64,000 bases of DNA from assembly GCF_003313465.1 (NCBI RefSeq), contig NZ_KZ845663.1, positions 419,911 through 483,910 of the forward strand. Direction: 5' to 3'. Shown here piece by piece: positions 1 through 64,000 of the stretch. Made by a program: the position numbers and the translations under genes. Within the stretch, counting starts at the first letter, position 1. Each line of letters opens with the position of its first letter. The notes under the pieces are model-generated. The model was not told the DNA's origin, ran no database searches, and was given only the letters and a program-made list of their open reading frames with translations. The stretch comes from Thermoflavimicrobium daqui (GTDB lineage Bacteria > Bacillota > Bacilli > Thermoactinomycetales > Thermoactinomycetaceae).

Positions 1-3000
1 CATACACAGCTTGATATCCTAATAGTTCCTCAATCTGAAAAATACATTCCTTGGACAGGGAAATTCCATACTTTTGTACAGGTAGTTCTAAAACTTTTTT
101 GTCGCGTTCATAGTATAGATAAACGGGTGTTTCGCCTCGATATGCGAAAATAATTTGTTTAAGCTGATGTAGCTTTTGTTTTTGCTCAGACTGTGGAAAA
201 ATCCGTATATATACTTTTCGCTTTGTTTCTGTTTGGGTTTGCTTCGCTTGAGTCTGAGCAAGATCGTTACAAGCTTCCGCTATCAACTTGATCCCTTTTT
301 CATCCATTTTAATTAAGCCCGTTATTTGTATGGGCTGATCTTCGCGCAGAAGTGTACGCGCTTGAATAAATATGCGTGGAAATACAACCACTTCGATCGT
401 TCCTGTCTCATCTTCTACTTGTAAAAAAGCCATTGGCTCTCCTTTTTTCGTTTTAATTAGCCGGATATCACTAATAAGTCCAGCAATCGTAACCTTTTTC
501 CGTTCCTTTTCTTCCAATAATTGATAAATCTGATGGCTTCTCAACTTTCCAAGAATTATTTGATAGTCCTCAAGGGGATGGCCTGTTAAATAGATTCCTA
601 GTAGCTCCTTTTCAAAGTGAAGCTGCTCTCGTTTCGTATAAGGAGCAATTTGGTCATAGCTATGCTCAGGAAACTCTTCATGAAATAAGCTAAGTTGATC
701 TCGAGAGGCCGATCGATGATCATATCCATTTTTATTCATAATTTCTTCGAGCATAGCAAGCTTTTGCGCTCGGTGTCCTGGAAGAGAGTCCATAGCCCCA
801 CATTGAATCAATGATTCCAATACACGTCGATTACATATGCGTAGGTCAACCCGCTTACAAAAATCAAACAGGTTTTGAAATGGTTTTTGCTTCCGCGCAG
901 CGATGATGGATTGGATCGCTAAAGCACCTACGTTCTTAATGGCTCCTAATCCGAATCGAATCGCATTTTCCTCGATTGAAAAATTGACATCACTGAATAA
1001 GACATCGGGTGGCAAAATACGGATATTTAATTTTTTGGCTTCTTGGATATACTCGGTCATTTTATTTTGGTTTCCCATCACCGTTGTTAGTAGTGCTGCA
1101 AAAAAAGCAAGTGGGTAATTTGTTTTCAAATAAGCGGTTTGGTATGCCAATACGCCATATGCTGCTGAATGACTGCGATTAAAACCGTAGTTTGCAAAAC
1201 GCAAAATTAAGTCAAACACTTTTTGCCCGGTCTGTTCATCATATCCATTTTGTACACACCCTTGAACAAATATCGTTTTTTGTTGAGCTAATAATTCCTT
1301 TTTCTTTTTCCCTACTGCACGCCGTAAAAGATCGGCTTGACCAAGACTAAAGCCAGCCATTTTCGCTGCGATCTGCATAATCTGCTCTTGATAAACGATA
1401 ATCCCATATGTATTTTTAAGGATATCTTCCAAGTCGGGATGCGGGTAAGTCACTTTTTCTATTCCATGTTTTGCTCGAATAAAACGAGGAATCTGTTCCA
1501 TGGGTCCCGGACGATACAATGCCAATACTGCAATAATATCTTCAAAAGAAGATGGTTTTAGCTCTTGCAATACTTTTCTCATCCCTGCTGATTCCATTTG
1601 AAATACACCAATCGTTTCCCCTTGTGCAAGAAGCTCATATGTAGCCGGATCATCATACTCATGATGAAATGAAATGGTTTGTCCAGTATGTTCTTGGATT
1701 AGCCAAATAGCACGTTCAATCACTGTTAAATTTCGAAGCCCTAGAAAATCAGCTTTTAATAACCCAATCTCTTCGAGTACTTCCATCGGATATTGAGTAA
1801 GAGGTACTCCATCACTTCCCTCTTGCAAAGGGACATAATCTGTCAGTGGTGTACGAGATATGACAACACCAGCAGCATGGGTCGATGCATGTCGGGGAAC
1901 CCCCTCAACCTTCGCTGCGTACTGGAGTAGCTGAGCTAGACGTGGATGACTATATAATGTCTTCAGTTCTGGTTCTAATTCAAAAGCACGTTTTAAAGTT
2001 ATCCCTGGGTTTGCTGGAATCATCTTGGCGACACGATCTACTTCATGATAAGGAATTTCCATCACCCGACCAAGATCGCGAACAGCAGCACGCGGAGCCA
2101 TTGTTCCAAAGGTGATAATTTGGGCGACACGTTCTTCTCCATACTTTTCTTTGACATAATGAATGACTTCATCACGGCGTTCATAATTAAAATCAATATC
2201 AATGTCAGGCATCGTAATCCGTTCGGGATTTAAAAATCGTTCAAATATTAAATTGTATCGAATAGGATCTACGTCCGTTATCTTTAGAACATAAGCGACC
2301 AAACTACCTGCTGCTGATCCACGTCCTGGCCCGACCGCGATTCCACGCTCATGTGCAAACCTTACAAAATCCCAAACTACCAAGAAATAATCATTAAAAC
2401 CCATTGTATCAATCACGCTAAGCTCATAATTTAATCGCTCTTTCACTGTCTGAGAAAGTGTTCCGTATCTCTCTAATGCGCCCTTGATACATTGATCATA
2501 CAAAAATTCTTTCGCTGTCTGTCCAGTTGGAATCGGATACTGTGGAAGTAACTTTTCGCCAAGAGGAATAGTCACTTGACAACGCTCAGCAATCTTAACA
2601 GTATTGATTAATGCTTCAGGAACATAAGAAAAGAGATGATACATTTCATCAGGGGATTTTAAATAAAATTGGTCACTTGGAAAACGCAAACGATCTTCAT
2701 CTGAAATTTTTGTTCCTGTCCCAATACATAAAAGACAATCATGAACCTCTTGATCTGATTCATTCAGATAGTGAACATCATTAGTAGCTATCAATGGGAT
2801 ATTCATTTCCCCCGACCATGCTATCAATTGGCGGTTCACTTTTTGTTGCTCTTGAATCTGGTGATCTTGAAGTTCAAAGAAGAAGCGATCCGGGCCAAAA
2901 ATATCCACATACTCATCAACTAGTTGCTTAGCCTGCTCTATTTTTCCATGTAAGATCGCCTGAGGGATTTCCCCTGCCAAACAAGAACTGGTTGCAATAA

Positions 3001-3394
3001 GACCTTCACTATACTTTCTTAACAGGCTTTTATCCACTCTTGGTTTATAATGAAATCCCGAAAGATGGGCTTCTGTCGTTAATTTAATCAAATTCCGATA
3101 ACCCTTGTTAGACTCAGCTAAAAGTAGTAGATGGTAGTTTTTTTGCTCACTTCTTTTCGGACGATCCTGATAATTACCACTCGTTATATATACTTCACAG
3201 CCAATGATCGGGTGAATTCCTTCCTGTTTACATGCTTTGTAAAAAGGAACCACTCCATACATTGCACCATGATCCGTAATTGCAAGGGCTTTCATCCTTT
3301 GATCCTTTGCTTTTTTTACTAACTCTTCAATCCGTGCTGCCCCATCCAATAAGCTATATTCAGTATGAACATGAAGATGTACGAAGTTCATCAT
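1..3394 (-). CDS. dnaE: DNA polymerase III subunit alpha (DnaE type), C-terminus cut by window edge
   Basis: Replicative C-family DNA polymerase of the DnaE class, which in Bacillus works beside PolC to extend lagging-strand primers. The frame stays open from 3394 to the left edge, about 1131 codons, so only the extreme C-terminus is missing (Bacillus subtilis DnaE is about 1115 residues). Visible in order: an N-terminal PHP domain beginning HLHVHTEYSLLDGA, the GPGRGSAAGSLVAY motif near residue 355, and the catalytic motif PDIDIDF near residues 396-402. Two tandem ATG codons (3394 and 3391) follow an AGGTGG ribosome site; I chose the first. It is divergent from ytrH-ytrI across about 250 bp, the usual Bacillus arrangement. 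Confidence 0.95.
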   Translation of the reverse strand, partial: MMNFVHLHVHTEYSLLDGAARIEELVKKAKDQRMKALAITDHGAMYGVVPFYKACKQEGIHPIIGCEVYITSGNYQDRPKRSEQKNYHLLLLAESNKGYRNLIKLTTEAHLSGFHYKPRVDKSLLRKYSEGLIATSSCLAGEIPQAILHGKIEQAKQLVDEYVDIFGPDRFFFELQDHQIQEQQKVNRQLIAWSGEMNIPLIATNDVHYLNESDQEVHDCLLCIGTGTKISDEDRLRFPSDQFYLKSPDEMYHLFSYVPEALINTVKIAERCQVTIPLGEKLLPQYPIPTGQTAKEFLYDQCIKGALERYGTLSQTVKERLNYELSVIDTMGFNDYFLVVWDFVRFAHERGIAVGPGRGSAAGSLVAYVLKITDVDPIRYNLIFERFLNPERITMPDIDIDFNYERRDEVIHYVKEKYGEERVAQIITFGTMAPRAAVRDLGRVMEIPYHEVDRVAKMIPANPGITLKRAFELEPELKTLYSHPRLAQLLQYAAKVEGVPRHASTHAAGVVISRTPLTDYVPLQEGSDGVPLTQYPMEVLEEIGLLKADFLGLRNLTVIERAIWLIQEHTGQTISFHHEYDDPATYELLAQGETIGVFQMESAGMRKVLQELKPSSFEDIIAVLALYRPGPMEQIPRFIRAKHGIEKVTYPHPDLEDILKNTYGIIVYQEQIMQIAAKMAGFSLGQADLLRRAVGKKKKELLAQQKTIFVQGCVQNGYDEQTGQKVFDLILRFANYGFNRSHSAAYGVLAYQTAYLKTNYPLAFFAALLTTVMGNQNKMTEYIQEAKKLNIRILPPDVLFSDVNFSIEENAIRFGLGAIKNVGALAIQSIIAARKQKPFQNLFDFCKRVDLRICNRRVLESLIQCGAMDSLPGHRAQKLAMLEEIMNKNGYDHRSASRDQLSLFHEEFPEHSYDQIAPYTKREQLHFEKELLGIYLTGHPLEDYQIILGKLRSHQIYQLLEEKERKKVTIAGLISDIRLIKTKKGEPMAFLQVEDETGTIEVVVFPRIFIQARTLLREDQPIQITGLIKMDEKGIKLIAEACNDLAQTQAKQTQTETKRKVYIRIFPQSEQKQKLHQLKQIIFAYRGETPVYLYYERDKKVLELPVQKYGISLSKECIFQIEELLGYQAVY

Positions 3395-3523
3395 TTCCAC
3401 CACCTATTTTCTAATCCTGAGCATATTTCTTTTATCTTACCACGACTTGGCTTTATTGCACGAACACATCTTCTCTTTGGGATTGTCCACATATTCCCAT
3501 GTACCAAAACATAATTATGAACT

Positions 3524-3560
3524 GAGGTTACTAAATAAAAAAGCCACTCATCGCTTTTGT
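3524..3560. repeat. Possible left-end fragment of the MITE-like repeat
   Basis: GAGGTTACTAAATAAAAAAG followed by CCACTCATCGCTT resembles the left end of the element at 54613 (GAGGTTGTTGCATAAAACAG then TCACTCATCGCTT). No matching right end is visible before ytrH. It may be a solo end or chance similarity. Confidence 0.25.
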
Positions 3561-3646
3561 TCTAAGAATTTGACTATAATCGGAGTTTTCTATCCACCTT
3601 ACAGCAAATATATCCATTTAATACCATAAAAAGGTAGGTTTTGACA

Positions 3647-3976
3647 ATGGAAGAACAATTCTGGCAAACAACGATTCTCGACTTCTTTATCGCTTTCGGT
3701 GTTGTTGTTGGAGGGGTTGCATTGGGAGGAATTGGTGCATTTCTAACCAATGACTATCCAATGGAACGGATGCTTCGTTTAGCAGAGCAACTAAAGATTT
3801 GGGCGATGGTTGCTGCTTTAGGAGGTACTTTTGATACCATTCGTGCAATCGAAGTCAATGTATTAGGCGGACAAATGGGGCAAGTTGGACAACAATTGAT
3901 TTTTATTATGAGTTCCTTCCTAGGTGCCCATATTGGAGTCTTATTAATTCATTGGCTTATTCAAGGGGAATTATAA
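3647..3976 (+). CDS. ytrH: Sporulation membrane protein YtrH
   Basis: Small membrane protein of 109 residues, matching the YtrH family in length and in its Gly-rich first helix (GVVVGGVALGGIGAF). In Bacillus subtilis YtrH and YtrI are mother-cell sporulation proteins needed for full spore quality. About three hydrophobic segments are visible, near residues 10-32, 48-65 and 82-105. I chose ATG 3647 over the in-frame TTG at 3641 because AAGGTAGG then lies 8 bases upstream; the TTG would leave only 2. The stop codon is followed at once by the ATG of ytrI, so the two are translationally coupled. Confidence 0.88.
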   Translation: MEEQFWQTTILDFFIAFGVVVGGVALGGIGAFLTNDYPMERMLRLAEQLKIWAMVAALGGTFDTIRAIEVNVLGGQMGQVGQQLIFIMSSFLGAHIGVLLIHWLIQGEL

Positions 3977-4507
3977 ATGTTCAGACAAGCGAAAAAGCAC
4001 CGTTACTCATTTACTATTTTCCTGTTTGGTATGATTACTGGAGCATCCCTATTCCTATTTTTATATAGTCAAAAGATCGATAGTTTGTATTTAGAAAGAG
4101 ACGCCATTTATTTTGCCAATAACCAAAAATACAAGCGAATCTTGAAGTTAGAACAGGAAATAACTAAATTATCCCAACAGAAATCTCCACAAACCGCTCA
4201 TCAACCAGAAACCATTAAAAAAATCATTGTTGAGGTAGATAGTGAACAGCGTTTTGGTACAGAAATGATAAAAGCCCAAGTAGAATCCTTACTTGAGCCT
4301 TTTCTTGATAAATCAATGGATTGGGTTAGTAATAATCCTCAACTTGTCGAGTCTGTTCTACTTAAAAAGCCTATTCCTATTGATGAAGAAAGTAGCCAAA
4401 CGGTACAAGTTTATGTTAAATATCTGTCTTTTCATCAACAAACATTAAAAATTTGGGTTAGTACCGAGGAAGTTTCTAACAATAATATGACAATTCCTCA
4501 AAAATAG
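3977..4507 (+). CDS. ytrI: Sporulation membrane protein YtrI
   Basis: 176 residues with a basic N-terminus, one membrane helix at about residues 10-33, then a heptad-like coiled coil (residues 36-70) and a soluble C-terminal domain. Topology, length and position directly after ytrH identify it as YtrI, a sporulation membrane protein presumed to partner YtrH. The start abuts the ytrH stop with no intergenic base. There are no catalytic motifs, and its biochemical role is not known from the family. Confidence 0.82.
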   Translation: MFRQAKKHRYSFTIFLFGMITGASLFLFLYSQKIDSLYLERDAIYFANNQKYKRILKLEQEITKLSQQKSPQTAHQPETIKKIIVEVDSEQRFGTEMIKAQVESLLEPFLDKSMDWVSNNPQLVESVLLKKPIPIDEESSQTVQVYVKYLSFHQQTLKIWVSTEEVSNNNMTIPQK

Positions 4508-4632
4508 GTGAAAAAATATTCATTTTAGGGTATATTCTTTACATGTAAATATTTCTACTCACTAATTACTTATAAGATTAAATTTAATTTTATCCTTGTT
4601 TTAAGTATCTTGAATTCCATATTTAACATTTG

Positions 4633-4656
4633 TCGTGAATAATTTCACATTCACGA
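4633..4656. promoter_or_regulatory. Inverted repeat upstream of the 67-residue ORF, operator-like
   Basis: TCGTGAAT (4633-4640) and ATTCACGA (4649-4656) form a perfect 8-bp inverted repeat with an 8-base spacer. The spacer itself holds a third TTTCAC half-site. It lies about 55 bp upstream of a TATAAT hexamer at 4709-4714 that could serve the 67-residue ORF. A regulator-binding role is inferred. Confidence 0.35.
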
Positions 4657-4771
4657 ACCTATGTATCGTTCGACGGGGATAAACTGAATATCGATTTTGT
4701 AATATGCTATAATAATATTTTAGACACTTGTCTAGTACAACTTCTTAAACCAACGAAAGGGGGAGCTATCT

Positions 4772-4975
4772 ATGATTATTAGTCGTAAACACCTTGCAAA
4801 AGAAAAGCTTAACAAATTAAAAGATGGTTACTCTGCTTATGCAGAAACAGCAGAAGTAGCTAGCTACATCGAAAAAGAATTATCTAATTTGGATATGATG
4901 GTGCATATTGACCGAACCCCGCTTGGATGTTGGTTTATCCCCGAAGCCTCAAATTGCGGGGGACATTCTCACTGA
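4772..4975 (+). CDS. Small protein of unknown function, 67 residues
   Basis: I do not recognise this protein. Support for a real gene: a strong GAAAGGGGGAG ribosome site 7 bases before ATG, a TATAAT hexamer about 60 bp upstream, and an imperfect GCGCC..GGCGC hairpin just after the stop. The N-terminal half is Lys/Glu-rich and probably helical. The C-terminal part is unlike it, with a GCWF segment and a final NCGGHSH tail: two Cys and two His, which could bind metal or be a modified peptide tail. It sits between ytrI and ytpI, where Bacillus subtilis carries nrnA (ytqI), so it may be lineage-specific. Confidence 0.6.
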   Translation: MIISRKHLAKEKLNKLKDGYSAYAETAEVASYIEKELSNLDMMVHIDRTPLGCWFIPEASNCGGHSH

Positions 4976-4989
4976 TCAAACGTATAATT

Positions 4990-5017
4990 GCGCCCCATCT
5001 AGTATGATGGTGGCGCT
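4990..5017 (+). terminator. Hairpin after the 67-residue ORF
   Basis: GCGCC-CCATC and GATGG-TGGCGC form a near-perfect stem 15 bases after the stop. No clear T-run follows, so termination is only suggested. Confidence 0.35.
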
Positions 5018-5087
5018 AATACATAATGTTTATTCCCTTTATACATATCTTTACCCGTTGAACGATTGAACATAGGAGGACTTATCG

Positions 5088-5396
5088 ATGGGCTTTTTAT
5101 TGATCGTGATTATCTCTTTGATTGTAGTGACCACATTTGGAACGATCTATTACAGCATAATGAAACGGAAAACAGAAGGAGTAAAACGGCAACTTTATCA
5201 AGCATGGATGAATATTCACATGGGTTTTCTATTTATTTCCATTGCTCTATTCCTTTTACTTACTCCAGATTACCGACTCTGGCGCCTTATTCTAATTGCC
5301 TTAATCATGATTCTAGGAATGATCAATTTATTTTATGGCATTAAATTTAAACGATTTTTTACCAATCAGTTGCAAAAAAAGACGAATAATAGTTAA
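5088..5396 (+). CDS. ytpI: YtpI-like membrane protein
   Basis: 102 residues with three hydrophobic helices (about 1-22, 42-62 and 65-85). YtpI in Bacillus lies beside ytoI and has this size and topology; its function is unknown. AGGAGGA ends 7 bases before the ATG at 5088, making the start firm. It is convergent with ytoI, and the two share the hairpin at 5430-5472. Confidence 0.75.
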   Translation: MGFLLIVIISLIVVTTFGTIYYSIMKRKTEGVKRQLYQAWMNIHMGFLFISIALFLLLTPDYRLWRLILIALIMILGMINLFYGIKFKRFFTNQLQKKTNNS

Positions 5397-5429
5397 TGAC
5401 ATTTATAAATGAGTATTAATCTCGAAATT

Positions 5430-5472
5430 AAAGCCCCTTCTGCTATGCTTCGTACATAGTGAAAGGGGCTTT
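5430..5472. terminator. Bidirectional terminator between ytpI and ytoI
   Basis: AAAGCCCCTT (5430-5439) pairs perfectly with AAGGGGCTTT (5463-5472), with A- and T-rich flanks, between two convergent genes. Confidence 0.75.
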
Positions 5473-5483
5473 GCTAAATAAAG

Positions 5484-6797
5484 CTATCTCTCGATGGTTT
5501 GAGCCATCATCATAGCTTTGGCTACCACTTGATTTTCATGTATGACTTCAATATCCAATTTTGCTTGTTTACGACCTAAATCGAGAATTTTAGGGATGAT
5601 TTCGATGCTACTTTCTAACTGAACCGGTTTTAATGAATAAAGGCTAAGGTTTTGTAATGACAAATCACCTCGGCGCAAGCGTCTAAGTACTCTAAGTGAA
5701 GACTCAGTAATAATTGATGTTAATACCCCTGTACTTAGGGTGCCTAACGAATCAGTCATCTGTGGTGTGACTTGTCCGCGAAATAAAATATTTCCTTGCC
5801 GGTCTGTCGCTTCTACAAAACCACGAAAGCTAAGATCTTGCATGGTTTCACCAACTTGTGGCTGTTTCTGTATATATTGCAATGATTTAATGACATCTTG
5901 CCGACTGATCACCCCAATTAACCGCTTTTGATCATTAACTACAGGCAACATTTCAATTCCTTCCCAAACCATTTCATGTGCTGCTGAAGCTAATGAGGTT
6001 TTAGGGGTAACAGTGATCGGATTTTTAGTCATCGCTTTCTCAATGGATTCATTGGCTGAATACCCCATAACATCTTTAGCAGTAACAATTCCAACTACTT
6101 TATTCGATTCATCTACTACTGGATATCGACTATGCCCCGTTTCCTTGACTTTTTCATGAAAATAAGAAACGGGGTCATGTTCAAATAAATAAATTAACTT
6201 TTGATTCATAGATAGCATATCTTCTACTAATAAAATTTCTTTTTTAATTAACCGGTCATAAATGGCTCGATTAATTAAAGAGGCAACCGTAAAAGTATCA
6301 TAACTAGAAGATATCACAGGCAATTCTAGGCGATCTGCTAATTGCTTTACCTTTTCAGTAGCATCAAAACCACCAGTAACTAAAACAGCTGCGCCTCTTT
6401 CTAAAGAAATGCGATGGACATTATCTCGATTGCCTACAATGAGAAGGTTCCCAGGTTCAACATAGCGCATCATCGCTTCTAACTTCATGGCTCCAATCAC
6501 AAACCGATTTAGCGTCTTATGTAACCCCTCTTTCCCTCCTAATACATTTCCATCGACAATATTTACTACTTCTGCAAAAGTTAGCTTTTCTATATCTGAA
6601 CGCTGCTTTTTCTCAATACGTACGGTTCCAACTCGTTCAATGGTATTTACTAATCCCTTGGCCTCAGCGTCTTTAATTGCCCGATAGGCTGTACCATCAC
6701 TGACATGTAACTCTTTGGCAATCTGTCGAACGGATATTTTATAGCCAACATCCAAGCTTTCAATATATTGGATAATCTGTTCATGCTTGGTTGTCAT
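5484..6797 (-). CDS. ytoI: YtoI-type regulator: HTH, DRTGG, CBS pair and hotdog domains
   Basis: 437 residues. Domains in order: a GntR-like winged helix (1-70, VRQIAKELHVSDGTAYRAI), a DRTGG domain (about 75-180), a CBS pair (about 195-310; VVGIVTAKDVMGYS and LIGVISRQDVI are the two CBS edges) and a C-terminal MaoC/hotdog-like domain (320-437). This is the architecture of Bacillus YtoI, presumed to sense a nucleotide ligand through the CBS pair; target and ligand are unknown. ATG 6797 follows GAAGGGGGAAG. Convergent with ytpI. Confidence 0.88.
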   Translation of the reverse strand: MTTKHEQIIQYIESLDVGYKISVRQIAKELHVSDGTAYRAIKDAEAKGLVNTIERVGTVRIEKKQRSDIEKLTFAEVVNIVDGNVLGGKEGLHKTLNRFVIGAMKLEAMMRYVEPGNLLIVGNRDNVHRISLERGAAVLVTGGFDATEKVKQLADRLELPVISSSYDTFTVASLINRAIYDRLIKKEILLVEDMLSMNQKLIYLFEHDPVSYFHEKVKETGHSRYPVVDESNKVVGIVTAKDVMGYSANESIEKAMTKNPITVTPKTSLASAAHEMVWEGIEMLPVVNDQKRLIGVISRQDVIKSLQYIQKQPQVGETMQDLSFRGFVEATDRQGNILFRGQVTPQMTDSLGTLSTGVLTSIITESSLRVLRRLRRGDLSLQNLSLYSLKPVQLESSIEIIPKILDLGRKQAKLDIEVIHENQVVAKAMMMAQTIER

Positions 6798-6841
6798 TCC
6801 GCTTCCCCCTTCTAAGCTGTATTATAACAAAAGAAATGCAT

Positions 6842-6872
6842 AAAAAAAGAGACGGTTTCCGGGGCCGTCTCT
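6842..6872 (-). terminator. Minus-strand rho-independent terminator
   Basis: AGAGACGG (6848-6855) and CCGTCTCT (6865-6872) form an 8-bp stem. Read on the minus strand the stem is followed by seven T residues. It lies well downstream of ytkL and upstream of ytoI. Confidence 0.7.
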
Positions 6873-7085
6873 ACCAAAGGGGGTTTTCATCCTAGTTTCA
6901 TTGTAGAGTATTAACATTACAGGATAATTACAAACCTTTTACAATTTTATATCTTATCTCTATCGAGTGTTCGGTCTAAGTTTTTATTTTAATCTATAAT
7001 TTTTAATAATTATTTTAAATAATCATAAAATTATGTTGACGAATTTATGGTCATAGGCTTCTTATTGTTGTCCCTTGAGAGGGAA

Positions 7086-7110
7086 AGGGCTGATCCTTAT
7101 CGCCAGCCCT
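7086..7110 (-). terminator. Hairpin after ytkL
   Basis: AGGGCTG/CAGCCCT 7-bp stem 19 bases after the ytkL stop; only a short T-rich tract (TTTCCCT) follows on the minus strand, so it is a weak candidate. Confidence 0.4.
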
Positions 7111-7128
7111 CACGATCAGTATCGTATT

Positions 7129-7824
7129 TTATAATATCATTTGTCCACCAACATCAAGCACAGTACCTTGAATTCCTTTTTGTTCTAAGGATTTAGCAAA
7201 ATGATGCGGATCTTGCTGGAGGAGTGGGAATGTATTGAAATGAATAGGGACAACTTGTTTTGCTTGCACCCATTCTGCTGCGAGTAGAGCATCTTCCGGT
7301 CCCATTGTAAAATTATCACCAATGGGTAAGAAAGCTAAGTCTACTGGTTTATTTCTACCAATTAGCTTCATATCTGAAAACAATCCAGTATCTCCTGCAT
7401 GGTAAATTGTTTTATCTCCTAGAGTCAGCAAAAGACCTGCTGGCATTCCTAAGTAAATTATCTCTTTCTTTTTACCATGTTCTACAACTAATCCAGTTCC
7501 ATGAAAAGCTGGTGTCAACTTCACTGTACCAAAGTCAAAAGTAAAACTTCCACCAATATGCATTCCATGAGTTTTAACACCTTGCCAATCTAAATATGTA
7601 GCTAACTCAAAGTTGGCAATAACCGTAGCCTTGTTTTTTTTCGCAATCTCTATGGTATCTCCAAGATGATCCCCATGCCCATGTGTGACTAAAATATAGT
7701 CCGCTTTTAGATCCTCCCAAGCTACCTTCGCCACTGGATTTCCTGTGATAAATGGATCTATGACGAGACAGTATGAATCATGTTCAATTAGAACGCCAGA
7801 ATGACCTAGAAAGGTAATTTTCAT
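7129..7824 (-). CDS. ytkL: Metal-dependent hydrolase, UPF0173 / YtkL, beta-lactamase fold
   Basis: 231 residues with the compact metallo-beta-lactamase fold of the UPF0173 family. The metal site is visible as [10 protein letters not shown] near residues 48-58, with further ligands in the [10 protein letters not shown] segment and the late PIHFNTFP motif. The substrate is unknown. I chose ATG 7824, seven bases after GGAGG, over the GTG at 7827. The ytkL-ytoI-ytpI neighbourhood matches Bacillus subtilis. Confidence 0.88.
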
Positions 7825-7849
7825 CACGTTACCTCCATTTGTCTATTTA

Positions 7850-8012
7850 GAGGTGGTTGCATAAATCAGTCGCTTATCATAGCCCAACCTACTCCTGTTG
7901 GCTTTGGTCCTCCCATAGAAGTCCCTATAGGAGAAAAGTCGATCCTACACAAAACGATTCGCACCTATTTTAGGAGTGATTTAGGCTTTTCATCGAAATA
8001 TGCAACGTGCTC
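7850..8012. mobile_element. MITE-like element, copy 1
   Basis: A 163-bp non-coding element. Its left end GAGGTGGTTGCATAA and inverted right end GAGCACGTTGCATAT match at 11 of 15 positions. It is flanked by the direct repeat TATTTA (7844-7849 and 8013-8018). The interior shares long stretches with the element at 54613-54755, such as AAGTCGATCCTACACAAAA and TATTTTAGGAGTGAT. No ORF. Mobility is inferred from the ends and repeats. Confidence 0.7.
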
Positions 8013-8074
8013 TATTTACCAGTTACAGTCCCATTCTATAATACTACTTTCGTACGTGCTAGTTTGCTAATCGC

Positions 8075-8419
8075 TTACCTTGTGTCAAAAAGTTCTTTGG
8101 CAGGTTCATAAATTATTTTTTGAAGATCATTCATCAAAATTCCAAATCTTTCTTCAGCCTGTAGACATTTTATGATCGCAGGCACACCTTGAATGGCCAT
8201 CGATAATTTTTTCATTTGCTCCTGTTGTTCTTCTGAAGGCTGTTTTCCTTCCAGCAATAATTGTTGCATCTCTACCTGTGTCTTTCGAAAGGTTGAAATC
8301 ATCTCTTTATACTTTGGATTGTCCTCTACTTCTTGATACGCTTCTTTCCATTCTTGGTAAACGTTAGACTTTCGAATAGTACGTGCCAATTGATGTGCAA
8401 GATCATAAGCATTTTGCAT
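8075..8419 (-). CDS. yheA: YheA, UPF0342 / YlbF-YmcA-like protein
   Basis: 114 residues, almost wholly helical, in the UPF0342 family to which Bacillus subtilis YheA belongs. In Bacillus yheA is also close to yheC and yheD, and here it is divergent from that cluster. The start at 8419 (MQNAYDLAHQLARTIRKS) is set by AAAGGAG, 8 bases upstream; the longer frame to 8452 lacks a ribosome site. The molecular function is unknown; paralogues YlbF and YmcA act with YaaT in a complex affecting RNase Y and competence. Confidence 0.8.
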   Translation of the reverse strand: MQNAYDLAHQLARTIRKSNVYQEWKEAYQEVEDNPKYKEMISTFRKTQVEMQQLLLEGKQPSEEQQEQMKKLSMAIQGVPAIIKCLQAEERFGILMNDLQKIIYEPAKELFDTR

Positions 8420-8516
8420 TAGAGTTACTCCTTTCTGTGTGTTAGATATCATATTTAGTACTGCTGATTACTAATACCTATTCATAATGGTATATATAGG
8501 CAAGCCTTTTTTTATC

Positions 8517-8544
8517 ACCCAAATATACATGCCTACATACTATA
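8517..8544 (+). promoter_or_regulatory. Candidate sigma-K/sigma-E promoter for the ATP-grasp operon
   Basis: CATACTATA at 8536-8544 fits the sigma-K -10 consensus CATANNNTA, and an AC dinucleotide lies 17 bases upstream (8517-8518). The predicted start is about 25 bases before ATG 8576. This fits mother-cell expression known for yheC/yheD homologues, but the -35 match is short. Confidence 0.4.
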
Positions 8545-8575
8545 CAGTAGTTATTTCTGGCGGAAGGGGATTGTC

Positions 8576-10012
8576 ATGGGGCGATCACGAATTCAGATCA
8601 AGGTTATACCTGAACGCCATTTTCCTGCAAATACAAATATAAATATGAGTCGCTTTTTAGTCAAAAAGCTCGGAATTCATAGTCCGTCTATTCGAGTTAT
8701 GTTTGGATCATCTATCCATATAGGTCAAATCTACTTAAATCGGAAAAAAAGTTCAACCATCCTAATTAGTTCAGAGTTAGCTTCAAAGCTTTACCTCCCT
8801 AATCAGTCTTCGGTCTATGCCCAATTTGATCCCCAAGCTCTCCGCTTAAAACTAGGTCCATTGCTTGGGATACTTATGAATACCCCAACTTCAGAAAATG
8901 CAAAACAAATCTTTGGAGCAATGACTCGCTTTCTTGAAGAATGCGCTCTTTGTGGCTCAATGTATGGTATTCAAGTTGCTATATGTTTTCCAGAAAACAT
9001 CCTTATCAGAAAAAAATCAATCATTGGATGGATCTATGAAAAAGGAAAATGGATACAAAAAATTTTACCATTTCCAGATGTCATTTATAATCGGATTACT
9101 TCGCGAAAAATCGAACAACAAGAAACACTACAAGCAAAACTTAAACACTTACGTACCTATTATCAAGTCCCTATTTTTAATGAGAAATTCCTAAATAAAT
9201 GGCAAGTTCATCAGATATTATGTAATGATGAAAAAATGCAAGATATGCTACCAGAAACCACCTTATTTTCTTTTAGTCATCTAAAAGAAATGTTGCAACG
9301 TTATCCGATTTTATATCTCAAGCCAGCCAATGGTAGCTTAGGTGGAGGCATTATTCGCTTAATTCGCCAAAATGGACGGATTATTTATCAATCTACTACA
9401 CCAAGTGGCACTTTAACCCGTTTAACACATTCCCTTTATCACATGAATCAGATATTAAAACAAAGGATTAAAAAGCAGTCGTATCTCATTCAGCAAGGGC
9501 TCAACCTCGTCAAGTGCGAAGGGCGACCTGTCGATTTTCGTGTACTGGTACAAAAAAATCGAAGTGGTAACTGGACAATTACCTCAGCAGTCGGAAGAAT
9601 CGCCAACAATCAACATATTGTTTCTAACTTAGCCAAAGGTGGAACAATCCGTAAAGCATCTGATCTGCTTAAAGAATTAAAACAAATAAGAAAGCCCTCT
9701 ATTTCACAACTTCGAAAAAAGGCATTGGAAATTGCTAAAACGTTTGAGAGCTTAGCCGATGGACACTTTGCGGAGTTAGGTATTGATCTAGCAATCGACC
9801 AAAAAGGGGATATTTGGCTATTGGAAATAAACTCAAAGCCCTCCAAAACAGATGATTCAATGATTTCTTCTACCAACTCAACCCGCCCTTCTGTGTACAG
9901 ACTCATGGAATATACTCATTTTTTGACTGGATTAAAAGAGCCCACTTTATTTAAGACCAAAAAAAGTTTTCCTACTTTTATGTACCAGAGGAGGACGATG
10001 TGTAATGACTAA
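8576..10012 (+). CDS. yheD: YheC/YheD ATP-grasp protein, long form, copy 1
   Basis: 478 residues. An N-terminal beta-rich region of about 100 residues precedes the ATP-grasp fold. Nucleotide-binding and metal-site motifs are visible: LYLKPANGSLGGGI, DFRVLVQKN and the closing LLEINSKP. Bacillus YheC and YheD are spore-coat-associated members of this family; ATP-grasp enzymes usually ligate a carboxylate to an amine or thiol, but no substrate is known. Length and N-terminus match YheD (about 453 residues). GGAAGGGG precedes the ATG. First gene of a five-gene operon; its last 8 bases overlap the next gene. Confidence 0.85.
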   Translation: MGRSRIQIKVIPERHFPANTNINMSRFLVKKLGIHSPSIRVMFGSSIHIGQIYLNRKKSSTILISSELASKLYLPNQSSVYAQFDPQALRLKLGPLLGILMNTPTSENAKQIFGAMTRFLEECALCGSMYGIQVAICFPENILIRKKSIIGWIYEKGKWIQKILPFPDVIYNRITSRKIEQQETLQAKLKHLRTYYQVPIFNEKFLNKWQVHQILCNDEKMQDMLPETTLFSFSHLKEMLQRYPILYLKPANGSLGGGIIRLIRQNGRIIYQSTTPSGTLTRLTHSLYHMNQILKQRIKKQSYLIQQGLNLVKCEGRPVDFRVLVQKNRSGNWTITSAVGRIANNQHIVSNLAKGGTIRKASDLLKELKQIRKPSISQLRKKALEIAKTFESLADGHFAELGIDLAIDQKGDIWLLEINSKPSKTDDSMISSTNSTRPSVYRLMEYTHFLTGLKEPTLFKTKKSFPTFMYQRRTMCND

Positions 10013-11126
10013 TGGTTCCAGTCAAACGCATACTCTTGGAGTCATCACATGTTTTCATGCTACAGGCGAACGACCTCCTTTTCCAGAGAAAATATTTTTT
10101 GAACAACTCACTCAAGCCGGGAAAAAATACCATATAAATATCATTATCTTTAATCCCAAACAAATTGATTGGTCTACTCGTACAGTAAAAGCTTGGACCC
10201 ATCCATCTCCAAACCAATGGATTTCATCCACTTTTCCACTTCCATGCTTAATCTACGACCGTTGTTTCTACATGGATCGCAAGCATTATTTATCCTACAA
10301 ACCATCAGTAGTTCGTCTAGCAGAGGATCCCGAAACTCGTCTCCTCGGTCGCCCCTTAGGCGGAAAATTACAAACTTATCTGATGCTAAAGGAATATCCT
10401 AAACTCCAACCATATTTGCCATCTACCTATCCTGTCCGCTCCCTACAATCAGTGTTATCAGCACTAAAAGCTTGGTCAACTATTTTACTAAAACCGAATG
10501 GTGGAAGCCTTGGTTGTGGAGTTATTTCGATTAAGCAAACTCTTTCTTGTTATTTTATATCTGGTCGTACAAAGCAGAACCAATTTTTCCAAGATGTCCT
10601 TTTTAATAAAAAGCAGCTTCTAGTTTGGTTAGAACATTTTATTGCGAATACACGTTACATTATTCAACCTTTTTTAAAGTTAACAACTCCAGATCATCGC
10701 CCTTTTGATGTGCGTATTCTAGTACAAAAAAACGAAAAACATGAATGGGAAACAACGGGAATGGCTGTCCGAATAGGAAATCCACATACAGTTACTTCAA
10801 ATCTACATGGTGGCGGGGAGGCTGTTCCACTTCTCCCTTTTATCGAAAAATTATATTCAAAAGAGGTTGTAATTAAAATTCAGAATCAAATCAAAGAATT
10901 AACAGACCTCGTTCCAAATTATATCGAAGCAAAACATGGCCCTTTATTAGAGCTTGGATTAGACCTTGGTATTGACCCCCAAGGAAAAGTGTGGTTATTA
11001 GAAGTCAATTCCAAACCAGGACGATCCGTATTCTTAAAAATCGGTCGCCATGAGCTTAGAGAACGTGCCATTCAATTACCTATTCGTTATGCATATTCCC
11101 TACTTACAGGAGGGAAAGCCGGATGA
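10005..11126 (+). CDS. yheC: YheC/YheD ATP-grasp protein, short form, copy 1
   Basis: 373 residues; lacks the N-terminal domain of its upstream neighbour and so matches YheC (about 363 residues). Motifs: ILLKPNGGSLGCGV, DVRILVQKN, and LLEVNSKPGRS at the metal/ATP site. Overlaps the preceding gene by 8 bases, with GAGGAGG inside that gene as ribosome site, and its stop overlaps the next start (ATGA). Presumed ATP-dependent ligase acting in the mother cell; substrate unknown. Confidence 0.82.
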   Translation: MTNGSSQTHTLGVITCFHATGERPPFPEKIFFEQLTQAGKKYHINIIIFNPKQIDWSTRTVKAWTHPSPNQWISSTFPLPCLIYDRCFYMDRKHYLSYKPSVVRLAEDPETRLLGRPLGGKLQTYLMLKEYPKLQPYLPSTYPVRSLQSVLSALKAWSTILLKPNGGSLGCGVISIKQTLSCYFISGRTKQNQFFQDVLFNKKQLLVWLEHFIANTRYIIQPFLKLTTPDHRPFDVRILVQKNEKHEWETTGMAVRIGNPHTVTSNLHGGGEAVPLLPFIEKLYSKEVVIKIQNQIKELTDLVPNYIEAKHGPLLELGLDLGIDPQGKVWLLEVNSKPGRSVFLKIGRHELRERAIQLPIRYAYSLLTGGKAG

Positions 11127-12505
11127 GTTCAGTTATTTGTCAGATTCAACCATTACCTCAATCCCCGACTACTGCCATTTTTCTCTCCAAATCCTTAATG
11201 AAACAATGGAATTGTACACATGGAGAACTCATCGAAATAGAACTTGGAAATAAATCAGCTCAAGTTCGCATCTTTCAAAATAAACGCCCAGGATATTTCA
11301 TCATTCTTTCATCTACTTTAGCACGGCAACTTGTTATTCCCTTTGCTGGATCAACACGTACACGGGCTTCTTTTCATGATAAAAAATTACGTTTAGGTCC
11401 AGTCATAGGGATCCTAACAACAGGTTTTACTGGAAATATGACAGCTCCATTTGGTGCAAGAACATTGCTTTTTCGAAACTTTTTGTTGGCTAGTGAGATT
11501 GAAAAACCCTTCTTTTATGTTTTTACTCCTGAGATGATTAACTGGCAGAATAAAACCGTTATTGGCTACTACTATAAAAAAGACAACTCAGGTGAATGGC
11601 GGTGGATGCGCTCTCTCTCTCCTCTACCTGATGTCGTATACGAACGAGTTCCAAATCGCAAAGCAGAGTCGCTAGCACGTGTACAAAGTTGTCTATTACG
11701 CTTAAAAGAAAGCACCCATTGCCAAGTTTTTAATCAAGGATTTTTCAATAAATGGACGATCTACCAATTAATAAAGAGCCACCCTCAAACGGCTAGCTAT
11801 TCTCCTGAATCTCAACTAAATCCAACATCAAAAGTTTTAAAGAATATGCTGGATAAATATAAAATGGTATATCTAAAACCAAGTGGTGGGAGTTTAGGCA
11901 TGGGAATTTTTCGTATTACCCATCACCCTACTCAAGGATATTTTAGCCGATTTCATCAAGGAGAGAAAAGTATTCTACATCGATTTCGAACCTTAGAAAA
12001 TCTTCTTAAATTTTATTTTAAAAACAACCCCGATAAGTTAAAAAATTATTTAGTACAACAAGGTATACGTTTACTAAAAGTAAATGGGCGACCTGTTGAC
12101 TTTCGTGTTCACATGCATAAAGATAGCACAGGAAAGTGGAAAGTAGTAGGTATAGCAGCAAAGGTAGCAGGGTTAGGCTCCGTTACTACTCATGTTCGTA
12201 CAGGTGGGAGCGTCTTTACAGATGATTTGTTAAAAGAAATTTTACCTAACCATGCTCAGAAAGTAAAAGAAATGTTAGTTCAAGCTGCAGTCGAAATAGC
12301 TGAAGTACTTGAAGAGAAACTAAGTGGCCCCTTAGGAGAACTTGGGATGGATATGGGAATTGATCAAAATCAACGTATTTGGTTATTTGAAGTTAATTCT
12401 AAACCAGGACGCCATATATTTCATCATCCAAACTTACGGGAAGCAGGTCGTCAATCAGCTAAATATATTACAGAGTATAGTTTAAAGTTGGCAGAATTTG
12501 TATAA
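11123..12505 (+). CDS. yheD: YheC/YheD ATP-grasp protein, long form, copy 2
   Basis: 460 residues with the same two-part layout as the first gene: an N-terminal beta-rich domain (1-100, with RIFQNKRPGYFIILSS) and a C-terminal ATP-grasp domain (VYLKPSGGSLGMGI; DFRVHMHKD; LFEVNSKPGRH). The four-base ATGA overlap with the upstream stop shows translational coupling; GGAGG lies 8 bases before the ATG. Together with the next gene it looks like a second yheD-yheC pair from tandem duplication. Confidence 0.82.
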   Translation: MSSVICQIQPLPQSPTTAIFLSKSLMKQWNCTHGELIEIELGNKSAQVRIFQNKRPGYFIILSSTLARQLVIPFAGSTRTRASFHDKKLRLGPVIGILTTGFTGNMTAPFGARTLLFRNFLLASEIEKPFFYVFTPEMINWQNKTVIGYYYKKDNSGEWRWMRSLSPLPDVVYERVPNRKAESLARVQSCLLRLKESTHCQVFNQGFFNKWTIYQLIKSHPQTASYSPESQLNPTSKVLKNMLDKYKMVYLKPSGGSLGMGIFRITHHPTQGYFSRFHQGEKSILHRFRTLENLLKFYFKNNPDKLKNYLVQQGIRLLKVNGRPVDFRVHMHKDSTGKWKVVGIAAKVAGLGSVTTHVRTGGSVFTDDLLKEILPNHAQKVKEMLVQAAVEIAEVLEEKLSGPLGELGMDMGIDQNQRIWLFEVNSKPGRHIFHHPNLREAGRQSAKYITEYSLKLAEFV

Positions 12506-12523
12506 AAAGGAGGTCGTTCTGAA

Positions 12524-13645
12524 TTGGGCGTTCTGCCTGCAGAAAAAGGACCTTATGTAGCCATTTTTACTTCAGATGGTGGTTCTTCCTTTCGTGGAAA
12601 CCACCAGAACTTTATCGACTTGATCATGATGGGTAAAAAAATGGGGATCAAAGTATTTGTTCTAACTCCGAGTGGTCTTCAAATTGACCCATCATCTGTC
12701 ATTGGTTATACTCTTACATTTGTTCGAGGAAAGCCCCGATGGAAAAAAACTGAACTTCCTTTTCCTCAGGTAATTTATAATCGGATTCCAAATCGACAAG
12801 TTGAACAGTCAGACGAAGTACAAAGTGCTTTAGCTAGATTGAAGTCAATCCCTGAAATTCACCTTTTTAATCCACACTTCTTTGATAAGTGGACGATTTA
12901 TCAACATTTACGATCAGATAAACATCTGCGTTCCTATTTACCCGACTCCATTCTTCTACATGATTTAACTTCACTCAAATTAATGCTATTTAAATACCCT
13001 ATCCTTTACCTAAAACCGATCCATAGTAAAGCAGGGATCGGTATGATTCGTATCACTTTAAATAACAAAGAATACGAAATAATTTATCAACAAAAGAACC
13101 AAAAAAAGAAATATTACTTTACTTCCTTTCAAAAGGTATGGTCACTAATCCAAAAGTTATGTGAATCCAACACTTATTTAATTCAACAAGGTATTACTTT
13201 AGCTCAGTATCATAACAAGTTTTTTGATGTACGTGTTCTTGTACAAAAAGATGCCAAAGGTATTTGGGATATTACAGGTATGGGTATCCGTTTAGCTGGT
13301 AGAAATGCCATTTCTACACATGTTCCAATGGGAGGAAGTATTGAAAATTTTGATGTAGTCATCAAGAAAGTATTTGGTTCTCGATCTACAGAAATTGCCA
13401 ATCATTTAAAAAAAGCAAGCCTCTCCTTTGCCAAAGCAATTGAAGAAAAGGAAGATACAAACTTAGGAGAAATGTCCATGGATATCGGAATTGATAAAAA
13501 AGGAAATTTATGGTTTTTTGAGGCGAATGCGAAACCAATGAAATTTGATGAACCTGAAATACGTTCACTTTCGTTACAAAAAATTTTAGAGTATAGTCGT
13601 TTTCTAAGCCTTACAAAAAATTCTGTTCCGGAGGTGAAAAATTGA
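12524..13645 (+). CDS. yheC: YheC/YheD ATP-grasp protein, short form, copy 2, with altered motifs
   Basis: 373 residues, starting at TTG 12524 behind AAGGAGG. It belongs to the same family, but two conserved motifs differ from its three paralogues: the Gly-rich loop reads LYLKPIHSKAGIGM instead of the GGSLGxG pattern, and the closing motif is FFEANAKP instead of E-[IV]-NSKP. The Lys, the Glu and the Asn of the usual ATP/metal site are still present. It may use a different substrate or be less active. Its stop overlaps the start of the acetyltransferase. Confidence 0.8.
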   Translation: MGVLPAEKGPYVAIFTSDGGSSFRGNHQNFIDLIMMGKKMGIKVFVLTPSGLQIDPSSVIGYTLTFVRGKPRWKKTELPFPQVIYNRIPNRQVEQSDEVQSALARLKSIPEIHLFNPHFFDKWTIYQHLRSDKHLRSYLPDSILLHDLTSLKLMLFKYPILYLKPIHSKAGIGMIRITLNNKEYEIIYQQKNQKKKYYFTSFQKVWSLIQKLCESNTYLIQQGITLAQYHNKFFDVRVLVQKDAKGIWDITGMGIRLAGRNAISTHVPMGGSIENFDVVIKKVFGSRSTEIANHLKKASLSFAKAIEEKEDTNLGEMSMDIGIDKKGNLWFFEANAKPMKFDEPEIRSLSLQKILEYSRFLSLTKNSVPEVKN

Positions 13646-14109
13646 AAGTTCGTCGCATTAGCGCTAGTGAGTTTCATCGTGTACGTCCTATTCTACTTCA
13701 TTTAATCAAACAATTTGGGGACGGACGTATCACAGCTCGAGCTATTCGTTGGTTTAATAAACTTCATTTAAATTCAGCAAAGGCTGGAACACTAGTCGCT
13801 ATTTGTATGGAAAAGCGAAAACTAATTGGTCTGATTGTCATTGGAAATTACGGTTTAGAAGAATCATTTATCGTTGTACACACAAATCATCGTAAACAAG
13901 GTGTTGGTGAAGCCTTAGTTCAATTTGCCCTCCAACAGTTAAGTAAATTATACACACGAGTAGCCCATGATAATATTCCTAGTCTTAAACTCTGTTTCTC
14001 TTGTAATCTCGTTGCTTTTCATTTGATAAAAGGTCCTACTGGAAAGCCAACATTATGGTTTGGTGGAGGGAATTGGCAAACACAAGATATTTTTAACATC
14101 CGGTCATAA
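13642..14109 (+). CDS. GNAT-family N-acetyltransferase
   Basis: 155 residues with the GNAT fold. The acetyl-CoA-binding motif is visible as VHTNHRKQGVGEALVQFALQ near residues 78-97, and the C-terminal strand follows. TTG 13642 overlaps the previous stop and is preceded by GGAGGTG, so it is the last gene of the ATP-grasp operon. Coupled expression suggests it acetylates the same product or partner that the ATP-grasp enzymes make. The substrate cannot be read from sequence. Confidence 0.75.
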   Translation: MKVRRISASEFHRVRPILLHLIKQFGDGRITARAIRWFNKLHLNSAKAGTLVAICMEKRKLIGLIVIGNYGLEESFIVVHTNHRKQGVGEALVQFALQQLSKLYTRVAHDNIPSLKLCFSCNLVAFHLIKGPTGKPTLWFGGGNWQTQDIFNIRS

Positions 14110-14136
14110 AAAATCCCCCTTTTCTTTTAGGGGGAT
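14110..14136. terminator. Terminator between the acetyltransferase and the NlpC/P60 gene
   Basis: ATCCCCCT (14113-14120) and AGGGGGAT (14129-14136) form an 8-bp stem with an 8-base loop. The A-run on its left is a T-run on the minus strand, so it best serves the minus-strand hydrolase; it lies between convergent genes. Confidence 0.65.
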
Positions 14137-14198
14137 AGATATCAGCTTTCCTTTTACAGATGTATAGCTTCAGAATTTTAAAAAACAACAATCGCTTT

Positions 14199-14879
14199 TT
14201 AGTTATTAATCACTCGTTTCGCTGTAATAAATCCTTCTTTTAACCAGCGAGTATCCATTGAATCGTAACGAACTCCTCCTGAACCCCAAGTGTGTAAAAC
14301 TTTATTATTCCCAGCATAAATTCCTACATGCCCAATTTTCCCATTTGAAGAACTGGTTTTGAAGAAAAGAAGATCTCCTTTTTTAATCTCAGAACGGGAA
14401 ACTGTTTTACCCACTGTTGCTTGTTGACGAGAGGAACGCGGGAGAGAAATCTTGTTTTCTTTGAACACTTGCTGTGTGAACAGTGAACAATCAAATAATT
14501 TCGTTTGCCCAGACGGTGCCCCCAATCTATATGGGACTCCTAAATACTTTTCCCCAGTTTTAATAACTCTGTCAGCGAGAGCATTTGATTGTTCACTCGA
14601 ATTATCTAAGTCAGATGGATTCTCTATCTTATTTTGTGGTGGATTCTTTTCTGGAATAGATGGTGCCACATTGGAAGGTGTTTCGTTAGCCGAATCTTCC
14701 GAATAATTAGGTTGAGTAACCAGTTTACCTTCTGAATATTTCCAACCCACTTTCGAAAAGATTCTCTGCAAATCATCCTGTGGAGCAGCATGGCTCATGC
14801 TTAAAGGGATTCCAGCGATTACTGCAAGAGAAGTTAATGAGGCAAAAGCAACTTTTTTGATCTTTTTACGTGTAAGCAT
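14199..14879 (-). CDS. Secreted NlpC/P60 cell-wall endopeptidase
   Basis: 226 residues. A basic N-terminus and hydrophobic signal peptide end near ASHAA-type residues (SMSHAAPQDD, about residue 31). A low-complexity Ser/Asn/Pro linker (50-95) leads to a C-terminal NlpC/P60 domain with the Cys in FDCSLFTQ, the His in KIGHVGIYAG and a third polar residue in LHTWGSGG. The family cleaves peptidoglycan stem peptides, usually D-Glu to diamino acid bonds. ATG 14879 is five bases after AGGAGG. It sits between the spore-coat-type operon and the repeat protein, so a role in the spore or in germination is possible but unproven. Confidence 0.87.
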   Translation of the reverse strand: MLTRKKIKKVAFASLTSLAVIAGIPLSMSHAAPQDDLQRIFSKVGWKYSEGKLVTQPNYSEDSANETPSNVAPSIPEKNPPQNKIENPSDLDNSSEQSNALADRVIKTGEKYLGVPYRLGAPSGQTKLFDCSLFTQQVFKENKISLPRSSRQQATVGKTVSRSEIKKGDLLFFKTSSSNGKIGHVGIYAGNNKVLHTWGSGGVRYDSMDTRWLKEGFITAKRVINN

Positions 14880-14906
14880 CAAATCCTCCTAAGAATATAT
14901 AAATTT

Positions 14907-14939
14907 GTTGGACATTTCTTTTTGCTGATCTCGTCCAAC
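14907..14939. promoter_or_regulatory. Inverted repeat in the NlpC/P60 leader
   Basis: GTTGGAC (14907-14913) and GTCCAAC (14933-14939) form a perfect 7-bp inverted repeat with a 19-base spacer, 28 bases upstream of the start codon. It could be a leader hairpin or an operator. Confidence 0.3.
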
Positions 14940-15136
14940 TTGTTTTCCATGTTAACATAAAAAAAACCTGTTGTATTATGTAAATATCACCAATATAAGT
15001 AATATCCGGCATACTCTTTTTATGACTAGCCGTTAATGTCAATCTAATTTGGATATTTTTATTTTCTTTGTTTCCATGTGTCATGCTCATGAATATATAG
15101 TAAAAGGTACAGATTGTATAGAAAGGAGCATGAAAG

Positions 15137-18100
15137 TTGAAACGAAAAAAAATCGGTCCATCACGAAAAAAAATAATGTCAGATCACTTCCAAGATGAAC
15201 TTATATTAGAAGAGATTATGCAACTTGAACAACTTGATTTAGCAAAACAATCCGAACCATTACCCACCGAACAAAGAAATCTTCTACCTCCTGACCAAGA
15301 AGAAACACATTTCAAAAATGATCTCCCCTTTCCCCATGAGTCCAAGCTCTCTAAACTTAAAAAGTTACGTAATCCCTCAAATGAAAAGAAAGCATTTATC
15401 TATACAGATGATTTACCTGATGCAGTCATTACTTCAGAAAAGCTTGCTAATCATTCCATCAGCGACAGCAAGATCAAAAAAGGAGCAGTTCTTACTGATC
15501 ATCTACAAGATGAAAGCGTTATTTCAGCAAAAATAGCTGACCAAGCTATTACTTCTCCTAAAATCGCAGAGAAAGCGATCAAAGAGCACCATCTGGACAA
15601 TCAATCCATCTCTGGCGAAAAGATTCAACGTGAATCCATTACTGCTAAGCATTTAAAAGAAAATTCAATTCCAGGCAACCGTATCATGGAACATAGTATT
15701 GAAGGCAGTAAGATTAAAGATCGTTCCATTTATGCCAATCATATTGGAATTGGCCATGTTCATCCAGAACATCTAGCTGACCAAGTCATCACAGGTGCAA
15801 AAATTAAAAGTGGCACCATCACCAATATTCATCTGGCCAATGATACTATTGATAATGCTAAAATTGCTGATCTTTCTATTTCAACAAGTAAACTCCAAGA
15901 CCGATCCATTACAGCAGAGAAACTTGAAAATGAATCAATTACCCAAGATAAATTGGCTCATTCCTCCGTTTCGACTCATCACTTAAACGATAAGATCGTC
16001 CAAACCAAACATATTGCTGATGGGGCAATTACGCACTCGAAGCTCTCTCCACTCTCTATTCAAGATCATATGATACAGGATCAAGCGATTCAGACTCGCC
16101 ATTTGAATAATCAAATTATCCATGCACAACATTTACAAGAACGTTCAGTAGGTCAGCATCACATTCAAGACAGAAGTATTCATGATCATCACATTGCGAG
16201 CCATTCGATTTCTGGTACAAAGCTGATGGACCATTCTATTACCACAGCTAAGCTAGCACCCGAGTCTGTCTCGACCGATAAATTAATCGATTTATCAGTT
16301 ACTGGAAATAAATTAGGAGAAGGGGCAGTTACTCCAAGTAAAATCGCTTTTAAAGCGATCCTAAGTGAACATTTAAGCCCTGAATTAATTCAAAAGGACC
16401 ATATTCAACCAAAGCAAATCTTAACTAAGCACATAGCCAATGATGCGATTACTCAAAGCAAATTAGCTCCAAATGCCGTTTGTACAGAGCATCTGTCTAA
16501 TCAAATCATCACAGCCAAACATATTCAAAAAGGTCAAATTGAAACAGAGCTATTAGCGAGTGAAGCGATAACATCAGAAAAAATAGCAAGAGAAGCGATT
16601 ATAACAAAACATATTCAACCACAATCCATCATTTCCTCCCATATACGACCTGATCAAATTGCAACCCATCATCTGCAAGATGAAGCAATTACAACCAATC
16701 AGTTAGCTGGTAATTCTATTTTGCAACACCATATTTCAAAACAAGCGATTATTGCTGACCATATTGGTGAAGAACAAATCCAAACAGATCATCTAGCTAA
16801 TCAAGCAATAACGGCCGAAAAATTGGCTTTTTCCTCAGTTCAAAGTGACCACATTGACAAACAAGCGATCTTAGCTGGACATATTCAAAGTGGACAAATT
16901 AAAAACCGCCATCTCTCCGATGAAGTAGTAACATCTGGTAAACTAGCTAGAGGAGTTATCCAAAAGAAACACATTAGTGAAAAGTCCATTCAAGCAGAGC
17001 ATATCCAAAATGAACAAATTGAAAATCATCACCTTGCCAATGAATCAGTTACCCAAAATAAGATCGCGAAATGCTCTGTGGAAGCAAAACATATCATTGA
17101 TCGGTCTATTTTCTCTCATCACATTCAAAATGAGCAAATTGAAAATCATCATCTTGCGGATGAAATCATTACAGCAAATAAGTTGGCTCCAGAGTCGGTT
17201 GACGCTAAACACATTCAAGAGCAGTCCATTCTCTCTAAACATATTCATGATGCGCAAATCGAATCTCACCACCTCGCGAGCGAAATAGTGACTGCTGATA
17301 AATTAGCCAATGGAGCTATCCATGAAAAACATCTAACTCCAGAGATCATTTCTTCTAAACATATTCAAAATAAGCAAATTGAAAATCATCATCTTGCGGA
17401 TGAAATCATTACTACTCAGAAGTTAGCCTTCGATTCGATAGAGGCTAAACATATCCAAGAGCAGTCCATTCTCTCCAAACATATTCAAGATGAACAAATC
17501 GAATCTCACCACCTTGCAAGCGAAATAGTGACTGCTGATAAATTAGCCAAAGATGCCATCTACGAAGAACATCTAACTTCGGAGATCATCTCATCTAAAC
17601 ACATTCAACCGAATCAAATTGAAAATCATCATCTCACGGATGAAGTTATTACAGCGAATAAGTTAGCTTCAGAGTCGGTTGACGCTAAACACATTCAAAA
17701 GCAGTCTATTCTCTCTAAACATATTCATGATGCGCAAATTGAATCCCATCACCTTGGGAGTGAAATTGTTACTGCTGATAAAATAGCCAATGGAGCCATC
17801 CATGAAAAACATCTAACTCCAGAGATCATTTCCTCTAACCATATTCAAAATAAGCAAATTGAAAATCATCATCTTGCGGATGAAATCATTACTACTCAGA
17901 AGTTAGCCTTCGATTCGATAGAGGCTAAACACATTCAAGAGCAGTCTATTCTCTCTAAACATATTCATGATGCGCAAATTGAATCCCATCACCTTGGGAG
18001 TGAAATAGTGACTGCTGATAAATTAGCCAATGGAGCTATCCATGAAAAACATCTAACTCCAGAGATCATTTCTTCTAAACATATTCAAAATAAGCAAATT

Positions 18101-19054
18101 GAAAATCATCATCTTGCGGATGAAATCATTACTACTCAGAAGTTAGCCTTCGATTCGATAGAGGCTAAACATATCCAAGAGCAGTCCATTCTCTCCAAAC
18201 ATATTCAAGATGAACAAATCGAATCTCACCACCTCGCAAGCAAAATAGTGACTGCTGATAAATTAGCCAAAGATGCCATCTACGAAGAACATCTAACTTC
18301 GGAGATCATCTCATCTAAACACATTCAACCGAATCAAATTGAAAATCATCATCTAACGGATGAAATTATTACAGCGAATAAGTTAGCTTCAGAGTCGGTT
18401 GACGCTAAACACATTCAAGAGCAATCCATTCTCTCTAAACATATTCAAGATGAACAAATCACCAACCGCCATATAGCTGAAGGCGCAATCACTTCTTATA
18501 AAATTGGCTTTGATACCATCCAAACTCATCATCTACAAAATAAATCCATCACCAAAGACAAATTGGCAAATGACTCCGTACAATCTGATAAAATTGCGGC
18601 TAAAGCGATACAATCCATCCATTTAGCTGAAGAATCCGTTCAATCAGAACATCTTAAAGATCATTCAATCGGAATCGAAAAACTAAGCTTTTCTCTCCCT
18701 CTCATTCTGTCAGGAAATACCACTTTTATCATAGGGGAAGAAGAAGTCGAAACTATCGTTGAAGTCCCTATTGAGCAGTCTTTACCTGCTTCTTACATTG
18801 TCGTAGCAATGACAGATCAGCCTTTTTGCATTGCAAGTTTATTGGAACGTTCGGAAGAAAAGTTTATGCTTCGAATTTATAAAGCTTGTTCGACAAAACA
18901 AGAAATCAAAGGGAACATATTTTGGATCGCAACTCCTTCTGTGGTTTCAAGCTCACAACCACCCACTTCTGGCTTAGAAGAAACACCTGAAACTATTTCC
19001 ATCGCAACTCTCTCCAAGCCACTTTCTTATAATAACGAAAAAGGGTTTAACTGA
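15137..19054 (+). CDS. Giant WIAG-tail repeat protein
   Basis: 1305 residues. A charged N-terminus (1-90) is followed by about 1050 residues of roughly 10-residue repeats with the pattern x-x-[HK]-[IL]-x(4)-[IV]-x, for example AKHIQEQSIL and ADKLANGAIH. Such spacing suggests a regular beta-solenoid or fibre. The last 110 residues are non-repetitive and contain FWIATPS, the WIA motif of WIAG-tail proteins familiar from Paenibacillus. No signal peptide is visible. Start TTG 15137 is 9 bases after AAGGAG. Function is unknown; a structural or surface role, perhaps on the spore, is inferred. His and Gln are strikingly abundant. Confidence 0.8.
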   Translation: MKRKKIGPSRKKIMSDHFQDELILEEIMQLEQLDLAKQSEPLPTEQRNLLPPDQEETHFKNDLPFPHESKLSKLKKLRNPSNEKKAFIYTDDLPDAVITSEKLANHSISDSKIKKGAVLTDHLQDESVISAKIADQAITSPKIAEKAIKEHHLDNQSISGEKIQRESITAKHLKENSIPGNRIMEHSIEGSKIKDRSIYANHIGIGHVHPEHLADQVITGAKIKSGTITNIHLANDTIDNAKIADLSISTSKLQDRSITAEKLENESITQDKLAHSSVSTHHLNDKIVQTKHIADGAITHSKLSPLSIQDHMIQDQAIQTRHLNNQIIHAQHLQERSVGQHHIQDRSIHDHHIASHSISGTKLMDHSITTAKLAPESVSTDKLIDLSVTGNKLGEGAVTPSKIAFKAILSEHLSPELIQKDHIQPKQILTKHIANDAITQSKLAPNAVCTEHLSNQIITAKHIQKGQIETELLASEAITSEKIAREAIITKHIQPQSIISSHIRPDQIATHHLQDEAITTNQLAGNSILQHHISKQAIIADHIGEEQIQTDHLANQAITAEKLAFSSVQSDHIDKQAILAGHIQSGQIKNRHLSDEVVTSGKLARGVIQKKHISEKSIQAEHIQNEQIENHHLANESVTQNKIAKCSVEAKHIIDRSIFSHHIQNEQIENHHLADEIITANKLAPESVDAKHIQEQSILSKHIHDAQIESHHLASEIVTADKLANGAIHEKHLTPEIISSKHIQNKQIENHHLADEIITTQKLAFDSIEAKHIQEQSILSKHIQDEQIESHHLASEIVTADKLAKDAIYEEHLTSEIISSKHIQPNQIENHHLTDEVITANKLASESVDAKHIQKQSILSKHIHDAQIESHHLGSEIVTADKIANGAIHEKHLTPEIISSNHIQNKQIENHHLADEIITTQKLAFDSIEAKHIQEQSILSKHIHDAQIESHHLGSEIVTADKLANGAIHEKHLTPEIISSKHIQNKQIENHHLADEIITTQKLAFDSIEAKHIQEQSILSKHIQDEQIESHHLASKIVTADKLAKDAIYEEHLTSEIISSKHIQPNQIENHHLTDEIITANKLASESVDAKHIQEQSILSKHIQDEQITNRHIAEGAITSYKIGFDTIQTHHLQNKSITKDKLANDSVQSDKIAAKAIQSIHLAEESVQSEHLKDHSIGIEKLSFSLPLILSGNTTFIIGEEEVETIVEVPIEQSLPASYIVVAMTDQPFCIASLLERSEEKFMLRIYKACSTKQEIKGNIFWIATPSVVSSSQPPTSGLEETPETISIATLSKPLSYNNEKGFN
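17160..18460 (+). repeat. Tandem 240-bp higher-order repeats inside the WIAG-tail gene
   Basis: Segments of 240 bp (eight 10-residue units) recur about five and a half times. Bases 17281-17700 and 18001-18420, offset by 720 bp, differ at only 6 of 420 positions by direct comparison; 17701-17760 and 17941-18000 are identical. This points to recent unequal crossing-over or slippage. Confidence 0.9.
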
Positions 19055-19079
19055 GATAATTTCTAATTCGTGTTTGCGA

Positions 19080-19119
19080 AGGGCTAACCCTAGGCATTTC
19101 ATGCTTTGGGGTCAGTCCT
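19080..19119. terminator. Bidirectional terminator between the WIAG-tail gene and helD
   Basis: AGGGCTAACCCTAGGCAT and ATGCTTTGGGGTCAGTCCT form a long imperfect stem with a short loop, followed by a T-rich tract, between convergent genes. Confidence 0.65.
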
Positions 19120-19126
19120 CTTTTCT

Positions 19127-21208
19127 TTATCCTTGGGGAACTAATGGCGAAATCTCCTTTTGATATGCAAGGGATAAGCGATGTAAGGCACGTGTACATC
19201 CAACAAATAGCAACTTTGCACATTGCTCATTTTCTGGATAAAATTGATCATCGACATCCAGTAAGATAACGGCATCAAACTCCATTCCTTTAACTAAATA
19301 AATCGGTGCTACAGAAAGCCCCCCTAGATACTGGTCTTGTTGTGAAGTAATTAAGTTAGGCTTTAACTCTGCGTTCATTAACATACGATATGCCTCTTTG
19401 GCTCTCATCTCTGTTGGTGTAACAACAGCGACTGTATGACTCCCCTGTGAAAAAGCATCTTGAACCCAAGTCATAATTTCTTGAAATGAATTCATTTGAA
19501 AACACTGTACAGGATCACCACTACGAAATACAGGAATGGCCCTTTCGATTTCTCCGCGATATGGATCGATTACTTGATTTGCAAACTGGATAATTTCCGT
19601 TGTTGACCGATAACTTCGCTGTAACTGATAGAAACGAACTTTTTGTATAGGAAACAAACTTTGAAATTCATTCCAATGGCGAATTCCTTGCCCCCCAAAA
19701 ATATTTTGTAGTATATCCCCCAAGATCGTAAACGAACCACTGGGACAGTATTCTTGTAACACTGCAACTTGTAATGGGGAAAAATCTTGTGCCTCATCAA
19801 TGACAATATGATCAAACAACTGTGTCTGATCTACTCCATACAACTGGGTATGTAGATAAACAAGCGGTGCCAAATCAGCACAGTCAAGCACCTTTAAGTT
19901 GATGTTTTGTCTAATAATGGAAAGATCAATATCTAAATCACTGGAAGGAAGAGGAGTAATGAGAAGATGATGGTATAATTCAATGAGGTTATGTTTCGGC
20001 CAAGCCTTCATATATGCACGCATCCGTTTCATTGCTTCTTTTTTTTGTAAACCTTTCGGATCTAAGGAGCGTATTTCCTTATATGCCGACTCTAACCAAC
20101 GTTTGATGCGAGCAAATACTCGTTCCTTTCTTTTCATAAGAGGTTCATGTTTATATTCAATTTCAAACCAAGTTCGAATAGTTTCTTCAGAGAGAAAAAC
20201 ATCATCCCATGCAAGTATTCCACGTTTTGGAACGACATGAGATTCATAGTAGGCAAATGCCCTCTTTAAATAATGTAAAAAATCGATCGATCCTCTTAGG
20301 CGATCCCATTTTTCTGTTTGAGTCAAGAATGGTGGTTTTTTATCAAATTGTTTAGCCTGAGGAGAAGTTTTTAGCTCTTCAAGTTCGATGTGATGTGACT
20401 TTAAAATCTCCATCGCCCAGTTACGAAAAGTTGTCTGCTGAATATCACCCACTCCTAACTCCGGCAATACATCCGAAATATAATCCAAAAACATTTGGTT
20501 GGGTGCAAAAATGACAATGCGTTCCGCCCTGATTCTTTGTCGATATTGATATAACAAAAAGGCAAGTCGGTGTAAGGCAACTGTTGTCTTTCCACTTCCG
20601 GGTACTCCTTGTATAATCAACGCCTCACTGCGATCTGCACGGATAATCTGGTCTTGCTCAAGTTGAATGGTAGAAACAATATCACGTAATCGATGATCTT
20701 TATTCTCGGAGAGACGATACAACAAAAATTCATCGGTAAGCCCCATATTTTCTTTTCCTCGAACATAGCTATCCACAACTCGCTCTAGTTTTTGCTTACG
20801 AATAACAATATTTCGTTTTAAATGAATAACTCCTTCAACTAAACCATCAGGTGAAATATAGGAAGCAGTATCTCCTTTTCCAGTAAACGAATAAAACATA
20901 CTAGCAACAGGAGCTCGCCAATCAATGATTAGTGGTTGATTCTCCGCTTCATCTTCCACACCGATTTTCCCAATATATAAAGGAGTAATCTGGTTCGTTT
21001 CACCCTCTTCAAAGTCTAAGCGACCAAAATAGAGTTGAGAATAAGCATGTCTTAGATCTCTTAGCTTCTTTTGTCGTTGATCATCAAGTATTTGCTCAAC
21101 TAAATGATTGCCATAATAGCGAGGTATTTTTTCAAGTGCAGCTATCTGTTGACCAATTTTCTCTGTGATTTGCTTAAGCTTTTGCTTTTCTTCCGTATAT
21201 AGACTCAA
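19127..21208 (-). CDS. helD: HelD-type SF1 helicase, RNA polymerase recycling factor
   Basis: 693 residues, somewhat shorter than Bacillus subtilis HelD (about 774). An N-terminal coiled coil (1-60), which in HelD inserts into the RNA polymerase secondary channel, is followed by DWRAPVASMFY (about 96-106) and the SF1 ATPase. Visible motifs are Walker A GVPGSGKT (201-208), IDEAQDFSP, ILGDILQNIF, QLQRSYRST, VKGMEFDAVIL and FVGCTRALHRL. The family removes stalled RNA polymerase from DNA using ATP. Start TTG 21208 is preceded by GGGGG with a 7-base spacer. Monocistronic, convergent with the WIAG-tail gene. Confidence 0.87.
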   Translation of the reverse strand: MSLYTEEKQKLKQITEKIGQQIAALEKIPRYYGNHLVEQILDDQRQKKLRDLRHAYSQLYFGRLDFEEGETNQITPLYIGKIGVEDEAENQPLIIDWRAPVASMFYSFTGKGDTASYISPDGLVEGVIHLKRNIVIRKQKLERVVDSYVRGKENMGLTDEFLLYRLSENKDHRLRDIVSTIQLEQDQIIRADRSEALIIQGVPGSGKTTVALHRLAFLLYQYRQRIRAERIVIFAPNQMFLDYISDVLPELGVGDIQQTTFRNWAMEILKSHHIELEELKTSPQAKQFDKKPPFLTQTEKWDRLRGSIDFLHYLKRAFAYYESHVVPKRGILAWDDVFLSEETIRTWFEIEYKHEPLMKRKERVFARIKRWLESAYKEIRSLDPKGLQKKEAMKRMRAYMKAWPKHNLIELYHHLLITPLPSSDLDIDLSIIRQNINLKVLDCADLAPLVYLHTQLYGVDQTQLFDHIVIDEAQDFSPLQVAVLQEYCPSGSFTILGDILQNIFGGQGIRHWNEFQSLFPIQKVRFYQLQRSYRSTTEIIQFANQVIDPYRGEIERAIPVFRSGDPVQCFQMNSFQEIMTWVQDAFSQGSHTVAVVTPTEMRAKEAYRMLMNAELKPNLITSQQDQYLGGLSVAPIYLVKGMEFDAVILLDVDDQFYPENEQCAKLLFVGCTRALHRLSLAYQKEISPLVPQG

Positions 21209-21283
21209 AATATTACCCCCTTGATTTGAAGAAACGTAACATATAATTTATTACAAAAATTCACTGATGTCAAATCAACAAAA

Positions 21284-21312
21284 AAACCTGAACATGAATA
21301 ATGTCCAGGTTT
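21284..21312 (-). terminator. Terminator after spoVR
   Basis: AAACCTGAACAT (21284-21295) and ATGTCCAGGTTT (21301-21312) form a stem with one mismatch; on the minus strand it is followed by a run of T residues. Confidence 0.7.
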
Positions 21313-21329
21313 TTAAACCGAGCCTCTAT

Positions 21330-22733
21330 CTATATATATCGTCTAGTACATTTTTTTCCATTATAGCTAAATAAAACCTTTCGAGAGTCCATCATCGTTT
21401 GTAGATGAACATTTCGTCCCCAGAGAGCATAAACATGCGGTAGCGTTTTTTCCAAATATTTGATATCCAGCTCGACTCCTTCGTACTGGTGTACCAAATA
21501 CAGCTCCCCGTTTTGGAGATAGTCCCCATTTTGTACTAAGATTACTGGATATCCACCATTAATACGGCTTGTTACCAATTCATCTCGGACTTTTTTCCAA
21601 TTTTTATCTGTAATACTCCAATCATTCCCTTTCCGTTGAAACACATATAAATCTAATTCCTCTACCAAATCTTTCGTTAAATAGTTACGTAAGAAAGAAA
21701 TATCAGAGTCTAATTCACGAACTTCAAAAATTTTCTTCCGTCCCTGGTTAGGCATACGCCCCCATCTCTTTTGTTCTTGCACGGTGGGATGATCAAAACG
21801 ACGTTCAATATCTTCAAAAATTTTTAGTCCGAGATAATAAGGATTGATCGAAGTTGGAGCTGGTTGTGTGACTGATGCATTTAGTTTGGCAAATTCAATC
21901 GTCTCCTCTTCTGTCAAATCCATCTCTCGCATAATCCGAATATGCCAGTATGTCGCCCAACCTTCATTCATAATCTTTGTTTCAATTTGTGGCCAAAAAT
22001 AAAGCATTTCATTACGTATAATAGTTAAAATATCTTGATGCCAATCATCTAAAATCCGGCTATGATTCATTATAAACAATAGTAAATCTTTCTCTGGGTC
22101 TTCTGGAAAATTTTTCTTTTTCGTATCTTTGGGTGGGATATTATTTGGCTCATCTAATCTCCATAAATCATCATATGGAGTTGTACGCTTCGGTGTTGGA
22201 TTTTCATTTTTATCTTGATAAGTCAATTGTTGATCCAAAAGGCTTGGATTGATATGCTCTTGAATTGCAAGCACATGATCTAAAAAGGCTTCTACTTCCT
22301 CTTTTCCGTATTGAATCTCATAGTTACGGATTCGCTCAGCACTTGCAGCCATACTCTCAACCATATCCCGTGGCGTATTGGAAAAGCGAATATTATTTTT
22401 AAAAAAGTCACAGTGTGCTAAGACGTGAGCCACGATCATCTTATTTTGAATTAAACTATTTCCTTTTAGCAAAAAGGCATAACAAGGATTAGAATTAATG
22501 ACCAATTCATAAATTCGACTTAAGTTAAAGTCATACTGCAGCTTCATCTTGTGAAAAGCTTTCCCAAAACTCCAGTGGGAAAAGCGTGTAGGCATCCCAT
22601 AAGCACCAAAAGTGTAAATAATATCTGCTGGACAAATCTCATAGCGCATCGGATAAAAATCAAGTCCAAAACCAACGGCAATTTCCGTGATTTCATCAAT
22701 CGCCCGCTCTAGGGCTTTCATCTCATTGGACAT
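21330..22733 (-). CDS. spoVR: SpoVR family protein
   Basis: 467 residues, the usual SpoVR length. SpoVR is a sporulation protein involved in spore cortex formation in Bacillus subtilis. Family features seen: the N-terminal segment with the Phe/Tyr-rich [19 protein letters not shown] (about 40-58), the [12 protein letters not shown] motif near 102, [12 protein letters not shown] near 268, and PYYLGLKIF. The conserved His/Cys/Glu suggest a metal site, but the reaction is unknown. I chose ATG 22733, preceded by GGAAGGGGGG, over a longer frame to 22757. Confidence 0.92.
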
Positions 22734-22984
22734 GATTGCCCCCCTTCCTTTAAACAAGGGAAGTTTGAAGCTAAGTTGATTCTCCAGATTTACAATTCTT
22801 AAGATTGAATTGACTAGGTGAAATATATTTTCAATTTTTTATATTTACATTATAGCATAAATTAATTTTTAATAGTGTGTAAAAAGACTTAACTCAAGAA
22901 TAAATAACATTATAGTTGACGAAAAATGAATCAAGCAGCTATACTTAGCTTAAATCAATCATAATTGTATAGTTGATGTCTCTA

Positions 22985-23150
22985 TTAGGTGAGGTTCCTG
23001 TTCGGAGATACGCTACTGCCCAAAAATGTCGAGAGACGCCAATGGGTCAGCAGGAAAGATCGGAAAGAAGGTCTTTTCTAACGTAGCTGGTCTTATGACC
23101 TATGCCGCTCAGTGCCAAAGCTCAATGAGGGGGACATTCAAAAATAGCCC
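22985..23150 (+). ncRNA. M-box (ykoK) magnesium riboswitch
   Basis: Conserved M-box blocks occur in order: TTAGGTGAGG (22985), GGAGATACGCTACTGCCC, AATGTCGAGAGACGCCAATG, GGTCAGCAGG, GTAGCTGG, CTATGCCG, AGTGCCAAAGCTC. This is the leader RNA that folds on Mg2+ and blocks expression of Mg2+ transporters. It is followed by an alternative hairpin around AATAGCCCA/TGGGCTTATT and by the terminator at 23188-23220, directly before mgtE. Confidence 0.93.
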
Positions 23151-23187
23151 AGAAACAGGCAAATATTGGGCTTATTTTGTGATGATG

Positions 23188-23220
23188 AAACCCTCTCGAT
23201 CTTTTTAGAGAGGGTTTTTT
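23188..23220 (+). terminator. Riboswitch-controlled terminator before mgtE
   Basis: AAACCCTCTC and GAGAGGGTTT with a following T-run, 32 bases before the mgtE start. Expected to form when Mg2+ is bound to the M-box. Confidence 0.88.
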
Positions 23221-23251
23221 ATTGGGCATAATACAAAAAGGAGGGGAAAGC

Positions 23252-24601
23252 ATGGATCACACCATCATTCAAAAAGAAATTGAATTCGCTTTACAGAACA
23301 AGAAAAACCCACAACATTTGTTTGATTTGGTTCATTCTTTACGTCCATATGATATTTCCGAAGTTTTGAGGGAGTTAAGTCTTGAGGAACAGCTTGATTT
23401 GATATCTAAGTTGCCAATCGTGCTTGCCGCTGAATCACTTGAATATCTTGAGCCTGAGGTGCAATATCATATTTTACGACACTTAAAGGACTCCATCGCT
23501 TCCCCTCTGTTGAAGCAGATGTCAAGTGATGCAGTGGTAGATATGCTACTAGCGATCCATCCGTTACAAGCACAACGTCTTTTGGATTTACTCCCCGAAG
23601 ATTATCGTGATAAAATCAATCAATTGATGACTTATCCCGAGTATACAGCGGGAAGTCTCATGACAGTAGATTATATAGCTGCCAGAGCCTACTGGAATGG
23701 CGAACAGACTCTCTCACATATACGAAAAGTGGGACATGAAGCAGAAATTGTTTCCTACATCTATGTCACTGATATTCGTGGCGAACTCGTAGGGGTCTGT
23801 TCGTTGAAAGAGATCATCTTAGCTCGTCCTGATACTCGTTTAGGTGAAATTGCTATCCAAGATATCATCACAGTTCCTGCAGATATGGAACAAGAAGAAG
23901 TAGCCAACATTTTATCTCGATATGACTTTTATGCTCTTCCAGTCGTTGATCAGCAAAATCGGCTAAAAGGGATTATCACCGTAGATGATGTAGTTGATGT
24001 TATCCAAGAAGAGGCTACAGAGGACTTTCAAAAAATGGGAGGTAGCTCTCCTTTATCCGAGCCTTACTTTAAAACATCGACCTGGGAACTTTTCCGGAAA
24101 CGAATTATTTGGCTACTTGTGCTCTTTATTGGTGGTGCTTATACTGCAAATGTGTTAGAAAAGTTTAGTGATACACTAAGTAAAATTGTAGAGCTATCAT
24201 TCTTTATCCCTCTCTTAACAGGTACCGGTGGCAATACAGCTTCACAAATTGTTACCACTTTAGTACGTGCTCTTGGTATGGGTGAAGTCACATTTAAGGA
24301 CATCTTTCGTGTAATACGCAAAGAAATCATAACTGGATGTCTACTAGGCTTATCGTTAGGATTCATTATGTATATACGAGCGGTGCTCATGGGTGTCCAA
24401 ACGAATGTCGGTTGGGTTGTATCCATTTCTATTTTAATTATTGTATTATGGTCATCTTTAGTGTCTGCTATTTTACCACTCATCTTACATCGACTCAAGG
24501 TAGATCCTGCCGTTGTATCTAATCCATTAATCACAACTTTAGTGGATGGAACTGGACTTATTATTTACTTTACCACAGCAAAGCTACTTTTACATCTATA
24601 G
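23252..24601 (+). CDS. mgtE: Magnesium transporter MgtE
   Basis: 449 residues, close to Bacillus subtilis MgtE (451). An N-terminal superhelical domain (1-130) is followed by a CBS pair (about 135-260; SYIYVTDIRGELVGVCSL and FYALPVVDQQNRLKGIITVDD) and five membrane helices in the last 180 residues, including the pore motif PLLTGTGGNTASQ. It imports Mg2+ and is gated by Mg2+ binding to the cytosolic domain. Start ATG 23252 is 7 bases after AAGGAGGGG; a TTG at 23222 lies too near the terminator. Controlled by the M-box upstream. Confidence 0.95.
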   Translation: MDHTIIQKEIEFALQNKKNPQHLFDLVHSLRPYDISEVLRELSLEEQLDLISKLPIVLAAESLEYLEPEVQYHILRHLKDSIASPLLKQMSSDAVVDMLLAIHPLQAQRLLDLLPEDYRDKINQLMTYPEYTAGSLMTVDYIAARAYWNGEQTLSHIRKVGHEAEIVSYIYVTDIRGELVGVCSLKEIILARPDTRLGEIAIQDIITVPADMEQEEVANILSRYDFYALPVVDQQNRLKGIITVDDVVDVIQEEATEDFQKMGGSSPLSEPYFKTSTWELFRKRIIWLLVLFIGGAYTANVLEKFSDTLSKIVELSFFIPLLTGTGGNTASQIVTTLVRALGMGEVTFKDIFRVIRKEIITGCLLGLSLGFIMYIRAVLMGVQTNVGWVVSISILIIVLWSSLVSAILPLILHRLKVDPAVVSNPLITTLVDGTGLIIYFTTAKLLLHL

Positions 24602-24603
24602 TA

Positions 24604-24630
24604 GGTGAGGTCTTAAAGACCTCATCTTTC
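24604..24630 (+). terminator. Terminator after mgtE
   Basis: GGTGAGGTCTT/AAGACCTCATC hairpin followed by TTTCTT, immediately after the mgtE stop. Confidence 0.65.
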
Positions 24631-24692
24631 TTACTCGAATGATCTATCTTGTTTCTTCACCTTTTTTATTCATATCTCTGGGTACACAATTC

Positions 24693-25010
24693 TTAATTGA
24701 TTACCAATCCAGCTACATCTACTCGATATACCTTTTGAGTTTTTGATAAAGCTAAATTAACAATTCGTAGAATTTCCCTTTGTGTTGCTTTCTCCACTCT
24801 TCTTAATAGGTTATTTTTAAAAGTATTTCCTAGAACCAACCAATCAGCCTCGAAAGTTCCTTCTGCCTCAATATCGACATCAACGATCAATGACTGTATA
24901 TCTATTTGGTCTAGTTTAAACTTATGAAATTTAACATCAGCATTATGTCCAATCTCTTGTTTGATTCTCTTTATGTTCATCAATAGATTGGTTGTTAAAT
25001 CATTTGACAA
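24693..25010 (-). pseudogene. Probable remnant of a Ger(x)C-like germination lipoprotein
   Basis: 105 residues without a normal start: the frame opens at a TAA near 25050 and the first candidate is a TTG at 25010 with no ribosome site. The C-terminal half (FKNNLLRRVEKATQREIL then ALSKTQKVYRVDVAGL) resembles the helix of the Ger(x)C C-terminal domain, where E-K-x-x-x-x-I-x-x-x-x-x-x-x-Q-K leads to a K-x-D-hydrophobic-x-G turn. Full family members are about 380 residues with a lipobox, neither seen here. I read it as a fragment of a lost gerA-type operon; an intact small protein is possible. Confidence 0.4.
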
Positions 25011-25311
25011 GCCGTTTTCTGAACTTGTGTTATGTACTCTGTTGATTGATTATTTGTTGGCTGGTTGTTAGAAGATGAAACATCGTAATTCGATTGGTTA
25101 TTTTTTAATTTCTTAGTTTTTAGTCACTTAAATCCCTTTGAATTCTTTACATCAGTCATATGGATGTGTCCTTTCAGAAAATCCTATCTTTCCCTTTTAA
25201 AAATCAACATAGATTTTGCTCATATTATTTCTAGTTTTTGTGACAAGAAGGCTTTCTATGCACAGTGCGTCCGTTACGTTAATGGTTGATACTCTTTTTG
25301 AACCGCTCACA
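25011..25311. other. Gap upstream of the germination-gene remnant
   Basis: About 300 bp with stop codons in all frames and no recognisable gene, promoter or RNA. It may be eroded sequence belonging to the remnant at 24693-25010. Confidence 0.4.
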
Positions 25312-25360
25312 TAAATAAAAAAGTGAGCTTGTGAATAAATCAGGCTCACTTTTTTATTTA
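25312..25360. terminator. Terminator after kynB
   Basis: TAAATAAAAAAGTGAGC (25312-25328) and GCTCACTTTTTTATTTA (25344-25360) are perfect 17-base inverted copies with T-runs in both directions, 10 bases after the kynB stop. Confidence 0.85.
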
Positions 25361-25369
25361 TCAACCTTT

Positions 25370-25990
25370 TTATATTTTCCGTAGTACGGCTCGAACCAAA
25401 CTTCCATCTGCACCTTCAATCGGTAGTGGCAGGGCGATCAGCTCATAATCCCCTTCTTCCACCTGATATAAAACAGTACCTTCTAAAATATGCACACCAT
25501 GTTGATGTAAAGAATGATGACCTAATAACTCCTTACTATCTGGCAAATCAACCGATGGTACATCTAATCCCAACAGCCGAATCCCTTGCTTCTGTAAATA
25601 AGAACCTAAATCGGGGCGAATATAGGTGAAAGATGTGGGGAAGACAGAACGATCTTTCCATGAGTCTGTACGGATAATTAATCGCTCAACCCCTGCTAAA
25701 TTATACTTCGCAAGATCATGGGCTCCAATCGAAGGAAGATCAAATAAGTGAATCACGCGACAAGGGCCCACATAAAGAGAAAGATCTAGCTCATGCACTT
25801 TTTGTCCTTCATTATCAAAATGAAAAGGAGCATCAATATGGGTTCCTGTATGCGTACTAAATATAACTTTCCCAACATTGACAGAGCCTGTTTCCTCTTT
25901 TGTCCAATTAAGCGTAAAAGAAAAAGGCGTGTCTCCGGGCCAGCCTGCTACACCAGCCCGAAGTGGTTCCGAAATATCGATGAGGCACAT
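25370..25990 (-). CDS. kynB: Kynurenine formamidase (arylformamidase)
   Basis: 206 residues of the bacterial cyclase-type (KynB) family, hydrolysing N-formylkynurenine to kynurenine and formate. The metal-binding motif HTGTHIDAPFHF is present near residues 46-57, with later family motifs LGLDVPSVDLPDS and HHSLHQHGVHILE. Its ATG shares one base with the kynU stop (TAATG), so the two are coupled. Last gene of kynA-kynU-kynB. Confidence 0.93.
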   Translation of the reverse strand: MCLIDISEPLRAGVAGWPGDTPFSFTLNWTKEETGSVNVGKVIFSTHTGTHIDAPFHFDNEGQKVHELDLSLYVGPCRVIHLFDLPSIGAHDLAKYNLAGVERLIIRTDSWKDRSVFPTSFTYIRPDLGSYLQKQGIRLLGLDVPSVDLPDSKELLGHHSLHQHGVHILEGTVLYQVEEGDYELIALPLPIEGADGSLVRAVLRKI

Positions 25991-27267
25991 TAAGCAACAA
26001 CCTCACGTTCATTTTTAAATTTCTTATAGGTTTGTTCTTCCATTATCACTTTTAAACGGTGGATCATATCCCATACTTCTTCATAAGAAGTATAAAGAGC
26101 GATAGGGGCTAAGCGAATGACATTGGGAGCTCGGAAGTCTGGGATAACTAGTTTTTCTTTTAGTGCTTTACAAATCCGGGGTGCCTCTTCATGTTCTAAG
26201 CAAATATGCCCCGTACGACGATGATCTTCAGTAGGATTTCCAATATAGAAACCATAACCACTTAACTCACTTTTGATTAATTGCATCATATATCGAGTAA
26301 GCGCAAGCGATTTCTTACGAATTCGCTCAATCCCAGCTTCATCGAAAATTTCAAGTGATCCAATGAGTGGGGCTACACTTAGTAAGTGTGGAGTACCAAT
26401 TTGATAAGCACCTGCCGTTTGCGCATGCTCCATATCATGGGACATATCAAACTGTTTATCTTTATCGGAACCAAACCAACCTGCAAGCCCAGGTGCTAAG
26501 CCAAAGTGTTTTTCATTGACATAAAGCCCAGCGACTCCTCCCGGACCACTATTCAGATACTTATACGTACACCAGAAGCCAAAATCGACTCCCCATTGAC
26601 TAAACTGATGTGGAATCGCTCCAATTGAATGGCACGCATCAAACCCAATCAAAATTTCACGAGCATGGGCTTCTTTGGTTAAAAGTTCAATATCTAAGAG
26701 TTGTCCACTTCGATAAAGTACAGTCGGCAGAAGTACTAAAGCCACTTCATCTGTCATCGCATCAATGATATCGCTTTCATTTAAAGTACGTCCATCCCGA
26801 CTTTTCACACGAATCAGATGAGTATCTGGATCAAAACCACGCGTACGCAAATGACTTTTTAAGGCATAGATATCAGATGGGAAGGTTAATTCATCAGCAA
26901 CAATTTTGGTTCGTTTACCTTCTGGACGATAAAAAGTACTAACCAATTGATGTAAGTTTACGGTTGTGGAACCGGTTGCAACAACCTCTTCAGGTTTTGC
27001 CCCGATCAGATGAGCCATTTTCGCTCCCAACTGTTCCGAAAGATAATACCAAGGGTATTTCCCTTCTGTCCAACCATCGATGCCATAACGTTTCCAAGAT
27101 GCTAATAACTCTAATAAAGAGGATTCTGCTCGTTTGGAACAAAGACCAAGTGAGTTCCCATCCATATAGATGGTATCCGGTTGAAGATAGAACTCTTCAC
27201 GAAATTTGGCTAACTCATCTCGGCTGTCTAGCTCTTTCGCAAATTCCCTCGTTGGTTGAAATTCCAT
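25990..27267 (-). CDS. kynU: Kynureninase
   Basis: 425 residues of a fold-type I PLP enzyme that cleaves kynurenine to anthranilate and alanine. The PLP-binding lysine lies in [16 protein letters not shown] (about residues 223-238), preceded by [13 protein letters not shown] chose ATG 27267, nine bases after GGAGG, rather than ATG 27276, which abuts the ribosome site. Second gene of the operon, about 96 bp after kynA. Confidence 0.95.
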
Positions 27268-27363
27268 ATAACCCATCCTCCATCTCTATGAATCATGTTC
27301 AATGATTTATACAAAAACATTCGTTTCTTTGGTCTTTAGTGACCATAAAGAATCCATTCATAC

Positions 27364-28203
27364 TTATAATTGAGTACGAATTTTCCAAAGTTCCGGGAAT
27401 AGATAACCATCTAACACCTTTTTCAAATAAGTTACACCTGAAGACCCACCTGTTCCCATCTTATGACCAATAATTCGCTCCACTGTTTTCATATGTCGGA
27501 ATCGCCATTGTTGGAGCCAATCTTCAAGGTCAACTAATTTTTCAGCCAATTGATAGAGATTCCAATATTTATCCACATTTCGATATACTTCTAACCATGC
27601 AGCCTCCACAGTTGGATCTTCTTCATATTTTTCGCTCCAATCGCGATCCAGTAACTTTGGATTGATTTCCAGTCCAGCCTTGGCCAAAGCTTGAATCGAT
27701 ACATCATAAAGGCTAGGTTGATATAAAGCTTCATATAAACAATCATATAACTCTTTATCTTTTTTATAAATCTCTAAAATATGTTTACTCTTATTTCCAA
27801 AGGCAAATTCAACTAAGCGATATTGATAAGATTGGAAGCCAGAAGCATTCCCCAGCTTATCACGGAATTCCATATACTCAGCAGGTGTCATCGTTGCTAA
27901 AATATCCCATGATTGTATAATTTGCGATTGAATTTTGGAAACGCGAGAAAGCATTTTAAATGCAGGTTGATAAATATCTTGGGTAATTAGCTTCGTTGCT
28001 GCGTTTAACTCATGTAACATTAATTTGATCCAGAGCTCACTCGTTTGATGAATAATCAAAAATACCATTTCTTCATGATGGCCTGAAAGCGGATTCTGTG
28101 CAGATAAAATTTTATCTAATGATAAATATTCTCCATATGTCATTTTTTGTAAAAAATCTGTATGAATTCCTTTCTCGGGTACGAGCTTATTTTTTTCACT
28201 CAT
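27364..28203 (-). CDS. kynA: Tryptophan 2,3-dioxygenase
   Basis: 279 residues, the typical bacterial TDO size. This haem enzyme opens the indole ring of tryptophan to give N-formylkynurenine. Family landmarks: the N-terminal [13 protein letters not shown], the haem-region [17 protein letters not shown] (about 50-66), [16 protein letters not shown], and the C-terminal [13 protein letters not shown] substrate loop with its conserved Thr. The start is ATG 28203 after GGTTGAGGTG; an upstream open frame to 28377 has no ribosome site and is unlike the family. First gene of the operon. Confidence 0.95.
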
Positions 28204-28877
28204 AATATGCACCTCAACCCTTCTAATTTCAAATACATCTATACTATAACACAATTTTGATCTTGGAAGTTCATGACAAAATTTTCGTTTTATTCCCATA
28301 GTGATTATGGGATATAGCTTATATATATGATAATATTTAAAGGTATATTTAGATATTTTATATCTTTGTACATTCAAGTAGAGTTGTCAAAGACATAATC
28401 CTCATGAGAGTCACTTAACTGAGAAAAATCGTTAATGAGATTTGAATTCCAAAGCAGAAATGTCAAAAGTCTTCATGTGGATAAAAACTTATGGAAGTCT
28501 ATTCACTAACTTGAAAGTTCATATATTTTATTATTTAAAACAGTAGCTATGAATAGCTATACATCGTTAACGTCAAGATTCAGTCCTTCTGCTCTTCCCT
28601 CATTTGTTCACTGTAAAGTAATTCCAGAGACTGACCAACTAATCATAGTAGCAATGATTTCATCGCTTTTTGCAAAGGTTGTAACCAATTGATTTGCTTC
28701 CTCAACTCCAGTTTTATATCCTTCTCGCATATACGATTCATACTATGCTAATGCGCATTCATCTTAAAAGTTCATGATTAGGAATTGGTCAATCTAATCA
28801 ACTCCTAAGTCGAACTTTTAGCTTGTTTTTCTTCATTCTTCTACCTTATACTTAGATGGACTGGAAGGGGGATGGAT
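28204..28877. other. Gap between kynA and degV, with a possible coding remnant
   Basis: About 670 bp of AT-rich DNA containing the divergent promoter regions of kynA and degV. On the minus strand 28608-28730 reads as 40 codons (MREGYKTGVEEANQLVTTFA and onward) with protein-like composition but no ribosome site, perhaps a remnant. Nothing else is recognisable. Confidence 0.4.
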
Positions 28878-29729
28878 ATGAATCGGATCGCCATTATTAC
28901 CGATAGCTCTTGTGATTTACCAGCTAGTTTACTTGAAAAATGGAACATCAAAGTAGTTCCAATCCGTGTGATTTATTCACATGGAGATTATCGCGATGGA
29001 ATTGATATCACACCCGAAGAAGTTTGTGATAAACTTCACGAGGAAATCCCGAAAACATCGATGCCTGCCCCTAAAGATATCATTCAGACACTTAAGCTAG
29101 TTCAAGATGAAGGATATACACATTGTATCATTTTAACAGTCTCAGCAGCGTTAAGCGGCACTTACAATGCTTTTAAACTCATCGTACAAGATTTTGATAT
29201 GAAAATTGAAGTCATTGATTCTAAAGGACTCTCATGGCTACTCGGTTTTCTCGCCATTGAAGTTGCTAAAATGGTTCAAGATAAAATGAACTTCCAAGAA
29301 ATTATTGAGAAAATTGAGCAGACTCGGCAAAAGTTGATGGGATTCTTTATAGTAGATACACTCGAGTATTTAAAGGCTGGTGGCCGTATTGGAAAAGTAG
29401 CTGCTACTCTTGGCTCTCTCCTTAACTTAAAACCGATCATTTCCGTTGACGAAGAAGGAAAATTTTATCCTTTTACGGTAGGACGTGGGCGTAAACAAGC
29501 CATTAAAAAAATGCTTGAACCTGTCTTAAAACAAGTCGAATCGACTAAGACCAGCTTAACGATTATTCATACAAAAGCAGAGCAAGAAGCGATGATGCTA
29601 AAAGAGCGATTCAAAAAAATGGAAAATATTGTTGAGATTTATATCAGCCACATTAGTTCTTCCTTAGTTGTTCATACAGGACCTGGATTATTAGGTTTAG
29701 TTATTAACACGGCTAGCTCCGAAAATTAA
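28878..29729 (+). CDS. DegV family fatty-acid-binding protein
   Basis: 283 residues. DegV/FakB proteins bind a fatty acid and present it to the kinase FakA for phosphorylation. Family motifs: IITDSSCDLP at the N-terminus, KTSMPAP near residue 60, and TVSAALSGTYNAF near 90, followed by the second domain with FFIVDTLEYLKAGGRIG and the His in IHTKAEQEA. ATG 28878 has a good spacing from GGAAGGGGG; the ATG at 28872 is too close. Single gene, convergent with the following helicase. Confidence 0.92.
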   Translation: MNRIAIITDSSCDLPASLLEKWNIKVVPIRVIYSHGDYRDGIDITPEEVCDKLHEEIPKTSMPAPKDIIQTLKLVQDEGYTHCIILTVSAALSGTYNAFKLIVQDFDMKIEVIDSKGLSWLLGFLAIEVAKMVQDKMNFQEIIEKIEQTRQKLMGFFIVDTLEYLKAGGRIGKVAATLGSLLNLKPIISVDEEGKFYPFTVGRGRKQAIKKMLEPVLKQVESTKTSLTIIHTKAEQEAMMLKERFKKMENIVEIYISHISSSLVVHTGPGLLGLVINTASSEN

Positions 29730-29742
29730 TCGTTAAGTAAGT

Positions 29743-29778
29743 AAAAGCAGATCTGTAGAAAAGGAAGATCTGCTTTTT
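29743..29778. terminator. Bidirectional terminator after degV
   Basis: AAAAGCAGATCT (29743-29754) and AGATCTGCTTTTT (29766-29778) form a strong stem between convergent genes. Confidence 0.8.
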
Positions 29779-29788
29779 GGTGTTGTCT

Positions 29789-31915
29789 TTAGCTATCTAA
29801 TTCCCACAATGAACTGGGAGTTCCATAGGAAGTCACATATAATTTATCTCTAGCACGTGTACTTGCCACATAGAGTAGAGAACGTTCCTGCTTCTCATAA
29901 TCTTCTAGACCCCCTTGTTCTAGATCTAAATACTTATCATATAAAGGAATGACATCTTTATTGACACCTGCGATAAACACAATCCGAAACTCCAATCCTT
30001 TACTGCGATGCATCGTTCCGCAATTGATTCCACTTTCAGTCTGAACAAAATGAGATTTGAGTGTAACAACGGGAATTTGATGGGATTGTAGACTCTTTTT
30101 TAACTTTTCTACAATCTGACTGGTTCTTGCTAAAATAGCAATCTCATTACATCGAATACCTTGGTCTAATAGATTCCTTACTTCATTGACTATAAATTGC
30201 TGTTCCTCATGTTCAGTCGTAAAATGAAGTCGCTCAGGTGGCTCCCCATAGATTAGTGATGTATCTTTTCCATCTAATTTTCCACCATCTAGATCGTCAA
30301 ACTCAAATCCTTGTAATCGTTTGACAGCTTGTTCGCGAATCTGCTCTGTCGTTCGATAGTTAATGCGTAAACGTTTTGAACGCTGTCCTCGAATATTAAT
30401 CCCACAAAGTCGTAATACCACATGATGAGAATCAATTCGTTGATGAGGATCTCCTACAATAAATAAATCATTCATTTTCTTTGGAACCAAGGCACGAAGT
30501 AATTTAAATGCTTCCATGTGAAAATCTTGTGCCTCATCAACTACTGCACAGCGGTAGACAAAAGTACCTGGATTTTGTTCAAGCCATGTTCGCGCTATAC
30601 GTAATATATCTACAAATTCATACCACTTTAACTTGTCCATTTGTTGGCGTACAAAACTTACAACCTGCCAAACTTTTTCTCGTTCACGAGAGGAGATACG
30701 TATACCTCTTCCTATACGTGGGATATGTGCATACTCTTCCCATGTTTGAATACCATGATTTTGAATAACATGGATATACTCTTGAATAACAAAATGCAAT
30801 TTTTCAACCGGATAACCTGTTTCTTGACACGATTTGATCCAAATTTCTTTCATATCCATAGCTTCATTAATGATCTTATTAATAGGCAGTTTGACCAGTT
30901 GATAGATTATTCTTTTGGCTAATTGATCAATCGGTATAACATCAATTTGATTAAACTCTTGTTCCGTACACATGGTTCGTAAACATTCCTTTAAATAGTC
31001 AGCCAGATTAGAGTTATATGTAGTTACTAATATTTTTTCTTGTGGCTTTAGTATATTTCGTACCAAACGCCGGGCGCGATGCAAAGCGACGACAGTTTTT
31101 CCTGTACCCGCTCCTCCCAACACCCGAACAGGACCTAAATAATTTTTTTCTACTAAAACTTTTTGACTTGGATGAAGAAAAATCCGCCATTTTTCCAGCG
31201 GTTTCGTTAAAATCTCATTTAATTGTTCATCATCCGATACGACCACAATATGCCTACTAGAATGAACACTTTTGATCGCTTTCTCAAATGCTGTTGCCTC
31301 TTTGGTCTGATTCGCTAATTGTTGCGCTTCCACTTGTAATTCTTCCATAAATCTGACTACTTCTTCATATGCTTCCCCATGCGCCAAATATTGTAATGCT
31401 TCGATAGCATCTGAAGGAATCTTTCCTTTTTTTTGTTCCAGCTCTTGGATTGTTTTTATTTGCTGTACTTCTGCGACTAATTCACTAGGAACGCCTAATG
31501 TTCTTAGTTGTTTATCAGTTAAGGATGTAAATAAACCATACGTATTAGCAGACACATCTTGTATGAATGACTCATTCGCTTCCTCCAATGACCACATTTG
31601 GATAACTCCAGTCTGTGGGTTTACTGTGAACCGTTTACGCTTAGCCCAACGATATGCTTCGTCATGATGATCTACCCATACTAGAAGCATCGTATCACTT
31701 TTTTCTGGGCGAATGGCGATTGCACGATATGTATGATTAACTCGAATCGAATAAACTCGTGGATCCACAGCCTCTTTATAACGTTCTAAATTCAAACTAG
31801 AATAAAAGGAATCTTCACGCAATTTTCTGATCATTTCTTGGGTACGCTTTTGTTCTGCTTTTGGTAACTTGGAAAAAGCTTCTAAGAAGGTATCTTGAAT
31901 TGCAATAGTTTGCAT
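29789..31915 (-). CDS. UvrD-type SF1 helicase with N-terminal RelE/ParE-like domain
   Basis: 708 residues. Residues 1-95 look like a RelE/ParE-superfamily toxin fold (LREDSFYSSLNLERYKEA, then VYSIRVNHTYRAIAI and LVWVDHHDEAYRWAKR). A helical linker leads to a complete SF1A ATPase: Walker A GGAGTGKT (about 267-274), VVDEAQDFHMEAF, IVGDPHQRI, RLRINYRTTEQI, TMHRSKGLEFRIVFIAGV and LLYVASTRARDKLYV. Start is ATG 31915 after GGGAGG. It may unwind DNA or R-loops; whether the N-terminal fold cuts mRNA or only binds is unknown. It is 211 bp downstream of the reverse transcriptase on the same strand. Confidence 0.85.
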   Translation of the reverse strand: MQTIAIQDTFLEAFSKLPKAEQKRTQEMIRKLREDSFYSSLNLERYKEAVDPRVYSIRVNHTYRAIAIRPEKSDTMLLVWVDHHDEAYRWAKRKRFTVNPQTGVIQMWSLEEANESFIQDVSANTYGLFTSLTDKQLRTLGVPSELVAEVQQIKTIQELEQKKGKIPSDAIEALQYLAHGEAYEEVVRFMEELQVEAQQLANQTKEATAFEKAIKSVHSSRHIVVVSDDEQLNEILTKPLEKWRIFLHPSQKVLVEKNYLGPVRVLGGAGTGKTVVALHRARRLVRNILKPQEKILVTTYNSNLADYLKECLRTMCTEQEFNQIDVIPIDQLAKRIIYQLVKLPINKIINEAMDMKEIWIKSCQETGYPVEKLHFVIQEYIHVIQNHGIQTWEEYAHIPRIGRGIRISSREREKVWQVVSFVRQQMDKLKWYEFVDILRIARTWLEQNPGTFVYRCAVVDEAQDFHMEAFKLLRALVPKKMNDLFIVGDPHQRIDSHHVVLRLCGINIRGQRSKRLRINYRTTEQIREQAVKRLQGFEFDDLDGGKLDGKDTSLIYGEPPERLHFTTEHEEQQFIVNEVRNLLDQGIRCNEIAILARTSQIVEKLKKSLQSHQIPVVTLKSHFVQTESGINCGTMHRSKGLEFRIVFIAGVNKDVIPLYDKYLDLEQGGLEDYEKQERSLLYVASTRARDKLYVTSYGTPSSLWELDS

Positions 31916-32026
31916 TACTTTTCCTCCCTTCGCTATGATCTGGTAGTGTTATACCTTCAGAAATTACTAAAATATACAATGATCCTCTTCTATGTTAGAT
32001 TATAAATGATTTTCGCTTCGAAGGGA

Positions 32027-32115
32027 GAGGTTTATCCATTTACGAGAATTTACTTTTTGATAGATAAGGTTGCTTGGTACGATTTTGATTTTCAATCAAA
32101 TTATGCAACATACTG
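32027..32115. repeat. Possible decayed copy of the MITE-like repeat
   Basis: It begins GAGGTTTATCCATTT and ends CAATCAAATTATGCAACATA, sharing the right-end TTATGCAACA of the element at 54613-54755. The interior is not clearly similar. It lies between the reverse transcriptase and the helicase. Confidence 0.25.
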
Positions 32116-32126
32116 TGGTAATTGGT

Positions 32127-33644
32127 TTAGTGATCATATCCAAGTGATCGAAAGCTAGCCATCGTTACCTGATTAAACGGAGACATCGGATCATAAAACT
32201 GAACGTGGTGTTTTGCTAAATGTTGAAAAAACGGATGTTCTATCCTTCCTTGTAACCATCCTTTCTGTACTCCCTCATATTGGAGAAGCCAGTCATTTTC
32301 AGACCATCCATTGGTTAGCTGTTGTTCCCATCTCTCTTTTGTAAGCCCTTTTAATAACCCTAAATGAGATAAATCAAGTGCTAATAGTACCACAAATGGA
32401 TTTGTGATCATCGATAAGCCTTGCCCAAGTTGTTCTGGTAAAGTTAAATTTAAACACTTACATAGCCATAATGCCCAAACCAACTCAAAGTCATGCTGAT
32501 ACTGAAGACACTCTTGAATCGAACGACTTAATACTCTTGTAATTCGTTTTTGATCTATCGGCATTTTTTTACGTTGGTAATAATTAAAAAGATCTACGAT
32601 CAATGGATAAGTATTCGATACATCCATCCAAATTCTAAGTAACCAACTTTCATAGAGCTCCCAGTTTTCCAAGTGTAATTGATCTGGAATGGATTTTTTT
32701 AGCGCATACTTCATAATGGCGGGATTCTGATATTTTTGATATAATTCATATGCTTTGTGAAACAAATTAAAAAAATCGACACGTTGTTCCTCAGCTTTTT
32801 TTGAAGAAATCTTAAATAAATCGAGCTCAACCTTCCATGATTCATAGAGCCTTTCAGGTAAATGAAACACCTTGGTTTTATGAGCATTCAAATCAAGCTC
32901 ATAATACGCTAATGTTTCCCGGATAGTAGTTAGAGCTTGTTCAGCTTCTCCCATCGTATCAAAAAATAAATAAAAATCATCTACATATCTCAAACCACGA
33001 ATATTGGCTATTTTATCTTGTAATCGCATATCAATCGCACAACCAATTAACTCTGCCATTACTAATGAAGTATCAGGCCCAATCGGAATCCCTAATGTTT
33101 GACCTTCTTGTGTATTTCTGACACCGATATCTAGACGATTCCCCAATAATTTCTTGTCTCGTCTTTTTTTCTTCCCTAACTCTTTAGTATGAAGCGCCCA
33201 AGGAATCACATGGGTATAGATGGTTGAATAAAAACGTGAAATATCAGTAAAAAGAGCTATTTTAGAGATAATGGAACTTCGTAAACGCTCCTCCATCACT
33301 TCTTGAAAAGAATAGGCTCTATCAATTGCTCGCTTTCCACTCAAATCTACTTTAGGATAACTAAAAGTAAGTGTTGATTTAGTACAAAATGCGTAAATTT
33401 GTTCCCACTCTTTGGCAATCTCTATGCTTAGTAAAATTTGATGGAATGGATGGGGTACATGTAAAATACGTCGATAATGTTTTTGCTTTGGAATTGAAAA
33501 AGTAATACTTTTACTTGGTTTTATGTTATATTTAATTGGAAGTTCATGGATACAGCTTCCTAAACTACGAGTGGTAAAAACTGGTGGAAGTTCTTTTGGA
33601 AAAAAGCCTCGAGATAGTAAGGATTCCAGTAAGTTCACTGACAA
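32127..33644 (-). CDS. Stand-alone reverse transcriptase, possibly defence-associated (UG/DRT-like)
   Basis: 505 residues. The polymerase core is clear: motif A LFTDISRFYSTIYTHVIPWA (catalytic Asp near 134), the GQTLGIPIGPDTS motif near 182-194, and motif C LRYVDDFYLFF with YVDD near 220-223. About 220 mostly helical residues follow, with no maturase or endonuclease motif, so it is not a group II intron RT. This layout resembles the unknown-group/DRT and Abi reverse transcriptases, several of which defend against phage; I cannot assign a class. I chose TTG 33644, 5 bases after GGAAGGA; the frame is open to 33665. Confidence 0.85.
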   Translation of the reverse strand: MSVNLLESLLSRGFFPKELPPVFTTRSLGSCIHELPIKYNIKPSKSITFSIPKQKHYRRILHVPHPFHQILLSIEIAKEWEQIYAFCTKSTLTFSYPKVDLSGKRAIDRAYSFQEVMEERLRSSIISKIALFTDISRFYSTIYTHVIPWALHTKELGKKKRRDKKLLGNRLDIGVRNTQEGQTLGIPIGPDTSLVMAELIGCAIDMRLQDKIANIRGLRYVDDFYLFFDTMGEAEQALTTIRETLAYYELDLNAHKTKVFHLPERLYESWKVELDLFKISSKKAEEQRVDFFNLFHKAYELYQKYQNPAIMKYALKKSIPDQLHLENWELYESWLLRIWMDVSNTYPLIVDLFNYYQRKKMPIDQKRITRVLSRSIQECLQYQHDFELVWALWLCKCLNLTLPEQLGQGLSMITNPFVVLLALDLSHLGLLKGLTKERWEQQLTNGWSENDWLLQYEGVQKGWLQGRIEHPFFQHLAKHHVQFYDPMSPFNQVTMASFRSLGYDH

Positions 33645-33998
33645 CTCATTCCTTCCACAATTCAATTAGATGCGAAAAAAATAAGGCAATTTCCTAGAAA
33701 AACGGCATAATTGATGGTTTTTTACCCTATTTTTTGTTACACTCTTCTCATATCGTTTTATAAACGGAGTAAGTTTTTAATTTCAATCTATTAGAGAGAA
33801 TAGTCAATATCTTCCTTCTAATTTGATATCCATATGCTCGTTTATTCATGTTCTACTTAACCTTAAGTCTTAAATGCTTTTTATACCTATGACATTTTCT
33901 TACTATTGCTCACCTCCTGTTATACCATATAATAAAAAGGGTTATTATTTTAACCGTTTTATTAGAACACGAGGTCAATCAGAAGAAAGGTGATATTC
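33645..33998. other. Divergent intergenic region between the reverse transcriptase and the kinase
   Basis: About 350 bp with no ORF. It holds the candidate kinase promoter at 33906-33933 and, near the reverse transcriptase, a T/A-rich stretch (33710-33770). RT systems often have a structured RNA beside the gene; I see no strong long hairpin here. Confidence 0.45.
33906..33933 (+). promoter_or_regulatory. Candidate sigma-A promoter for the Ser/Thr kinase
   Basis: TTGCTC (33906-33911), a 16-base spacer and TATAAT (33928-33933), about 65 bases upstream of the kinase start. Confidence 0.4.
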
Positions 33999-35153
33999 GT
34001 GAAAGGAAAAAAATTGGGTGGGAGGTACGAAATTATCCAGCTAGTCGGCGGTGGAGGCATGGCTGAAGTATATAAAGCTCGTGATTTAAAAAAGAATCAA
34101 TTTGTTGCTGTAAAGGTTCTTAGCGAGTCACTAAGTCATGATAATGAATTTATTCGTCGATTTACCTGGGAAGCGAAAGCAACGGCAAAATTATCCCATC
34201 CTAATGTTGTCAAAGTCTTTAACATCGGTCAAGAAAATAAAATCCATTATATGGTAATGGAATATGTAGAAGGGCGTTCTTTAAAAGCTCTGATTAAGCA
34301 ACGCGGTTCTCTCTCTCCACATGAATGTATTAATATTGCGATCCAAATTTGTGACGGATTATCACATGCTCATCAAAACGGAATTATTCATCGGGATATT
34401 AAACCACATAATATACTAGGAACACGTGATAATGAATATAAAATTACAGACTTTGGTATTTCTCGTTTAGTTAAACCTCAGTCTACTTTTACTAAAACAG
34501 GAATGGTCATGGGGTCTGTTCATTATATTTCTCCTGAACAAGCTCGAGGTATGCGAGTGAGTTATCCCTCTGATATTTATTCATTAGGAATTGTACTATA
34601 TGAAATGGTTACAGGGCGATTACCATTTGATGGAAATGAAAATATCGCGATTGCCCTACAACATATTCAAGAACCTATACCCGATCCCCAGAAAATTAAT
34701 CATACAGTTCCCAATGAGTTAAAACAAATTATTTATAAAGCATTAGAGAAAGACCCGAACCGCCGTTATCAGTCGGCCTTTGAAATTAAACAAGCTTTAT
34801 TACAAGCGAGAGCGAATATTCCTAAAGATCATCCTTATGTAGCAAGTAAAGCGATGAAACAAACAACACATGTAAAAACAAGCTCTTCGCGTCAAAGCTA
34901 TGCAAATTCACAATCTAATCGCGCTCAAATAGATCGCCCGGGAATGAAACGACCAACCCCGACTAAGCCTATATCTTCACGTTCAGAAAAAATGCTGGAG
35001 CCCAAATATTTATCTCAAACAACAACATTAAGTCGATCTCAACATCGGCAAACCCCATCAAAAATATGGGATGAATACAAAAACCATATAATCATTCTCA
35101 TTGGCGTATTGGTTATTTGTATCATTGCAACCTACTTCTTACTTACTGATTAG
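33999..35153 (+). CDS. Membrane-anchored Ser/Thr protein kinase without PASTA domains
   Basis: 384 residues. A Hanks-type kinase domain (1-265) shows the Gly loop VGGGGMAEVYKA, the Lys in FVAVKVL, HRDIKPHNIL, DFGISRLV, and the activation loop TKTGMVMGSVHYISPEQARG. A Ser/Thr/Gln-rich linker (270-360) leads to one C-terminal membrane helix (IIILIGVLVICIIATYFLL) and only a few residues outside. PrkC carries extracellular PASTA repeats; this protein has none, so it should sense cytoplasmic or membrane cues. Start GTG 33999 follows AAAGGTG. A similar kinase lies at the right end of the window. Confidence 0.9.
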   Translation: MKGKKLGGRYEIIQLVGGGGMAEVYKARDLKKNQFVAVKVLSESLSHDNEFIRRFTWEAKATAKLSHPNVVKVFNIGQENKIHYMVMEYVEGRSLKALIKQRGSLSPHECINIAIQICDGLSHAHQNGIIHRDIKPHNILGTRDNEYKITDFGISRLVKPQSTFTKTGMVMGSVHYISPEQARGMRVSYPSDIYSLGIVLYEMVTGRLPFDGNENIAIALQHIQEPIPDPQKINHTVPNELKQIIYKALEKDPNRRYQSAFEIKQALLQARANIPKDHPYVASKAMKQTTHVKTSSSRQSYANSQSNRAQIDRPGMKRPTPTKPISSRSEKMLEPKYLSQTTTLSRSQHRQTPSKIWDEYKNHIIILIGVLVICIIATYFLLTD

Positions 35154-35266
35154 GGGGCTCTTCGTCTACCGAGTAAGTAATATACACTTATTAAGTAATA
35201 GTGATAAGGTCACTGTTCTAATTACCTTTCACTTTCTTTCGTATCCTTTCTTCTGGTAAACGTGCC

Positions 35267-35292
35267 CCCTTTCTTTCTTTTGAAAGAAAGGG
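35267..35292. terminator. Hairpin between the kinase and the response regulator
   Basis: CCCTTTCTTTC and GAAAGAAAGGG form a perfect 11-bp stem with a 4-base loop. No T-run follows, so it may attenuate or stabilise rather than terminate. Confidence 0.4.
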
Positions 35293-35365
35293 TACTTTGT
35301 TATGCCTTCTCCGTTATATCCACGACCTATTCTATTTCCAAAGTACAGAAAGTTGGTTAAGACTG

Positions 35366-36079
35366 ATGCGCACTGATAAATTACTACTTGTTGACGACGA
35401 ACAAGGATTACTTGATATGTTAAGTATTGTGCTAAAGCGTGAAGGGTTTCAAAATATAGAGACAGCGACGACAGGTCAACAAGCTTTAGATTTAGTAAAA
35501 TCTCACACATTTGACCTTATTCTGCTCGATGTGATGTTACCTGACTTGGATGGATTTGAAGTTTGTAGAAGAATCCGAGCATTTAAGGATATTCCTATTT
35601 TATTTGTGACAGCCCGTGCGAGCGACTTAGATAAATTAATGGGTCTAGGTATCGGTGGAGATGACTATATTACCAAACCGTTTAATCCACTCGAAGTGGC
35701 AGCACGAATCCAAGTACAGCTCCGTAGACAAGCGATGTTTCAACGTGCATTACAACAAGAATCCGAAGAAGAAGAATGGAATTTCGGCTCATTTATACTA
35801 AACAAAAACCGTGGTGAGTTACTTGTCGCTGGACAGCCCGTCCATTGTACGGCAAAGGAGTTTGAATTACTCTCATTTTTATGTGCTCATCCTCATCGTG
35901 TTTTTACAATTAGTCAACTCTACGAATCTGTATGGGATGCTACTCATATAGGGGATGAAAAAACAGTAGTGATCCATATCTCTAAATTAAGAAAAAAAAT
36001 CGAAAAAAACCCAAGAGACCCAAAAATCATTATTAATCTACGAGGCATTGGCTATAAATTTATACCACCTGAGAGGTAG
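35366..36079 (+). CDS. OmpR/PhoB-type response regulator
   Basis: 237 residues. The receiver domain has the acidic pocket LLVDDEQ, the phospho-acceptor Asp in LILLDVMLPDLDG, the Thr in FVTARASD and the Lys in ITKPFNP. The C-terminal winged helix (about 140-235) ends with RGIGYKF as in PhoB relatives. I chose ATG 35366 to give a normal receiver N-terminus; the frame is open to 35297 and neither start has a strong ribosome site. Co-transcribed with the histidine kinase 9 bases downstream. Confidence 0.92.
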   Translation: MRTDKLLLVDDEQGLLDMLSIVLKREGFQNIETATTGQQALDLVKSHTFDLILLDVMLPDLDGFEVCRRIRAFKDIPILFVTARASDLDKLMGLGIGGDDYITKPFNPLEVAARIQVQLRRQAMFQRALQQESEEEEWNFGSFILNKNRGELLVAGQPVHCTAKEFELLSFLCAHPHRVFTISQLYESVWDATHIGDEKTVVIHISKLRKKIEKNPRDPKIIINLRGIGYKFIPPER

Positions 36080-36088
36080 AGCACCATT

Positions 36089-37186
36089 ATGAAACTGAAA
36101 TTACGTCTGATGTGGCATTTTATTTCTTTTTTTTGGTTATCCATGATCTCTACTGCAGTAATTCTTGTCATTATGTTGGAAGGGATTTTTCCATTATTTC
36201 ACCTTAAACAGGATGATGATATCCTATTAGCACCCATGACTATGATCATCAGTATCCTCTTGATTGCCTTTGCTTATGGTTGGTATTTCGGGAAACCCTT
36301 TTTCTTCCTGATGAAGTGGATTGGCGAGTTAGCTAATGGAACCTATCAAGAACCCGCTAATTTCCATAAGTTATATCATGAAAAGAATGGCAAGCTTAAA
36401 TATCCTTATCGTCTATATCAAGAGGTTTTTTTACATATGCATGCATTAACGAAGGAGCTAAAGCAAGCCGAAAAAGAACGGAAGCAACTAGAAGAAATGA
36501 AACAAAACTGGGCAGCAGGAATCTCCCATGACTTAAAAACACCACTAACTTATATCACTGGATACTCAGCGATGTTATTATCAACCGATCATAAGTGGAA
36601 ACCCGAAGAACAAATAGAATTTATTCAACAAATTCATCAAAAATCGTACCACTTGCAAGAGTTAATTTCCGATTTAAACTTATCTTTTCAAATGGACTAT
36701 CGAAAAATCCCTTTAAATAAGGTTAATCACAATATCGTCGAGTTTGTTCGCCGAATTATCGTCGATGTGATTAATGATCCCAGAGCGAAAGATTATCATC
36801 TAGATTTTTGTATATCCGTTGAGAAAGTGGATCTTGCCTTTGACGAAAAATTACTAAAACGCGCTTTAGTCAATCTCCTAATGAATTCAATTATTCACAA
36901 TCCGAAAGGAACTAAAATTACCATTTCTGTTGATGTAGACTCTGATGAAAAAAAGGTGATTATCATCATAAGCGACAATGGAATAGGAATGGATGAACAG
37001 ACAGTCAAACATTTATTCCACAAGTATTATCGAGGTTCATCCACAACCCAATCTGATGAAGGCAGCGGTTTAGGAATGGCCATTACCAAACAATTAATTC
37101 TTGCTCATGATGGGCAAATCGAGGTACATAGTCAACCTCAAGTAGGTACTTTTTTTCAAATCATACTTCCTATTTCATTAATATAA
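36089..37186 (+). CDS. Sensor histidine kinase with a short extracellular loop
   Basis: 365 residues. Two membrane helices (about 8-33 and 46-66) are joined by only about a dozen outside residues, the pattern of intramembrane-sensing kinases that monitor the envelope or an associated transporter. Cytoplasmic part: HisKA with the phospho-His in AGISHDLKTPLTYITGY (about residue 150) and an HATPase domain with LVNLLMNSIIHN, ISDNGIGM and GSGLGMAI. Partner of the preceding regulator. The convergent ABC exporter genes may be its targets or the source of its signal. Confidence 0.9.
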   Translation: MKLKLRLMWHFISFFWLSMISTAVILVIMLEGIFPLFHLKQDDDILLAPMTMIISILLIAFAYGWYFGKPFFFLMKWIGELANGTYQEPANFHKLYHEKNGKLKYPYRLYQEVFLHMHALTKELKQAEKERKQLEEMKQNWAAGISHDLKTPLTYITGYSAMLLSTDHKWKPEEQIEFIQQIHQKSYHLQELISDLNLSFQMDYRKIPLNKVNHNIVEFVRRIIVDVINDPRAKDYHLDFCISVEKVDLAFDEKLLKRALVNLLMNSIIHNPKGTKITISVDVDSDEKKVIIIISDNGIGMDEQTVKHLFHKYYRGSSTTQSDEGSGLGMAITKQLILAHDGQIEVHSQPQVGTFFQIILPISLI

Positions 37187-37306
37187 ACAATACAAGATAA
37201 GTTTCACAAATTTGATCAAAAAATTAGATCATTCGCTAAAGCATTAAGTAGCTAGTTTAGAATGAAACGAGAGCGCTATGATATATTAATCTACTATCTA
37301 CAGTCC

Positions 37307-37358
37307 AAAAGGATATGACCCCAAAGGCGCTTTAACGCAACTTGAGGTCATACCCTTT
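37307..37358. terminator. Bidirectional terminator between the histidine kinase and the ABC permease
   Basis: AAAAGGATATGACCCCAA pairs with CTTGAGGTCATACCCTTT as an imperfect long stem between convergent operons. Confidence 0.7.
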
Positions 37359-37370
37359 ATATTTTGCTTT

Positions 37371-38927
37371 TTACTGTTTAGCCAGCTGACGCCATGCCGT
37401 AATCGAGAAGAGTAAGATAGTAATTCCCAGTAAGAGGAGTGTATGCGAAAGTATAGGTTGACTTACTCCCATATAGTCGAACATAGGGTTCGCGTTTACA
37501 GGACCAAGGTACCATAAAAATAAATACAAACCCTCAAACAACTTCCTTGTACCACTTAGACTTCCTAAACAAAAGGCTAATGTTGGGATAAATAAAGCAC
37601 CTACTATCCAAGCAAAAATAAAGTCACTTTCATTGTAAAAACGTATGATTGCTCCACTGCCAATAATAAGTGCTAAAATGACTCCAGCTAACCAGCTGGC
37701 CATAAACTGACGCCTTCCAGATATTCCAGTCGCCACGATTGCTTCAGTTCGATATAGCTTTTCTTTCACCGCCATTTGAGACCAAACTGTAATCGGCCAA
37801 ATCCATACAAAAGAAAGTAACCTTTTATCAGGTTCAATCGAACAATTGAAGCTAAAAAAAATAAGTCCAAGAGCGATGATATGCCACCATAAATTCATCC
37901 CCTTTAACATCAATCTTAGCTCATGAAAAGTCATGGTTAAGAGTGAAACCTGCTTCTGACCGCTGTATGGAGTCAATCGAAAAGAGGGAGACGAAATATC
38001 CATCACTTCAAGTTTTTGATGCTGATGTTGATAAAATTTCGAGAGATCAAGATATGTTTTCTTCTCTTTCATCGGCTTGGTTAAATAAGATCTCCGAAAT
38101 AAAACAGTAGAAATTCCCATAATAATTAGAGCGAATAGCAACAACCAACTACGTTGTAACAAGTAATTAAAAGACCAGTCGATCCCTTGCCACACAAATT
38201 TTTTAAGTGTTATCGGTGTTTCAAAGAAGTTAAAGCCAAAGTGAATCATATCTGACTGTGCTGCCTTTGAATCAATCGGGGTTATACCTGCTTTTATATT
38301 CTGCAAAATAAACTCTGTTCCAAAAACATCATAAAAGCTTTCTTGTTCCATGGATTGAATAAATAAAACCATAATCCCAATAAAGTAGATGATATTTCCC
38401 CAAGCACCTGTCAGCCATGGAATCACATCAAATAATACAGTTAGAGAGGCGAGTATCAAAAACACAGGGAGCAAAATAATCAAATAAGTCAATAGGTAAT
38501 CATGTAAGTAAAGTCGGAAGTCTTCTGCACGAATCAATTGCATGGATATAAATCCTAGAGTTAGAACAGCTCCCATCATCGCATAAACCAAAAAATTGCT
38601 TAAGGTTTTGCCTATGATATACTTCGCCTTAGAAATGGAGGAAGATCCAATCATTTGCCCCATTCGCAACTGTATATCCCTCGAAATGGGATCTCGTAAA
38701 TAATAAAAACCAAACATACATGTAAATACACTTCCTAAAATACCTAACATACCACTCATCCAAGCAGAATTGTATATACCCCGTACTCCCGCTATATCTA
38801 ATGTCGTATAGGGTGCCCCATCAGATGGAACAAATATATAACTTAGTGCAATAATCGCACCTAAAACAATCCAAAACGAATGACTTCTTACTTGCCTTTT
38901 TAACTCTGTAACCACAAAATAAACCAT
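37371..38927 (-). CDS. ABC transporter permease
   Basis: 518 residues with about ten to twelve membrane helices in two clusters (about 15-250 and 335-515) separated by a soluble stretch (270-330). It resembles ABC-2-type exporter permeases found beside Bcr/Nod-type ATPases in Firmicutes. It is the last gene of the ATPase-lipoprotein-permease set, 42 bp after the lipoprotein. The substrate is unknown; export of a peptide, antibiotic or lipid is plausible from the adjacent envelope-sensing kinase. Confidence 0.82.
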   Translation of the reverse strand: MVYFVVTELKRQVRSHSFWIVLGAIIALSYIFVPSDGAPYTTLDIAGVRGIYNSAWMSGMLGILGSVFTCMFGFYYLRDPISRDIQLRMGQMIGSSSISKAKYIIGKTLSNFLVYAMMGAVLTLGFISMQLIRAEDFRLYLHDYLLTYLIILLPVFLILASLTVLFDVIPWLTGAWGNIIYFIGIMVLFIQSMEQESFYDVFGTEFILQNIKAGITPIDSKAAQSDMIHFGFNFFETPITLKKFVWQGIDWSFNYLLQRSWLLLFALIIMGISTVLFRRSYLTKPMKEKKTYLDLSKFYQHQHQKLEVMDISSPSFRLTPYSGQKQVSLLTMTFHELRLMLKGMNLWWHIIALGLIFFSFNCSIEPDKRLLSFVWIWPITVWSQMAVKEKLYRTEAIVATGISGRRQFMASWLAGVILALIIGSGAIIRFYNESDFIFAWIVGALFIPTLAFCLGSLSGTRKLFEGLYLFLWYLGPVNANPMFDYMGVSQPILSHTLLLLGITILLFSITAWRQLAKQ

Positions 38928-38968
38928 CTGATCATCCCTATCCTTTTTAAATCATACACATCATATTG

Positions 38969-39787
38969 CTATTTTTTAGTTAAATATATTTCTCCTGTTA
39001 CTGATTTCACTTTTAAAACGGGACTATCTTCTTTCTTTTCCCCAATATATCCCAATTTCTTTTTCGTTCCATTGGAAGATGGGTGAATCAGAAAGTCTGT
39101 TTTGACTTCATTTATTTGTGAATCAAGATCTACTTTTAATGATTGAGGATTTTTGTCCATCCTTACTTGAACCTTTCCATTTTTTACATTGATTTGATTT
39201 TCTCCGATAGGATCCTCACGAAGAGATACATTGACTTGTCCGGTTTCACTTTGTAAGTCAAATGATCCTATAATTTTTTGTAAAGTCATATTTCCAGCCG
39301 AAGATACACCTTTAATCTTCTCGCTTTTTACTTCGTTGAACTTGACAGACCCTGTTTTTGTAGCAAATTTTACATCACCAGCCTGAATACTACGACTATA
39401 TATATTTCCTGCTTCTGTTTTCATCGTAACTTGTTCATATAGTTTATGGGGTAGATATACTTTAACATCAGGTAAGGTTAGATCTAAATCTAATTGAATT
39501 CCGGACTTTACAGATCCTATCGCTTTGATTTCTAAACTCTTATCTTGTTGGTTTGCTTTTAAATGAATAGAATCGTCTCCTTCTTTCTTCCATAACTCTA
39601 CTTTTATCTCTTCTTCTTGAGTTGGCTGAACGGAGATATTGGCAACATTACTTTGAATATTAATTTGTTGAATTTCATCCGCTAGAAAAGCTTTACTTTC
39701 CGCCTTTTCAGGTGGTTGATTCGAACATCCGACGATGGTAAATACCGAGCTGGCTAGAATTACGGAACCTAAAAGTTTCTTTTTCAA
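38969..39787 (-). CDS. DUF4097-like beta-helical lipoprotein
   Basis: 272 residues. A lipoprotein signal ends in the lipobox IVGC (Cys near residue 21). The rest is a regular run of short beta-strands with recurring G-N-I/G-S-V turns (AGNIYSRSIQAGDVKFATKTGSV split over two coils), typical of the DUF4097 / putative adhesin family. Start TTG 39787 follows AGAGGAATG. Such proteins often sit in two-component/ABC loci; the role is unknown, perhaps a sensor or accessory of the exporter. Confidence 0.8.
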   Translation of the reverse strand: MKKKLLGSVILASSVFTIVGCSNQPPEKAESKAFLADEIQQINIQSNVANISVQPTQEEEIKVELWKKEGDDSIHLKANQQDKSLEIKAIGSVKSGIQLDLDLTLPDVKVYLPHKLYEQVTMKTEAGNIYSRSIQAGDVKFATKTGSVKFNEVKSEKIKGVSSAGNMTLQKIIGSFDLQSETGQVNVSLREDPIGENQINVKNGKVQVRMDKNPQSLKVDLDSQINEVKTDFLIHPSSNGTKKKLGYIGEKKEDSPVLKVKSVTGEIYLTKK

Positions 39788-39889
39788 TTTTCATTCCTCT
39801 TTTCTATTAGAGAAGTTTTAGATAGCCTTTTTTCATTTCATTCTGATTCAATATCTAATCTTTGTTTTGGAACCAATGATAAAACCTTT

Positions 39890-40756
39890 TCATTTTTCTA
39901 AGGTAGTATAGTACAAATAAACATCTTCTAAGGTTGCAGCAACCTTCTTCGCTTCTGAACAAGGCGGTTGATCTGAGATCACTCGTATTTCCATGCCCTC
40001 ACTTCGATAAACAGCTTGGCTTACAAGATACTGTTTTTGTATTCGATTGAATTGGTCACTGGTTACAATGCACTTCCATACTTTCCCTTCGATGTTTTGA
40101 ATAAGTTTTTCGGGTTGCATATATGCCAATAGTTGACCTTGATGTAAAAGGGCTATTTGTGTTGCTATTGACTCAATATCTGAAACGATATGAGTTGATA
40201 GAATTATAAGGCGATCGTGTGCCAAGGTTGATAACAATTGTCGAAAGCGAATTCTCTCCTCTGGATCTAAACCTACGGTTGGTTCATCAACGATCAGTAA
40301 CTTAGGGTCATTTAATAACGCTTGAGCGATTCCCACTCTTTGCTTCATTCCTCCAGAATATCCACCAATCGGATACTTACAGTTCTCTGTTAGATTCAAA
40401 GCTACGATTAACTCATTAATTCTCTTTCGGGCTATCTTCATTGGAACTCCTTTGATCGAAGCCATATATTCTAGAAATTCAATCGCATTTAGCCCTGGGT
40501 ATACCCCAAAATCTTGTGGTAAAAAGCCTAGCTCTTCTCTTAGCTTTTTCGGTTTTTTGGCAATATCCGTTCCGTTCCATCGAATCTGTCCTGAACTAGG
40601 CTGATCAAGTGTAGCTATTATTCGCATTAGCGTTGATTTTCCAGCTCCATTCGGTCCAAGTAAACCGATAATCCCAGATGTAAATTGAACGTTTATATCC
40701 CGTAAGGCCACTTTATTTTTATATTTTTTACTCACTTGTTGAATGGTTAGATTCAT
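39890..40756 (-). CDS. ABC transporter ATP-binding protein
   Basis: 288 residues. Walker A GPNGAGKS (about 33-40), Q-loop FLPQDFGVYP, signature YSGGMKQRVG, Walker B LLIVDEPTVGLDP and the switch His in ILSTHIVSD. The C-terminal 70 residues are a family-specific extension. ATG 40756 is preceded by AGGAGG. First gene of the exporter set, followed by the DUF4097-like lipoprotein and the permease. Confidence 0.93.
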   Translation of the reverse strand: MNLTIQQVSKKYKNKVALRDINVQFTSGIIGLLGPNGAGKSTLMRIIATLDQPSSGQIRWNGTDIAKKPKKLREELGFLPQDFGVYPGLNAIEFLEYMASIKGVPMKIARKRINELIVALNLTENCKYPIGGYSGGMKQRVGIAQALLNDPKLLIVDEPTVGLDPEERIRFRQLLSTLAHDRLIILSTHIVSDIESIATQIALLHQGQLLAYMQPEKLIQNIEGKVWKCIVTSDQFNRIQKQYLVSQAVYRSEGMEIRVISDQPPCSEAKKVAATLEDVYLYYTTLEK

Positions 40757-40852
40757 ATTTTATTCCTCCTGTGATCATCTATGATTGATTATAGGAGGTG
40801 AAAGTAAAAACAAAGTAAAATAAAGACGAAATACAGATAAAATTTCCCCATA

Positions 40853-40892
40853 AAAAAACTGGCATTCTACAATGAATGTAGAGTACCAGTTT
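40853..40892 (-). terminator. Terminator after the symporter gene
   Basis: AAACTGGCATTCTAC and GTAGAGTACCAGTTT form an imperfect stem; on the minus strand a run of seven T residues follows. Confidence 0.8.
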
Positions 40893-40943
40893 CACCTTTG
40901 TATCGAATTTAAATTCGCAACAAAATATGATCTAAGTTTTTTA

Positions 40944-42176
40944 TTAAGCAGCCTGACCTTCTTGTTGCTCCTCGCCTTTCGCTACAACACAAGCTACACA
41001 AGCATCTCCGGTAATATTTGTCACAGTTCGACTCATATCAAGCAAACGGTCAACTCCCATGACAATGGCAATTCCCTCTACAGGCAAGCCAACTGAGTTT
41101 AGTACCATCGCCAGTGTAATAAGACCTACTCCCGGAACTGCTGCTGTTCCAATCGAAGCGAGTGTAGCTGTTAAAATAATCATTAATTGAGCTTGTAGAT
41201 CAAGTGGAATTCCCCACAGTTGCGCGATAAATACAGCTGCAACCCCCTGCATGATCGCTGTACCATCCATATTAATGGTTGCTCCAAGTGGTAGTACAAA
41301 ACTACTAATGGATTTGGGTACTTTTAAATCACGTTCTGCACATTCCATCGTCACCGGAAGTGCTGCTGCACTACTACTCGTGGTAAAGGCAACCTCCATG
41401 GCTGGAAGCATCGACTTAAAGAATCGTAATGGATTCATTTTTGCAAACACACTTAAAAGGGTTCCATAGGTAATCGCCATATGCAAAATAAGTGCTAATA
41501 AAATAGCAATCATATACCAAGCCATCGATCCGATTAAGTCAACCCCGGCTTTCCCGACAGCTCTTGCCATCAATGCAAATGCCGCATAAGGGGCTGTTAC
41601 CATAATTAGCTGAACCAGCTTAATCATAATTTGATTGGCTTGTTCCACAAACTCGTTCACACGAGCTGCTTTTTCTTTGAGAAAGGCCATACCGATCCCG
41701 AATAAAAGGGCAAAAAAGATAATTTGTAGCATTTCGGCATCAGCAAATGCCTTCACTGGGTTTTCTGGGATAACATTTAATAACGTATCTTTAACACTGG
41801 GCGCCTTACTGATTTCTGGCTTTTCCGTAGTTGTACCAATATTGGTCCCAGTTCCTGGATCAACCACATTCGCTATCACAAGCGCAAAAGTAATAGCGAT
41901 CGCCGTTGTAAGCAAATAAAGAATAACTGTTTTCCCACCGATACGCCCTAATTTTTTAGGATCAGCAATCCCCGCTGCTCCAGATACAATGGAAAAAAAC
42001 ACTAACGGAACTACAACCATTTTAATCGCTTTAATAAAAAGCACTCCAATTGGATCAAAGAAGTATTCATTAATCGGCTCAAACGCTTTAGGAAAATATA
42101 AATTTAATATAAGTCCTACTGCCAATCCCAAAAGAATACCAATGAGTATTTTGGTCGTCATCGTCAGTTTCTTCAT
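40944..42176 (-). CDS. Dicarboxylate/amino acid:cation symporter
   Basis: 410 residues of the DAACS family (GltP/GltT/DctP type), importing glutamate, aspartate or C4-dicarboxylates with H+ or Na+. Eight membrane helices and two re-entrant loops are expected; the signature stretches TSSSAAALPVTMECA and LPLGATINMDGTA are present near residues 265-310, with the late VGLPVEGIAIVMGVDRLLDM and TNITGDA. AAGGAG precedes ATG 42176 by 11 bases. A catabolite-control-like site lies about 215 bp upstream. Substrate choice cannot be fixed from sequence. Confidence 0.93.
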   Translation of the reverse strand: MKKLTMTTKILIGILLGLAVGLILNLYFPKAFEPINEYFFDPIGVLFIKAIKMVVVPLVFFSIVSGAAGIADPKKLGRIGGKTVILYLLTTAIAITFALVIANVVDPGTGTNIGTTTEKPEISKAPSVKDTLLNVIPENPVKAFADAEMLQIIFFALLFGIGMAFLKEKAARVNEFVEQANQIMIKLVQLIMVTAPYAAFALMARAVGKAGVDLIGSMAWYMIAILLALILHMAITYGTLLSVFAKMNPLRFFKSMLPAMEVAFTTSSSAAALPVTMECAERDLKVPKSISSFVLPLGATINMDGTAIMQGVAAVFIAQLWGIPLDLQAQLMIILTATLASIGTAAVPGVGLITLAMVLNSVGLPVEGIAIVMGVDRLLDMSRTVTNITGDACVACVVAKGEEQQEGQAA

Positions 42177-42669
42177 TCATTCCACTCCTTATCTCATAAT
42201 TTTCAATCCATAGATAATCGCTTTTCAACTCTAGCCTTATCAATTTAAACCTATTTCCTCTAATTGCATTTGTTATCATTAAATATTTAGGAATAAGCAA
42301 GTTGAATCGAATTACCATAATATTCACTCATATTGCGATATATCTATCGATTTCTTTTTGTGTCTATATTTTATCAATAAAAAGCAAAAAAGAAAACGTT
42401 TCCAACGGGAGAATAATAAATATTATTATTCTGACGAATGGATTTCAATTGTAAGATGTGAATGAAGTAATATCAAATCAAATATCCACCGATTTTTAAT
42501 AATTATATTTAATATTGTAATATTTTAGAAAAAAGGACTTTGAACTGTGAGATGAGAAACGAGAAATGGCTGATCAAAGTGTAATTCTTAGAGTTAATAT
42601 TCTATTTATTATCTGTTAAGCTTCTATTAATCTTTGTTTCTTATAATATAGATTACAAGGGGGTTACTT
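42177..42669. other. Divergent gap between the symporter and the esterase-family gene
   Basis: About 490 bp, very AT-rich, with no ORF. It carries a cre-like site (42391-42404) and a TATAAT-like hexamer (42642-42647) just before the esterase-family gene. Nothing else is recognised. Confidence 0.5.
42391..42404. promoter_or_regulatory. Possible catabolite-responsive element (cre)
   Basis: AGAAAACGTTTCCA is near-palindromic and close to the CcpA consensus TGWAANCGNTNWCA, differing mainly at the first positions. It lies upstream of the symporter, a gene type often under carbon control. Confidence 0.35.
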
Positions 42670-44136
42670 ATGAAAATAAGAAAACATTGGCTTTCAATTA
42701 CCGCTGTTACTGGCCTAGTGGTTACGAGTTTATTTTCGACAAACATATCATATGCCAATACAGCGTCAATGGATGAATCACCTGCATGGAGCAAGTGGTT
42801 ACAAAAAAACGCTTATCCCGTTAAGAAACTAGCTCCAAGTTCAAATGATCTGTACAAGGATTTGCGTTTTTTAAAGAAAGTACTCAAAGACAAAAGAGTC
42901 GTCCTATTGGGAGAAAGCTCCCATGGTGCAGCTGAATTTAACTCATCCAAAGTTAGACTTGTTCAGTATTTACATGAAGAGTTAGATTATGATGTAATCG
43001 CTTTTGAATCTGGACTAGCGGAGAATCATGCTGCTGATATCCACGCTTCAAAAAACACACCACTTAAAACCATGCAAGATGCTATCTTTGGTGTATGGCA
43101 TGCCGAAGAAACTCTACCCCTTTTCGATTATCTAAAGAAAGAAAAGAAAACGAAAGATCCACTTACATTAGCTGGTTTTGATATGCAGCCGATGGGTTCA
43201 TATCCAACGTTTCTTAAGGATTGGTTGACAAAAGTAGACCCATCGATGGCCGAGAAAGCATATCAAACAGAGATAAAATTCATAAACTATTATCATGGTA
43301 TCAACACTACTTTTGATCAATTTCAACAGGAAAAGCCGAAAATGATTTCCGAATATCAAGATATTATCAACTTTGTAAAAAAGCATAAGAAGAAACTATC
43401 TGCTATCTATCCACAAAATTCTAATCTGATCCAAGTAACCGAATATGCGCTAAAAGATCGGATCAATTCTACAGAAAAAATCATTGAAAAAAATCTACTG
43501 TTCAGCCAATATGTAAATGAAGGAAAATACGAAGAAGCACAAAAATACTTTGATGAGCTTTCGGTCTTACGTGATCAAGCTATGGCTAATCATCTAACTT
43601 GGTTAGCTGAAAAATTATATCCCAACAAAAAAATCATTGTTTGGGCGCATAATCTGCATATCCGTAAAGCAAATACCAAAGCCGAAAATCCGAATCGCAG
43701 CCCTGTTGTCAGTATGGGTGAACTCATTCCCGCACGCTTAAAGAAACAGTCCTATGTAGTTGGACTATATATGAACAAAGGGGTTTCTGCTCTTAATAAC
43801 AGAGAACCTGCTCCGGTACGTTATCCACACCCCTCAGGTAATTTAGAGTCCATCTTAAGTAAGTCAGGTCATCCCAACGTTTTTGTAGACCTAAAACAGA
43901 AGAATAAAAAATGGACTTCATGGATGTTTACCAAACGCCAAGCGTTAGACTGGGGAATGTGGGACGAAAAATTGGTTCCTTATGAACAATACGATGGAAT
44001 TTTATTCATCAATGAAGTTCATATGCCCAAATACATCCCCTATCAACAATCGAAAACTATGATGCAAAAGAATAAAAAGCCCTTGCCTGTATCTAAAAAG
44101 GATATTCTATATGAAACCTCTTTCATGAATAGATAA
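42670..44136 (+). CDS. Exported erythromycin-esterase-family protein
   Basis: 488 residues with a signal peptide (basic start, hydrophobic 10-24, likely cleavage after SYA near residue 30). The rest matches the erythromycin esterase superfamily: LLGESSHGAAEF (about 79-90) with the catalytic His, VIAFESGLAEN (about 115) and IVWAHNLHIRKANT (about 325). Some members hydrolyse macrolide lactones, others have unknown roles, so resistance should not be assumed. ATG 42670 follows AAGGGGG. Monocistronic; export distinguishes it from the cytoplasmic resistance enzymes. Confidence 0.85.
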   Translation: MKIRKHWLSITAVTGLVVTSLFSTNISYANTASMDESPAWSKWLQKNAYPVKKLAPSSNDLYKDLRFLKKVLKDKRVVLLGESSHGAAEFNSSKVRLVQYLHEELDYDVIAFESGLAENHAADIHASKNTPLKTMQDAIFGVWHAEETLPLFDYLKKEKKTKDPLTLAGFDMQPMGSYPTFLKDWLTKVDPSMAEKAYQTEIKFINYYHGINTTFDQFQQEKPKMISEYQDIINFVKKHKKKLSAIYPQNSNLIQVTEYALKDRINSTEKIIEKNLLFSQYVNEGKYEEAQKYFDELSVLRDQAMANHLTWLAEKLYPNKKIIVWAHNLHIRKANTKAENPNRSPVVSMGELIPARLKKQSYVVGLYMNKGVSALNNREPAPVRYPHPSGNLESILSKSGHPNVFVDLKQKNKKWTSWMFTKRQALDWGMWDEKLVPYEQYDGILFINEVHMPKYIPYQQSKTMMQKNKKPLPVSKKDILYETSFMNR

Positions 44137-44142
44137 TTAAAT

Positions 44143-44179
44143 GACGACACCCCCTCTATAAAAGATGGGGGTTGTTGTC
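44143..44179 (+). terminator. Hairpin after the esterase-family gene
   Basis: GACGACACCCCC (44143-44154) and GGGGGTTGTTGTC (44167-44179) form an imperfect stem just after the stop. Confidence 0.55.
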
Positions 44180-44255
44180 CATTTTCACCCTATTGTTCAC
44201 ATATAACCACTGATTATTGGCGATGATGAAAGCGATGATACTCATAACAATTCCC

Positions 44256-45908
44256 TCAGATCATCTTCTCCTTATCAAATCCGATCGCCGTGAAATCATC
44301 GATATGAAATTCATGGACAAAAGGAGAGATTCTTAATGGTGACTCATCCACATAATATAAAAATACTCGTTTTCGTGCTCGAGTGATCGCCATATAGAGT
44401 AAATTCTTTTCTTCAACAATAAGTCGTTTCAGATCTGATTGATAATATTCATCATCTTTTCCTGCTTTTTGCTGTAAAACTTCTATTTTTTTCAAGAGTG
44501 GATAGGTTGATTGGGTAAATTGTAGAATAAACACATAGTCAAACTCAAGGCCCTTGACATGATGGATATCAGCCAGTAGGATGGGTTTTTTCTCCTCATT
44601 CGTCATCGACTTTTTCATATAGTCTTTTATATTTATAACATCTAGTTCTTGCTCTAGTGCCCGTAGAAGTGGGATGTGATTCATCTGATCTTGTTCTTCA
44701 TAACGATCGATCAAACAGATCGATGCATCTGGATCACGCATCTGGATCCAATGAATTTGGCTAACTATTTTTTGGACAAATTCTTTGATAGATGGGAAGT
44801 AGCCAATGTTAGGTAGCTCACCATTTCGTAGACTCGTAAGCTTAGGTTGACGCTCATACTCTCTATCTTCCAAGCGAAGGGCATTGGCAAATGCTAGAAT
44901 GGGTCGTGTCGATCGAAAATTTTGGTGTAAAACTCTGGTCTTATCACCATTCAATTGAAGTCCTAAGCTAGCATCCGAGTGCGGACTCATTTGATTGATG
45001 GGTTGTCTAGAATCCCCTGCAAGTACCAGCATTTCTTTACTTAGTTGCACTAACGCTTTTATTTGCATGGGTTGCAACTCATGTACATCATCAACCAATA
45101 CGAAATCATAGTGAAGGGACTGGGGGATTTGCTTAAGATAATATAATAGTAATAAAGCATAATCCTCAAGATCTATCTCCCTCTGATATTGGGTATGCAT
45201 TTCTTGTTGATAGAGCGTAAACAAATGATAAATGGTTAGACGTTGACTTCTAGTTAAATGAGTACACTTTTCCCGCCCAACCCTCTCTACTTCTAGATAA
45301 TCATCTTTACGAAGAAGTCCATTCGCTTTCATCCACAAAAACTCCTCCAGTAAAAACAAAGGGGTATGAGTATGATCCAACTCTTGTTCCGCTGATAGTC
45401 CTCTGTACCATTCCGATTGAATGAAGCGTTCACGTAGCATTTGGATACGATAAAGTCGTGTATCTGGGACTTTCTTTATATCTAGAGAGAAAGTGTTAGG
45501 CGGAACTACTATCTGATATCCAATTATTCTAAGTAAATTAGCTGCCATCTCATAAAAAGTACACAGCTCAAAATCATGTTTTTCTATTAGTAGTGTAAAC
45601 TCAGGACAAAGTGAAAGACGTTGATAAATATCTTCTTTAAGAGTTGGTGTTCGTGTAATAAATAAAAACCTCTTTCGCTCCTTATATTCATTCATCATCT
45701 TTAACATTTTCAGCATTAAGGTTACACTTTTCCCATTGCCAGCAGCCCCTTGAATATAAAGCTGATCACTTTTTTGCTCCAAAATCATTTGTTGTTCCTT
45801 TGAAGGCTGAATCTCTGGCAATCTATTAGGCATCTCAACATAAAATTGCCAAGCTTTAGCTGAACGTAACCAGAAGTCTTTCTGTTCCTCTTTACATACT
45901 TCGCTCAA
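44256..45908 (-). CDS. UvrD-like SF1 helicase, third gene of the helicase operon
   Basis: 550 residues. SF1 motifs are complete but divergent: Walker A QGAAGNGKS (about residues 57-65), a motif II reading LVDDVHELQP instead of the usual DEAQ, motif III VLAGDSRQPI, motif IV LHQNFRSTRP, motif V DIHHVKGLEFDYVFIL and motif VI LLYMAITRARKRVFL. I chose TTG 45908, 9 bases after AGAGGGGG; an in-frame ATG at 45935 has no ribosome site. Either start overlaps the AddB-like gene, so the three genes are coupled. Likely the second motor of a DNA-processing complex. Confidence 0.82.
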   Translation of the reverse strand: MSEVCKEEQKDFWLRSAKAWQFYVEMPNRLPEIQPSKEQQMILEQKSDQLYIQGAAGNGKSVTLMLKMLKMMNEYKERKRFLFITRTPTLKEDIYQRLSLCPEFTLLIEKHDFELCTFYEMAANLLRIIGYQIVVPPNTFSLDIKKVPDTRLYRIQMLRERFIQSEWYRGLSAEQELDHTHTPLFLLEEFLWMKANGLLRKDDYLEVERVGREKCTHLTRSQRLTIYHLFTLYQQEMHTQYQREIDLEDYALLLLYYLKQIPQSLHYDFVLVDDVHELQPMQIKALVQLSKEMLVLAGDSRQPINQMSPHSDASLGLQLNGDKTRVLHQNFRSTRPILAFANALRLEDREYERQPKLTSLRNGELPNIGYFPSIKEFVQKIVSQIHWIQMRDPDASICLIDRYEEQDQMNHIPLLRALEQELDVINIKDYMKKSMTNEEKKPILLADIHHVKGLEFDYVFILQFTQSTYPLLKKIEVLQQKAGKDDEYYQSDLKRLIVEEKNLLYMAITRARKRVFLYYVDESPLRISPFVHEFHIDDFTAIGFDKEKMI

Positions 45909-48423
45909 TCGTAAATTCCCCCTCTGTACATGCATAAAGATAGGGACATGTCTTGCAATGATCTCCTACTTTTGCTTCAACATGTTGCTGAAAGATCGAA
46001 GAAATCCTTTCATCAAGCTGCTCACTAACCTCACATATAGTCTGTTCTTGATCGTTCGTTTCTAAGCTTTGAAACTGGATCAATGCTTTGGGATACTCTA
46101 TTCCTTGAAAATGTAAAGATTCACGCAAGGGCGAGTGAGATACCATCTCGATCAGATCACTTTTTTGTTGATCGGTCCATTGTGGAAACAAAGGATATAC
46201 CATTTTACGCACCATTTCTTTCCCACCTGCTTGTTGAGAGAGCAATGATCCAAGCAAAGCAAATACTTTTTGTTGATGAATATCATCTGTATATATTGGA
46301 TGCAATTCTAGCAAACTATTATAGAAGAATTTCCGCGAGCATACTTCCTGATCTGTCCAATAAACCTGAGGGATTTGCTCAATAAAATGATCCAGTCGAG
46401 CATATAAGCGGTGATCTTTCATATCTACATTTGAAACATCTACTTCATAATTTAAATCCCAAGTTAGTAATTCTTTTCCATTTCCATACAATTGAAAGAG
46501 AAGCTGAAGATATGAACTTTCTTCATCTTGTTCATGTAAGCCACGAATCCAGCTGACAATTAATTTTTTACGATGAAACACCAATAGAAAAAAAAGACGA
46601 AACAGCAAGAGATTCTCTTTTAATTTATCTGCCAAATAATGAATCATAACACTGTGAGTACGCTTAGCTGCTTGTGGATTTTGCTCGCCAAACTGTTGGC
46701 GAATCGACTGAATTAACCACGACCAACTCAATATACTTGGCAAACACCCTCTCTGTTGAACTTGGTCAATTCCTCTCTTAGATAGGTCGGTCAGATGAAT
46801 CTCATCGGCTGTCAACGTTAGTCCTTCAATCTGTGTAAAACTACTTAAGCTTCCCCATTGATCCCTGTCTTGATCTTGTTCACAAAAGGAAAGGAAAAAT
46901 TGGCGTAAGTCAGCTCTTGTGACTTCCCAGTCTACAAATAAAGGGGTATAAAGAATCTCTTCGATCTGCTCTTCAACATCGACATCTATTTTTCTCCTAT
47001 TTCTCATTTGCTTCCAATATTTTCGTAGTTGATCCATATGTTGTTTGATAGATATCTCTTTTCCTTCTTCTGGGAGAAGTTCCTTGATCATATCTTCTAA
47101 ATTCGTTATGGCATTTTGAATTTGGCGTATCGTTATCGGATGACGATCGAGATGTACATAGGGGAATACTCGAAAGGGGTTTAATAAATATTGTTTAATT
47201 TGATTCCCTTCTATCTTGTCTTCCGCTAACTGATCAAATTGCTTGCTTACATCTAACAACTCTTCCAAAGACCGAAATCGTTCCTTTACTTCTCGGATTG
47301 TAGAAATTCCATCCATATAACTTTCCAAATCGATAAGTATTGGTAAAATGTCTTTCCCCAATCCATCATCTAATTCAACCCAGCCTGAAGTCATACATTC
47401 GACTAAAGTTGTATAGTCGAGATAAATTTCATGTTGATCTCGACTAGACTGATAAAAATAATATAAGAATTTCCCTTCAGGATAAGACAGAATATTTGAT
47501 TCAAGTCTGGTAGACAGGCCATCATGAAAAGCTTGACTCATCTGTGGATAAGAAGTTGTGACATATTGACGTGTCTGTGCTCCATCTTGGTGCCAATCCA
47601 AATAATGCTGAAAGTGTGCAAGTGACTCAAAGAAGTGAAACTCGATTTTTAATGGATCAAATAGATTTCCACTTCTTTTTTGCTCCAAAAAATGGACCCA
47701 TCTCCGTCCCTTTGTAAGTGAGATCGACTGCTTATTAACACCCCACTGATCAACTGATTTTCTAGAAACTTGTTCATATAACTCTTTCCAGCCTAATGAC
47801 ACCATCGGATATTGTGGATAATAGGGAATGCGAAAGATAATAGGAATCTTTGCAGCACGTAACTGCCAAAAAAACATCATCTGATCAGCCGAAATTTGAG
47901 ACATTTGATAAACATAAACTCGTTCAAGCTGGGGATGTATTTTTTTATAGAGTAATTTGGCTGGACATTCTTTTCTCTTTTTACATAGTTTTTGTATCTG
48001 GGGATCTTGATGTAGAAATGCTATCGTTTTTCGAAATAAAAAAGCTTCTTCTGCTTCCTGTGTTACAGGGCTTAAGTCATTTAAATCCAATTCTACTAAG
48101 TAGCGAAAAGCCTTGACCCACTCTCCGATATGCTCTTCCAAGTAGCGATATTGTTTAGGATCCGTTACCTCTGCCTGAAGATAAGTACGGATTTTCGAAG
48201 CTAACATCAATTCGGTTAGTCCATACCAGTCTCCATATAATATTCGCTGTAAACGATCATAGGTATAGATATGAAATGAATCCCCTTGCTTTTTGGCATA
48301 ATCCTTCAAATAGCTAGCTAAGGTGGATTCTGATACGATATGAATCTCATTTTCTTTAAAAATAAGTTGTGAAAAATAGCTATAGGGATCTTGGTATGTC
48401 TCAATACTAAACAACGTATTCAT
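45892..48423 (-). CDS. AddB-like protein with C-terminal Cys cluster
   Basis: 843 residues. I see no Walker A; the N-terminal region (about 25-140) reads like a degenerate UvrD-type domain, as in AddB. The last 30 residues contain GDHCKTCPYLYAC, the C-x2-C-x5-C of the AddB/Cas4 iron-sulphur cluster, with an earlier Cys (EVCSRKFF, near 705) as possible fourth ligand. The usual RecB-nuclease D-Y-K motif is not visible, so the nuclease may be degenerate or absent. It starts by ATGA overlap with the upstream helicase stop; the frame is open to 48450. Probably a scaffold or DNA-binding partner of the two helicases. Confidence 0.7.
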   Translation of the reverse strand: MNTLFSIETYQDPYSYFSQLIFKENEIHIVSESTLASYLKDYAKKQGDSFHIYTYDRLQRILYGDWYGLTELMLASKIRTYLQAEVTDPKQYRYLEEHIGEWVKAFRYLVELDLNDLSPVTQEAEEAFLFRKTIAFLHQDPQIQKLCKKRKECPAKLLYKKIHPQLERVYVYQMSQISADQMMFFWQLRAAKIPIIFRIPYYPQYPMVSLGWKELYEQVSRKSVDQWGVNKQSISLTKGRRWVHFLEQKRSGNLFDPLKIEFHFFESLAHFQHYLDWHQDGAQTRQYVTTSYPQMSQAFHDGLSTRLESNILSYPEGKFLYYFYQSSRDQHEIYLDYTTLVECMTSGWVELDDGLGKDILPILIDLESYMDGISTIREVKERFRSLEELLDVSKQFDQLAEDKIEGNQIKQYLLNPFRVFPYVHLDRHPITIRQIQNAITNLEDMIKELLPEEGKEISIKQHMDQLRKYWKQMRNRRKIDVDVEEQIEEILYTPLFVDWEVTRADLRQFFLSFCEQDQDRDQWGSLSSFTQIEGLTLTADEIHLTDLSKRGIDQVQQRGCLPSILSWSWLIQSIRQQFGEQNPQAAKRTHSVMIHYLADKLKENLLLFRLFFLLVFHRKKLIVSWIRGLHEQDEESSYLQLLFQLYGNGKELLTWDLNYEVDVSNVDMKDHRLYARLDHFIEQIPQVYWTDQEVCSRKFFYNSLLELHPIYTDDIHQQKVFALLGSLLSQQAGGKEMVRKMVYPLFPQWTDQQKSDLIEMVSHSPLRESLHFQGIEYPKALIQFQSLETNDQEQTICEVSEQLDERISSIFQQHVEAKVGDHCKTCPYLYACTEGEFTIERSM

Positions 48424-50864
48424 TCCCCCATTTTTAATAGATCCATCCATGTATTCGGCAGGTTGCTTCGCTTATTTTCCTCTATCGCATGAACAAAAAC
48501 TTGCTTACGGACACGAGTCAATGCGATATATAGTAAACGTGCCTCCTCGCCTAATATCTCTTTCATCTCTTGAGGCTCTCTTTCCATGAAATAGGTATTG
48601 CGTACTAATAATGATGATAATAAAAAACGATAATTTAACCTCCATTCCTCATTTTCCTTATGTAGGAAAACTACGGTACGGCTGTCGCTCACCAATGGAT
48701 CATAAGTATAAGGTAGAATAACATGATCAAACTCATTTTCCTTTGCTTGTTGAATAGTCATGACATGGAAACGGTGTCCTGTATATTCTGTTGATAATGG
48801 ATCGAGCATTTCTTGATCATCTGTCTCCATATATTTGCGTAGTACTCTTTCCATTCCATACAACGTAGCTGCTGACTTTGAAAAGTGTTTACGTAAAAGA
48901 TAAAAAAGCTTTTCCACTCCCATCTGGTATTCCATCCTTCTCGCTCGTGCCTCTTTCACAAAGTCTTGGATATCACGATTAGGATGGATCGTTTTCATTC
49001 TCGTAAGAAAACGTTGACTATATACTTCATGTGGGCTCAAATCCTTTATAATCATTCTTAATATAGAAAAAATAGGCTTCCTTTGTGCTAGCTCTTGCAT
49101 CTGCCTCCAATAAATAAAATCGGGTTGTTTTTCTAATAAGGAAAGAATTACTTTTTGATCTGGTTCAAATTGCTCAATCAACTGGTCATTAGATAAAGTA
49201 TTGACACCATAAGAAGACCGATGTAATGCGTATGCAAAAGATGGATTTTCCGGAAAAAGGAGAAAGCGAACTAAAATATACATTTCTCGCACAGGCAGAC
49301 TTCGATAAAAATTTCCTAATCTACTTCTTTCGCAAAAAAAGCCAAGTTGTTCACACTGTTTGATCACTTCTTGTATTTGGTAGTCAAATCGTACCAAAAT
49401 AGCTGTATCTGTTCCTCTTAGCTGTTCGAGTAGCTGACGAAAGGCTTGATTCTCCGATTCAGCATACCCCATCGCAAAGGGACCAAAGACAATACCCTTG
49501 TTTTTATTACCAATTGGGCGCATCGATTGTAACTGATCGTATATCGAAGCGGGAAATGATGCTAGTTGATTCCCCCATTTCATGACCAATGTATTTAATT
49601 GTTGAACTAACCTCGGGGTATTCCGATAATTTTTAGTAAAATGGATCGTTGTTACAGATTCACCTTGTTGAATGAGTCTTTTTTTCAACGCCGAAAAGGA
49701 AGTATATTCTGTACCATGAAAACGATACATACTTTGTTTGGCATCTCCTGTGATCGTTAAAGTACACTGAGTTGCAAGTTGTAATCGGAACAGAAAATCA
49801 ACTTGAACTGGACTTACATCTTGAAACTCATCGATCAACAAGTAACGCAAATTCCATTTCTTCTTTAATCGCTTCATCACGACCATTCGTTCTAGATAGC
49901 GAACAACATCTTGTATTTCCCACTGCTTTAGTTCCTTTTTTTCTGTTTCCAAATGCTGATGTACATATTTAAGTACAAATTTGGCTAAAGGAGCAAATCC
50001 AACTTGATCATTTCCAAAATGGAGTTTCACGTGGAATAAACTCCCCAAATATTGACATTCCAATAGTTCATTCATTTTTAGTAATAGCTCTACCAAATTT
50101 TCGCGCGGAGTTTTAGTAAACGGACGGAAAGCTTCTGGACTTACTTGTGTATACTCACGAATTGCCTCGAACATTAACTCCTTCTTCCGCTTACGAAAAC
50201 TACGTAACTTCTCTGTAACTGGGATAGGCTGATGAATTCCCGCCTTTTCAAATAAGGTTTCAACAAATGCTGATAGGGTGGAAATATGTAGATGTTTTAC
50301 CTCATCGATCCACTTTAAATAAATAGGTTGATAGGTAACCTCATAGTAATCACGAAACCGTTGAATGATCCGCTGCCTTATTTTTATTGCAGCTTGATGA
50401 GTGAAAGTAATAAAGGCAGAATGGAAAAATAAATCCTCCATTCCCATATGTTTTAAAAATAAAAAGCGTTCGATCATCCATGTTGTTTTCCCAGTACCTG
50501 CACCAGCTGATATGATCAAATGCTGGTTTGCAGGAGAATGCTCAGCTTCATATAGTTTGCTAGGAAAATCGGTATGATGACAAACATAGTCATATATCTG
50601 TTGATTTGTCACTTTCCCATCTATAAAGGAGACGGAAGCCCCTTGATAATCGGTTTGATAGGGAACTTTCCACCACCCAAATAGCTTCCTTTTTTTAGCT
50701 TCTTTCCATTCATCCCAATCTTCATATTCCTTAAGTGAATCCATTGTGAATAAGTACACTTTAATTCCGTTATAAACATAATCATCGAGTAAAGACTCTA
50801 TAAAATCATCTGTTAAATGATTCCTAAAAATAAAAAGTGAATGTTTGGGTTGTTGATCCAACAT
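48420..50864 (-). CDS. UvrD/AddA-like SF1 helicase, first gene of the helicase operon
   Basis: 814 residues. An unusual N-terminal region of about 120 residues, rich in Trp and Asp, precedes the SF1 ATPase. Motifs: Walker A SAGAGTGKT (about 123-131), Ia ITFTHQAAIKIRQR, II LIDEFQDVSP, III ITGDAKQSMYRF, IV NYRNTPRLVQQL, VI LLYIALTRVRKQVFV. Motif V reads IQQAKENEFDHVILP rather than the H-x-[SA]-KG-x-E form, a notable change. ATG 50864 follows GGGAGGGG. The stop overlaps the next start. It is shorter than AddA (about 1230) and lacks its C-terminal nuclease. Confidence 0.85.
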   Translation of the reverse strand: MLDQQPKHSLFIFRNHLTDDFIESLLDDYVYNGIKVYLFTMDSLKEYEDWDEWKEAKKRKLFGWWKVPYQTDYQGASVSFIDGKVTNQQIYDYVCHHTDFPSKLYEAEHSPANQHLIISAGAGTGKTTWMIERFLFLKHMGMEDLFFHSAFITFTHQAAIKIRQRIIQRFRDYYEVTYQPIYLKWIDEVKHLHISTLSAFVETLFEKAGIHQPIPVTEKLRSFRKRKKELMFEAIREYTQVSPEAFRPFTKTPRENLVELLLKMNELLECQYLGSLFHVKLHFGNDQVGFAPLAKFVLKYVHQHLETEKKELKQWEIQDVVRYLERMVVMKRLKKKWNLRYLLIDEFQDVSPVQVDFLFRLQLATQCTLTITGDAKQSMYRFHGTEYTSFSALKKRLIQQGESVTTIHFTKNYRNTPRLVQQLNTLVMKWGNQLASFPASIYDQLQSMRPIGNKNKGIVFGPFAMGYAESENQAFRQLLEQLRGTDTAILVRFDYQIQEVIKQCEQLGFFCERSRLGNFYRSLPVREMYILVRFLLFPENPSFAYALHRSSYGVNTLSNDQLIEQFEPDQKVILSLLEKQPDFIYWRQMQELAQRKPIFSILRMIIKDLSPHEVYSQRFLTRMKTIHPNRDIQDFVKEARARRMEYQMGVEKLFYLLRKHFSKSAATLYGMERVLRKYMETDDQEMLDPLSTEYTGHRFHVMTIQQAKENEFDHVILPYTYDPLVSDSRTVVFLHKENEEWRLNYRFLLSSLLVRNTYFMEREPQEMKEILGEEARLLYIALTRVRKQVFVHAIEENKRSNLPNTWMDLLKMGE

Positions 50865-51210
50865 AACCCCTCCCTACATAGTCCAACAATGATATCTCTA
50901 TCTAATAATCATATAAAGTATAGAATATAGATCGCAAAAATAATACATTACACAATAAATTCCTTTAAAAACATAGATCATTCACGACGTTACTATACGA
51001 GCTTGATGCCCCGTCTCGTTTTCCTTTTCCCATTGAACGACTTTTCCTCGCTCTTAACAAAATAAGCTAAAATTGATATTTCATGTCATTATTGACCTTT
51101 ACACAATGTCAACGTTTATGATAACAAAAAAACCGAATGATCCAAGATGGATCACTCGGTAAAATTGTAAGGGTGAATAGGGAGACGGAATATACTTAGG
51201 CTTTTTTGAC
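50865..51210. other. Gap between the helicase operon and the mtn operon
   Basis: About 345 bp of AT-rich sequence holding the mtn terminator (51129-51159) and, presumably, the helicase-operon promoter. No ORF or structured RNA is visible. Confidence 0.55.
51129..51159 (-). terminator. Terminator of the mtnWXBD operon
   Basis: CCGAATGATCC (51133-51143) and GGATCACTCGG (51149-51159) form a stem with one mismatch, followed on the minus strand by a T-run. Confidence 0.8.
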
Positions 51211-51744
51211 TTACCTCACCTCCTCTTCTTTCTCATAAATAGGTACCCAACCTTCTTTGGTTTTGAAAATACGAATAGCTACGACTTGACGATCTTCCAT
51301 CAAGGTGAAGTAATGCCGATAATCGGCTGGTACAGAAATCAGATCCCCTGGCTCTAGCTCTACATCAAAGAAACGGCCATTTTTACCTTGAATCGCGAAA
51401 ATACCATGTCCACTTACAATAAAACGGACTTCATCTTCGGAATGATGATGTTCAGCTAGAAAATTTTTCAGTAATTGCTCAAGATTCGGTGTCGCTGGAG
51501 AAAGTGAGATAACATCTTCTGTGATATACCCATAACGAGCAGATAAGTCATCAATTTCTTTACGAAATACTTGAATGATCTCTGCTTTTTCTTCATCTGA
51601 ACATTGATAGTTCTCACGTAAATGTTCTGGGAGCTTATCTATATCCCATCGCTCGTAAATAACCCCTTGTGAATCAAGATAAGAAATTACTTCTTCTAAT
51701 TTTTCCAAGCGTTCTCCATTATCGTGAAAACGTAATTGTGCCAT
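51211..51744 (-). CDS. mtnD: Acireductone dioxygenase
   Basis: 177 residues of a cupin that oxidises the acireductone of methionine salvage; with Fe2+ it yields the keto-acid precursor of methionine. Metal ligands are visible in AEHHHSEDEVRF (His, His, Glu; about residues 98-109) and ADYRHYFTL (His, about 143). ATG 51744 follows GGGGATG. Last gene of mtnWXBD, 14 bases after mtnB. Confidence 0.95.
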   Translation of the reverse strand: MAQLRFHDNGERLEKLEEVISYLDSQGVIYERWDIDKLPEHLRENYQCSDEEKAEIIQVFRKEIDDLSARYGYITEDVISLSPATPNLEQLLKNFLAEHHHSEDEVRFIVSGHGIFAIQGKNGRFFDVELEPGDLISVPADYRHYFTLMEDRQVVAIRIFKTKEGWVPIYEKEEEVR

Positions 51745-51758
51745 TGTTTTTCATCCCC

Positions 51759-52400
51759 TCAATATGATGATTTTTGTAGTACTGAAAGTTGTGAAGCTAA
51801 TTTTATTTTTAAATGGTATGAAAAGATAAATTCCAAAGCTTCCAAATGTTTCTTCGCCTCAAAGCCATTTTTGCCCCAGACAGTTAGCCCATGATTACGA
51901 ATTAACACGGCTTTAGTTTCTGGTTTAATCACCTTTCCACACTCTTGTGCTAATCGAGAAATATCTGCATAATTTTCTACGATTGGGATCGTAATCTCAC
52001 CATTCTCTTCCCAAATGCCAAACGCTTTAATAAGTTCCTGTCCCTTCAAAGTTATGGAACCATTGGATGCATATAATTCAGAGATTACATTATTATCCAC
52101 TGTATGTACATGGAGACAACAGCCCGCATTGGTTAAACGATAGACTTCACAATGGATTAAGGTTTCAGCAGATGCCCTTAGATTGGTTTCTTGTAGTGGA
52201 CGGCCTTCTCCATCCACCAACAAGAAGTCTTCATCGGTTCGTTTACGCTTATCTTTCCCACTTGCTGTAACCAAAAAGGTAAGAGGCTCGTCATTTACTT
52301 TGATTGACAAATTCCCACTGGTTCCTAGAAACCAATCTCTCTCTGCTAGCTCATCTTTGATATCTGCTAACTCATTCCATCGCTGTTCCAGTACACTCAT
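51759..52400 (-). CDS. mtnB: Methylthioribulose-1-phosphate dehydratase
   Basis: 213 residues of the class II aldolase/adducin family. It dehydrates 5-methylthioribulose-1-phosphate to the diketo compound used by MtnW. Zinc ligands appear in LHVHTVDNN and in [10 protein letters not shown]; the substrate loop [12 protein letters not shown] is near residue 23. ATG 52400 follows AGGAGG and overlaps the end of mtnX by 4 bases. Confidence 0.95.
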
Positions 52401-53059
52401 CTAACCTCCTCCTTCCTACTTAATCCCTCAATCACATCATAAAAGGTGGTAAAAGGTGTATATGAAATCCCATTTTCTTGACATTTTTTGATTAAGAAGT
52501 CTCGCGCATAGACTTGATCCGCTAATTTAGCTGCTTGTAAGTCTGTAATGGAATCTCCAATAACAATTCGTTCATATCGGTTAGGGTCAAATTTACGTAA
52601 AATGGTCGGTTTACAGCAACCGCAATCATTGGTGCAAGGTTCAAGACATGCATATGGCCAAGAAATTTGAATCGTTTCCCCTGAAAAGTCGCTACCATTA
52701 CAATAGATCTGCTCCGGATCGACAAGACCTTCCAAAATCGGATAAACAAAAAAGTCTATACCACCACTAACGATATACAAAGGGATTTTTTTCTCATTGG
52801 TAAAGCGAACAAAGTCACTAAATCCTTCACGAATGGTAGTTTGATCGAATACGAACTGGATAATCTGCTCTTTTTGTGATGAAGGAAGGAGAGAGAAAAG
52901 TTGCCCTACTCCTTTACGTATGGAAATCTTTTGCTCTAAGATCTGGTCTTTGATCTCTTCCCATCCTGGTGGAGCAAATTGCTTCATGATCGCGATAATA
53001 TTATCTTTCACTGTAATCGTTCCATCAAAATCACAAAAAATAATTGGACTGCGACCCAT
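52397..53059 (-). CDS. mtnX: 2-Hydroxy-3-keto-5-methylthiopentenyl-1-phosphate phosphatase
   Basis: 220 residues of a HAD phosphatase. The nucleophile motif [13 protein letters not shown] lies at residues 8-20, followed by IVSGGIDFF and the late acidic motif [12 protein letters not shown]. It removes phosphate from the enol product of MtnW; together MtnW and MtnX replace the single-enzyme MtnC of other bacteria. It also has a Cys-rich CTNDCGCCK stretch seen in Bacillus MtnX. Three bases separate it from mtnW. Confidence 0.95.
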
Positions 53060-53062
53060 GGA

Positions 53063-54295
53063 TCATCTTCCTCCCCACAACGACAATGCCAGACTTAATT
53101 CTTCATGCTCTTGTACCCAGTGATCGATAGGAACTTCTCTTAACACACCATCAATGATCTGCCGAAAAGCTTTGCCCCCTGCAACTGCTCCACTTGGATG
53201 ACCATGTACTCCTCCACCAGCGTTGATCACTGAGTCAATCCCAAAGTCTTGGATTAATAAAGGTACTAATCCTGGATGAATTCCAGCTGATGGTACTGGG
53301 AAAGATTGTTTGATATGCGGATTTGGACGTGTTAATTCATTGGCAATACCTAATGCCGTCTCTTTTTTAAGAGCAACGCTTCCATAGGGGGATGGGAACA
53401 ATACAAGATCCGCACCAGCATAACGCAAACATTTTCCAAGCAGTAAAGCATGATGAACCCCATACAATGCTGAGGAGGTAAGAGCACCTGAAACAGCTGG
53501 ATGAGCTAAAATAGGAATCGGGATTTCAGGGTCTTCCGCTAGAGCTTGTAGAACATCTAGACTGTAAGCAAATACATTAAATAATAAGGCATCTGCACCT
53601 AGTTCAACAGCTCGTTTGGCTTTTTCAATTAATTCAAAAGTAGAACCTGATAAATTCACGGCATATAGTGTTTTCTTCCCTGTCTCTGCTTCGACTTTTT
53701 GTAAAACTTCTTTGGCAACAATGATTCGAGAGTCAAAAGGAGTAATAGGATTATCAAATAAAATTTCATCATCTTTCACTAGATCGACTCCGCCTAAAGC
53801 CTGTGCGCGAAGTTGCTCACCAAAGCAGGAGAGATCTCGTCCTATGATGCTTTTAAAGATACTCATCAACAAGGGCCGATCATAAACTCCCAAAACTTCA
53901 CGAATTCCATCAATTCCAAACTTAGGGCCAGAGAAGTGTTCCAAGAGATCACTTGAAAAATCCAAATCGATCAGTTTAATCTCGCCATCAAGGGATAGCT
54001 TTCCAAACACCGTCGTTAGTATCGCTGGAAAGTCTATGGTAAAGTTTGCTGAGGGGTATGCCACTTGGATCAAAGCTTTTTTCCGACTCTCCCCAAAATA
54101 CCGATTAATTTCATCATCTTCCGATAGCTCCTGTATATTAAGGACTTGCCCTTTATGCTTTTGAAGTTGTTCTTTTTCTAAGTCTGGTAAATTTGTCCAA
54201 GTACCCACAGTAAGTCCTAGTGCAATTCCTTCAGCTTTTTTGGCGAAATTGCCATCCTTATCATAAACTTGATAAGTTGCAATTACTTGGCCCAT
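53063..54295 (-). CDS. mtnW: 2,3-Diketo-5-methylthiopentyl-1-phosphate enolase, RuBisCO-like
   Basis: 410 residues, a form IV RuBisCO-like protein that enolises its substrate and does not fix CO2. The carbamylated Lys motif reads [12 protein letters not shown] (about residues 168-179). Other landmarks are the NLSGSTFEL stretch and [20 protein letters not shown] near the C-terminus. AAGGAG precedes the ATG. First gene of mtnWXBD, directly controlled by the S-box terminator upstream. Confidence 0.96.
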
Positions 54296-54317
54296 GTTAT
54301 CTCACTCCTTAATCAAA

Positions 54318-54344
54318 AAAACCTCTTCCCAGAGGAAGAGGTTT
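54318..54344 (-). terminator. S-box-controlled terminator before mtnW
   Basis: AAACCTCTTCC (54318-54328) and GGAAGAGGTTT (54334-54344) with a T-run on the minus strand, between the S-box and the mtnW ribosome site. Confidence 0.88.
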
Positions 54345-54362
54345 TAATTTCATATCTCACCG

Positions 54363-54523
54363 CTTCCTCTTATCTCTCAGCTAACGCTGCGAGAATTAGC
54401 ACCGTGCCGTATGTCATACATTACCATGGCCCCTATCCAAAAATAAGTGCCCCATCTCACGATGGTATTACGGTCGGTTGCTGGGCTTCATCGGGCTCGT
54501 CCCTCCACCTGCTCCTGATAAGA
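54363..54523 (-). ncRNA. SAM-I (S-box) riboswitch of the mtnWXBD operon
   Basis: Read on the minus strand: P1 CTTATCAGGAGC, then GGTGGAGGGACGAGCCCGATG, AAGCCCAGCAACCGACC, AAGGTGCTAATTC-type block (CACGGTGCTAATTCTCGCAG) and the closing GATAAGAGG. These are the conserved S-box segments. SAM binding should favour the terminator and turn the genes off when methionine is ample. Confidence 0.95.
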
Positions 54524-54612
54524 GAAGTTTGATCATTGTTCTATATTCGAATTTACTTGTGATTATGACAGGGATTTTTTAAGCTGTCAACTATTTTTTA
54601 TCAGTCTATTCA

Positions 54613-54755
54613 GAGGTTGTTGCATAAAACAGTCACTCATCGCTTCCCCTCTCACTCCTGCTAAAGGTTTGGCGCAAAAGTCGATCCTACACAAAAACGA
54701 TTCGCTCTTATTTTAGGAGTGATCTAGGTTTTTGATCGAATTATGCAACAAGCTC
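54613..54755. mobile_element. MITE-like element, copy 2 (best preserved)
   Basis: A 143-bp non-coding element between mtnE and the S-box. Left end GAGGTTGTTGCATAA and inverted right end GAGCTTGTTGCATAA match at 14 of 15 positions. The direct repeat TATTCA flanks both sides (54607-54612 and 54756-54761). Interior sequence is shared with the copy at 7850-8012. It is too short to code for a transposase and would need one in trans. Confidence 0.75.
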
Positions 54756-54799
54756 TATTCATGCTTACACTTTTTCATTTTATTTTCCTGTTGCTTATA

Positions 54800-55981
54800 C
54801 TAAATGTCAATACCCTGTATAGTTTGGGCAATCCGCTCTGCTGCCTCAATGAGTCGTTTTTCGTCTGTAAGTAAGCCCACTCGAACATATCCTTCACCAT
54901 TTGTCCCAAAACCAATTCCTGGTGCTACCGCGACGTGAGCCTTTTCTAATAATAAGTCTGAGAAAGCTTCAGAGGTATAGCCCCTTGGAACAGGTAACCA
55001 ACAAAAAAAAGATCCCTTTGGAGCTTCTACATTCCATCCCAGTTCTTGAAGTTTCCCAATAAATGCATGGCGACGTTGTTCATAGGTACGAACCAGCTCT
55101 TGGACACAATCTTGTGAACCCAACAATGCTTCTGCCGCAGCTGCTTGAACAGCTCCAAACAAGCTTACATAATAGTGATCTTGAAGCAAATTAATACTTT
55201 CGATCACACTTGCGTTTCCAACCATAAAAGCAACACGCCATCCAGCCATATTATATGTTTTACTAAGCGTATAAATTTCGACTCCTATCTCTTTGGCACC
55301 CGGAATCTCTAAAAAGCTAAGTGGCTTCTTTCCATCATAGCCAATCGCACCATAAGCAAAGTCATGTACCACTAAAATACCATGTTTTTCAGCAAGCTCT
55401 ACGGTATCATTAAAAAAATCGAATGTGGCTATGGCTGCTGTTGGGTTATTAGGATAATTGAGAAACATGAGCTTAGCCTGTTTGAGCACTTCCGTTGGAA
55501 TCTTCATATAATCTGGTAAGAATTGATTTTCTGCTTTCAGTGGCATGGTGTGCATTTGAGCTTGAGCCATAGCCAATCCAGACCAATAGTCTGGATATCC
55601 AGGATCAGGTACTAAGGCTATATCCCCAGGATTTAAGAAGCAAGGAGAAATTTCAACGAGTCCTGCTTTTCCACCAAATAGAATGGCTACTTCTGTTTCA
55701 GGGTCCAGTTCTACTCCATATTCACGCTGATAAAAGGTAGCCACTGCCTCTTTTAAGAAAGAATAGCCACGAAAGGGCGAATATTTATGATAAGCTGGCT
55801 CATTGGCCGCCTCTTGTAACGCTCTGACAATATGAGGTGGAGTCGGTAAGTCTGGATTACCTTGTCCCAAATTAATCACATCGATTCCTTGTTCTACTAA
55901 TCCTTGTACTTTCTTTACGAGTTTAGCAAAAAATTGTTCAGGGAGTTGTGTTAAAACTTCCGCTGGTGGAAATTGTTTCAA
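54800..55981 (-). CDS. mtnE: Methionine salvage aminotransferase MtnE (PLP)
   Basis: 393 residues, fold-type I aminotransferase, expected to convert 4-methylthio-2-oxobutanoate to methionine. Motifs: INLGQGNPDLPTP (about 35-47), FLNYPNNPTAA, DFAYGAIGYDG and the PLP-binding Lys in TLSKTYNMAGWRVAF (about 240). Bacillus MtnE is the closest match by context; general LL-DAP or aspartate aminotransferases are relatives. Start TTG 55981 follows AGGAAGTG. Divided from mtnW by the MITE-like element and the S-box, so it has its own promoter. Confidence 0.85.
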   Translation of the reverse strand: MKQFPPAEVLTQLPEQFFAKLVKKVQGLVEQGIDVINLGQGNPDLPTPPHIVRALQEAANEPAYHKYSPFRGYSFLKEAVATFYQREYGVELDPETEVAILFGGKAGLVEISPCFLNPGDIALVPDPGYPDYWSGLAMAQAQMHTMPLKAENQFLPDYMKIPTEVLKQAKLMFLNYPNNPTAAIATFDFFNDTVELAEKHGILVVHDFAYGAIGYDGKKPLSFLEIPGAKEIGVEIYTLSKTYNMAGWRVAFMVGNASVIESINLLQDHYYVSLFGAVQAAAAEALLGSQDCVQELVRTYEQRRHAFIGKLQELGWNVEAPKGSFFCWLPVPRGYTSEAFSDLLLEKAHVAVAPGIGFGTNGEGYVRVGLLTDEKRLIEAAERIAQTIQGIDI

Positions 55982-56132
55982 TTTTATTCACTTCCTAAAA
56001 TTGTCGAGGTTATTTTCTAGTGACATATGTTAGCGATTGAAATCAAATTTGTAAAGTTTTTTCTCTATATTGACAGATAAAATAAATCCATTTATTATTT
56101 CGATTAATAACCTCATACAAGCAAACGGTATG

Positions 56133-56299
56133 TCTCTTATCAAGAGTAGGTGGAGGGAATTGGCCCGATGAAGCCCAGCAACCGACCATAATACCATTGT
56201 GAAATGGGGCGCTCAGCTTTTTGTCGAGAGCCGTGATGAAAAATCACATATGGAACGGTGCTAATTCCAGCAGAATTTATTCTCTGCAAGATAAGAGGT
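56133..56299 (+). ncRNA. SAM-I (S-box) riboswitch facing mtnK
   Basis: S-box blocks occur in order on the plus strand: CTCTTATCAAGAGTAGGTGG (56134-), GAGGGAATTGGCCCGATGAA, GCCCAGCAACCGACC, ACGGTGCTAATTCCAGCAG, and the closing GATAAGAGG (56290-). It precedes the terminator at 56319-56349 but mtnK begins about 520 bp later, with a decayed permease gene in between. Confidence 0.94.
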
Positions 56300-56318
56300 G
56301 GCAGAATATCGATTTCTG

Positions 56319-56349
56319 AGCCTCTTTCTTGCGAGAAAGGGGCTTTTTT
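56319..56349 (+). terminator. S-box-controlled terminator
   Basis: AGCCTCTTTCT and AGAAAGGGGCT form a stem followed by TTTTTT, directly after the S-box at 56133-56299. Confidence 0.85.
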
Positions 56350-56580
56350 CATCCTATTCTAGCAAAAAATCTACTTAACTTAAAAAAGCTAATCAAAATG
56401 GCTGCTATCACTCAACAATCACTTGGTATTTTCTCCTTACCATAAATCGCCCAGGATCAGAGACCAAGATTCATTGAACTTTTACCAAAGGTTATTCTTT
56501 TTATAACAATATGCTTATAGAAAATAATTAGATTTCCTTAGGTAGTTTTTACCATTATTCCTATCATTGAAATATTTTCG

Positions 56581-56748
56581 ATTCCCTTTCCTATATTTTT
56601 GATGTTAACCTTTGTTATATTGGGTCATATTGTTTTAAACTATACTCGTTTCGGTCGTCACTTTATATTACAGGTGGCAATAAAGAGGCTGCTCGCTTAT
56701 CAGGTGTTCCAATACAATGTTATAAATCCTATTCTACTCAACGGTTTA
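56581..56748 (+). pseudogene. Remnant of a sugar ABC transporter permease (RbsC-like)
   Basis: One frame reads IPFPIFLMLTFVILGHIV then LNYTRFGRHF; after a one-base shift near 56665 the next reads ITGGNKEAARLSGVPIQCYK. Together these match the conserved YTRFGR-x(5)-GGNxxAARLSGI region of RbsC-type permeases. The rest of the gene is gone. It lies between the S-box and mtnK, so the riboswitch probably once controlled a transporter, perhaps for methylthioribose. Confidence 0.7.
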
Positions 56749-56869
56749 ACCATGTAAAACGTACCCTATTATACGCAAGACATGATTAAAGGAAAAGGAT
56801 CCATGTTAATTTGTGCTTGAACATTTGTATGTACAAAAGAGAAAAAATTAAAAGAGAGGGGATTACACC

Positions 56870-58090
56870 ATGTCTACACCTTCTATCCAGCCGCCTTCCA
56901 CTTATGAACCGTTAAATGAAAATACGGTTGTTCAATTTGTTAAAAAATTAAACTATTTCACTGAAGATGCTGCGTTGCAAGTACGTGAAATTGGTGACGG
57001 AAACCTTAACCTTGTTTTCCATATCGTTGATGAAAGCCATGCCAAATCAATCATCGTCAAACAAGCTTTGCCCTATGCAAAAGTAGTCGGTGAAAGCTGG
57101 CCACTTACCCTAGAGAGAGCACGCTTTGAAAGTAGCTATCTACAGAAAGCGGCTGAATATGTTCCTAACCTTGTTCCTAAAGTCCACTACTACGATGAAT
57201 CACTTGGGCTTTTTGTCATGGATGATCTATCTTCTCATCTCATTTTACGTAAAGGAACTATCGAGGGAATTCAGTATCCACACCTTGCAAGGGATATAGG
57301 TACTTTTGTTGCTAAAGTTACTTTTTATACCAGTGACTTTTATCTACATCCCTTTGAGAAAAAACAGCTCGTTAAACAGTTTATTAATCCAGAATTATGC
57401 AAAATTACCGAAGACCTTGTCTTTACTGATCCATTTTTTGATCATGAGACCAATGATTTTCCGACAGAAATTCGGGAAGCAGTGGAGCAGTTATGGAATG
57501 ATTCAGAGTTACGGCACGAAGTTGCCAAATTAAAGTTTCAGTTTTTGACACAAGCAGAAGCATTACTTCATGGGGATTTGCATACAGGTAGCATCTTTGT
57601 AACACCTGAATCAACTAAAGTCATCGATCCTGAATTTTCCTTTTTTGGACCGATAGGTTTTGATTTAGGTCAATTCTTTGCCAACATCATTTTAAGCTAT
57701 CTTTCTCAGGAAGCTCATATTTTAAGTTCTAAGGAGCGCAAGCAATATCAATCTTATTTAGTTGATACACTGAAGCAAACATGGAGCTCCTTTAAACAAG
57801 AATTTAGTAAGCTATGGGAAAATGAGGGGAATGAAGTATATACCCAAGTTCCTGGTACCCTTGAATCCTTTTTAGGAAAAGTGTGGGTAGATGCTGTTGG
57901 TTTTGCAGGTTGTGAAGTGATCCGCCGAACTATTGGACTTGCCCATGTCGCTGATCTAGATACTATCCAAGACTTAACTCAGCAATATCAACTCAAGGAA
58001 AAAGCATTGGAACTGGGTACCTACTTTATTAAAAATCGAACACAGATTACAAATATGGAGCAATTGATTCAAGTCTTCTATCAAGAATAA
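56870..58090 (+). CDS. mtnK: Methylthioribose kinase
   Basis: 406 residues of the aminoglycoside-phosphotransferase-like kinase fold. It phosphorylates 5-methylthioribose at C1 with ATP, the entry step of salvage. Motifs: IGDGNLNLVFHI (about 41-52), the Lys in SIIVKQALPYAK, the catalytic loop LLHGDLHTGSIFV (about 235) and IDPEFSFFGPIGFDLGQ (about 251). AGAGAGGGG precedes the ATG by 7-8 bases. The isomerase gene mtnA, adjacent to mtnK in Bacillus subtilis, is not in this window. Regulated, probably, by the S-box upstream. Confidence 0.95.
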   Translation: MSTPSIQPPSTYEPLNENTVVQFVKKLNYFTEDAALQVREIGDGNLNLVFHIVDESHAKSIIVKQALPYAKVVGESWPLTLERARFESSYLQKAAEYVPNLVPKVHYYDESLGLFVMDDLSSHLILRKGTIEGIQYPHLARDIGTFVAKVTFYTSDFYLHPFEKKQLVKQFINPELCKITEDLVFTDPFFDHETNDFPTEIREAVEQLWNDSELRHEVAKLKFQFLTQAEALLHGDLHTGSIFVTPESTKVIDPEFSFFGPIGFDLGQFFANIILSYLSQEAHILSSKERKQYQSYLVDTLKQTWSSFKQEFSKLWENEGNEVYTQVPGTLESFLGKVWVDAVGFAGCEVIRRTIGLAHVADLDTIQDLTQQYQLKEKALELGTYFIKNRTQITNMEQLIQVFYQE

Positions 58091-58182
58091 CCTCTTTTTT
58101 CTTCAAGTCAGACATTCATTGTCTGGCTTTTTTACATTTTTCTATGTGAACAGGAGAATCTAATGGATAAGGAGTGATCAAG

Positions 58183-58533
58183 ATGAAAGGCTTGCTCGTT
58201 AAACTAATTGTTTGTCCAGTAGTTGTATATATCTCTACGTTTTTATTTCAGGATGTGTTCTATCCGGCTAACTATCAACCGATTATCGTCGGTCTTGTTT
58301 TAGGCATTGTAGGTCATCTCATGGAAGTATTGATGTTAAGACCTGGTACTCTATGGATAAGTACATTCATGGATTTTCTAGCTGCTACGGTCATTATTTA
58401 CTTTAGCCAATGGTTTTTCACTGGATCGCAAATTACTTGGATAGGTGCATTATTAACAGCGTTTTTTCTTGCTGTTACTGAATACTTTCAACATATTTGG
58501 TTATTACGTAATGGTGCTACGGAAAAATCATAA
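58183..58533 (+). CDS. DUF2512-like membrane protein
   Basis: 116 residues with four membrane helices (about 5-25, 32-52, 60-80 and 88-108). Length and pattern match the YndM/DUF2512 family of Bacilli, with the TLWISTFMDFLAATVIIYF stretch; function unknown. ATG 58183 is 8 bases after AAGGAG; a GTG at 58174 would overlap that site. Convergent with the cyclase gene. Confidence 0.72.
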   Translation: MKGLLVKLIVCPVVVYISTFLFQDVFYPANYQPIIVGLVLGIVGHLMEVLMLRPGTLWISTFMDFLAATVIIYFSQWFFTGSQITWIGALLTAFFLAVTEYFQHIWLLRNGATEKS

Positions 58534-58551
58534 ATTGTTTATTCTATCCAT

Positions 58552-58596
58552 CCAAAAGCCCACCTTCTCCAACAAATGGAAGAGTGGGCTTTTTGG
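58552..58596. terminator. Bidirectional terminator before the cyclase gene
   Basis: CCAAAAGCCCAC (58552-58563) and GTGGGCTTTTTGG (58584-58596) pair almost perfectly between convergent genes. Confidence 0.8.
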
Positions 58597-58616
58597 ATTC
58601 TTTTTATAAACCTTGA

Positions 58617-60485
58617 TTAAATATACCTATTCCAATAATGGGAAAGTGTCACCAATGGCCAAATATGATTATAGCTATGATAATAAATATAAAATTGTCC
58701 CGCAAGCCCTGCTCCAGTCGGATAACTGATTTCCCAACTATCTTTTTCTAATAATTCGAGTAAACACTGCACTCCTTTTTTGATTTCGGGTGTTGGTTTA
58801 TCATGATAAGCAATTAACGCATCAAGTGCCCAAGCTGTTTGTGAAGGAGTTGATGCTTGCAATGGAATATAACGATGTTCGATCTGGCTTTGACAAGACT
58901 CTCCCCAGCCACCATCTTGGTTTTGAATTGACTTTAGCCACTCCACCGCTTTTTCAACCATTGGATGTCCCCTTGGAAATTGGACTGCGGCTAATCCAGT
59001 TAGTGCTGCCCATGTTCCATAAATATAGGAAATTCCCCAACGTCCATACCAAGAACCATCAAATTGCTGATGGCGGGCAAGCCAATCAACCCCCTGCCTA
59101 ACAGCAAAATGGTACGAAGACCAACCTAAATAGTTACCTAAAAACTCTAGAGCCCTCCCGGTTAGATCTGCCGTCGATGGATCACCCAAAATGCTTTCCG
59201 TATCGTCATATGGGAGTAAATACAACCACATTTTATTCGTATTTTTCTCAAATGCAGACCATCCTCCATCCCTATTTTGCATGGATAAAAGCCAGTTGAC
59301 CCCTCTATTCCAAGATTCTTCATACTTTCCCTTCATTACAGCAGGGGCTATCACGCGAAGACAAGCCCCAGTATCATCAATATCTGGATTGATCGTATTA
59401 TACCGTGAAAATCCCCAACCTCCTGGACAGATGCCCGGATTCCGCCATCGCCAATCACCCCAAGTATGTTGCTGGTTGTTAAGTAAATAGTAAGTACCGC
59501 GTCGTATAGCAGGATGCCTTGAAGATACTCCCGCTTCTTGTAAGGCATATAAGATCAAGGAAGTATCCCAGATCGTCGAAGAAGTCTCTTGTAGATGTCC
59601 TTCTTCTTGTAAAGGAAATATTAGATCGATTAATCCTTCCATCGCTTGACAAATGAGCGGGTGATTTTTGGGATATCCCAAACTTACCAAAGCAAAAATC
59701 ATTAAAAACGTACTTGTAAAGTAACAATATAAAGTTCCATCTGGCTCAATTCGATTGAGCATAAATTGTTCGGCTAATAAATAAGATCTGTCTTGAAGTC
59801 TCCTCCGTACCGATGATGAGCGAAGCCATGTCGCCATCTTAAAAAAGCGTGTCCACCAACTTCTATGATTATGTATCCAGTTGGTACTTCCACAAGCTTG
59901 AATCCACTCCGAAACTTTGTCATGTCCTGGTAATTTCACCGAAAAGCGCTGGTTTGCTAGCACTAAAACAGGAGCTAAATGAACACGAGTATAACCAACA
60001 AAATCACAAAAGTTTACAGGCGAATTCCCCGATAAAAGTAAAATTTCAATCGGCATACTTGGCGACTTTCCCCAATCCAAATGACCTAGTATACTGAGTA
60101 CTATTTTACTAAACGATCCTCCTTGGACTACTCCTCCTTTTGAATGAATAAAATCCTTAGCTCGCTGCATTCTTATATCCTTAGGTTGAATATTATCGGT
60201 ATATAATAACGCTAAACAGCAATATATAGTCTCATTTAGATTTCCTTCTTTTTCGTCTTGAAATAGCTTCCATGTCCCTTCCTGTGTTTGTTTTGAAAGA
60301 ATGCGCTGGATAAGCAATTCTTCTATCTCTGGCTTCTTATAGCCTAACCACTTCATCAGTAAAAGCATCAGTGCATCAGTCATAGTTCCACTTTCAAAAC
60401 AATAATCCCAACACCCAATTTCATTCTGTTCTTGGAGTAATCGACGAACAATTTGATCAATCGCATTCCCAATCCGTTCCTCCAT
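58617..60485 (-). CDS. sqhC: Squalene-hopene / sporulenol-type triterpene cyclase
   Basis: 622 residues, typical of the family (Bacillus subtilis SqhC is about 632). The catalytic DxDD motif is PDIDDTGA with Asp at about 368-371, and several QW repeats are visible (QTQEGTW, QNRDGGW, QQFDGSW, QNQDGGW). It cyclises linear polyprenes to hopanoid-like or C35 terpenes; in Bacillus the enzyme makes sporulenol in spores. Which substrate applies here cannot be read from sequence. ATG 60485 follows GAAGGAGGTGA, an excellent ribosome site. Monocistronic. Confidence 0.93.
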   Translation of the reverse strand: MEERIGNAIDQIVRRLLQEQNEIGCWDYCFESGTMTDALMLLLMKWLGYKKPEIEELLIQRILSKQTQEGTWKLFQDEKEGNLNETIYCCLALLYTDNIQPKDIRMQRAKDFIHSKGGVVQGGSFSKIVLSILGHLDWGKSPSMPIEILLLSGNSPVNFCDFVGYTRVHLAPVLVLANQRFSVKLPGHDKVSEWIQACGSTNWIHNHRSWWTRFFKMATWLRSSSVRRRLQDRSYLLAEQFMLNRIEPDGTLYCYFTSTFLMIFALVSLGYPKNHPLICQAMEGLIDLIFPLQEEGHLQETSSTIWDTSLILYALQEAGVSSRHPAIRRGTYYLLNNQQHTWGDWRWRNPGICPGGWGFSRYNTINPDIDDTGACLRVIAPAVMKGKYEESWNRGVNWLLSMQNRDGGWSAFEKNTNKMWLYLLPYDDTESILGDPSTADLTGRALEFLGNYLGWSSYHFAVRQGVDWLARHQQFDGSWYGRWGISYIYGTWAALTGLAAVQFPRGHPMVEKAVEWLKSIQNQDGGWGESCQSQIEHRYIPLQASTPSQTAWALDALIAYHDKPTPEIKKGVQCLLELLEKDSWEISYPTGAGLAGQFYIYYHSYNHIWPLVTLSHYWNRYI

Positions 60486-60544
60486 CCCGTCACCTCCTTC
60501 TATCTTCAGATTATTAAGGAAAAGTAGAAGGGATGACGAAATTA

Positions 60545-60577
60545 TAAAAAAGACAGGCTACTTTAAGCACCTGTCTA
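60545..60577 (-). terminator. Terminator after the small membrane protein
   Basis: AGACAGG (60551-60557) and CCTGTCT (60570-60576) form a stem; the A-run at 60545-60550 is a T-run on the minus strand. Confidence 0.8.
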
Positions 60578-60594
60578 AGACCATGCAAAAAACT

Positions 60595-60747
60595 TTATTT
60601 CCTTTTCGATAATGAAAAATAAAATAAAAGTCCTACAATCACTAAACCTAAAAACATAATGAAATGAAGCTTTACCAATTTGGTAATGAGCAATCCCAAA
60701 AATAGTAAGATTATAAACAAAAGAAATGAGATCTGTCGTTTTTTCAT
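60595..60747 (-). CDS. Small two-helix membrane protein, 50 residues
   Basis: A 50-residue ORF: basic start MKKRQ, then two hydrophobic helices (about 7-22 and 29-46) and a basic SLSKRK end. It begins 13 bases after the stop of the YdcZ-type transporter gene, with GAGGG about 10 bases upstream, and is followed by a clear terminator, so it looks like the second gene of that operon. I do not recognise a family. Small membrane proteins of this kind often modulate a neighbouring transporter, which is inference. Confidence 0.6.
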   Translation of the reverse strand: MKKRQISFLLFIILLFLGLLITKLVKLHFIMFLGLVIVGLLFYFSLSKRK

Positions 60748-60760
60748 CCAATGATTCCCT

Positions 60761-61210
60761 CTATGCTTTTCGGTAGAATAAAAATAGTGCGATTGCCATT
60801 AATGCCAGTCCTGCTAAGCGATAACCATCGATCGGAATCTGCTTTCCACCTAAAAGTCCAAAATGATCAATCAAAGTACTTGTAAAAATTTGTCCTACAA
60901 TGATTGCTACAAGAGTTGAGGCAACACCAATTTGAGGTACCGTAATAACCATACATAAAATAAAAACGGCCCCAAACACTCCACCAATTAATTGCCACTT
61001 TGGAACAGAAAACACTTCACCTAATTCGCCCTTGCCAAAAATAAGCATAAGTACTAGCAAAGTACAGGCTCCTACCAAAAATGAGACAAATGCTGCTTCA
61101 ATCACACCTACTTTTTTACCTAACGCACCATTTACACCTGCTTGAATTGCCGAGGCAACGCCAGCACAAATAGCAATTGAAATCAAAAACAAATTAACTC
61201 GCATCATCAT
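60761..61210 (-). CDS. DMT-superfamily transporter, YdcZ/DUF606 family
   Basis: 149 residues with five membrane helices. The conserved NGALGKKVGVIEAAFVSFLVG near residues 26-46 is the hallmark of the DUF606/YdcZ family, a half-size DMT transporter that functions as a dimer. The substrate is unknown. Three ATG codons in a row begin the gene (61210, 61207, 61204) after AAAGGA; I kept the first. Followed by a 50-residue membrane protein in the same operon. Confidence 0.85.
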   Translation of the reverse strand: MMMRVNLFLISIAICAGVASAIQAGVNGALGKKVGVIEAAFVSFLVGACTLLVLMLIFGKGELGEVFSVPKWQLIGGVFGAVFILCMVITVPQIGVASTLVAIIVGQIFTSTLIDHFGLLGGKQIPIDGYRLAGLALMAIALFLFYRKA

Positions 61211-61249
61211 AATGTCCTTTCATTAACCATTACATTTCCATCATCTTGA

Positions 61250-61395
61250 GAATATCCACTTAGTCCGTCATTTATCGTTTCCCCACTCAAGCTCGTATTC
61301 TGGGTTCCTTCCATAGCGATTCAAAGAGCTAGAGCTTACACAAAACATATTCGCTCTTATTCTAAACATGAAGCTTGGTTTCTGAACAATTTCCA
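61250..61395. repeat. Decayed copy of the MITE-like repeat
   Basis: The segment with AGTCCGTCATTTATCGTTTC and ACACAAAACATATTCGCTCT followed by TATTCTAAACATGAAGCTTGG aligns with the interior of the 54613-54755 element, but both terminal inverted repeats are gone. It lies between the YdcZ-type gene and deoD. Confidence 0.5.
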
Positions 61396-61399
61396 TAAA

Positions 61400-61421
61400 A
61401 AAGAGCCTTCATTGGCTCTTT
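61400..61421 (-). terminator. Terminator after deoD
   Basis: AAAGAGCC (61400-61407) and GGCTCTTT (61414-61421) form an 8-bp stem with a T-rich tract on the minus strand, just after the deoD stop. Confidence 0.75.
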
Positions 61422-61424
61422 AAT

Positions 61425-62132
61425 TTATATTTGAATCGCCGTTTCTAATGCTACTTCAAACATCTCATGTAGCATTTTTTCTTTTTGCTCTGAGCTAATC
61501 ATTTCTTTCGTAAATACATGATCAGACACAGTTAAGATGGATAACGCATTGACTCCGTACTTAGCAGCAATGGTGTATAAAGCGGCTGTTTCCATTTCTG
61601 TTACAAGCATTTGATAGTCACCAAGTAGTTTATAATCCTCATCGGTAAGCTCGTAGAAAAAGTCAGAAGTAAAAACAGAACCTACTTTAACTGGTTGCTC
61701 TTTGGCAAGTGCAACATCATACGCTGTTTTTAAAAGATGAAAATTAGCCGTTGGGGCAAAGTCGATTCCTTTAAATCGTTGATGATTCATTCCGGAGTTA
61801 GTCGATGCACTCATCGCTAAAATAAGATCCAGCACTTTTACATGCGGATGAACAGAGCCACTTGTACCAATCCGGAACAAGTTTTTCACACCATATTCTG
61901 CAATTAATTCAGTTACATAAATGGAGATGGAAGGCATTCCCATACCTGTTCCTTGTACGGAAATTGGTTTCCCTTTATAAGTCCCTGTATAGCCAAACAT
62001 CCCACGTACTTGATTATAGCAAACAGGGTTCTCTAAATAAGTTTCAGCTATGTATTTGGCCCGAAGTGGATCTCCTGGTAATAATACGGTTTCTGCAATC
62101 GCACCCGGTTTTGCCTCTAAATGAAAGCTCAT
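61425..62132 (-). CDS. deoD: Purine nucleoside phosphorylase, DeoD type
   Basis: 235 residues of the hexameric PNP family, splitting (deoxy)purine nucleosides to base and ribose-1-phosphate. Landmarks: [17 protein letters not shown] (phosphate site), [30 protein letters not shown] (ribose site) and LTVSDH (catalytic Asp). AAAGGGAG precedes ATG 62132. Monocistronic in this window. Confidence 0.96.
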
Positions 62133-62375
62133 ATGACTAACTCCCTTTCATGAAATAACTAAAAAGTCTAATATCCAACACTTGATATATAAACATACAA
62201 GAATACTATACACCAAAAATCGGTAACTATACAAAGTTGTATTAGCGTGGATCGTGAAGATCAATCCTAGATGCCTTAGGTATTCTTTTGGATAGATACT
62301 TTAGAAAAACACCTGTTATCTCTTTACCAATTCGGGGATATATTAAGTGTCTATATTTATATTGGAGTGAGGCCT

Positions 62376-63011
62376 TTGATCCAACATCCTTTATTTGTTA
62401 TTATCGCTAGCCTAATTACAGTGGCAGTTGGTCTATATTTGGGCTCAAGTTATATTGAAATTTTTGCTACAGTCATGGGAATTATCAATCTTTGGCTTTT
62501 AGCCAAAGAAAAAGTATTGAACTTTCTATTCGGAATAATTACAGTAACTACCTTTTTGTATATTTACTTCACACAAAGCTTATATGCAATGGTATTACTA
62601 TCCGTTTTTCAACTAGCTTTTAATGTCTACGGCTGGTATTATTGGCTTCGTGATAGAGGTAATCAAGACGTACGTCCAACAGTGCAGATGACTCCAAAAC
62701 AAATCGGGATAACAATTGTTGTCATCCTTATTGGATGGATGGCTTGGTCCTATTATGAAGTCAATTATACAGAAGTTCCTCATCCTTATTTAGATTCTCT
62801 TAATTTGGTGATTAGCCTTGTCGCTCAATACCTGCTTAGTAAAAAATTCCTTGAAAACTGGCATCTTTGGATTCTAACAAATATTATTTTAATTATTACT
62901 TATTTAATCACTGGACTATATGTCATGATTATCTACAGCGTTATAGGTTTTATCTTATGTATTCAAGGATTAATCGAGTGGAAAAAGAGTTTGCAAATGT
63001 TAAAAAGGTAA
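62376..63011 (+). CDS. pnuC: PnuC-type pyridine-nucleoside transporter
   Basis: 211 residues with about seven membrane helices. The family motif NVYGWYYWLRDRG near residue 88 and the C-terminal IYSVIGFILCIQGLIEWKKS fit PnuC, which takes up nicotinamide riboside by facilitated diffusion. I chose TTG 62376, 8 bases after TTGGAG; the GTG at 62367 overlaps that ribosome site. No NAD riboswitch or NiaR-like operator was recognised upstream. Confidence 0.88.
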   Translation: MIQHPLFVIIASLITVAVGLYLGSSYIEIFATVMGIINLWLLAKEKVLNFLFGIITVTTFLYIYFTQSLYAMVLLSVFQLAFNVYGWYYWLRDRGNQDVRPTVQMTPKQIGITIVVILIGWMAWSYYEVNYTEVPHPYLDSLNLVISLVAQYLLSKKFLENWHLWILTNIILIITYLITGLYVMIIYSVIGFILCIQGLIEWKKSLQMLKR

Positions 63012-63119
63012 GGCGATTAGACATTGCCTTACCTAACGTCTGAAGACTAACCTAGTATTCTTAACCTTTGCCTTTTATAGAATCTCTTCTATACGTAAAG
63101 GATTGGATTATTAGGACTA

Positions 63120-64000
63120 TTACCCATCAATCAATGTTATTAATAAGCCTAACAGGATAGCTAAGATACCTATTCCTATAGTCCAAGCCCGCTTTTTACT
63201 ATATGATTTTACTATTTGATAATAATTTTGACCTTTTTCTATTTCTAGTAGAGTCCATTTTAATTCAAGAGCTATGTCCATTGCAGATGAGTATCGATCA
63301 CCTGGCTTTTTTTGCGTAGCTTTATCAATGATTTGATATAAACTCTTTGGCAGATTCGGATTAAATTTTCTGGGATCAGGTAACGGTTTTTCAATATGTT
63401 GATAAGCTATAATCACACTATTACCATTTTTAAAAGGAACTTCTCCTGTAACCATTTCATAAAGCATGATCCCAAAAGAATAAATATCTGAAGTAAAACT
63501 TAGTTTGGCACCGCTAGCCTGTTCAGGTGAAAAGTAATGAACTGTTCCAATTACTACATCCGTCTCTGTTAACTGGGTGCCTCCTTCAACAAACCGAGAA
63601 ATGCCGAAATCCGATACTTTTACATGTCCATCTAAAGTTATTAAAATGTTATGTGGCTTTATATCACGATGAATAATTCCGTGTTTATGAGCATAATCTA
63701 ATCCTTCACAAATTTGTATACCAATAGAAACGATCTCTCTTAATGATAATTTCTTCTTTTGAATCCAATCTTTTAAAGATACTCCCTCAATATATTCCAT
63801 TACCATGTAATATAAATCATCATCACGTCCTGCATCAAACACATTCACTATATTGGGATGAGAAAATCTCCCGACCAATTTTGCTTCACGTATAAAACGA
63901 TAGATAAGTTCTTGATTTTGCTTAAGCTGTTCTGACATCATTTTAACTGCCACATAACGGTCAAGTACGATATCTTTTGCTTTATATACGCGAGACATCC
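63120..64000 (-). CDS. Membrane-anchored Ser/Thr kinase, N-terminus cut by window edge
   Basis: About 293 residues are visible and the frame is open at the right edge; the Gly loop is entered at MSRVYKAKD, so only some 20 residues are missing. Motifs: VAVKMM, HRDIKPHNIL, DFGISRFV, and the activation loop ETDVVIGTVHYFSPEQASG. One membrane helix ends the protein (TIGIGILAILLGLLITLI) with no extracellular domain. It closely resembles the kinase at 33999-35153 but has a shorter linker, so the two look like paralogues. Confidence 0.9.
   Translation of the reverse strand, partial: MSRVYKAKDIVLDRYVAVKMMSEQLKQNQELIYRFIREAKLVGRFSHPNIVNVFDAGRDDDLYYMVMEYIEGVSLKDWIQKKKLSLREIVSIGIQICEGLDYAHKHGIIHRDIKPHNILITLDGHVKVSDFGISRFVEGGTQLTETDVVIGTVHYFSPEQASGAKLSFTSDIYSFGIMLYEMVTGEVPFKNGNSVIIAYQHIEKPLPDPRKFNPNLPKSLYQIIDKATQKKPGDRYSSAMDIALELKWTLLEIEKGQNYYQIVKSYSKKRAWTIGIGILAILLGLLITLIDG

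Follow-up and report, generated by a model that had tools for sequence, protein, structure and literature searches.

A three-gene, nuclease-less relative of AddAB near diverse restriction systems

The window, a 64,000-nucleotide stretch of the Thermoflavimicrobium daqui genome, contains three overlapping minus-strand genes, referred to here as A, B and C, with overlaps of 31 bases (A/B) and 44 bases (B/C). The length of 814 residues originally predicted for A is that of its open reading frame. The reading frame of B encodes 852 residues, and the 843 first assigned to it fit an internal start at Met10 that is favoured by the homologues; that of C encodes 559 residues, and the predicted 550 would require an internal start. 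The features of the locus are as follows:

51132..51160, minus strand: terminator-like hairpin between mtnD and gene A, a consensus match only
48420..50864, minus strand: gene A, SF1 helicase of the AddA/RecB class, 814 residues, without C-terminal nuclease
50565..50864, minus strand: extra N-terminal alpha/beta domain of A, about residues 1-100
50484..50507, minus strand: motif I (Walker A) of A, containing GAGTGKT
49818..49832, minus strand: motif II of A, DEFQD, intact
45892..48450, minus strand: gene B, AddB-like protein, 852 residues, without Walker A and with the nuclease core deleted
46339..46341, minus strand: Cys704 of B, which opens a set of four putative iron-sulphur ligands and is invariant across all 14 B proteins
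45928..45957, minus strand: Cys832, Cys835 and Cys841 of B, the C-x2-C-x5-C cluster, likewise invariant in 14 of 14
44256..45935, minus strand: gene C, UvrD-like SF1 helicase, 559 residues
45078..45092, minus strand: motif II of C, DDVHE, where the remaining 13 of the 14 C-family proteins have DE(V/A/M)QD
44994..45017, minus strand: motif III of C, GDSRQPIN, which ends in Q(R/K)IY in the other 13 of 14

As predicted, the trio lies between a gene of the erythromycin esterase family (PF05139, 42670-44136) and the mtn operon, represented by ARD (mtnD), aldolase II, HAD and RuBisCO-like genes at 51211-54295. Since a terminator-like hairpin separates mtnD from gene A, the trio may be transcribed separately from the mtnD side, and the region holds five such sites where 4.0 are expected. 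Promoter-like sites are no more frequent than expected by chance (25 against 25.0) and single out no operon promoter for the trio.

Gene A encodes a protein with the Pfam domains UvrD-helicase and UvrD_C and with helicase motifs I to VI, and the best Foldseek match of its model is AddA (4cei_A, E 1.6e-23). The protein ends about 30 residues past motif VI and its structural alignments end at AddA residue 924; the C-terminal PD-(D/E)XK nuclease of AddA and RecB is absent by Pfam, which returns no PDDEXK match. Structural alignments to AddA and RecB begin at model residues 82-102. The N-terminal domain has no Pfam match, and a reading of it as a phospholipase-D-like half was discarded for lack of Pfam support. 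Compared with viral structures, the A model matches helicases, as far as the matches bear names, and no specific relative. In one relative, a NERD domain is found on the N-terminal piece of A (E 1.5e-9).

Judged by profile and predicted fold, B is a homologue of AddB. The B profile matches that of 19 AddB proteins of the order with Prob 95.7 and E 1.1e-8 over 366 columns, and the reversed-profile control gives Prob 0.1. The AddB profile was built from 19 of 22 reading frames, after removal of one antisense frame and two that lacked the cysteine pattern; when too strict a pattern had left just one of the 22, the comparison with that AddB was negative (Prob 0.1). When the B model is aligned with VIA-align, AddB chains take the first five places (Z 15.5-15.9, rmsd 12.8-14.1, 514-549 residues aligned), followed by UvrD at 12.9, with RecC at 11.9 against 15.9 for AddB. 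Plain Foldseek places RecC at the top with no AddB chain among the best 50 matches, and the B model it started from is weak, with a pLDDT of 64 and most residues beyond 662 below 50. As originally noted, B has no Walker A pattern, which is consistent with an AddB-like scaffold carrying an inactive helicase.

With the window B as a single sequence, Pfam yields sub-threshold matches only, including PDDEXK_1 at residues 800-841 (10.1 bits against a cut-off of 22), NCBIfam has no match at E up to 1, the best PADLOC matches have E of 0.3 and 0.5, and among solved structures there is no convincing sequence relative (best E 0.9). A phage origin of B was rejected, as the phage collection holds no match at E 1e-5. 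Five distant B proteins were also compared with PADLOC, of which three match Cas4 or Aga Cas4-like models at the iron-sulphur end, one a methylase model at chance level and one nothing. No full-length family model for B was found in the databases searched. One B relative carries the annotation 'PD-(D/E)XK nuclease family protein'.

The predicted C-x2-C-x5-C cluster of B is present as CKTCPYLYAC, and it forms part of a larger set, with a first cysteine, Cys704, located 127 residues upstream. This AddB-type four-cysteine signature is found in all 14 B proteins aligned, where the four cysteines are among just 16 invariant columns, and would by its sequence hold an iron-sulphur cluster. The gap between the first cysteine and the triplet is 112-139 residues in all 14, compared with 259-276 in the five of 19 AddB proteins where the first cysteine could be placed and 272 in the AddB of the same genome. 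The nuclease core of B is about 140 residues shorter than that of AddB, and no aspartate, glutamate or lysine between the cysteines is invariant in the 14 B proteins; conserved positions that remain are a lysine, in 12 of the 14, and a histidine, in 13. On this alignment the nuclease core is deleted, with no invariant catalytic residue left. In some B relatives the match of the iron-sulphur end to PDDEXK_1 attains or exceeds the Pfam cut-off, and the matches listed cover the profile end only, at positions 186 or later of 247.

Gene C also encodes a protein with UvrD-helicase and UvrD_C domains, and its NCBIfam matches are pcrA, HelD, rep, uvrD and like models, with no recD among the 11 families listed. 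In the window copy motifs II and III depart from those of the family and are degenerate by sequence, which means that the C motor is probably impaired and that this copy may be a remnant or may have changed its role, perhaps to a structural one.

The profile and fold comparisons bear out the original prediction of AddAB kinship, and are consistent with two motors arranged around an iron-sulphur-type protein. The further claim of a split and slimmed AddAB holds as regards the slimming, but the nucleases have not been redistributed, given that A stops after motif VI and the core of B is deleted. Like AddAB, the trio has an AddA-type motor and an AddB-type partner without an ATP site and with the four-cysteine signature. 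It differs from this two-subunit housekeeping pair in its third gene, the missing nuclease on A, the deleted core in B, its frequent location near restriction genes and its coexistence, in the genome of the window, with a normal addAB. RecBCD resembles the trio in having three genes with two motors and a motor-dead scaffold, whereas C is UvrD-like and not RecD-like, A has no nuclease, unlike RecB, and B retains iron-sulphur-type cysteines. The A and B models both match AdnAB, whose dual proteins are of the AddAB class. AdnA and AdnB each bear a nuclease domain, and none was found in the trio. Gabija (GajA-GajB), a defence system, likewise has a UvrD-like motor, but no OLD/TOPRIM match was obtained in the window trio and no GajA OLD nuclease lies by it, its flanks being the esterase gene and mtnD; Gabija is not known to contain an AddB-like protein. 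Assignment to Gabija, DRT or another named system was rejected, since the PADLOC matches of A and C are generic matches to UvrD-type helicases. UvrD-Cas4-like fusions, which combine a UvrD helicase with a Cas4/AddB-type module beside type III restriction-modification (R-M) or Dcm-Vsr genes, are single chains with a Cas4-like nuclease instead of separate genes, and the available part of that account mentions neither an AddB scaffold nor a second motor (PMC5704561). Searches of open-access papers returned no description of the gene set. The best explanation of the trio is that it descends from the AddAB/RecBCD class and has lost the nucleases.

The distribution of the trio is patchy. Of 42 species in the order, 6 have B, as do 16 of the 398 genomes sampled from the class. 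In a phylum sample of 299 genomes the only convincing match is in its own genome, and G471 gives a weak one over 44 residues (E 2e-4). A contig scan with the window B alone recovers no relative, and one with the B alignment recovers four named relatives. A and B are encoded by two distinct genes at all 18 loci where both are readable (leaving out the broken G041 locus), and C is non-adjacent in 4 of the 18 loci where this is visible. The distances of A and B correlate at 0.96 over 16 loci, which points to co-evolution, those of A and C (0.77) and B and C (0.72) more weakly. One trio and one A-B pair are plasmid-borne, a sign of mobility. The genome of the window encodes a normal addB and addA on another contig, and it harbours another trio, after which comes a type I R-M operon.

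Of 19 loci, 13 have a gene for restriction or modification no more than about 10 kb away. The kinds of partner differ widely: type I systems, a cytosine methylase accompanied by AlwI- or MutH-like enzymes, McrBC, Mrr and GmrSD. Type I R-M genes are in the neighbourhood of the second trio and of the loci in G013, G022, G041 and G001_C5. One further locus has only a zinc-binding MZB gene, and in five of the 19, with the neighbours scanned in part, no restriction gene was recognised. The window trio belongs to these five, and no hsdMSR was seen by eye in the window. Linkage alone is no proof of joint action, because defence islands collect unrelated genes. The relatives near many restriction systems, the patchiness and the separate addAB nevertheless support the original guess of an accessory, defence-linked role, and an anti-phage action may be envisaged.

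The window trio itself is a poor example of the candidate system, and is best read as a fast-evolving, orphaned paralogue that lies by the mtn operon and has no restriction partner. It might even be a decaying copy without present function, a minority reading that deserves some weight. Motif II is broken only in the two mtn-locus copies, in C of the window and in A of G001_C70, the latter locus with no C-family gene found beside it and a different UvrD-type helicase further along; between these two genomes, identity is 68% for the restriction-linked A copies but 40% for those at the mtn locus; and a third genome of the genus has no trio at its mtn locus. However, a gene long without function is expected to gather stops, and all three frames are open over 6.6 kb despite the divergence, with most motor motifs kept in A.

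For the family as a whole, it is proposed that A acts as a 3'-5' motor, B as an AddB-like scaffold in which an iron-sulphur lock would hold the remnant of the nuclease domain, and C as a second SF1 motor in the place of RecD in RecBCD. The complex, moving as a module near differing restriction systems, would most likely load onto double-strand ends cut by the partner restriction enzyme in foreign DNA and then unwind or strip them. The cut DNA could no longer be rejoined or repaired and would be exposed to further attack by the partner enzyme, by cellular single-strand nucleases or, in one relative, by the NERD nuclease fused to A. We put the chance that the trio is an undescribed accessory motor for such ends at about even. 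That it represents a new three-subunit class of DNA-end motors, an AddAB minus both nucleases that keeps the iron-sulphur lock and serves as a plug-in for restriction types I, II and IV, converting single cuts into the loss of invading DNA, is a bolder proposal that we hold somewhat short of even. RecBCD degrades restriction-cut DNA and phages encode RecBCD inhibitors. If the proposal is correct, bacteria have evolved a separate, mobile and nuclease-free end-processing engine for defence, which could explain why a phage does not survive one cut even with the host enzyme inhibited. The trio would also offer a natural test of the role of the AddB iron-sulphur domain without a nuclease.

It is unlikely that the trio instead stands alone as a Gabija-like sensor of unusual DNA ends or replication intermediates, its island location reflecting gene clustering only. 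The loci without a recognised restriction neighbour and the wide variation in partner types would fit such a sensor, as would the high rank of GajB models when A and C are compared with PADLOC, though such matches are generic for UvrD-like motors. Gabija has further been proposed, in a preprint, to be licensed by phage proteins that block RecBCD from DNA ends (PMC12407980). These points have to be set against a window trio with no recognised nuclease domain or toxic effector, and against type I R-M genes that adjoin the trio or lie one gene off in five loci of the order.

The trio could also protect the cell from its own restriction, channelling mistaken breaks in the chromosome to recombination as a dedicated repair partner, which we consider improbable. 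From EcoKI breaks the chromosome is degraded by RecBCD unless rescued by recombination (PMC12707154). Unwinding without degradation would suit repair, and both trio-bearing Shimazuella genomes (G013 and G022) are without a recognisable AddA/RecB, but the genome of the window has its normal addAB, and most restriction systems are not known to have such a repair partner. A role as the ordinary AddAB/RecBCD replacement, to which the shared protein class and the lack of a recognisable AddAB in the same Shimazuella genomes would point, is very improbable when both nuclease domains are gone, B occurs in so few species and five genomes (G020, G004, G005, G007 and G014) show neither B nor AddAB, and for the genome of the window it is ruled out by the separate addAB on another contig.

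Three overlapping genes on the minus strand make up the trio, as the ORF list of the window bears out, and encode an AddA/RecB-class helicase (A), an AddB-like protein (B) and a UvrD-like helicase (C):

48420-50864, minus strand: gene A, 814 residues
45892-48450, minus strand: gene B, 852 residues, or 843 from an internal start
44256-45935, minus strand: gene C, 559 residues
51160-51132: terminator-like hairpin (consensus match) between the trio and mtnD

The sizes in the original prediction hold for A (814 residues) and, if the internal start favoured by homologues is used, for B (843 residues), while C has 559 residues and not 550. Pfam matches of the neighbours agree with the predicted position of the trio between an erythromycin-esterase-family gene downstream and the mtn genes upstream. 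Given the intervening hairpin, which is a consensus match of a kind found at near-chance frequency, the trio and the mtn genes may be on separate transcripts. No restriction gene was seen in the rest of the window, where ORFs were inspected by eye and eight of them also by Pfam. The trio is distinct from the AddAB of the genome, whose canonical addB and addA genes lie at C3:189762-196291, which supports the supposed accessory role; a second trio is located on contig C14. Neither a protein of AddA/RecB length nor an AddB was found in G013, G022, G020, G004, G005, G007 and G014, which belong to the same family.

The A protein contains UvrD-helicase and UvrD_C domains (Pfam), and its good AlphaFold model (pLDDT 84.6, pTM 0.79, from 16 sequences) has AddA as top Foldseek match (4cei_A, E 1.6e-23). 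In VIA-align the highest ranks go to chains of Rep, UvrD and PcrA (1uaa_A, Z 23.6, rmsd 10.2, 569 aligned), whereas AddA/RecB chains give longer alignments with a smaller rmsd (4ceh_A, Z 20.4, rmsd 5.2, 674 aligned; 6sjb_B, Z 20.6, rmsd 5.0, 630 aligned). These alignments end at AddA residue 924, before the nuclease domain of AddA. About 100 additional residues at the N-terminus have no Pfam match. The helicase motifs of the window A are intact save for motif V, which reads KENEFD versus KG in the other 17 A proteins. One distant A carries a NERD nuclease domain, detected with the N-terminal piece alone (E 1.5e-9) and absent from the listed matches of the full-length scan, which implies that a cutting function can be attached to A; three further distant A proteins have an N-terminal extension of some 200 residues that matches no Pfam family.

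The window's B protein (P0002) matches no family at threshold in Pfam, NCBIfam or PADLOC. Some of its relatives reach or pass the Pfam cut-off of PDDEXK_1 (22 bits) at the iron-sulphur end only, including the B encoded on C14 (22.4 bits), that of G013 (26.5 bits) and C-terminal pieces from G142 (24.0 bits) and G093 (22.3 bits). The proposed kinship with AddB is upheld by two lines of evidence. A profile of B matched 19 AddB proteins of the same order (Prob 95.7, E 1.1e-8, 366 columns; reversed-profile control, Prob 0.1); an earlier comparison against a single AddB had given no match. The AlphaFold model of B is moderate (pLDDT 64, pTM 0.52, six sequences) and poor past residue 662; plain Foldseek placed RecC at the top (7mr1_C, E 1.5e-8, TM 0.28) with no AddB chain among the best 50 matches, and in a second look with VIA-align the top five were AddB entries (Z 15.5-15.9, rmsd 12.8-14.1, 514-549 aligned), above UvrD (Z 12.9) and RecC (Z 11.9). 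Aligning 14 B proteins with identities as low as 16% shows 16 columns to be invariant, among them four cysteines, C704, C832, C835 and C841; the predicted C-x2-C-x5-C cluster is therefore present as C832/C835/C841 but forms only part of a four-cysteine set. By analogy with AddB these cysteines probably bind an iron-sulphur cluster. The first cysteine and the triplet are 112-139 residues apart in all 14 B proteins, versus 259-276 in the five of 19 AddBs in which a pattern located the first cysteine (the AddB of the same genome has 272). The stretch between them contains no invariant D, E or K in the 14 proteins, with acidic columns reaching at most 10/14, one lysine 12/14 and one histidine 13/14. 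The short gap, the lack of an invariant D, E or K and the invariant cysteines indicate, at the sequence level, a B protein whose nuclease core is deleted and whose iron-sulphur lock is kept. A pattern search confirmed that the window B has no Walker A motif, and an isolated match occurs in two of 16 B proteins.

C is UvrD-like according to Pfam and NCBIfam. Thirteen of 14 C-family proteins have DE(V/A/M)QD as motif II and a motif III with Q(R/K)IY at its end; the window C has DDVHE and QPIN, respectively, from which its ATPase activity is predicted to be weakened or lost.

Of 42 species in the order, 6 carry B, and the class sample has it in 16 of 398 genomes (10 of 145 genera); in a phylum sample of 299 genomes a convincing B occurs in the source genome only. 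The weakest class-sample B (G363, E 8.3e-4) is supported by an adjoining A (E 7e-120). Named relatives occur in Kroppenstedtia guangzhouensis, Shimazuella alba, S. kribbensis and a Thermoactinomycetaceae MAG, and on plasmids of Geobacillus zalihae and Exiguobacterium acetylicum. The mtn locus of G002, a third genome of the genus, has no trio.

Nineteen loci were counted, 18 from the 16 class-sample genomes and one from the Geobacillus plasmid, the Exiguobacterium plasmid being, as judged from length and position, the contig of G347. As to whether the trio stays together, a C-family gene is adjacent in 14 of the 19 loci, missing beside A-B in G001_C70 (the other mtn-locus copy), G347, G183 and G153, and not observable in G118, where the contig ends. 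A survey of the context found a restriction or modification gene within about 10 kb at 13 of the 19 loci.

Restriction and modification genes near the trio, by genome
G000_C14, G001_C5, G013, G022, G041: type I genes
G142: HsdR, after which the contig ends
G038: Mrr
G283: MTES_1575 helicase-nuclease and GmrSD
G161: cytosine methylase, Vsr and BpuJI/AlwI-like enzyme
G141: two cytosine methylases (BpuJI/AlwI-like neighbour judged by eye)
G363: cytosine methylase, MutH-type enzyme and Vsr
G093: AAA_5 ATPase and McrC-type PF10117
Geobacillus plasmid: cytosine methylase, Vsr and AlwI

G118, with an MZB-domain gene alone, was not counted among the 13. No restriction gene was recognised among the partly scanned neighbours of the window copy, G001_C70, G347 and G153, or among the unscanned neighbours of G183. 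At eight loci that include a methylase, 0.3-4.5 kb separate it from the trio, and their genomes hold one to three strong loci of the same methylase family. The chance of a gap of 10 kb or less, 0.010-0.026 per locus, is a description and not a fair test, because the loci were picked for having a methylase, a single methylase family per genome entered the count and additional weak matches in G041 were excluded.

Several loci have further features. A protein of about 530 residues sits between the trio and hsdM (L015 13353-14936, L021 1940-3544); in L015 a type I specificity domain (PF01420; best PADLOC match, mad5) occupies the C-terminal part, and Pfam finds nothing in the N-terminal part. In G041 (L020) the trio, which lies beside a type I restriction-modification operon, is split into fragments, and G161 (L051 5747-7465 and 7481-8902) has two differing C-type helicases in tandem, one per C subfamily. 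In Exiguobacterium (L054 5148-10195, L056 11309-16323) A-B without C is followed by a 660-680-residue protein, a large ATPase and an HNH nuclease, a possible further defence system; in L054 the first of these has no Pfam match and the ATPase is HerA-like.

Distances between the proteins correlate at 0.96 for A-B over 16 loci, and at 0.77 for A-C and 0.72 for B-C over 12 loci, part of which stems from shared ancestry alone. The two mtn-locus copies, that of the window and G001_C70, group as one clade (support 1.0) in the trees of both A and B. Restriction-linked A copies of the source genome and G001 are 68% identical (branch sum 0.53), versus 40% (1.58) for the mtn-linked copies, and of the 18 A and 14 C proteins compared, only the window C and the G001_C70 A have a broken motif II. 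This divergence and the broken motif fit relaxed or changed selection of the mtn-locus copies without a restriction partner. Since all its reading frames are open, the window copy may retain some function.

RecBCD degrades viral DNA once restriction enzymes have cleaved it, a process that phages can block with the protein Gam (PMC12707154). The trio might perform the unwinding part on DNA ends made by a partner restriction enzyme. The closest published concept found is a UvrD-Cas4 fusion, described beside type III restriction-modification or Dcm-Vsr genes (PMC5704561); unlike the trio, it is one protein and includes a nuclease. PMC10910872 mentions an AddB-like nuclease/helicase with an inactive helicase beside CRISPR-like repeats, and the available part of PMC12839542 makes no mention of AddB. 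No description of the trio module was found in searches of open-access papers. We consider the AddAB-derived module linked to restriction to be real, with high confidence in its anatomy and kinship, moderate confidence in a defence role and low confidence in the mechanism.

Elsewhere in the window a 708-residue UvrD-like helicase (29789-31915) adjoins a 512-residue protein (32127-33665) with a reverse transcriptase domain (PF00078, Pfam), which possibly constitute an RT-helicase defence pair. The G001 relative of this helicase has a sub-threshold ParE-like match at its N-terminus, and a similar pair was seen by eye in G002 (L099).
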